Shown here piece after piece: positions 1 through 33,242 of a stretch of DNA of 33,242 nucleotides (within the stretch, counting starts at the first letter, position 1; each line of letters begins with the position of its first letter). Location of the stretch: contig CAIOMK010000038.1 in the NCBI GenBank assembly GCA_903859375.1, positions 1 to 33,242 on the forward strand, in the 5' to 3' direction. Made by a program: the position numbers and the translations under genes. Below the pieces are notes generated by a model. The model did no database searches. It had not been told where the DNA came from and saw only the letters and a list, made by a program, of their open reading frames with translations. Source of the stretch: Candidatus Moraniibacteriota bacterium (GTDB lineage: Bacteria; Patescibacteriota; Minisyncoccia; Moranbacterales; UBA1568).

Positions 1-399
1 GAGCCAGGCATACGAGTCGGTACCGTCCGCCATGTGGAAGCGGACCGAGACATCCGTATTGACCGAAGCATTCGACCAGTCCGAGAAATCATAGACAGTC
101 CCCGCTGTCACCGGGACGTTGTCGAAATACCATTTCGCGTCGCCGTCCGTATAGGCGGTTACAGTGACCTTCGCGGCATTACCCGTATGTCCGGCGACCG
201 GATACTCGAAGGCGGTCGTGTTGTTCCCCCATAGTCCCTGAGACCAATTTGCAGGGAGACTTCCGTTCGCCGTTTCCAGCGACGGGTTCACGATGAGGTT
301 CGTCGAGGCGGCGTGGGAAGTCCTCGAGGAAACGAGAAACACCGCCGACAGCACCGCCCCACCAAACAACAATCTATTGAAGATAAACGACTTTTTCAT
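1..399 (-). CDS. Truncated secreted protein, N-terminal part; paralog of the adjacent polysaccharide deacetylase
   Basis: Manual minus-strand translation from ATG at 399 is open to the window edge: MKKSFIFNRLLFGGAVLSAVFLVSSRTSHAASTNLIVNPSLETANGSLPANWSQGLWGNNTTAFEYPVAGHTGNAAKVTV... It closely matches the N-terminus of the 437-1654 protein. Missing from the ORF track because it has no stop in the window. Confidence 0.85.
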   Translation of the reverse strand, partial: MKKSFIFNRLLFGGAVLSAVFLVSSRTSHAASTNLIVNPSLETANGSLPANWSQGLWGNNTTAFEYPVAGHTGNAAKVTVTAYTDGDAKWYFDNVPVTAGTVYDFSDWSNASVNTDVSVRFHMADGTDSYAWL

Positions 400-436
400 A
401 CTCTTATTTCTTGCAATAATTATCGGGAAGCGGGAT

Positions 437-1654
437 CTATGGCGTAAGCATCGATATGCCCTGACCGAAAGTCACCGTCTTCATACCCGTCGACTGCACA
501 TAGTTGGCTGTCTGTTGGAGAATCGCAGGATCGTTGCCATATAGGTTATCCGGAATATTCGGCAGTTTTTCCTGACGATGAAGCGTCAAGACGAGCCATG
601 TCTTATCTGCGCGAGCCGTATCGAGCCATCCTTTGATAGTCGAGAACGGGACATCGTTGTTCACGTTCTGACTCAGGATCTTATATGGATTCGACAAGGG
701 CGTATTGTATCCCTCGTCTACCGTACGGGCACCCTTGTATCCCGCCCCTTTCACGAGAGCTATGACCGCGTCGTTGTAGGAACCATACGGGTACATGAAT
801 GAGGTGGCGGTGATGCCGAGACCCAGAAGGTCACTCTTCGATCCCGTAATCTCTGTCTTCGCCTTTGCGGCAGTCATCGTCGTAAGGTCGGGATGCGTCC
901 GCGTGTGCGAGGATATCTCGTGACCGTTCGCAGCCATCGTCTTCACCTGGGCAGCTGTCATGTAGTCAGGATCGGTATACGTCCCGGTCGTGATGATGGC
1001 CTGTGTGCTTTTGATGCCGACTGCATCGAGGATAGGCAGGCCGTTAGTATAGACGCTCTTGTAGCCATCATCGAAGGTGAAAGAGACCATTCCTGCGGCG
1101 AACTTCGGAGCCGATCCGCTATCGATCAGCGAGTAGTCGTCGACTGTCAGCGATCCTTTGGCCGCAATCAGATGAAACACCGTCGCGGAAACGGTTCCGG
1201 ACGGGACGACGAACGAGGCGGAAAACTGCTTCCATGCGTTCGTCCCGGTAACCGTTCCGAGCCCGAGATACTGGTCGCTTCCATCAGACTGATGAAACTG
1301 CGCCACGACTTCCGTGCCGACGTTCGCGGTCGACCAATCCGAGAAAACATAATTATTCCCCGGCGTCACCGGAACGTTCTTGAAATACCATTTCGCGTCA
1401 CCGCTTTTGAACGAGCTCACGGTGACCTTCGCCGCCTTGGCGCCCGTATGACCCGCGACCGGATAGGTGAACGTGGCGGAAATGGTTCCCCATTTGTCCT
1501 GGAGCCATCCGGTCGGCAGTTTCCCTGTGGCCGTTTCCAACGACGGGTTCGCGATGAGGTTCGTACCGGCCGCGAAGGATGTCCCGACTGAAACCACGGC
1601 TGCCAGCACGAATATTATGCCACCAGAGAACAATGTATGTACTAATTTTTTCAT
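437..1654 (-). CDS. Secreted polysaccharide deacetylase (NodB/CE4 domain) with N-terminal carbohydrate-binding-like domain
   Basis: Signal peptide; NodB motifs VSFTFDDGY, EISSHTRTHPDL, FMYPYGSYN and LVLTLHRQ; N-terminal NLIANPSLETA...GW jelly-roll-like module. Confidence 0.92.
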   Translation of the reverse strand: MKKLVHTLFSGGIIFVLAAVVSVGTSFAAGTNLIANPSLETATGKLPTGWLQDKWGTISATFTYPVAGHTGAKAAKVTVSSFKSGDAKWYFKNVPVTPGNNYVFSDWSTANVGTEVVAQFHQSDGSDQYLGLGTVTGTNAWKQFSASFVVPSGTVSATVFHLIAAKGSLTVDDYSLIDSGSAPKFAAGMVSFTFDDGYKSVYTNGLPILDAVGIKSTQAIITTGTYTDPDYMTAAQVKTMAANGHEISSHTRTHPDLTTMTAAKAKTEITGSKSDLLGLGITATSFMYPYGSYNDAVIALVKGAGYKGARTVDEGYNTPLSNPYKILSQNVNNDVPFSTIKGWLDTARADKTWLVLTLHRQEKLPNIPDNLYGNDPAILQQTANYVQSTGMKTVTFGQGISMLTP

Positions 1655-1711
1655 ATTCTTTTCTTAGGTTGATTAGATACCGTCTCAATCGATTCCACCG
1701 ATACCGCGCCC

Positions 1712-1900
1712 CTATTCATCCGACGACCTCTTCCTCGTCCTGACTCTGTAGAAAGAGTAATTCGCAAGGAAGACGGCAAGGAGAGCTATCGGCCACCAAT
1801 ATATGCCCCTGTAGTATGTGAACCAGAACACGAACGCCGCCACCGTCACACCGATCGGGAAGATACAGGCTCTCCAGAGCGGGAGTTCAACTTTTGCCAT
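1712..1900 (-). CDS. Small membrane protein, about two TM segments (62 aa)
   Basis: MAKVELPLWRACIFPIGVTVAAFVFWFTYYRGIYWWPIALLAVFLANYSFYRVRTRKRSSDE. Its ATG overlaps the 3' end of the upstream gene by 14 bp, suggesting coupling. The longer 176-aa start in the ORF track is probably wrong. Confidence 0.55.
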   Translation of the reverse strand: MAKVELPLWRACIFPIGVTVAAFVFWFTYYRGIYWWPIALLAVFLANYSFYRVRTRKRSSDE

Positions 1901-4781
1901 AGTAATTTGTTTTTGGGAAAAACGACCAATTGATGAAGAGATAGTAGGCGATTCCTGAAAAGAGGAGCATCCAGATGGGGAGGATACGATTCGATTCTTC
2001 GACGACACCGAGTACCTGTGGCAAGGGGTCGGACGGAGTCTCAAAGGACAAAGGCATATCGGATGAAACATTCGGGACCTCTGCGGCAGAGGCGATCTCG
2101 CCACCGAGGACCATGAATGCGGCGAGAACACTCTTGGATCGGACATCACCCTGCTCAGACGTTCCGGATGCCCGGGCCGCCGCGCTATATTTGCCACTGT
2201 CCGAACCGGCGGGAATGCTGATGGTATAGGTGATGATCGCACCGGAACCCGCGTCCAGAGTACCTATCGGCCACGAGAACGAGGCGAGTTCGGCGCCGCT
2301 CGGACTCGCTATCCGATCGCTCACGACGACATCCGAAACGGGACTCTTTCCATTATTTTTGACCACGACCTCATACGTCACGCTTTCTCCGTTTCGTATC
2401 GACGATGATGATTCCGTACTCCGTTTCAACAGCAGACTCGTGGCGGTGTCCGTCGGCGCGACATCCGTCGATGCGATCGGCACCATATTCGGTTCCTGAG
2501 CGATGAAGACGGTCGTATCATCGGTTGCGTCATTGTTCTCCTTATGTTTTTCGGTCGTATCCGTTTTTGCGGAAGCTTTCGCGACGAGAACGGAGCCGGA
2601 CGGAATATCACCGACCGATCCGCTTACGTCGAACGAGTACGTTTCGCCGGGTCGGAGTATCGACGGGGTATCAGACGCTCCGGAAAATCCTTGCGGCAAG
2701 TCGAGTGAGAGCTTGACGCCGTCGGCCTTGGCCAGCCCCTTGTTCGTGATGGAGACATGATACGTGATGTCTTCACCCGGTGTAGCGGTATCGTGTCCGT
2801 CATCTATCGCGACCGTGAGATCCGGATAGGCGAATATGAGGTTCCCCCGCCACGTACCGAAGTTGTTGAAAATTCCCATGAGCCAGTTCGACCCTACGAC
2901 ATTCGTGTTCACGAGATTGAAAACACCTGCGTTCGCCGTAGCGTTACCGGTCGATATGGAGGCATTCCCACCGGAGCCCGATACGGTATTCCCTCCGGTA
3001 TTCGCCGTTGCGACGACATTATTCGAAATCGTCGCGGACATGGTGTCGGAAGGAGAAGCAAGTCCCGCACATCCCGCACCGCATGATCCGTCTGCCGACC
3101 CACCGAACGCGAACTGATAGGAATTCCCTATGATCTGATCTCCGTCTATGACCTGTCCGATCCATGTCCCATAGTTATTGAGAAGGAAGAGGAACCATGC
3201 GCTACCCGTGAAATTCGTGTTCGCGATCGTGTTTGAACCGGCGGTCGCCGTCGCGGTTCCGGTCACGATATCACCCGTACCGGTCAATGTATTCCCTCCC
3301 GTATCGGACGTCGCCGAAACCGTATCCGTGATGTTCGTCTGATTGCCGTTCATCGTCACCTGCAATCCGGAAGGGCCGTTGCCGAACGACAACAGTCCCT
3401 CACCGGGCACGATTATATCGCCCGTCCATTCACCGAAGTTGTTCACGACCGCAAGCAACGATCCCGAACCCACAAGATTGAGATTCACGAGATTCACAGC
3501 CGCAGCCAGTGCGGCGGCAGTCCCGGTCAGTACGGATGCGTCTCCGGTGGCGTCCGTCGTTACAATATTGGCTCCCGTGTCGGCCGTAGCCGTGACGGTA
3601 TTTGCAACGGACGCGGTCATGTCGGTCGTGACAGGAGGTGCGACACAGGTTCCGACCGAAGGATCAGGAGCCAGGCACGATGTTCCGGCGACTCCAAGGA
3701 AGCCTGTCAGCAGATTCACGTCACCGGTCGTCTGACCGGTCAGGTTCGTCACATCCTTGGTCACGTTGCCGACGATATTCGTATTCAGATCGGTCACGAC
3801 TCCGGCAGTCGAAGATGCGACGCCGGTCACGACGGTCGACGGGGTCGCCACAGCCGTGTCGGGCGGTGACGTCTCTTGGATCGTGCATACCGGACCACTC
3901 ACGGCGTCTGTCATCAATGACGGTTCTGCGCCGGTCGGGACCACGTCGGAAAAAACGGTGTTCTTTCCGGTTATGGTATTCGCACTCACTGTCGTCACGA
4001 TACCGGTCACGTCGGTGGTCGATGACGCCGGAGTATTTTCTTTCGGTGCATTCGCGACCGAGGTATCGACGACCGGAAACGATGAGGCATCTATCACATC
4101 ACCTACAGTGGATGAGATCGGCGTGGACTCCGGCTGTGTCGTGTTGTCGGAATCGCTATCCGCCGATGGCGCATGGTCAGTATCGATCGGATCGCTTCCT
4201 TTCGTTCCAGAATCAGAACCCGTGTCTGATGAACCGGACGTCTGATCAGTCGTATCGGCAGGCGTCGTTCCTGCGGACTCGGCAGTACCTGGGTCTGCGG
4301 GCGTAACACCGACACCGCTCGGCGTGTCCGTATTGTTCACTTCCTCCGTTCCTTCGGGTGCGTGCGCGCCGGTATCGGCAGAGGTTCCGCCGTCGCCTTG
4401 TTGATTGTCCGTACCCGTCACGTTCGCTGTTGAAACCACGTCCTTCGTCTTGGTGTCATCAGCACTCGCGATGTTTTGTTGCGGTGATGTCTCCTCTGCG
4501 TCCGGCTTCGCATCTTCTTTCTTCACGGATTCGGTAGTCTGTTCGGGTTTCGGTATCGTTTTCGGCGTCTCAACCGGTTCGTCCACAGTGTTCTCAGGCG
4601 GATTTTCTTTCGGCGATTCGGCTTCGGCCGGAGGAGGATCGCCTGATACCGTTTCCGCCGATGCGAATAACGGGACGAACTGGAAACCCACCATGGAGAA
4701 GGCAAGCACCGACGCCAAAAAACGTTCGGGTAACGTATGTTTCCCGTTTCTTTTCCAAATAATGAAAATTCGTTCATTCAT
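1887..4781 (-). CDS. Large surface-anchored protein: signal peptide, Ser/Thr/Asp-rich linker, Gly/Asn/Thr-rich repeats, two DUF11/CARDB-like domains, C-terminal TM anchor
   Basis: N-terminus FLASVLAFSMVGFQFVPLFASAETV; repeats such as TADTGGNTLTGTGDIVTGTATATAGSNTIANTNFTGSAWFLFLLNNYGTWIG; PGEDITYHVSITNKGLAKADGVKLSLDLP and NGESVTYEVVVKNNGKSPVSDVVVSD (DUF11-like); ILPIWMLLFSGIAYYLFINWSFF at the C-terminus. Confidence 0.85.
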   Translation of the reverse strand: MNERIFIIWKRNGKHTLPERFLASVLAFSMVGFQFVPLFASAETVSGDPPPAEAESPKENPPENTVDEPVETPKTIPKPEQTTESVKKEDAKPDAEETSPQQNIASADDTKTKDVVSTANVTGTDNQQGDGGTSADTGAHAPEGTEEVNNTDTPSGVGVTPADPGTAESAGTTPADTTDQTSGSSDTGSDSGTKGSDPIDTDHAPSADSDSDNTTQPESTPISSTVGDVIDASSFPVVDTSVANAPKENTPASSTTDVTGIVTTVSANTITGKNTVFSDVVPTGAEPSLMTDAVSGPVCTIQETSPPDTAVATPSTVVTGVASSTAGVVTDLNTNIVGNVTKDVTNLTGQTTGDVNLLTGFLGVAGTSCLAPDPSVGTCVAPPVTTDMTASVANTVTATADTGANIVTTDATGDASVLTGTAAALAAAVNLVNLNLVGSGSLLAVVNNFGEWTGDIIVPGEGLLSFGNGPSGLQVTMNGNQTNITDTVSATSDTGGNTLTGTGDIVTGTATATAGSNTIANTNFTGSAWFLFLLNNYGTWIGQVIDGDQIIGNSYQFAFGGSADGSCGAGCAGLASPSDTMSATISNNVVATANTGGNTVSGSGGNASISTGNATANAGVFNLVNTNVVGSNWLMGIFNNFGTWRGNLIFAYPDLTVAIDDGHDTATPGEDITYHVSITNKGLAKADGVKLSLDLPQGFSGASDTPSILRPGETYSFDVSGSVGDIPSGSVLVAKASAKTDTTEKHKENNDATDDTTVFIAQEPNMVPIASTDVAPTDTATSLLLKRSTESSSSIRNGESVTYEVVVKNNGKSPVSDVVVSDRIASPSGAELASFSWPIGTLDAGSGAIITYTISIPAGSDSGKYSAAARASGTSEQGDVRSKSVLAAFMVLGGEIASAAEVPNVSSDMPLSFETPSDPLPQVLGVVEESNRILPIWMLLFSGIAYYLFINWSFFPKTNYYGKS
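2830..3625 (-). repeat. Three degenerate ~85-95 aa protein repeats in the 964-aa surface protein
   Basis: Units begin MTASVANTVTATADTGANIV, DTVSATSDTGGNTL and DTMSATISNNVVATANTGGNTV, and reach NNFGEWTGDII, NNYGTWIGQVI and NNFGTWRGNLI respectively. Confidence 0.8.
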
Positions 4782-4846
4782 AACGGTCTTCTTAATCAGG
4801 ACGTGACACCAGTTTCTGACGTGTGTTCAGCGCCGACCGCCGACGA

Positions 4847-5404
4847 TCATGATTTCCCTGCCAGTTTTTCGAAAAAATTCTTCACACCGTCCCACCATGT
4901 TCCCACCGCCGAACGTTGATCTTTGGACTCGGCCTGTTTCGCTTCATCGACCCGAGGTGTCGGAGTATCGCCCGCCGATGCCGATGCCGAATCGGACACC
5001 GATGAGACGACGGCCTCCGAATCTTCGGGATTCACGTGTATATCGACGTTCGCAACGGCGTCGCCGTCATCGGATTGCTTGGAAACGTGGACATCTTCCC
5101 CTGTCGAAGATCCTTTCACTTCCGCTTTCTTGCCATTCGCTTCGGACGAGGCGGTCCCTTCGATGGACACGTTCTTATCGGAAACCCACGCCTTCGATGA
5201 GCTCGTTGCGGTCGCGATGCCGGTGACCACGTTTCCACCGGTATTCCCGCCCGTATCGGCCGATGACGAGACAGATGAAGTCACCGAGGTCACTCCGGCA
5301 ATCGTCCGCCCACTTCCACTAACACGCGCCATAATAATTGGCTGCATGATGAATGGAATCGAGAGGATGGCTACCCGTATCGGCATTGTCTTCATCTTTT
5401 TCAT
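4847..5404 (-). CDS. Hypothetical secreted/surface protein sharing the TGGN..VTG.ATATS motif
   Basis: Likely start is the internal ATG at 5404 (MKKMKTMPIRVAILSIPFIMQPIIM). Contains VSSSADTGGNTGGNVVTGIATATSSSKAW and a Ser/Asp-rich C-terminal half. Confidence 0.65.
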   Translation of the reverse strand: MKKMKTMPIRVAILSIPFIMQPIIMARVSGSGRTIAGVTSVTSSVSSSADTGGNTGGNVVTGIATATSSSKAWVSDKNVSIEGTASSEANGKKAEVKGSSTGEDVHVSKQSDDGDAVANVDIHVNPEDSEAVVSSVSDSASASAGDTPTPRVDEAKQAESKDQRSAVGTWWDGVKNFFEKLAGKS

Positions 5405-5525
5405 AAGAGTGTATCGATAAATCTCGTACACCGTCACACGACACTTTCGGTTAGAGGACTACCGTTGCAATCACATACTTTTACTTTCTCTCTTCGATAC
5501 CGACCAGTCATTCTTTCGGGTCGCC

Positions 5526-5566
5526 CGGGAAAGCGGCGCTTTTCGCGCGATAGCATCCGCTTCCCG
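5526..5566 (-). other. Strong nested inverted repeat in the 3' flank of the 165-aa repeat-protein gene
   Basis: CGGGAAAGCGG (5526-5536) pairs with CCGCTTCCCG (5557-5566) with one bulged A; an inner GCGC/GCGC stem surrounds TTTTC. No T-tract. Confidence 0.55.
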
Positions 5567-5594
5567 TCGCCCCTTATGTCGAAAGATGCGTCCG

Positions 5595-6089
5595 CTATTT
5601 GATCCGAGTGATGCTGACGCCGTTTACGGTGATTGACTGTGCCGTTGACGTTGCCGCGCCTGTCGCGATGATTCCGGATCCGGAAACAGTCTGACTATTG
5701 CGGTGATTGGTCTGAACCGGTGCAGTGATCTTGTTGTTGCCTGTCGTGGCAGACGAAGCCGTCATGGTTGCGGTACGATTGGTACCGTTTCCGTTGTCGA
5801 CAGTCGTCTTGCCCGTGGCTCCGTTTATCATTGTCACGTTCGCGTTCGCGACCGTGATGGAACTGGCTGTCGAAGTGGCGTCACCGGTATAAATCGATCC
5901 GCTTCCGTTGACAGTGTTCCCGCCCGTGCTGCTCGACGATGTCGTCGTGCTGTACGTCGTATTACCGCCGTTCCAATTGGTCACAGTCGTTCCGGACTGA
6001 GACGAATTGTTATAGCTGTGTGCCGATGCCGATGCCGCTACCGCGAAAGCGAGTGCGAACGCCGGAGCGAGCATGAGAATTTTTTTCAT
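5595..6089 (-). CDS. Small secreted Gly/Asn/Thr repeat protein (putative fibre- or sheath-like subunit)
   Basis: ATG at 6089 has upstream GGAAGG Shine-Dalgarno and signal peptide MKKILMLAPAFALAFAVAASASA. Two repeats: STGGNTVNGSGSIYTGDATSTASSITVANANV and NSQTVSGSGIIATGAATSTAQSITVNGV. Confidence 0.75.
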   Translation of the reverse strand: MKKILMLAPAFALAFAVAASASAHSYNNSSQSGTTVTNWNGGNTTYSTTTSSSSTGGNTVNGSGSIYTGDATSTASSITVANANVTMINGATGKTTVDNGNGTNRTATMTASSATTGNNKITAPVQTNHRNSQTVSGSGIIATGAATSTAQSITVNGVSITRIK

Positions 6090-6219
6090 AGTGTATTCAC
6101 CTTCCTTTCCAGTTTTTTCCACAGCGCCGCGCGCGCCTTGGAACGAATTATAGGGGAGAATCATTCGGACCACTTTCACCCTCCGATCCGGATGGTTATC
6201 CCATCGACCTTTCGGCTTC

Positions 6220-6738
6220 TCAAAAGCCGCCGAGAATCCGACAGTGAGCGTCTGTCGAACTCTCGGAGACCTTCGCTTCGCCTGATGGAAAGCCCGCGAG
6301 AATCAGGCAGGCAGAACCTGCCAAACTCTCTCCGACCTTCCTTCCGACCATGCGCGTCAAACACCGCGTCGCGCGTCGAACCACGGCCCCGACGTGGGAA
6401 ACCGTCCGCGACCACACCCGATTATTTTCAAATGACATCGACTCCGAACCATATTCCGACCGCCCTCTCCAGCCGGAGAAAACACCTCGTACACCGCAAA
6501 CCGGATCATTCTCACGAAACAATCGTTTCCTTTTTCCCTCAATAGCGGTTATGTTTTCGACAAACCTTTCGGTCCTATCGAAAAGCTGACTGAGATCGGA
6601 CAGGAATCCTGTCAAACGCTTGTCGGCTTTCCGCCGTGCCATTGATTTCGTATGCCGTGCCATACTCGTCGATGTCCGTACCCCCGTAGAGATCACACGC
6701 TCTCGTGCCAGATCGCTACTTGAAACGGCCATTGCCAT
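6220..6738 (-). CDS. Possible hypothetical protein overlapping repeat copies A, B and D
   Basis: 172-aa ORF with GGAG seven nt before the ATG (minus strand GGCGGAGAAAAGTAATG). Composition is odd and no domain was recognised. Confidence 0.3.
   Translation of the reverse strand: MAMAVSSSDLARERVISTGVRTSTSMARHTKSMARRKADKRLTGFLSDLSQLFDRTERFVENITAIEGKRKRLFRENDPVCGVRGVFSGWRGRSEYGSESMSFENNRVWSRTVSHVGAVVRRATRCLTRMVGRKVGESLAGSACLILAGFPSGEAKVSESSTDAHCRILGGF
6221..6275 (-). repeat. Nested inverted repeat, copy A
   Basis: Outer stem CCGAGA (6230-6235)/TCTCGG (6261-6266); inner stem CGACAG (6239-6244)/CTGTCG (6252-6257). Confidence 0.7.
6287..6341 (-). repeat. Nested inverted repeat, copy B (tandem with A)
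   Basis: Inner stem GGCAGG (6306-6311)/CCTGCC (6317-6322); outer stem GAGA (6298-6301)/TCTC (6327-6330); flanks align with copies A, C and D. Confidence 0.7.
6581..6632 (-). repeat. Nested inverted repeat, copy D
   Basis: Inner stem GACAGG (6599-6604)/CCTGTC (6608-6613); outer stem GCTGAC (6585-6590)/GTCGGC (6622-6627). Confidence 0.65.
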
Positions 6739-6779
6739 TACTTTTCTCCGCCACCGTCCCGCCTCTTTTTCGGCTCCAA

Positions 6780-6830
6780 AAAACCGACGAGAGCCTTACA
6801 GTGAAACTGTAAAAATCTCGTCGGCCTTCC
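6780..6830 (-). repeat. Nested inverted repeat, copy C (terminator-like on minus strand)
   Basis: Perfect outer stem CCGACGAGA (6784-6792)/TCTCGTCGG (6816-6824); perfect inner stem TTACAGT (6796-6802)/ACTGTAA (6806-6812). On the minus strand it is followed by TTTTTTGG. Confidence 0.75.
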
Positions 6831-7162
6831 CCGCCTGGGTATGCTCCTCAAATGATGTCGTGTACTTGTTCATATTCGTGTTCATACCCGCAGAGGTTAC
6901 AAGCTCAGATGCTCGAATCGCTTATCGGAAACGCTCACTCCTTATCCCTTCACCGCACTCACTGACTGATCCTTAAAGATTGTACACAAAAATTGAGTAA
7001 AAAACAAGAACTTGTCAAGAGTATTCTTTTTCGCGATCATGACAAGACGCAAACTTTCCCTTTCATACGGTACTTTATACGGATAAGAAAAATATTTCCG
7101 TCGATTTTTTCCTACCGAAGCGATGCCGATGAAAATACATTCGGGCTATTTTCGAACTCTAT

Positions 7163-7196
7163 AAAAAAATAAGGCGGAAAATAGTTCCCCGCCTCA
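7163..7196 (-). terminator. Intrinsic terminator
   Basis: Minus strand: GAGGCGGGGAACTATTTTCCGCCTTATTTTTTTAT, downstream of the 7221-7427 gene. Confidence 0.7.
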
Positions 7197-7220
7197 TCAT
7201 GATGTGCTGCATGGATCGGA

Positions 7221-7427
7221 TCATCGGTAAAAATATTTCGGTTTCCCCTTTTCGGAAAAAAGGGCGAGTAATACGAGAATACCGCAGATAACAACACATA
7301 TCGGAACCAGGACCGGAAGCATGATCGCGATCATTATGACCATCGCATAGATGACAACGGCAAGATGAACGACGAGCACGACGACCGAGACCGCCAATTT
7401 CAATGATTCTTCAGACCAGAGTTTCAT
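7221..7427 (-). CDS. Small hydrophobic membrane protein (68 aa)
   Basis: MKLWSEESLKLAVSVVVLVVHLAVVIYAMVIMIAIMLPVLVPICVVICGILVLLALF...; GGGAG Shine-Dalgarno upstream and terminator downstream. Confidence 0.55.
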   Translation of the reverse strand: MKLWSEESLKLAVSVVVLVVHLAVVIYAMVIMIAIMLPVLVPICVVICGILVLLALFSEKGKPKYFYR

Positions 7428-7493
7428 TTCGTTTCTCCCGTCTATTTGTTTTCAAAAAACACTACATTTGCACCTTCAGTGTACGCCCGGCGT

Positions 7494-7527
7494 CAAAAAA
7501 AACAAGGAGGCGGATTTCTCCGCCCCC
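7494..7527 (-). terminator. Intrinsic terminator
   Basis: Minus strand: GGGGGCGGAGAAATCCGCCTCCTTGTTTTTTTTG, downstream of the nucleotidyltransferase gene. Confidence 0.75.
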
Positions 7528-7553
7528 CTGTGCCACGCTGGAAAAAAGAATAT

Positions 7554-8318
7554 CTATCCTTTCCTCTCGGTAAAGATTCCCTCGATCGCGACAAGCTGTT
7601 CCGGCGTGTTGACATTGAGCCCCTCCAACGGGTCCGGAAGCGGGATGGCGCAGATGTTCTTCCCCTCTTCCATCGCCATCGCGATCAGATCGGTGATATA
7701 GAATTCCTTGGACGCATTGTCACTTCCGAGCTGGTCGACGTGTTCCCAGAGCCATGACGCCTCGAAGCAATACACGCTCGTATTCACCTCGCGGATCGCA
7801 CGCTCCTCTTCGGTCGCGTCCTTGTACTCGACGATCCGTTCTACGATACCGTCTTTGTTGCGGACGATACGGCCGTAGTGGAGCAGGTGTTCATGAATGC
7901 CGACGAAATCCGGCACCACGACCGTCCCGAGTGTGATCGTCTCACCACGCTCCTCGTGATGTGCGAGGATGGTGCGGATAGTCTCCGCCGAGATGAGAGG
8001 CTGATCTCCAGCGAGCACGACGATATGCGATATGTCCGATTGTTCATGCAGGAGCGGAGACGCGCAGGAAACCGCATGCCCCGTCCCGAGCTGTTGCTCT
8101 TGTACGACACAGATGACGCGCCCGTCGAGATGCTCCTTGATCTTCTCACCGTGAAATCCGACAATGATGACCGGCTTCGTTTCCGGAACGGCTTTCTCGG
8201 ATGCCTCGACGATATATTCGACAATCGGTTTTCCGGAAACGGGGATCATTGTCTTCGGTATATCCGTCATGTTCATTCTCGTTCCTTTCCCTCCCGCCAT
8301 AATGATCACCTGATTCAT
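7554..8318 (-). CDS. Sugar nucleotidyltransferase (GlmU N-terminal pyrophosphorylase-like)
   Basis: QVIIMAGGKGTRM...IPKTMIPVSGKPI; EQQLGTGHAV; VVLAGDQPLI; LNVNTPEQL. Lacks the left-handed beta-helix acetyltransferase domain. Confidence 0.85.
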   Translation of the reverse strand: MNQVIIMAGGKGTRMNMTDIPKTMIPVSGKPIVEYIVEASEKAVPETKPVIIVGFHGEKIKEHLDGRVICVVQEQQLGTGHAVSCASPLLHEQSDISHIVVLAGDQPLISAETIRTILAHHEERGETITLGTVVVPDFVGIHEHLLHYGRIVRNKDGIVERIVEYKDATEEERAIREVNTSVYCFEASWLWEHVDQLGSDNASKEFYITDLIAMAMEEGKNICAIPLPDPLEGLNVNTPEQLVAIEGIFTERKG

Positions 8319-8361
8319 ATGCTCTAAAAATACTTCCTGATTATGATTCCGATTCAATAAA

Positions 8362-8388
8362 AAAGCCGGGTCAACATTTCCGGCACTT
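8362..8388 (-). terminator. Intrinsic terminator
   Basis: Minus strand: GCCGGAAATGTTGACCCGGCTTTTTTATTG, downstream of the L,D-transpeptidase gene. Confidence 0.65.
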
Positions 8389-8478
8389 TAAAAAAATATA
8401 CCATATCCCACGCATTTTTTCCAGTCCGTCGTCCGTTTGAAAAAGATAATAATTGCTTTTTATAAGCCATTTATCAAA

Positions 8479-9612
8479 TCAATGCACGACGACAGCGGTC
8501 CCGATATCCGTCCAGTCATACACGCGTTTTGCCGGACCGACGCCAAGCCGAACACAACCGTGCGAGACCGGGACACCGAGATGATTCGCCCCCTCCTTGT
8601 ATCCGCCGGGCCATTCGGGAAGTTCGTGTATGCCGAATTTCCCATCTGGTACGAGCGCCATCCAGTTCGGCATGAAGAGTCCGTATGCCGCCGACCACGC
8701 CCGTGGGGTCTTGTTGCGTATCAGGTATTCGCCTTTCGGCGTTTCCATTCCCGGCTTTCCGGTCGATACCGGATATGAGTCGAGAGCGATACCGTTCTCG
8801 AATATCGTCATGATCTGGATGGCCAAATTGATATCGATATATCTTCCCGACGGTTTGAGTGCCTGCGCATATTTTTTCGCCTGTGCCGCACGCAAGACGA
8901 TATCCTTTTCCCATTCGAACGGCTTCTCGGCGAGCGTCGAGAAAGATACCTTCCTGATTTCCAGAAACGCCTCGTCATCTTCCCCCCGCCACTTGACCGA
9001 AACGGACAGCGTGTACTTCGTGTCCGGCGAAAGAGGCGTCTTCGGCAGTATGCGGAACTCGGTCTTGTCCGAGTTGTTCTCATAGGACACCGGAATCGAC
9101 GGGGTCAGACGGAAATCGATGAAGTGCGCCTTCACGGAAGTATCGAACGTGACGACGATGGGATCCTCGATATCCAACAGTACATCGGTCGTACCGTCTT
9201 CGGGTGTCACGGACAACACTTCTGGATATCCTGGAACGTCGAAAGAAAATGAGGCCATCGGAATCGTTTTCGCGATACCGGTCTTCCCGCCATCGACCGT
9301 GATTCGATACGACCCGCCAGAAGACCACTTTCCGCCCGGACGCACCGACATGACCGTCCTGGCATCGTTCCACGCGATATGGAACGGCTCATTCGGAGAA
9401 AGTGAGATTTTCCCATCGAGACTGCCGGCCGAGACCGGTTCCGAGAATCCGATGACAAACGGGTCGGACGGTGTCGCCGGCCCGCCCCCTATTTCAGTCG
9501 CCCGAACCGTCCCGAAAATCTGTACGCTGCCGAAAACGAGAAAAGCGGCCGGAATGAGACCGGACAGGATCGCCGCGAAAAATGAAAGCGTCTTGAACGT
9601 GTTCGGGGACAT
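8479..9612 (-). CDS. L,D-transpeptidase (YkuD) with N-terminal TM and Ig-like (Big_5-like) domains
   Basis: YkuD motif LGVPVSHGCVRLG; SVTPEDGTTDVLLD...VVTFDTSV Ig-like region. Start reassigned to ATG at 9612 (MSPNTFKTLSFFAAIL). Confidence 0.9.
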   Translation of the reverse strand: MSPNTFKTLSFFAAILSGLIPAAFLVFGSVQIFGTVRATEIGGGPATPSDPFVIGFSEPVSAGSLDGKISLSPNEPFHIAWNDARTVMSVRPGGKWSSGGSYRITVDGGKTGIAKTIPMASFSFDVPGYPEVLSVTPEDGTTDVLLDIEDPIVVTFDTSVKAHFIDFRLTPSIPVSYENNSDKTEFRILPKTPLSPDTKYTLSVSVKWRGEDDEAFLEIRKVSFSTLAEKPFEWEKDIVLRAAQAKKYAQALKPSGRYIDINLAIQIMTIFENGIALDSYPVSTGKPGMETPKGEYLIRNKTPRAWSAAYGLFMPNWMALVPDGKFGIHELPEWPGGYKEGANHLGVPVSHGCVRLGVGPAKRVYDWTDIGTAVVVH

Positions 9613-9625
9613 AATAGGATTCGGT

Positions 9626-10015
9626 TCAGACGGATATGACCGACTCGAACCGATGAGCCGTGAGCAACATGACGGTACAGGCTCTGATGAAACGGATTCC
9701 GGCTTCTCCGAGTTTCCGTTCCGTTTCCGGGTTCTCGGAACCGGGGTTGAAGATGACGAGCGACGGCGCAAGCGAGATGATGTCTTCCACGAGTCTTGAA
9801 CCTGTTTCCGGACTCACGTAGACAGTCAGGACATCGGGATGTCTCGGCACTTCCGCAAGAACGGGAATGACCGCGACACCTTCGACTTCCTTCAGGGTCG
9901 GATGTACCGGTATGACACCGTATCCCTGTTCCATAAGGAGCTTCTGCGCACGATTCGAAAAGCGTTCCGGGACATCGCTCGCTCCGAGTATGACGATTGT
10001 TTTTTGTGCATCCAT
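9626..10015 (-). CDS. CoA-binding domain protein (CoA_binding_2/YccU-like)
   Basis: KTIVILGASDVPERFSNRAQKLLMEQGYGVIPVHP...VDVLTVYVSP-like core and LVIFNPGSENPE. Confidence 0.85.
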   Translation of the reverse strand: MDAQKTIVILGASDVPERFSNRAQKLLMEQGYGVIPVHPTLKEVEGVAVIPVLAEVPRHPDVLTVYVSPETGSRLVEDIISLAPSLVIFNPGSENPETERKLGEAGIRFIRACTVMLLTAHRFESVISV

Positions 10016-10016
10016 A

Positions 10017-10319
10017 TCAGGATTCCTCCAAGATGATCTTCTTCGAGAACCCTCCTCGTTCCTCGGACTTCTTCCGCTTCACGGCTTCGACCTCGTCCCG
10101 TGAAATTCCCTCGTGAAGGAGTATCGCATCGATGACTTCGAGGACATCGGCCACCTCGCCGATATTCCGGTCGCGAATCAGCTCTTCCGTCTCCTCACGG
10201 AGTTTCTCATACAGTTTGCCGGCATATTCCCCGTCGGTCGCGACATGGAATGAACAGGCCTCGCCTTTCGCCATGATGATTTCCGGGATCCGGTCCCGGA
10301 CCAGTTTGTCATATATCAT
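10017..10319 (-). CDS. Nucleoside triphosphate / phosphoribosyl-ATP pyrophosphohydrolase-like (MazG-type)
   Basis: MIYDKLVRDRIPEII...YEKLREETEELIRDRNIGEVADVLEVIDAIL. Confidence 0.85.
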   Translation of the reverse strand: MIYDKLVRDRIPEIIMAKGEACSFHVATDGEYAGKLYEKLREETEELIRDRNIGEVADVLEVIDAILLHEGISRDEVEAVKRKKSEERGGFSKKIILEES

Positions 10320-10371
10320 AGCAAGATGTGTCTACGAATGATGCAGACAGTATATCATGCGAAAACGGACA

Positions 10372-10403
10372 AAAAAATATCGGGCAGCACGGTGCCCGAT
10401 AAC
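10372..10403 (-). terminator. Intrinsic terminator
   Basis: Perfect stem ATCGGGCA (10379-10386)/TGCCCGAT (10393-10400) with T-tract on the minus strand. Confidence 0.75.
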
Positions 10404-10574
10404 GTTTCAGTCTGAACATTTCATCATCGCGTAATTCCCAGAATCACATTCGGTTTCCGGAAACCTGACAAATGAAACCTATCCGGACGCATGACATACT
10501 CGTCGACCATACGTGGACCAGGAAACAGAAGCGGCGTGAGACCTGAGTGGAAATCACTCCCCCCGTCTCTTCGA

Positions 10575-11135
10575 CTATTCCAAGTCATGCCGACGATTGA
10601 TTCCGATAAGGAGACCCGGGAGTCGGGAATATGTGTCGTGTACGATATATCCGAGCATATCCTCATCCGTTTTCACCCCGTGTTTCGCATATCCGCTTTT
10701 GGTCCATTCGATCTGTTGCCGTTTCCAATCCGAATCGTTCTCCCTGATGGGTCCGATGGCATGTGAAACGATGAGAGAAGTATCGAAAGCGGTTCCCACA
10801 TGAACCCGTGCAAATCCCTCGATGCCTTGGTCATCGGAATATTCCCGGATATTGACCACCCACAAGGTTCCATCGGAGGACGAATCGAAAGTACCACGGA
10901 ACGGTTCGAGTTGTTTGATGTGATCCGGGGTCGTAATCGAGACGGAAACTGATGTCCCATATTCGAATATGACCGGTATCAATCCTTCCAGCATTTTCTC
11001 AAGCATATCGACGGATTTCGTACTGAAACGGAAATGATCCGTATTCCGACTCCATCTTATAACACTCTTTCTCCACCTCCTTTGTGATCTGTCACCGAAG
11101 AAAGAAATAAACCTGTGACCTATCGCAGACAACAT
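10575..11135 (-). CDS. Hypothetical protein
   Basis: ORF with GGAGG Shine-Dalgarno just before ATG 11135 (MLSAIGHRFISFF...); no domain recognised. Confidence 0.55.
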   Translation of the reverse strand: MLSAIGHRFISFFGDRSQRRWRKSVIRWSRNTDHFRFSTKSVDMLEKMLEGLIPVIFEYGTSVSVSITTPDHIKQLEPFRGTFDSSSDGTLWVVNIREYSDDQGIEGFARVHVGTAFDTSLIVSHAIGPIRENDSDWKRQQIEWTKSGYAKHGVKTDEDMLGYIVHDTYSRLPGLLIGINRRHDLE

Positions 11136-11262
11136 GATACCTCCGCATTTATTGTTAAAGATACGCTTCTGATTGAGGCAAGAATACAAACGAAGGTATT
11201 AAAAGTCAAGCATATCCGGAATGATTCCGCATCCCCGTACCGGCCGGACCGTTCACGGACAC

Positions 11263-12333
11263 TCACCGGATCAACATCGAATCACCGAAGGAATAGAAGG
11301 CATATCCTTCGCGGATCGCCTCTTCGTAGAGGGAGACGAGATTCCGTTTGGAGCCCTTGTCCCGCAGAAACGCATCGACAAGGAGCATGAGCGAACTTTT
11401 GGGCAAATGAAAATTCGTCACGAGCATATCCGCCGATCGGAACCGGTGCGGAGGAAAAATGAAAATGTCGGTCTCGCCGGAATGCGGATGGAACACCGTG
11501 CCGTTTTCCGATGACGAAACGAGGACCGACTCGAGCGTGCGGAGTGCGGTCGTGCCGACGGCGACGATCGCATCCCCTTCACGTCGCGCCTGATTGAGAC
11601 GCTCCGAGGTCTCTTCGGAAACATCGATCCGTTCACGATGAAGTGTCTTTGTTACGAAATGTTCCGGACGAAGCGGGGCAAAGGTCCCCTGTCCGACATC
11701 GAGTCCCACTTTCACTGTATCGATTCCTTTTGCCACGAGTGTTGCGAGGACTCCGTCCGTGAAATGAAGTGAGGCGGTCGGTGCCGCGACCGATGCGCCG
11801 GTCCTCGCAAAAACGGTCTGATAGCGTTCCCTGAGTTCCGTCTCGTTGTGTTTCGATTCCTTGTCTTCCAGATAATGCGGAATCGGGGTCTCCCCATATG
11901 AATCAAGCAGCTCCGAAAGAAGATGATCCGATCGAAGTCGCACGAAGAAACGATTCTCATCCTGTGAAACGACCTCAAAATAGCTCCCGTCCGGAAAGAG
12001 GAGTTTCATTCCCGGGATGCATTTCCGATCCACAAGCACTGGAATGTTTCCCGATTCATCGGTCGACTCATTGGCGAGGACGAAGACCTCGATTTTTCCT
12101 CCGGTTTCCTTCACAAGCATGAGCCGGGCCGGCACGACCCGCGTCTCGTTCAAGACGACGAGCGACCGTTCTGGAAGAAAGACCGCCAGGTTCGAGAAGG
12201 TATCATGAACAACCGAGTCGGTCGCCGTATCATAGACGAACAGACGCGCCGCATCGCGCGGCTCGACGCCTTTCTTGCGTATCAGCTCCGGTGGGAGCCG
12301 GTAATCGTAGTCTTTCAAATTATCGATATCCAT
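11263..12333 (-). CDS. queA: S-adenosylmethionine:tRNA ribosyltransferase-isomerase
   Basis: DYDYRLPPELI, RSLVVLNETRVVPARL, VAAPTASLHFT, VTNFHLPKSSLMLLVDAF. Confidence 0.95.
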   Translation of the reverse strand: MDIDNLKDYDYRLPPELIRKKGVEPRDAARLFVYDTATDSVVHDTFSNLAVFLPERSLVVLNETRVVPARLMLVKETGGKIEVFVLANESTDESGNIPVLVDRKCIPGMKLLFPDGSYFEVVSQDENRFFVRLRSDHLLSELLDSYGETPIPHYLEDKESKHNETELRERYQTVFARTGASVAAPTASLHFTDGVLATLVAKGIDTVKVGLDVGQGTFAPLRPEHFVTKTLHRERIDVSEETSERLNQARREGDAIVAVGTTALRTLESVLVSSSENGTVFHPHSGETDIFIFPPHRFRSADMLVTNFHLPKSSLMLLVDAFLRDKGSKRNLVSLYEEAIREGYAFYSFGDSMLIR

Positions 12334-12466
12334 ACGATTTCATTTCCATTCGTGACAAGCTGTTCCCAGACAGTCTATGTGAATTCGTTTCAAACCGTCA
12401 ATGGTCATATTTTTCTTTCAGCAGGCGAAAATACGTATCATAACCGGTCCGTTCCAAAAGACAAAC

Positions 12467-12495
12467 TTGACAATCGTCAAAAAAAGGAGTATATT
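12467..12495 (+). promoter_or_regulatory. Sigma70-type promoter for the structured RNA
   Basis: TTGACA (12467-12472), 17-bp spacer, TATATT (12490-12495). Confidence 0.8.
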
Positions 12496-12501
12496 AGCCT
12501 T

Positions 12502-12833
12502 AATTAGTTCTTTGGATCGTATTCAAAATCCCATGTCGAGTCAGAAATTTGGCAGTATGGATTGCATTTTTTTGTGAGGTGAGATTTTGAACGCGCTTTT
12601 GGTGGAGGGAAGCTTTTATTCACGTTCATTGTGCATGTGAAGACAAGGATGCTATCCTCCCGAAAGGAATGGGGGCCTTTCGGACAAGGGGAGATAGAGA
12701 CACTCGTTTCATGCTTTCCCTAGGTTTCACTCCACCTCGTTTATTGGGGTCTGGAATGACGTACTGCTCGGTCACGAAATCGTTTCGGATATCCCAAAAG
12801 TCCGGTTGCCTTAACAAGCGCCGGACTTTTTTT
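12502..12833 (+). ncRNA. Putative independent structured non-coding RNA, class not recognised
   Basis: Consensus promoter upstream and intrinsic terminator at the 3' end. Long-range complementarities: TTCAAAATC (12522-12530)/GATTTTGAA (12583-12591); GGTGGAG (12601-12607)/CTCCACC (12730-12736); CCGAAAGG (12660-12667)/CCTTTCGG (12676-12683); possible closing pairing TTTGGAT (12511-12517)/ATCCCAAA (12791-12798). Lies between two minus-strand genes. Confidence 0.7.
12796..12833 (+). terminator. Intrinsic terminator of the ncRNA
   Basis: AAAAGTCCGG...CCGGACTTTTTTT (stem 12796-12805/12821-12830). Confidence 0.85.
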
Positions 12834-12887
12834 ATTCACGGATTTATGTGATCGCATCGCGATGACGGACGCGACGGCCCGGGAACA

Positions 12888-13097
12888 CTATCCGTCGATT
12901 TTCTCGAACCGTTTCATTTGTTCCCCATCGACCTCGACGTATCCGGCGAACATATCGGCCGGTCGAACCCACAGATCGCGTTCACCATAGAGCGCACGAT
13001 ATACCACCAATTCCCCAAGCGTCTCGCTGTGCCTGGCGACGCCGAGCACTTCGTACACGTTCCCTTTGTAATGACGATATTTTCCGGGCTCGATCAT
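12888..13097 (-). CDS. DUF1653 domain protein
   Basis: PGKYRHYKGNVYEVLGVARHSETLGELVVYRALYGERDLWVRPADMF. Confidence 0.9.
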   Translation of the reverse strand: MIEPGKYRHYKGNVYEVLGVARHSETLGELVVYRALYGERDLWVRPADMFAGYVEVDGEQMKRFEKIDG

Positions 13098-13154
13098 AGT
13101 TTCGAATATTCTTTCCGGTTACCCCGATGCTTCAATGGAATCCCGCTCAAATAA

Positions 13155-13628
13155 TCATTTCCTGGTCCGTATCGTCCGACCGGTCACCCCCAAGAGACGC
13201 TTCACGAGTCGATCCCCTTCCTCGCTCCATATCCAGGCAAATATAATAGCATCGTCCGCAAGCGGGATATTCGCTATCGCCTCCGCGAAGAGTTCCGTCG
13301 CGTATCCTTTGCCTCGGTATTCCGGAATGGTGAATGCCGCACACAGATAGAGCGCCTCGTACCGTTCGTGCGGAACCACATCGTCCGTCAACTCACGTTC
13401 GTTGATTTCGCCGCGCAAAAAACGTTCCGCAGACTCGCGTGAAGTCGGAATCGACGTCGTCCAACTTATCGGTTCTCCGTTCTCGATCCAGACGTTGAGC
13501 GCCAACGGGTGCAGATCGAGCAGCCGCTTCGTGGTCCATTCAGATATCTGCATCTGTTCCGGATCAGCCGCCGTTTCGAAGTACCGCTCCGTCGTCTCCC
13601 TGATTTTCCGCAGTATTTCCTGGTCCAT
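13155..13628 (-). CDS. GNAT-family N-acetyltransferase
   Basis: LYLCAAFTIPEYRGKGYATELFAEAIANI (acetyl-CoA-binding motif). Confidence 0.8.
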   Translation of the reverse strand: MDQEILRKIRETTERYFETAADPEQMQISEWTTKRLLDLHPLALNVWIENGEPISWTTSIPTSRESAERFLRGEINERELTDDVVPHERYEALYLCAAFTIPEYRGKGYATELFAEAIANIPLADDAIIFAWIWSEEGDRLVKRLLGVTGRTIRTRK

Positions 13629-13658
13629 ACGAAGTCGTGATGTTCCGATTATGAACGA

Positions 13659-16301
13659 TCATTTCCCGTGGCATTTCTTGTATTTCTTCCCGCTGCCGCA
13701 CGGACACGGGTCGTTTCGACCGACAGTATTTTCGGAATGGATCGGCTCCTGTTTGACCGTCTCGCCCTTGCCACCGGACTCCTCCGTGGTGCCGAACTGT
13801 GCTGGCGTATCGGATGCGCCGGATAGGATGATATTCCGCGGAGTCGGTGCGGAGATCGGTGCGCTCACAGCCGGCTCGATCTTGAGGACGGTCAGGAGAT
13901 AGGTCTTGCGTACCGCATCGAGCAGGCCGGTGAAAAGATTGTATGCCTCTCGTTTGTACTCGACAAGCGGATCACGCTGGCCATACCCGCGGAGTCCGAT
14001 ACCCTGACGAAGGTATTCGATCTCATCGAGATGATTCATCCACAGTTGATCGAGTGACTGGACATAGAGAATCCGCTGGATATGATCCCATGTCTCGACC
14101 GGTATCGAGACGGCTTTCGCATCGAGCACGCGCGCACCCGCTTCGGAAAGATACTCGCGGATACGGGTCCGCTTTTCGACCTCGTCGACGGAGCGGTCGT
14201 CACGGACAGCCTCGAACATCGCCAATGCCGCCTTCTCATCGAGCGTCGGAAACAAGCCGTTCGCCTCGACGGCGATTTCCGCTACCGCCCATTCGGCCTC
14301 GTGTCCGGCGCAATGGAACGCAATCATCTTGTCGAATTCCTCGTCCAACAGGGCGCGGGTCATCTCGCCCGCCGACGAGGATCCGAGAGACTCTCGACGC
14401 CTGCGATAGACGACTTCGCGTTGCCGGTTCATCACGTCGTCGTATTCGAGCACGTGCTTGCGGATATCGAAGTTGAACCCTTCGATCTTGGTCTGTGCGC
14501 TTTCGATCATTTTGGAGATGGCCCCGCTCTCGATAGGCTCCTCATCGGGAAGGCCCATCGTGTTCATCATGTTTTTGAGCCGATCGCCGGCGAACCGACG
14601 CATCAGTTCGTCCTCGAGTGAGATGAAGAAACGAGTCTCTCCCGGATCGCCCTGCCGACCAGCGCGACCGCGAAGCTGATTGTCGATACGTCTCGCCTCG
14701 TGTCGTTCGGTACCGATAATCACCAACCCGCCGAGCTCACGGACGCCTTCGCCGAGCTTGATGTCGGTCCCCCGTCCGGCCATGTTCGTCGCGATGGTCA
14801 CCGCGCCCTTCTGTCCCGCTCCGGCGATGATCGGCGCTTCACGCTCATGCTGTTTGGCATTGAGCACGTTGTGTGGCACGCCCTCGCGCCCGAGCAACGC
14901 CGCGAGGTATTCCGATTTTTCGATCGCGATGGTACCGATGAGGATCGGCTGGCCGGCTTCGCTGATACGCTTCACTTCCTCCGCTATCTTCTGATATTTC
15001 ACTTCCTCCGTCTTGTAGATGATATCGGGGAGGTCCTTTCGGATGAGCGTCTTGTTCGTCGGGATCGTCACGACATCGAGTTTGTAGACCTTGGAAAATT
15101 CCTCGGCCGACGTGGATGCGGTCCCGGTCATGCCGGCAAGCTTGCCGTACAGGCGGAAATAGTTCTGGAACGTGATGGTCGCGAGCGTCCGTGACTCGCG
15201 CTGGACGGCGACGCCTTCTTTGGCCTCGAGCGCCTGATGCAGTCCTTCGCTGTACCGTCTCCCGTGCATGATGCGTCCGGTGAAATCGTCCACGATGAGC
15301 ACTTCCCCGTCGCGTACGACATAGTCGCGGTCGAGATGAAAGATAAATTCGGCCTTGAGCGACTGTTCGAGGTGATGGACGTACTGGATATTCCCCTGAT
15401 CGTAGAGGTTCGGCATATTGAGGAGCTCCTCGACACGCGTGATGCCGTCGTCGGTCAGCGTCACCGTTTTGAATTTCTCATCAAGGATGAAATCCGCTTC
15501 CACTTTGAGACGCGGGACGATTTTGGCGAACCGTTCATAGAGTTTGGTGGATTCGGCATCGGGTGCGGAGATGATGAGCGGCGTCCGTGCCTCGTCGATG
15601 AGTATCGAGTCGACCTCGTCGACGATCGCGAAATGCAGATCACGCTGAACCATGTCGGACAGATCGCCTACCATGTTGTCGCGGAGATAATCGAACCCGA
15701 ATTCATTGTTCGTGCCATAGGTGATATCCGACGCATAGGCCTCTCGGCGTGTGACGGGAATCAGGTTCTCATGTTCGACTGACACCTCATTCGTATCGGT
15801 GACATTCGGCTCATACCGATATGAGACGCCCTGCTGAAGGATGCAGGCGGTCGTCAGTCCGAGAAAATGAAAGACCCGTCCCATCCAATTCGAATCGCGT
15901 GACGCGAGATAATCATTCACGGTGACGACATGGACACCTTTACCGGAAAGCGCGTTGAGATAGATGGCCAGAGTCGAGGTAAGCGTCTTGCCTTCACCGG
16001 TCTTCATCTCGGCGATCTTGCCCTGATGAAGGACCGCCCCGCCGATAAGTTGGACATCGTAGTGCCGTTCGCCGATGACCCGCCGGGCCGCTTCCCGCAC
16101 CACTGCAAACGCCTCCGGAAGAATATCTTCTTCCGTCTCTCCCGATGACAGACGCGTTCGGAGCTCCCCGGTCTTCGCCCGAAGCGCCTCATCGGACAGA
16201 CTTTCCATACCTTCCGCGAAAACATTCACCTCGTCGACGATCGGACGGATCGATGTGATGACCCGTTCGTTCGAACCGAACATCTTTTTCATGAAATCCA
16301 T
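13659..16301 (-). CDS. secA: Preprotein translocase ATPase SecA
   Basis: [52 protein letters not shown]-terminal [20 protein letters not shown] zinc motif. Likely start ATG at 16301. Confidence 0.98.
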
Positions 16302-16451
16302 AAGCGAAGCACAACACAAATCCAAAAAAACAATAACCAAACACCGAAATACAGAACGGGAATGGGCGGAGCCAAAAAACCAAAACCACTCCTCAAAACC
16401 GGCCAGGTCCGATCCGTGCCACGGTCAAATTCTTGTCTTTCCCATTGTAGA

Positions 16452-16500
16452 AGCAAAAACCCTCCCCGTCAAAGGCAAACAACACCTGTGACAGGGAGGA
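16452..16500 (-). terminator. Probable intrinsic terminator
   Basis: Minus strand: CCTCCCTGTCA...TGACGGGGAGGGTTTTTG, downstream of the 16503 gene. Confidence 0.6.
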
Positions 16501-16502
16501 TC

Positions 16503-16793
16503 TCATTGTTCGAGTTCATCTCGCATGAACGGCTTACAAAGAACAAATATGCTCTGTAAAGACCGAGATAAAGCAAATATCAGAACGAGCGCCTTTTCCT
16601 GCAGTCGCACCAATTTCACATACCCGCGTCGACGATCCGCCTCCATCTCGTCACGCATCGCGCACAGCATTCCTTCGACTACCTCCGCGGTACAGTCATA
16701 GCGCATGCCGATAATCGCTCTCCCAAGCTCGAAATTGCTCATCCCCGCCGAGTCCACGCTCGACGGATGTCTCTTTTTTACCGATTCTTCCAT
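16503..16793 (-). CDS. Hypothetical protein (96 aa)
   Basis: Strong GGAGG Shine-Dalgarno before ATG 16793 (MEESVKKRHPSSVDSAGMSNFELGRAIIGMRYDCTAEVVEGML...). Confidence 0.65.
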   Translation of the reverse strand: MEESVKKRHPSSVDSAGMSNFELGRAIIGMRYDCTAEVVEGMLCAMRDEMEADRRRGYVKLVRLQEKALVLIFALSRSLQSIFVLCKPFMRDELEQ

Positions 16794-16880
16794 CTGATAC
16801 CTCCTTTTTTTCCGTTCCAAAAAGATTCAGGATTTTTTGCTATTCGGTTTTTCCGTTCCGATATTGTACGCTTTTCACTT

Positions 16881-17231
16881 TCAGAACCTCGCGGAATCGT
16901 CGATGACGAGACTTTTCTTGATCGATCTCGCACCACGTTCCCGAAGTTCCCTCTTCTTGTCTTTCTCGCGGACAATCTGCACACGAAGCTTGTCGATGAC
17001 CTTGTCTATCGACCCTTCGACACTTTTTGTCGTCTCTTCGGCGCGGGTCAGGTTGTTCGATTCCCGGACATTCACCTCGACACGAAAGAAGCCCTTCTTG
17101 TCCAAAGCCACCTCCACCTCATACAACGCATCCTCATGAAAGAGATCCTCCACCTCGGACAGCCGTTTCAGGATATAGTCCTGCTCGCTCTCCCGAATCC
17201 GACAGTCCTTGCCCAAGAACTTCGTTTTCAT
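16881..17231 (-). CDS. hpf: Ribosome hibernation promoting factor (HPF/RaiA family, short form)
   Basis: ESEQDYILKRLSEVEDLF...YEVEVALDKKGFFRVEVNVRESNNLTRAEETTKSVEGSIDKVIDKLRVQI. Confidence 0.8.
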   Translation of the reverse strand: MKTKFLGKDCRIRESEQDYILKRLSEVEDLFHEDALYEVEVALDKKGFFRVEVNVRESNNLTRAEETTKSVEGSIDKVIDKLRVQIVREKDKKRELRERGARSIKKSLVIDDSARF

Positions 17232-17307
17232 ACTCTTTTCGTTAGAGATTACCCTGTTCCATTATACCACTTTCCTCGGATGGTACGTGATAGGACGGTA
17301 TATACTT

Positions 17308-18300
17308 TCATTTGTCCCATACTGGCCATTCTTCCGGCTTTTCCCTTTTTTTCTTCGCCGCCTCATGTCCGAACCCGACCAACTGAACCTCTTCTTGCAA
17401 TTGGATATCAAGCTCGTCACGGACCCGCTGTTTCACTATTGAAATCAGGGTGAGCACTTCCTCGGCCGTCGCACCGCCCGTGTTCACGATATAATTCGGA
17501 TGTTGTTCGCTCACTTTCGCGTTCCCGATCGTCTTGCCGCGCAATCCGACCTGATCGATGACCCATCCCGCAGGAAGGCGATCACCCTTGGGCTCTTTCC
17601 CGGAATCATGACGGAATTCCTCCCGGAGATGCTCGTCCGTAACCACCGGATTCATGAAAAATGAACCCGCACAAAACGCGTCCTGAGGATGCTTCGCTTC
17701 CCGCATGGCCTGCGTCTCTTTCGCGACCGATTTCAGAACACTCGGATCCCCGCCTGGCTTGAGAAGGAATTCGGCAGACAGAATCACGAGTTCCGGATGA
17801 TCCTTGAACAAGCTGTGCCGATATCCGAAGTCACATTCGTCCTTCTTGTATTCCTTCATCATGCCGGTTCTCTTGTTGAGCACTTTGACCGACATGACGA
17901 GCGAGGCGACATCCGCCCCGAATGCGCCCGCGTTTCCGCGCACCGCGCCACCGACCGATCCGGGAATACCGAATAGTCGTTCCATGCCCGCGAGACCCGC
18001 CTCACAACAGTCGAAAGCGACTTTGGACAAGGACTGACCCGCCCCTGCCGAGATGCGCCCGTTCTCAAGAAGATGAAACCCGCCATCCAAGATCCGTATC
18101 ACGAGTCCCTGGAAACCCTGGTCCGAAAAAAGAGTGTTGCTCCCCCCTGAAAACACGTAGACCGGAAGATGATCGGCGGCGGCCCGTTCGAAACCGAGCG
18201 CGAGCTCACTCATATCCGAAACCTCGGCAAACAGTTTTGCCGGCCCGCCTATCTTGAACGTCGTATATTGTGCGAGTGATACGTTGCTTCGAAAGTTCAT
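17308..18300 (-). CDS. murB: UDP-N-acetylmuramate dehydrogenase
   Basis: NVSLAQYTTFKIGGPAKLF; YVFSGGSNTLFSDQGFQGLVI; GIPGSVGGAVRGNAGAFG; AGWVIDQVGLRGK. Confidence 0.95.
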   Translation of the reverse strand: MNFRSNVSLAQYTTFKIGGPAKLFAEVSDMSELALGFERAAADHLPVYVFSGGSNTLFSDQGFQGLVIRILDGGFHLLENGRISAGAGQSLSKVAFDCCEAGLAGMERLFGIPGSVGGAVRGNAGAFGADVASLVMSVKVLNKRTGMMKEYKKDECDFGYRHSLFKDHPELVILSAEFLLKPGGDPSVLKSVAKETQAMREAKHPQDAFCAGSFFMNPVVTDEHLREEFRHDSGKEPKGDRLPAGWVIDQVGLRGKTIGNAKVSEQHPNYIVNTGGATAEEVLTLISIVKQRVRDELDIQLQEEVQLVGFGHEAAKKKREKPEEWPVWDK

Positions 18301-18357
18301 ACTGCGTATGTTCGTTTATTTTTTCAGGATGTCATCTTCCGTCACACCGCGATTATA

Positions 18358-19767
18358 TCACGAAGTACGCTCCACGTTCGAACCGTCCCCGTCACGTACG
18401 ACGCCCTCGGCGACTTTCCAGACATCGCCGGCTCCGAACGTGACCAGGAGGTCGCCTTCTTCGAGGGATGCGCGGAGGACCGATATCACTTCCGGAATCG
18501 TCGGGACATACTCGGCCTTGTCGCGGACATACCGGTTGATACCGCGAACCAGGTCGGCCGAAGAAACACCTCCCGCCGTCTCACGGGCGCTTCCGTATAT
18601 GTCGAGGACGATCACCCGGTCGGCATCATCGAAGCTCTGCGAGAATTCGGAAAGCAGTGCGGCCGTACGAGTGAACGTATGCGGATGAAAAACGGCGACG
18701 ATCCGCTTGTCGGGATAGGCGTCACGGAATGCGGAAATGGTCGCGCGAAGCTCCTCGGGATGATGAGCGTAATCATCGTACACGGGAATTCCTTTATATA
18801 TGCCGATATATTCACTCCGTCTCGACGTTCCCACGAACGTGGAAAGAGACTCCCGAACCGCTTCCATATCGACACGAAGGAACGCGGCGAGCGCGATGAC
18901 GGCAGTCGCGTTCTGTGCGTTGTGTTTGCCCGGAAGACGAAGCGAGAATATCCCCAGGGACCCGTCTTCGGTCTCGATTCCGAATCGCTGCCGAATGCCC
19001 TCCGGTCCGGTTTCAACCGCACCGACCGTCTCACGGGAGACAATGCGGACATCGGCGGCGCCATCGAACCCATATGAGATCTTGTGACATTTCGCTTCCG
19101 TCGCGACAGAAAGGACGGATGCCGAATCGGCGGAATACACCAACGCCCCGTGCATCGGAATACGCTTCACGAACCGACGGAATGTTTCTTGGTATGTCTC
19201 AACGTCCGGGAAAAAATCAGGATGATCCCAATCAACGCTGGTCAGTATCGCCGAGAACGGTGAATAGTGAGAAAGCTTGTCCTGATATTCGTCCGCTTCG
19301 AGTACGAACATGTTTCCCGACCCGGCAAGGGCGTTGCCCGACCAGGCACGCACCCGGCTGCCGATGATGGCCGACGGATCTTTGCCGGCGGATCGGAGTG
19401 CCTCGGCGAGCATGGCGGAGGTCGTGGTCTTGCCATGCGTCCCGGTGACGAGCAGGCTCATCGTTTCTTTTGTCAGCTCCCCGACGGCTTCTGGATACGA
19501 AAGGACCCGCAGTCCGAGTTCACGGGCGCGGGAAACCTCGACGTTCGACGGGAATGCGGTCGAATACACGACGAGATCGACATCGACAGGGACGTGATCC
19601 GCAGAAAAGGTAGTCTCGACGGCTATGCCCTCTTTCTCGAGAACGGACGCGTAGAAACGGTCCCCGGTGTCCGATCCGGAAACGTCATATCCGATCTTGT
19701 GATACAGTGTCGCGAGCGCCGATGTGCCGGCACCTTCGATACCGACGATATAAATACTCCTCATCAT
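18358..19767 (-). CDS. murC: UDP-N-acetylmuramate--L-alanine ligase
   Basis: IYIVGIEGAGTSALATLYHKIGYDVSGSD; VTGTHGKTTTSAMLAEAL; PVYDDYAHHPEELRATI. Confidence 0.95.
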   Translation of the reverse strand: MMRSIYIVGIEGAGTSALATLYHKIGYDVSGSDTGDRFYASVLEKEGIAVETTFSADHVPVDVDLVVYSTAFPSNVEVSRARELGLRVLSYPEAVGELTKETMSLLVTGTHGKTTTSAMLAEALRSAGKDPSAIIGSRVRAWSGNALAGSGNMFVLEADEYQDKLSHYSPFSAILTSVDWDHPDFFPDVETYQETFRRFVKRIPMHGALVYSADSASVLSVATEAKCHKISYGFDGAADVRIVSRETVGAVETGPEGIRQRFGIETEDGSLGIFSLRLPGKHNAQNATAVIALAAFLRVDMEAVRESLSTFVGTSRRSEYIGIYKGIPVYDDYAHHPEELRATISAFRDAYPDKRIVAVFHPHTFTRTAALLSEFSQSFDDADRVIVLDIYGSARETAGGVSSADLVRGINRYVRDKAEYVPTIPEVISVLRASLEEGDLLVTFGAGDVWKVAEGVVRDGDGSNVERTS

Positions 19768-20903
19768 GCGTATTCGGTCAGACTGATGATTCCGGTGGCG
19801 ATCATTTCCGCCGCGGTCGGATTATAAAATACCCCGATTTCCTCCGCCATTTTTCCACGCAACGTCGGATCTCTGAGAAGATCGACGACTTTCCCGGAAA
19901 GCATATGCTCGCCGAGATTCGATTCTTCGAGAACGAGCGCCCCGCCGACCCTGGCGACCTCATAGGCATTCATACGTTGTTCGTCGTTTGCCGCCGTCGG
20001 AAGAGGCACAAGGATAGACGCCTTGCCGACTGCCGCCAACTCGGCGACCGTACCGGCACCTGCCCTCGATATGACGAGGTCCGCCCGCGCAAACGCATCA
20101 GCCAGTTCCGTGACATTGAGAAACGGGGCCGCCACATAGCCGTCGTGACCCGCCTTGATCCCGTATTCCCCCGCCAGCGCCACAGCCGACTGATAGTTTT
20201 TTTCTCCGGTCTGATGAAGGACCTGTGTTCCGCGGATGATATCCGGCAACATACGTGCGACCGCGTTATTGAGCGCCTGTGCACCGAGACTCCCTCCCAG
20301 GATCAGGAGAAGCGGACGATCCGGAGAAAATCCGAAATATGAATCGGCGTGGGACGCGTCTCCGGCAAGGATTTCCGTCCGTACGGGATTGCCGGTGATC
20401 GCGGTCTTGTCCGCGGGAAAATATGCCGCCGCCGACGGATATGCGACAGCGATCCGCGACGCGAACACTGAAAGAAACCGGTTCGCCCGTCCGGCAACGG
20501 CGTCGGAATCATGCAATAGGATCGGGATACGCAACACCCAGGCCGCGAGACAGACCGGGACCGGGACCGATCCGCCTTTCGCAAACACGACGTCGGGCAT
20601 AAAGCCGTACAGATACCACAATGACTGGAGGAATCCGATCGGCACTTTGAAAGGGTCGACGAAATTCAACAGTGAAAAATACCGTCGTATCTTGCCGGAC
20701 AGGATGTACTTCGAGGCGATACCCTCGCTGTGCATCGCTTCCTGTTCGAAGCGGCCCGAAGAGCCGAGATACAATGCGTTCACCGAAAAACGGGAGTGTG
20801 CAAACAACGCCCGCGCCACCGCGATCAACGGATACGTATGTCCGCCGGTGAGCCCGCCCGTGAATACTATTCTGAGTTCGGAATCGTCGCTGTTTCGAGC
20901 CAT
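19764..20903 (-). CDS. murG: UDP-N-acetylglucosamine--N-acetylmuramyl-(pentapeptide) pyrophosphoryl-undecaprenol N-acetylglucosamine transferase
   Basis: RIVFTGGLTGGHTYPLIAVARAL; ILGGSLGAQALNNAVARMLP; ADLVISRAGAGTVAELAAVGKASILVPLPTAANDEQ. ATGA overlap with murC. Confidence 0.93.
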   Translation of the reverse strand: MARNSDDSELRIVFTGGLTGGHTYPLIAVARALFAHSRFSVNALYLGSSGRFEQEAMHSEGIASKYILSGKIRRYFSLLNFVDPFKVPIGFLQSLWYLYGFMPDVVFAKGGSVPVPVCLAAWVLRIPILLHDSDAVAGRANRFLSVFASRIAVAYPSAAAYFPADKTAITGNPVRTEILAGDASHADSYFGFSPDRPLLLILGGSLGAQALNNAVARMLPDIIRGTQVLHQTGEKNYQSAVALAGEYGIKAGHDGYVAAPFLNVTELADAFARADLVISRAGAGTVAELAAVGKASILVPLPTAANDEQRMNAYEVARVGGALVLEESNLGEHMLSGKVVDLLRDPTLRGKMAEEIGVFYNPTAAEMIATGIISLTEYA

Positions 20904-20922
20904 ATTTTTGCTGAAATGATAC

Positions 20923-22101
20923 CTATTCCATTGTAGGACGTTTGGAAATGTTGAGCAATATGCCGATCGCACCGAGAATCGCCACAAGGGACGTGCCGCC
21001 GTAACTGATAAATGGCAGAGGCACGCCGGTAAGAGGCATCAATCCGCTGATGGCACTGATATTGATGAAGGCCTGAAAGACGATCCAGGAAACGATACCG
21101 GACGCAAGCAGACGACCGAATTCATCCGGTGCGTTGCGCGCGATCCGAAACCCGCGATAGGCGAAGAACAGGAAGAGCAAGACGATGATGACGCAACCGA
21201 CAAGACCGAGCTCTTCGCCGGTCACTGCGAAAATGGAATCGGTCATCGGTTCCGGAAGGTAGAGAAACTTCTGTCGGCTGTGACCGAGGCCGACCCCGAA
21301 CAGGCCTCCGGAACCAAGTGCGATGAATGCCTGCCGGATCTGATACCCGGCACCGGTCGGGTCATGTTCCGGGTCGAGAAACACCAGGAACCGTTTCATC
21401 CGATACGGCGCAAGCATGATAAGTATAGACAGCCCGACGAGACCCGATCCGATCATGATGCCTATATGGGAAAATTTTCCACCGGCGACGACGAACATGG
21501 AAAGTGCCATAACGCACAGGATGATGAACGTTCCTGTATCGGGCTGTTTCATGATAAGGAACGAGATGATACCGAGCAGGAACAGAAACGGCACCACTCC
21601 CTCTTGAAAATCCATCTTCTGCATCGAGGCTTTGCCAGAAAACCAGGCGGCAAGATACACAGCGAGCGCGAGTTTCATTATCTCGGACGGCTGGAACGGG
21701 ACGACGGACCCGAGTTGGATCCATCGCGCGGCACCGTACGCCGATATACCCACTCCCGGTATGAGCACGAGCACGAGCAGACCGATTGCCCCGAAAAACA
21801 TCGGGATGGCGATCTTCTTCCAAAAGTGATACGGGATATTCTGCATCACGTACATAGCGACGAATCCGACGGCGACCCCGATGAGTTGTCGTTTGAAGAA
21901 AAAAGCACCGTCCTCGAACCGAAGGTTTCCATATGCCACGCCGGCGCTCGCCACCATGACGAGACCGATACCGAGCAGGAGGAACACCACGAACAAAAGG
22001 GCGCTGTCGAATGACGTTTTCCGTCGCGGGGTTTTTGGTGTCGATATCCGCTTGCCGGCCATAGGCGTTTCTTTTACTGTGTTGATCATCGTGTCCGTCA
22101 C
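20923..22101 (-). CDS. ftsW: Lipid II polymerase / cell division protein FtsW (SEDS family)
   Basis: SEDS signatures: GARWIQLGSVVPFQPSEIMKLALAVYLA, ALGSGGLFGVGLGHSRQKFLYLPEPMTDSIFAVTGEELGLVG, LPFISYGGTSLVA. Confidence 0.93.
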   Translation of the reverse strand: MTDTMINTVKETPMAGKRISTPKTPRRKTSFDSALLFVVFLLLGIGLVMVASAGVAYGNLRFEDGAFFFKRQLIGVAVGFVAMYVMQNIPYHFWKKIAIPMFFGAIGLLVLVLIPGVGISAYGAARWIQLGSVVPFQPSEIMKLALAVYLAAWFSGKASMQKMDFQEGVVPFLFLLGIISFLIMKQPDTGTFIILCVMALSMFVVAGGKFSHIGIMIGSGLVGLSILIMLAPYRMKRFLVFLDPEHDPTGAGYQIRQAFIALGSGGLFGVGLGHSRQKFLYLPEPMTDSIFAVTGEELGLVGCVIIVLLFLFFAYRGFRIARNAPDEFGRLLASGIVSWIVFQAFINISAISGLMPLTGVPLPFISYGGTSLVAILGAIGILLNISKRPTME

Positions 22102-22110
22102 TGTCAGACG

Positions 22111-22782
22111 TTATTCATCGGTCGTTTTTTTCGACATCGCTGCCCTCCATTTCGCTATCTCGCCATGATGCCCGGACAACAACGTTTCCGGCACCTTCCA
22201 TCCGCGAAATTCCTCCGGCTTCGTATACTGAGGGTGTTCAAGTACGCCACTTTCGGTGTGGGACTCCGTCTCGGCGCTTTCCGCGTTCCCAAGCACTCCC
22301 GGGATGAGTCGGGTCACCGCGTCGGCGACGACCATCGCGGGCAATTCCCCTCCGGTAAGCACATATTCCCCGATGGAGAGTTCCTCATCGACCAAGTGTT
22401 CGGCGACCCGCTCGTCCACACCCTCGTACCGACCGCACACGAAAATAATCCTGTCGTACTCCGCGACGAATCGTCGTGCGTCCTTCTGTGTGAACCGATT
22501 TCCTTTCGCGGAAAACAATATCACACGGGTCCGTTCACGTGGCACGTCCGACGCTCCAAGCAGATCCTCCACACACGCGAAAAGCGGTTCGGGCTTCATG
22601 ACCATTCCCGCGCCTCCGCCGTACGGAGTATCGTCCACGGTGCGATGCCTGTCGGTCGTATAGTCACGCGGATTCGCGAACGAAAAAGATACCAGCCCGT
22701 CTTCCTTGGCGCGATTCAACATCGATACGCCGAGATAAGACGCGAAACTTTCGGGAAACAGGGAAACAAAATCGAAAAACAT
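22111..22782 (-). CDS. trmD: tRNA (guanine-N1)-methyltransferase
   Basis: [93 protein letters not shown]. Confidence 0.96.
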
Positions 22783-22962
22783 AATGAGAAATAAATGAAT
22801 AGGGAATGAGGAATGAAGAAGAAGGAACGGGAGGATGATAGAAATTAAAACCCGATCATCATGCAGGGATGGGTACGTGACAGATTCCGACTGTACGGAC
22901 TTTATGGACCTTATGGACTTTTTCCCATTATATCCCGAAAATCACGCGAACGGAAGCATAAA

Positions 22963-23000
22963 AAAGCCGCGGCCCGCATATCATATGCGTCCACGGCTGA
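22963..23000 (-). terminator. Intrinsic terminator with nested stems
   Basis: Minus strand: AGCCGTGGACGCATATGATATGCGGGCCGCGGCTTTTTTATG. Confidence 0.75.
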
Positions 23001-23009
23001 GGAATATCG

Positions 23010-23453
23010 TCAGAAATCAAGGACCTTCTCCCCGAATGACACCAGCAAGGCCTCGACATCTCTTCTTGCATCACCTGGAAAATCTTGAAGGTTTTCCGAA
23101 AGATGAACGTCGTCTCCGCGGGACTTGTGATAGAGAAACACCTCTATCCTCTCATAAATACCCTCCTTTTCAAGAGGCTGCAATTCGACGATCAGCCCGT
23201 TTCCGTCGAGACACTTCCGATGCGCGGAAAAGGTCCGAAACGAGACTTCTCCCGAAGCGACCGGCACCAGACGATTCCCATACCAGGGGTCCGGTCCGAT
23301 GGCGTAGTCGAGAAACAGGTCTTTGGGATATTTCCCCTTCCGTTCCACCAGTCCCCATTTCAAATGCTTGGTAGCACTCCTGAACGCTTCCGACGCCTGC
23401 CACCCGTAAATCTTTTTGCCCCTGAAAATGAGGCGTGTTTTTATACCCGGCAT
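23010..23453 (-). CDS. Hypothetical protein
   Basis: 147-aa ORF with plausible composition and a terminator directly downstream; no recognised domain. Confidence 0.6.
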   Translation of the reverse strand: MPGIKTRLIFRGKKIYGWQASEAFRSATKHLKWGLVERKGKYPKDLFLDYAIGPDPWYGNRLVPVASGEVSFRTFSAHRKCLDGNGLIVELQPLEKEGIYERIEVFLYHKSRGDDVHLSENLQDFPGDARRDVEALLVSFGEKVLDF

Positions 23454-23570
23454 TATGACTCCTTATATTCGTTTTTTAAAGACAACACTTCCGACCGATG
23501 AGGGGATAACGAACGCCCTTCATTTTCCCCGCACCGGTTGGAACAGTCCGAACCGCGTACCGATAGACCG

Positions 23571-24980
23571 TTATTTGTTCCCCTCCTTACTCAGGACGAA
23601 ATCATGATCGAGGATGATAGTCTGCTCCGTTCTGGAACCGTCTTTCGAAAGAATGGAAATCGTGACGGGAATGTCGCCCGTCCCCGCCTGACGTGCGATC
23701 TTGAGGTCATAAAAATCCCGTTCGAGCGCCTTCGGAAGATCGTATTCGAAGACCACGTCTTTCTTCGTCCCGAGAGGCACTTGCACGAGCGTACCGACAT
23801 ATTTCTTCCCCATGAACGCTCCATAGACAGGATCGGTCACACCGCCTTGTACGGTGTGGAAAAAACTCCCCTCCGGCACGTAGACGCGGAGGAATGATTG
23901 GTAGTCCTTCACCATGAACGTCTTTTCTGTCGCCGTGTTCTCATAATGAATCACAGTACGCGCCTTCGGTGTCTCGCCGGAGAAATCCACGTCGTACGAT
24001 ATGGATCGCTTCATGACCGAATCGGTTTTCCATGCGCCGAGGTTCGCATCGACGGCCATCAGATAATCATCCGACCATTTCGAATCGAATGCACCTCCCC
24101 ACCCGGCAGCAAGGACCGCGTCCTCGAGCGTCCCGTCGGCGAATCGGACCTGTATATCCTTACGGTTCAGATCGTCTATCAATACCCGGAACAGCTTGAA
24201 AAGATCTTGTGGCGGAAGTGATTTCACCTTTTCCAAAATCTGTCTGCCGAGGAGTCCGAGTACGGATTTGCGCTCGCCAAAATCTATCTTCTGATCGATA
24301 TATCCCTGCTCGACCTGTCGTTCAAGATCGATCACCGCGGTACCCGCACCGTAGGTACCCGGAAATCCGGGCACTTCGACCGGCCCTGTCACCGTAAGAA
24401 AAGATGAGAGCACGTCAGCCGTGATGCCGATGACGCCGTCGAATTGCTCCTGTCCACCACCCAGCGAATAAAACTCGGATGCTTTCTGTGCATCAGTCGG
24501 AAAATCCGGCTCCCAGTTCGAATCGCGAAGTTTCCATGAGGAGATACGGATCGTCTCTTTCATCGGATACGGCGGCTCGATCGTGTTCGGGATACGACCG
24601 TCGAAATTGCCCGTATCATGCGTCTTGAATTCCGTCACATGGCCGTCTTGGACCTTGAGTATTCCGAATGAACCGATGAACCCGCCTCCGGGCCGAAGCT
24701 CAAAATTATTCTGGAACAGGATGAGATAGGTCTTTTCCCTGCCATCCGTATGCATGATCGAATCGATCAGGAACGCGAGTGCCTGCGTATCGTTTTTCAC
24801 GTCAATCGATAACGGAAGACTGCCCACGATATTGCCGATAGTGCCGAATCCCTGATTCCGCGTTTCCCAATACAGGAACCAACAAGCGAGAAACAATGCC
24901 GAAAAGACCGCTGTAAGCAGCCAGAATCGAAACGGATTTTTTTTCTTTTCCTCTAGTTTGGAATCCATAGGGATGATCAA
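23571..24980 (-). CDS. DUF4012 family membrane-anchored protein
   Basis: N-terminal TM; TYLILFQNNFELRPGGGFIGSFGILKVQDGHV...FEFKTHDTG-like core; GVIGITADVLSSFLTVTGPVEVPGF. Confidence 0.88.
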   Translation of the reverse strand: MIIPMDSKLEEKKKNPFRFWLLTAVFSALFLACWFLYWETRNQGFGTIGNIVGSLPLSIDVKNDTQALAFLIDSIMHTDGREKTYLILFQNNFELRPGGGFIGSFGILKVQDGHVTEFKTHDTGNFDGRIPNTIEPPYPMKETIRISSWKLRDSNWEPDFPTDAQKASEFYSLGGGQEQFDGVIGITADVLSSFLTVTGPVEVPGFPGTYGAGTAVIDLERQVEQGYIDQKIDFGERKSVLGLLGRQILEKVKSLPPQDLFKLFRVLIDDLNRKDIQVRFADGTLEDAVLAAGWGGAFDSKWSDDYLMAVDANLGAWKTDSVMKRSISYDVDFSGETPKARTVIHYENTATEKTFMVKDYQSFLRVYVPEGSFFHTVQGGVTDPVYGAFMGKKYVGTLVQVPLGTKKDVVFEYDLPKALERDFYDLKIARQAGTGDIPVTISILSKDGSRTEQTIILDHDFVLSKEGNK

Positions 24981-25002
24981 GAAAATATATCAGGTGTCGG
25001 GA

Positions 25003-26202
25003 TCAACCTCGAAGCAGCTCGTTCAGACGCCGTTGATATTCCGATCGGGTCGGTGCGGCGGGGACATTCGCGGCATCGGCCTGAGTCTCCGGAATTTCGG
25101 CGGATGCGCTCGGTCCGGTCGGAGCGGTCTCGACTATCGGTGCGTCCGCATGATCCGATCCGCTCTCTTCCTCCACCGGCTCGAAAGCGAACTCCTTGAG
25201 AAAACGAGCTTCCTCCTCCGAAAAAGTCGGGATGTCGAGCGGTGCGGGAGCTTTCTTCCATACCGGAACCGTTTCACTCGTACGTGCAGCTTCAGCCGTC
25301 TTCACTGGCGGTACCGGCTCGAAAAAGGAATCTGTTTCGGTCACGGTCGTATCGATTTCCGTTTCCGGTTCAACAACAGTGACGATGTCGGTATCTGCAT
25401 CCGTATCAATATCGGTATCCGTATCGGTGTTTTCCGATTCGCGGTCGAACGCCCCCGACTCGACCGAACCGGAAAGCAGTGTCGATGCCGGTCGTTTCGG
25501 TTTGAACATATCCGCACTGAACGGCATCGCCGACAGGGACATCTTCCGCTGTTCGAACAGTGACCGGCCACGTGAAAGCAGGGAAAGGAACGGTGATATC
25601 ACGAAGGCGACCGCGCCACACAAGACCACAAGACCGAAGAGGAGTGTGAGTCCGTCAGGCAATCTCGCCGAAACCGTCGGGCCGTCGACGATACGGAAAT
25701 CGACTTCTTCTTTCACATCATAGTACTTCGACGCATATCGGAACAGGGAAAGTGCCGCCGCATGTGCGACGCTTTTCGCATCGTCGGGATCGCTTCGAAA
25801 TGCATGAACGGAAATGATGCCGCCACGTTTGGCCGATGATACCGACACCATCGAGTCGAACAGCTTTTCTGTCGCCGTACCGGACAGTTCATCATGGGAA
25901 GACAGGGACATAAGTCCGGGTACCGATTCCGTCGTTTGAAAAAAGAATGTATGGAATGCGGAAGTCTGAGAAAGGAAGACGACATTGTCGACGATTTCCG
26001 ATGTCGTGGAAACGGACTTCGCCCGCGGTATCACGAGCACGGACACGGTCGACTGATATCCGCGGAATCCGATCGAGATCGCCGCGAACGCCATGACCGT
26101 CACGAATGCAAGCACCGCCAATACGCGTCGCTTCCGGTTCGGGAACGTCACTTCTGGATTATGCGACCCGTTGTCGGTGTCTGATGTCATATCGTTTTCC
26201 AT
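25003..26202 (-). CDS. Wzz/chain-length-determinant-like membrane protein with acidic cytoplasmic tail
   Basis: Two TMs (VLAVLAFVTVMAFAAISIGF and LTLLFGLVVLCGAVAFVISPFLSLL) flank an extracytoplasmic region; Thr/Asp/Glu-rich tail. Start reassigned to MENDMTSDTDN. Confidence 0.65.
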   Translation of the reverse strand: MENDMTSDTDNGSHNPEVTFPNRKRRVLAVLAFVTVMAFAAISIGFRGYQSTVSVLVIPRAKSVSTTSEIVDNVVFLSQTSAFHTFFFQTTESVPGLMSLSSHDELSGTATEKLFDSMVSVSSAKRGGIISVHAFRSDPDDAKSVAHAAALSLFRYASKYYDVKEEVDFRIVDGPTVSARLPDGLTLLFGLVVLCGAVAFVISPFLSLLSRGRSLFEQRKMSLSAMPFSADMFKPKRPASTLLSGSVESGAFDRESENTDTDTDIDTDADTDIVTVVEPETEIDTTVTETDSFFEPVPPVKTAEAARTSETVPVWKKAPAPLDIPTFSEEEARFLKEFAFEPVEEESGSDHADAPIVETAPTGPSASAEIPETQADAANVPAAPTRSEYQRRLNELLRG

Positions 26203-27331
26203 TACGCAGATGTTCCATTTCCTCATACAGTTCCACCGTCTGCCTCGTGATCGATTCCCACCCGTACAGATCCGCCGCGCGCTTCCGAGCAGATTCACCG
26301 TATTCCCGCATCGTTTCTGGACGACTCAGGAGCTTCGCCAATTCGGCCTTGAGGGATTCTATGTTTTTCTGTTCGAAATATGCTCCAGTATCGCCGAGTG
26401 CTTCTTCATTTCCCGGGATTCGGCTCGCGACAATCGGCAATCCGTAGCTCATCGCTTCGAGAAGGGAAAGAGACAACCCCTCGTCCTCGGAAGGCTGAAC
26501 GAAGACCGCCGCATTGCCATACAATTCTGCCAGAGCCTCACCCGACTGCTCGCCGAGAAATAGTACGCTGTCGCGCCCCTCGCTCATATTCCTGATATAC
26601 CGCTCGTAGCCGGGCGTACCGGCATGCGTACCGACAATCGCGAGTTTGAAATTATTCTGAATCCTTCCCGTATCTTCCAACTCGAGAAATGCCTGTATGA
26701 GATGATGGATTCCTTTGTGTGAGACAAGACGGGACACGGACAGGACATACCGTTTTTCCTTGAGCCCGAACACGCCGATCATATCGGACGATTCGGCCAC
26801 GACCGCCTCCGCCCCGTTCGGAATATAGACGATGTCCCTGCCATACCGCTTCTTCGCGTATGCCGCCATTCCCCGCGAGACCGTGATGGTCCGATGAGGC
26901 ATGTCGCAGGTGAGACGTTCCGCGAACCGCAGACACGCCTTGGCGAACGATCCCCACTTCCCATGGAAATAATCCCGACTGTGAAAGGTGGCGACGACCG
27001 TCGTCTTCCTGGAAAAGAATTTCGGGATGAACGCAAATACCGACGGACCGATTGACTGGTAATGGATGACATCGTACCCGCAGAAAAGCGCGTGCACCGT
27101 CGAAAGGAAAGAGTGGGAGAGCGCATCGAGATGCTTCGTCGCGATACTCGGGAGCGATACGATATGGACCCCGTTCCACGTACGCACGGACGGATCGGAA
27201 TAATACGGACGGGAATAGACCGTCACCTCGTGTCCGAGAGCGGCCAATCGTACGGCAAGATGTTCGACGTGGGTCTCGACCCCGCCGGATTTCGCCGGTA
27301 TCCCTTTTTGTCCGATAAATGCTATTTTCAT
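26159..27331 (-). CDS. Glycosyltransferase, GT4 family (DUF1972-like N-terminus)
   Basis: MKIAFIGQKGIPAKSGGVETHVEHLAVRLAALGHEVTVYSR; ...FVQPSEDEGLSLSLLEAMSYGLPIVASRIPGNEEAL. Confidence 0.92.
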   Translation of the reverse strand: MKIAFIGQKGIPAKSGGVETHVEHLAVRLAALGHEVTVYSRPYYSDPSVRTWNGVHIVSLPSIATKHLDALSHSFLSTVHALFCGYDVIHYQSIGPSVFAFIPKFFSRKTTVVATFHSRDYFHGKWGSFAKACLRFAERLTCDMPHRTITVSRGMAAYAKKRYGRDIVYIPNGAEAVVAESSDMIGVFGLKEKRYVLSVSRLVSHKGIHHLIQAFLELEDTGRIQNNFKLAIVGTHAGTPGYERYIRNMSEGRDSVLFLGEQSGEALAELYGNAAVFVQPSEDEGLSLSLLEAMSYGLPIVASRIPGNEEALGDTGAYFEQKNIESLKAELAKLLSRPETMREYGESARKRAADLYGWESITRQTVELYEEMEHLRNGKRYDIRHRQRVA

Positions 27332-27363
27332 GCGTTCCGGTTTCTTACGTGCGAACGTCCCGA

Positions 27364-28305
27364 TCAATATCCGCGGATGACCGAAGAAACATTTCCGATG
27401 CGGTTCCCCCAGGAAGAATTTTTCTCGAGAAAAACGTGCTTCCACATATCGGTAGCGGATTGGTTGCGGGCGATGAGCACTATGCCCCATCGGCCGTTGT
27501 CCACCGTCTTCGATGACTTCACGCCGAACGATCCAGTGGATCCGTCACTCTCGATCTGGATACCTTCACGACCGTTCCGGCGGAACTGATTGTCGCGGGA
27601 CCAGATTTCGGAACCGTCGACGACCGCCTTCCATCCGCTTCCGCCATTGTCGTTCGAATTGACATTCTCAAGCCACGCCTTCGTGTCCGCGAGAAAATCG
27701 ATACCGTCTGTCTCATTGTCATGTATATCGCAATTGACGAGCACGACGTACCGGCTCTCGGAAAAGATTCCCGCCCGGCCGCTCCCCTTCACCTCGACTT
27801 TCTCGGCATACAGACGATGGTTCTTGTCGCTTTTCGCGGAGTCCGCGGAAATACCGTCGAGCCGTGCGTCTTTTACGACGACGTCGAACAGTTTCGCGCG
27901 GGCGTCCTTGACGACCTCGATACCGTTGCGTCCGTTTTCGACCGTGACATCATTGAGAGACGACCCGTGCTTCATCGTGACCGTCGCGTTGTTCTTGCCT
28001 CCGCGGATGACCACCTTGTTACGATCGTTGTGGTTTCCATTCACCGTGACGCCCTTCGGAATGGTGATCGATTCCTTGTATTTCCCATCATGAATAGAGA
28101 TTTCGTCCCCGTCGCCGGCATAATCGAGCGCCTTGCTGATCGTCGCATACGGATGAGCACTCGTCCCGTCCTCAAGACCGGATGCGTTCCCGTCGACATG
28201 GATCGTTTTGGAATTCCCGAAAACGACGAACGGAAGCATCACTGAAACCGCCAGTATGGTCGCAAGCGCGCCATATTTTACACGAGAAAGCGTCACGAAA
28301 GACAT
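27364..28305 (-). CDS. Secreted right-handed parallel beta-helix protein
   Basis: Signal peptide; IHVDGNASGLEDGTSAHPYATISKALDYAGDGDEISIHDGKYKESITIPKGVTVNG; repeating NDVTVENGRNGIEV-type rungs. Confidence 0.85.
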   Translation of the reverse strand: MSFVTLSRVKYGALATILAVSVMLPFVVFGNSKTIHVDGNASGLEDGTSAHPYATISKALDYAGDGDEISIHDGKYKESITIPKGVTVNGNHNDRNKVVIRGGKNNATVTMKHGSSLNDVTVENGRNGIEVVKDARAKLFDVVVKDARLDGISADSAKSDKNHRLYAEKVEVKGSGRAGIFSESRYVVLVNCDIHDNETDGIDFLADTKAWLENVNSNDNGGSGWKAVVDGSEIWSRDNQFRRNGREGIQIESDGSTGSFGVKSSKTVDNGRWGIVLIARNQSATDMWKHVFLEKNSSWGNRIGNVSSVIRGY

Positions 28306-28333
28306 AGTTCACCTGTTCAATGATTAACGTAAT

Positions 28334-28362
28334 ATGATAACAAACAAACCTTTTTTTGTCAA
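28334..28362 (-). promoter_or_regulatory. Minus-strand promoter for the beta-helix gene
   Basis: Minus strand: TTGACA (28357-28362), 17-bp spacer, TATCAT (28334-28339). Confidence 0.7.
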
Positions 28363-28384
28363 TATTGGATATCTCGGCTACAAT
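28356..28384 (+). promoter_or_regulatory. Plus-strand promoter for the acyl-CoA synthetase gene
   Basis: TTGTCA (28356-28361), 17-bp spacer, TACAAT (28379-28384). Confidence 0.7.
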
Positions 28385-28408
28385 AGAGGTATATAAAACA
28401 AAAAACGT

Positions 28409-30520
28409 ATGCGGAAAGAATCGCTCGACTCACTGTTTTCACCGGATTCCATCGCGCTCATCGGCGCTTCGACCCGTCTCGGAACCGTTGGCAATGATAT
28501 CGCCAAGAATCTCATACTCGGTCGGTTCGAGGGCAAAGTCTTCCCCGTCAACCCGAAGGCCGACGAGCTGTACGGCGTCCGGTGCTATCCGGACATCCGA
28601 TCCATCGGCTCGGTTCCGGAACTCGTCATCATCGCGATACCGGCCGCTTCGGTTCCCGACATGCTCAGGGAATCGGCCGACCTCGGCGTGGCGGCTGCGG
28701 TGATCATCTCTGCCGGGTTCCGTGAGACCGGCCAAGCCGGCGCCGCGCTCGAAGCCGAAGTCGCCCGTATCGCCGCCGAGACCGGCATGCTCGTACTCGG
28801 TCCGAACTGCCTCGGATTCCTTCATACCGGACTCCGTCTCAACGCATCCTTCGCCCCGAGACTCCCGCGCCGCGGTCCGGTCGGCTTCCTCTCGCAGAGC
28901 GGTGCGCTCATGACGGCCATACTCGATCTCTCCGAAGGGAAAATCGGCTTCTCGAAATTTGTCAGTACCGGCAATAAGGCCGTTCTCGACGAGAAGAAAC
29001 TCCTCTCCTATCTCTCGACCGATCCGGAAACACGCGTCATCGCATTCTACGCCGAAGGGCTTTCGGATGCACCCTCGCTCATCACTCTCGGCCGGGATGT
29101 GCTCGCGCTCCCGCAGGCGAAACCGATCATCGCCCTCAAATCAGGACGGACCGAATCCGGCATGCGCGCATCCGGCTCGCATACGGGATCGCTCGCCGGT
29201 ACCGATGCCGCGTACGACGCACTCTTTCGTCAGGCGTTCATACTGCGCGCCGACTCGGTCCGCGAATTTCTCGATACCATCGATACGCTTTCGAACAATA
29301 CGCTCCCGGCTGGTCCGCACGTGACCATCGTCACCAATGCGGGCGGCCTCGGTGTCATCGCCTCGGATGCGGCGACGCAGGCCGGACTTTCCGTTTCTGC
29401 ACTCACCAAGGACACGACCGATGCACTCCGTCTCCTCTTGCCCGCGGCCGCGAGCGTCGGCAATCCGATCGATGTCCTCGGCGATGCACAGAGCGACCGC
29501 TATGAGACCGCTCTCACACTCGCATCCAAAGATCCGGGTACGGATGCCATACTCGTCATCCTGACCCCTCAATCCATGACACAGGCGGACAAGACGGCAC
29601 GCGTCATCATCAAGACGAAGGAATCCTGTGACAAACCGGTACTCGCCGTATTCGCAGGCGGTCATTCGCTTTCCCACGGGACGGATATCCTCCGGGAAGC
29701 CGGCGTCTCCGTCTTCACCTATCCCGAAGAGGCGATCAGCGCACTCGGACTGCTTCATCGTATCGCCGCCTGGCGTGAAAAACGATTCTCACCGAAACGT
29801 TCATTTCAGGATATCGATCGCGATCGTGCCGAGAAGGCCTTCGCATCCGCACGATCGGAGCACCGGTCGCAACTCACCGAACAGGAAACGCGCGAAGTAT
29901 TTTTCGCCTACGGGTTCCCCCTCCTTGAAAGCCGGTTCGCACCGACTGCCGAAGAAGCCGAGACTGCCGCGCGTGAAATAGGCGGACGGGTCGCACTCAA
30001 GATCGTCTCGCCGGACATCATTCACAAGACCGACGCCGGCGGAGTCATGCTCGACATCGGACCAGACGAGGTCGCCTCGAAATACGCCGAGCTCTTCGAC
30101 CGGGTCCGCATGAAGAAACCGGAGGCCCGGCTCGACGGAGTGACAGTCATGGAGATGGGCATACCCGACGGCAAGGAACTCATACTCGGTGTGAAACGTG
30201 AACCGGGACTCGGAAGTCTCCTCCTTGTCGGCATGGGCGGCATTTATACGGAAACGCTGAGGGATGTCTCCTTCCGATTCGCACCGCTCGTCCCCGAAGA
30301 CGCGGTCGAGATGCTCTCCGAGCTTCGCAGCTTCCCTATCCTCAAGGGTGTCCGTGGCGAAGCCGGTATCGACATGACCGCCGTCACCGATTGCCTGCAG
30401 AGACTTTCCCGACTTGTCGAAGACTTCCCAGAAATCACCGAACTCGACATCAATCCTCTGTCCGCCCACACCGACGTATCGGCTTCCCGGATACTCGACG
30501 CCCGCATCTCGATCGACTGA
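28409..30520 (+). CDS. Acetate/acyl-CoA ligase (ADP-forming), fused alpha-beta subunits
   Basis: SIALIGASTRLGTVGNDIAKNL; VPDMLRESADLGVAAAVIISAGF; LGPNCLGF; GFLSQSGAL; C-terminal ATP-grasp region VALKIVSPDIIHKTDAGGVMLDI. Confidence 0.95.
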   Translation: MRKESLDSLFSPDSIALIGASTRLGTVGNDIAKNLILGRFEGKVFPVNPKADELYGVRCYPDIRSIGSVPELVIIAIPAASVPDMLRESADLGVAAAVIISAGFRETGQAGAALEAEVARIAAETGMLVLGPNCLGFLHTGLRLNASFAPRLPRRGPVGFLSQSGALMTAILDLSEGKIGFSKFVSTGNKAVLDEKKLLSYLSTDPETRVIAFYAEGLSDAPSLITLGRDVLALPQAKPIIALKSGRTESGMRASGSHTGSLAGTDAAYDALFRQAFILRADSVREFLDTIDTLSNNTLPAGPHVTIVTNAGGLGVIASDAATQAGLSVSALTKDTTDALRLLLPAAASVGNPIDVLGDAQSDRYETALTLASKDPGTDAILVILTPQSMTQADKTARVIIKTKESCDKPVLAVFAGGHSLSHGTDILREAGVSVFTYPEEAISALGLLHRIAAWREKRFSPKRSFQDIDRDRAEKAFASARSEHRSQLTEQETREVFFAYGFPLLESRFAPTAEEAETAAREIGGRVALKIVSPDIIHKTDAGGVMLDIGPDEVASKYAELFDRVRMKKPEARLDGVTVMEMGIPDGKELILGVKREPGLGSLLLVGMGGIYTETLRDVSFRFAPLVPEDAVEMLSELRSFPILKGVRGEAGIDMTAVTDCLQRLSRLVEDFPEITELDINPLSAHTDVSASRILDARISID

Positions 30521-30529
30521 CGACCATTG

Positions 30530-30565
30530 AAAAAACCGGGCCCTATCGAAGGGTCCGGTTTTTGT
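30530..30565 (+). terminator. Intrinsic terminator of the ACD gene
   Basis: ACCGGGCCCTATCGAAGGGTCCGGTTTTTGTTTG. Confidence 0.8.
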
Positions 30566-30614
30566 TTGTCCGACATGCGTTTCAAGTTCGACTCCGGACA
30601 AGACGCGTCCCGTC

Positions 30615-31199
30615 CTATTCCCGGCAACAGTTCATGATGTCCCCGATGACGGTACCGAGCCGTCCGAACAGATCACTCTTGCGGGTGGCGGGCTTCTTCG
30701 GATCCGGAGAAACGGTTTTCGTTTCGGACTGCAACGGGAGAGCGGCCGCCTCCGTGTCCGATATGTTCGCCGACGTATCCTTGATATCGAGCAGTCCGAG
30801 ATTCATTCCCCAGAAAAGATTCCAAATCGAATATGCCTTGTCGAAATATTCCTTGGCTTCGGCGTCCTTTCCCTGTCCGAGTGCTTTCGTCCCCACTTCG
30901 GACAGTCGCATGCTTGCCGCGAGCATGTGTTTCGAGATGCACCAGACCTCGCCTTTGGGATCCGTCACGACCTTCGCAAGCATGTCCTTGCGGATTTCGC
31001 GGACACTCTTGAGCAGTTCCAAAAATTTATCGTCCCGCGTCTTCTCGAAACTGAACTGGAAATGCTCTTCCAGGGAAATCAGGTTCATGATGGCGATGCC
31101 GAGATCCTCTTTGGATGAGAGATCAAGCGGATTACCCTCTTCCTTGAACCGCTTCACCTTATCCATGAATCCTTCGACTGATCCGAGTGATGTATCCAT
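30615..31199 (-). CDS. Hypothetical protein, mostly alpha-helical
   Basis: 194-aa ORF (MDTSLGSVEGFMDKVKRFKEEGNPLDLSSKEDLGIAIMNLISLEEHFQFSFEKT...); no confident family. Confidence 0.65.
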   Translation of the reverse strand: MDTSLGSVEGFMDKVKRFKEEGNPLDLSSKEDLGIAIMNLISLEEHFQFSFEKTRDDKFLELLKSVREIRKDMLAKVVTDPKGEVWCISKHMLAASMRLSEVGTKALGQGKDAEAKEYFDKAYSIWNLFWGMNLGLLDIKDTSANISDTEAAALPLQSETKTVSPDPKKPATRKSDLFGRLGTVIGDIMNCCRE

Positions 31200-31279
31200 A
31201 GTGGTCTGTTATGTATCGAAATGAAAACCGATGACGCTACGAGATCCCGTCCCGCACGCGCGAGAAACAGGCGTATCGT

Positions 31280-31717
31280 TCAGGAAAAAAAGAAATGGAC
31301 GATCAGGCTCGCCGCGATGACACCGACGAGAGGCGCGATAAGCTTCTGATATGGGAAATACACTTTCCCGTCGTGCCTGGCGATGATCCGTTTGTTGATG
31401 GCGTCAATGACGAATATCGCACATGCACCGAAGACGATTCCCGCCACGACCGGAGGCAGTCCCAAGACGAGCCCAGGCCCGGACCAGACGAGCTGTTTTC
31501 GCACCGAGAACGCCGTGATAGCGATTGTCAGAAGAAAAATAGTCGAGAAGCTCCCTTTGAAGTCCTTTCCGTACTTGGCCAGCCACTTCACCGTGACCAC
31601 CGTCGCCGAAACGATCAACGCACCGATCCACAGACCGAGCACGAGGTCGCTGACGCCAAGCCACCTGGCGAGCGCCATCCCGCCGATGAGACCCAGAGGA
31701 CAAAGTGGTCCACACAT
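31280..31717 (-). CDS. Multi-pass membrane protein of unknown function
   Basis: 145 aa with about four TM segments; N-terminal MCGPLCPLGLIGGMALARW. Confidence 0.7.
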   Translation of the reverse strand: MCGPLCPLGLIGGMALARWLGVSDLVLGLWIGALIVSATVVTVKWLAKYGKDFKGSFSTIFLLTIAITAFSVRKQLVWSGPGLVLGLPPVVAGIVFGACAIFVIDAINKRIIARHDGKVYFPYQKLIAPLVGVIAASLIVHFFFS

Positions 31718-31753
31718 ACGATACGCATTAGAGGATGAAGTTTCCTCCCTATT

Positions 31754-33004
31754 TTAGGCTATTTTCATGTCTTTGCCAATATCACGTTTCCCCCGGATGA
31801 TGTCGGTATAGATGCGTTCCAATGCTTCCGCATACGGTTCGGATTTCAAATCCGCAACGCTTTCCCGGGCACGCTCGCCTATTCCGTGAAGGTCCGCAGA
31901 ATCAAGACTGCGGATCAGCCGAGCAAGAGCCGTGGCATCCTCCGGCTCACACAAAAATCCGTTCACACCGTCCCGTATCCGCTCCGTCATGCCGCCGATA
32001 TCGGAAGCGATGACGACCTTGCCACGGGCAAGCGACTCCGTCAGGACATACGGCAGATTCTCATACCAGACCGACGGGATGACGACCGCCTTCGCCTCCG
32101 CGATCTCGCGATCGAGTTCCGCGCCATACTTCGGTCCCTGGAATTTCACGGTTCCGGAACAGCCACGCGTCGTCGCGAGCCGGCTCAACGTTTCCATATA
32201 TGAATGTTCTCCGGATCCGACGATATGAAACTCGAATTCCGATCCGAGAAGACTCGCCGCCCCGATCAGGGTTTCGATTCCCTTCTCCGGAGAGATCCTT
32301 CCAAAAAAGAGAATCCGATTCTTGACGATATCGGAGCCCACGACCGCGTCAGGGAACGGCACGAGTGGCTGTGGAACGTGTGCGATCGGATATCTGAAGC
32401 CGAGCTCAGCGAATGTACCGATGAGAAAACGGCTCGGTGAAAGGAACGCGTCGACCCCGGCATAGGTCCCGATTGCGGAGTGGAACCATCCCTCGACCGC
32501 ACAGACGAGACTTTTCGCGTACGAGTCCTTCACGCACCGGTCAAGGACACATCGGAATCCCGACCCGTGATTCCAGATCTTTCCACGGACGAACAGGTTA
32601 TAATTCGGCGAGACCAATTTGTAGTCATGAAGCGTCATCGCAATCGGTATGCCTTTCTTCCTCAGCGTGTGGATGATCGATGGCGAGAGCTGATGATAGA
32701 TATTGTGCAGATGTGCGACATCCGGACGGAATTCATCGATAAGCTGTCCGAGATTCCGTACGGCTTCACGGTTCCAAACGATGCCCGTCGCGAGACGTAC
32801 ATTCTCGGACAACGATTGTCCGGCGTCATATTCCGACTCTGTCACGAACAAACGGTCCCACGGCGTCGGTTCGTTGTCCGGATGACGCATCGAAAAAAAG
32901 GCGACCTCGTGTCCCCGCTCCGAAAGGACCTTCGCCATATCGAAATAGGCCCGCTCGGCTCCCCCTTTTATGAAATGATATTTGTTGATGAGAAGGATCC
33001 GCAT
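31754..33004 (-). CDS. Glycosyltransferase, GT4 family
   Basis: MRILLINKYHFIKGGAERAYFDMAKVLSERGHEV; RPDVAHLHNIYHQLSPSI; FFGRISPEKGIETLIGAASLL; PYVLTESLARGKVVIASDIGGMTERI. Confidence 0.93.
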   Translation of the reverse strand: MRILLINKYHFIKGGAERAYFDMAKVLSERGHEVAFFSMRHPDNEPTPWDRLFVTESEYDAGQSLSENVRLATGIVWNREAVRNLGQLIDEFRPDVAHLHNIYHQLSPSIIHTLRKKGIPIAMTLHDYKLVSPNYNLFVRGKIWNHGSGFRCVLDRCVKDSYAKSLVCAVEGWFHSAIGTYAGVDAFLSPSRFLIGTFAELGFRYPIAHVPQPLVPFPDAVVGSDIVKNRILFFGRISPEKGIETLIGAASLLGSEFEFHIVGSGEHSYMETLSRLATTRGCSGTVKFQGPKYGAELDREIAEAKAVVIPSVWYENLPYVLTESLARGKVVIASDIGGMTERIRDGVNGFLCEPEDATALARLIRSLDSADLHGIGERARESVADLKSEPYAEALERIYTDIIRGKRDIGKDMKIA

Positions 33005-33043
33005 AACGCTCCACTGTCCCGTGACCGGTGTATTGAATATTAT

Positions 33044-33072
33044 TTGACAAAATCGCTCTTTTGTTTTATTAT
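33044..33072 (+). promoter_or_regulatory. Putative sigma70-type promoter reading off the right edge
   Basis: TTGACA (33044-33049), 17-bp spacer, TATTAT (33067-33072). Confidence 0.6.
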
Positions 33073-33089
33073 CCTATAAATACGATATT

Positions 33090-33242
33090 ATGTCAATGCG
33101 AGATGGTAATGTGTACACACATATGGCGGTTTTTGCTAGGCTCTGGGGTCATCCCTCATCCCAGCCAAATATGTCAATCCATATGTCGGAAACGATACAA
33201 GAAGAACGGCTCAGGTGGGTCCTGCCGGTCGCCGGGAGCGAA
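33090..33242 (+). CDS. Truncated ORF at window edge; possible start of a transposase/integrase-like protein
   Basis: Open frame to the edge: MSMRDGNVYTHMAVFARLWGHPSSQPNMSIHMSETIQEERLRWVLPVAGSE. Start may be ATG at 33183. The transposase idea is only a weak resemblance of ERLRWVLPVAGSE. Confidence 0.3.
   Translation, partial: MSMRDGNVYTHMAVFARLWGHPSSQPNMSIHMSETIQEERLRWVLPVAGSE

Follow-up and report, generated by a model that had tools for sequence, protein, structure and literature searches.

A likely small RNA gene carrying a MITE insertion, divergent from queA in a Moranbacteria genome

The locus between queA and the DUF1653 gene

The window, that is, the whole stretch of 33,242 nucleotides that was analysed, corresponds to contig C38 in an assembly of 1.03 Mb (G000), and the candidate RNA gene occupies 12467-12833 of its plus strand, flanked by queA and a DUF1653 gene (Table 1). 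The two neighbours, both on the minus strand, are by their Pfam matches the genes that the sequence-only reading had named, and the closest named relatives of QueA are Candidatus Moranbacteria metagenome bins with 73% identity, which places the genome in the Patescibacteria. The promoter, the GC-rich terminator with its T-tract and the internal helices which that reading had named are all present in the sequence, the complement being imperfect for the pairing of GGGAAGC (12607-12613) with GCTTTCCC (12713-12720). The possible closure of the 5' and 3' ends by TTTGGAT/ATCCCAAA is probably no real feature, since the pairing has mismatches and runs across the boundary of an inserted element described below.

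Table 1. Features of the candidate RNA gene and its neighbours in the window
Feature	Position	Strand	Basis or counterpart
queA	11263-12333	minus	PF02547
Sigma-70-type promoter TTGACA-17-TATATT (-35, 12467-12472; -10, 12490-12495)	12467-12495	+	11/12 consensus
Probable 5' leader AATTAGTTCT	12502-12511	+	Start placed by spacing from the -10 box
Target duplication TTG, left copy	12512-12514	+	TTG-G...T-TTG flanking the element
Degenerate IS1031-type MITE, short interior (terminal inverted repeats, 12516-12533/12580-12597)	12515-12598	+	R1 match
Target duplication TTG, right copy	12599-12601	+	TTG-G...T-TTG flanking the element
RNA core, multibranch domain closed by GGTGGAG (12601-12607)/CTCCACC (12730-12736)	12601-12736	+	Orthologue L032:2620-2745
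Hairpin CCGAAAGG (12660-12667)-AATGGGGG-CCTTTCGG (12676-12683), G-rich loop conserved	12660-12683	+	Counterparts in L032 and L035
Hairpin GAGAC-ACTC-GTTTC	12697-12710	+	L032 GAAAC-TCCC-GTTTC, 5/5 pairs kept
3' hairpin domain	12742-12795	+	Minimum-energy fold prediction, unaligned with relatives
Intrinsic terminator AAAAGTCCGG...CCGGACTTTTTTT	12796-12833	+	Stem of -17.5 kcal/mol, then T7
DUF1653 gene	12888-13097	minus	PF07866

In a promoter scan of 308 kb of G000, 72 sites matching at least 10 of 12 consensus positions were obtained, most of them with a spacer of 17. One site of this quality, L094:3868, lies just 5' of the gene for RNase P RNA (RNA from 3939), which is a useful positive control for the scan, and another lies upstream of a tRNA. 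The word (C/T)AGTTCNTT that follows the -10 box is also seen in the orthologous locus L032 and in a second unit of the locus L035, both described below; as a general 5' leader motif behind promoters, AGTTCNTT showed no enrichment apparent by eye over the same 308 kb. The terminator was overlooked by a simple terminator scan owing to the loop rule of that scan. Moreover, protein coding seems unlikely at this locus, because the open reading frame 12669-12851 extends beyond the terminator, a ribosome-binding site was not seen, and the length of one gap relative to L032 is not divisible by three.

The predicted transcript of 334 nt is composite, with a MITE in its 5' third and the RNA proper. As a whole it folds at -116.3 kcal/mol (z = -4.1, equalled by none of 100 shuffles), and with the MITE and the terminator removed the fold still has z = -3.4; the predicted fold is multibranched, with purine-rich loops and bulges. 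The Rfam scan by which the sequence-only reading had proposed to check the candidate gave no match in the window, and a permissive scan of the region reached no family at E=0.1, the best match being Chlorobi-1 RNA (RF01696) at E=0.21. The likeness to Chlorobi-1 consists in a hairpin with the loop AAUGGGGG, whereas only 22 of 67 positions match and the score of 15.9 bits stands against a cut-off of 50, so that membership was rejected. The RNase P RNA gene is normally present once per genome. The divergent RNase P RNA that had been left as an alternative is excluded, since the window holds no match to the model and the gene of G000 lies elsewhere (C20:3939-4392, E=2.9e-29). A divergent 6S RNA, the other alternative, gave no match up to E=10, and the fold is multibranched and has no long duplex with a central bubble. 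Neither ARAGORN nor Rfam finds a tmRNA in the window, and the SRP RNA models give no match up to E=10.

A dispersed MITE family and its copy in the window

At the queA-side locus L034 of a congener (G004), an insert of 186 nt that is missing from the corresponding locus L033 of another (G001) has ends resembling window 12520-12593. The word ATCNCATGTCGAG is strongly over-represented against a reversed control in each of the genus's six genomes, and its exact matches are mostly complete hairpins of about 105-260 nt. An alignment of 16 such copies (A1), made without the window copy and with the variable tip of helix two excised, folds into a terminal helix of 18 bp and two further helices, of which the second, UGUCG/CGGCA, has a bulged A and the third is short. 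In this alignment 88.8% of pairs are kept and 19 of 38 are changed on both sides, while 0 of 500 shuffles were as good and slid controls scored far lower. The covariance model R1, built from these 16 copies with the window left out of the seed, finds copies in 17 of the 114 genomes of the order; several families of the order carry the element, which could be annotated with this model.

The copies begin with G and finish with C within 3-bp direct repeats, mostly TNA. The flanks are identical in 11 of 21 copies examined, the window included, against about 0.3 expected by arithmetic, and ten of these 11 are TNA, the window copy having TTG. An empty and a filled site can be compared directly, with CCT-TGA-GGTCC in L033 and CCT-TGA-[GAATC...GATTC]-TGA-GGTCC in L034. 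As to the source of transposition, contigs C23 and C65 of the congeneric genome G003 stop inside the C-terminus of an IS5-family transposase (PF01609 on both; the C65 fragment matches NF033580 with E=3e-15, which is below the whole-protein cut-off because the fragment has only 61 aa). The IS5 element of G003, of which one end only is visible, terminates in CTTA-GTATCTATCTCAAATCT, which matches the MITE ends exactly. Further copies of this end are located about 120-140 bp from where other G003 contigs stop, which fits a collapsed repeat. Since the IS5-type terminal repeat is found about 120-190 bp from the ends of many G003 contigs (C23, C30, C31, C49, C65, C74, C83, C84, C85), this IS probably exists in multiple copies and interrupts the assembly. 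Two further transposase loci, namely L203 in G002 and the complete gene L204 on C83 of G003, have no MITE terminal repeat adjacent in the stretches read.

ISLrh, an element of the IS1031 group, has the ends GAACCTGTCTAGTATCT and TNA targets (PMC12016507), and the end GAACCTGTCTACGATATC of our copy L181 is very close to them. With ends such as GAGCCTGTC, GAACCTGTC and GTATCTCTC, with 3-bp TNA target duplications, with its non-coding and dispersed copies, and with ends common to an IS5 transposase element of the same genus, the family is, as judged from its sequence, an IS1031-type (IS5 family) MITE. It differs from MITEs of this group in an interior that forms a conserved three-way fold with the motifs UGUCGAG/CCGGCAAG and is conserved in one orientation; MITEs do not usually have an interior conserved in this strand-specific way. 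In the longer variants L067, L073, L079 and L085 there is one more hairpin, CCAGAGGTTGGTCACCCTCTGG, and helix two has an additional arm, from which the interior appears to grow in modules. In L066 (G000:C25, 1173-1791), the 3' part of a tRNA, a small terminator hairpin and a spacer are tandemly repeated downstream of the tRNA gene, and in one repeat unit a MITE copy replaces the small hairpin; L070 (G002:C56) has a similar arrangement.

The window copy differs from the other members in being short, worn in its interior and flanked by TTG. R1 matches it at 12516-12597 on the plus strand with 28.3 bits (E=4.5e-5 for the window and 0.0014 for the whole genome), compared with 15.7 bits on the minus strand, and its terminal repeats are identical to those of a copy in the same genome (L183) at 14 of 18 and 16 of 18 positions. 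The identical TTG on both sides stands at the position of TNA in other copies, and is itself not TNA. The comparison thus shows the 84 nt at 12515-12598, as far as sequence can tell, to be an IS1031-type MITE that was inserted in the RNA gene and has since decayed. The R1 match, the 3-bp repeat and the absence from L032 together indicate that the first hairpin is not ancestral, and since the 5' third is a MITE, the first long-range helix, in which TTCAAAATC (12522-12530) pairs with GATTTTGAA (12583-12591), would be nothing else than transposon terminal inverted repeats. As the case shows, the helix that stands out most in a candidate RNA may consist of transposon terminal repeats.

The RNA proper and its orthologues

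For the RNA proper, one confident orthologue was found, together with one locus that has a hairpin alone. The former, L032 in the congener G002, lies adjacent to queA in the same orientation as the RNA of the window; it has the same TTGACA-17-TATATT promoter and a terminator of its own, and it lacks the MITE. When the MITE flanks of the window are joined, the two sequences align collinearly over 114 positions with a score of 33, which is reached by 0 of 200 shuffles (mean 21.5, maximum 30). Alignment A3 of the two retains every one of the 19 pairs in four shared helices, 4 of them with changes on both sides; slid controls keep 34-60% of pairs, and 36 of 500 shuffles did as well, a control which is weak with two sequences only. 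The loop (A/G)AUGGGGG is invariant (AAUGGGGG in the window and GAUGGGGG in L032) while the stem of its hairpin changes, the hairpin of L032 being CTCAGG-GGATGGGGGT-CCTGAG. In L035, from a third species (G005), a queA-side unit has the similar G5-loop hairpin GCGGCGTG-AATTGGGGGA-CACGCCGC. Elsewhere, TGGGGG is enclosed by a hairpin of 7 bp or more only twice in 1.39 million strand-bases, a count that is partly post hoc since the loop was noticed before counting.

The compensatory changes and the invariant loop between the window and L032 indicate a functional product, and the comparison shows the part from 12601 onward to be, by all appearance, the ancestral RNA common to this congener. The proposal of an independent structured RNA outside Rfam is supported in this way by synteny, promoter, helices and loop, and its conservation in a queA-side relative is likewise borne out by the kept pairs, with the weakness of the covariation control just given; what does not survive is a single RNA class of about 330 nt, as its 5' third is a copy of an IS5/IS1031-type MITE. 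The distribution is narrow: model R2, based on the two sequences, gave no further confident homologue in the 27 genomes of the family, a blastn search with the complete RNA against 96 related genomes returned short chance matches only, and the regions upstream of queA in the congeners have no overall similarity to the RNA by BLAST or nhmmer. In L033 and L034 the G5 hairpin is absent and the R2 match is weak or none.

A mobile insert in a candidate trans-acting RNA

Our analysis suggests that the locus is likely an undescribed, genus-restricted non-coding RNA gene carrying a MITE. Its anatomy, an RNA gene with a MITE insertion, we regard as highly probable, and the best explanation taken as a whole, namely a small RNA gene, a MITE insert and trans action, as reasonably probable. 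According to this explanation, one Moranbacteria genus has a small RNA gene oriented divergently from queA, and the predicted sigma-70-type promoter would give rise to a structured non-coding RNA, about 330 nt long, stopping at the predicted intrinsic terminator. The RNA would be transcribed and stable, and its exposed G-rich loop would pair in trans with C-rich stretches of mRNAs. The MITE would have entered after the leader and before the first RNA helix, duplicating TTG, and decayed thereafter. Since it sits between these two domains and folds independently, it need not disturb the core, and its hairpin may for the same reason have been tolerated. The role as a trans-acting pairing RNA is guessed from the anatomy and stays tentative, with chances slightly short of even.

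Such an RNA would be new, yet as a lineage-restricted structured candidate it is of a familiar general kind. It resembles the intergenic trans-acting sRNAs of bacteria in its predicted sigma-70-type promoter, intrinsic terminator and conserved hairpin loop, and in its length of about 250 nt once the insert is removed, whereas it belongs to no known family and is restricted to one genus within the genomes searched. A bolder form, in our view unlikely, is that the core represents an undescribed fast-evolving class of regulatory RNAs with an (A/G)AUGGGGG interaction loop, to which the MITE hairpin has been added as a new 5' domain, the core being revealed in that case by synteny and loop alone.

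Other explanations have to be weighed against the one favoured above. That the whole transcript 12500-12833 is one integrated undescribed class, with the 5' hairpin as a functional domain, might be suggested by the single promoter and terminator enclosing everything and by the better fold of the whole RNA than of its shuffles; nevertheless the 5' hairpin matches the model of a dispersed element, has 3-bp repeat flanks and is missing in L032, so that this reading is very improbable and already largely refuted. It is also conceivable, but improbable, that divergent transcription tunes queA in cis and the RNA product itself is inert. Units with their own promoter opposite queA are indeed found upstream of it in four other congeners (G001, G002, G004, G005) with little sequence common to most of them, and in L032 no more than about 15 bp separate the -35 box from the start of queA; the compensatory changes and the invariant loop speak against an inert product, and the RNA and queA do not overlap, which also counts against this reading.

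The multibranch fold with its purine-rich loops and bulges, as well as a promoter type that also precedes the RNase P RNA and a tRNA, would suit a protein-binding regulatory or housekeeping RNA, such as a 6S-like polymerase decoy or an RNA titrating a protein by GGA/GGGG loops. This is distinctly improbable given the null Rfam result and the lack of a 6S-like duplex in the predicted fold. Finally there may be no functional RNA at all, the promoter and the terminator being spurious signals around non-coding DNA with a MITE, and the small basis of R2 with its few homologues agrees with this; against it stand the synteny, the identical -10 box, the alignment shuffles and the complete retention of the pairs, and we give it a low probability.

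Patescibacteria have tiny genomes, and a limited literature search returned no paper on MITEs in Patescibacteria or on small RNAs of Patescibacteria or Moranbacteria. An RNA gene that is syntenic and keeps its loop may serve as a concrete candidate for study in this group, and the case illustrates how an RNA gene may acquire a preformed hairpin from a MITE.

Some minor observations concern the surroundings of queA in relatives. In L033, L034 and L035, one or more other promoter-terminator units of unrelated sequence lie opposite the queA strand, and in L034 one queA-side unit has received an independent MITE insertion. In G012 (C24:39995-41329; L049, L052-L054), queA is recovered as four tblastn pieces in one frame of 462 codons, as if in-frame insertions of about 57-111 nt were present.
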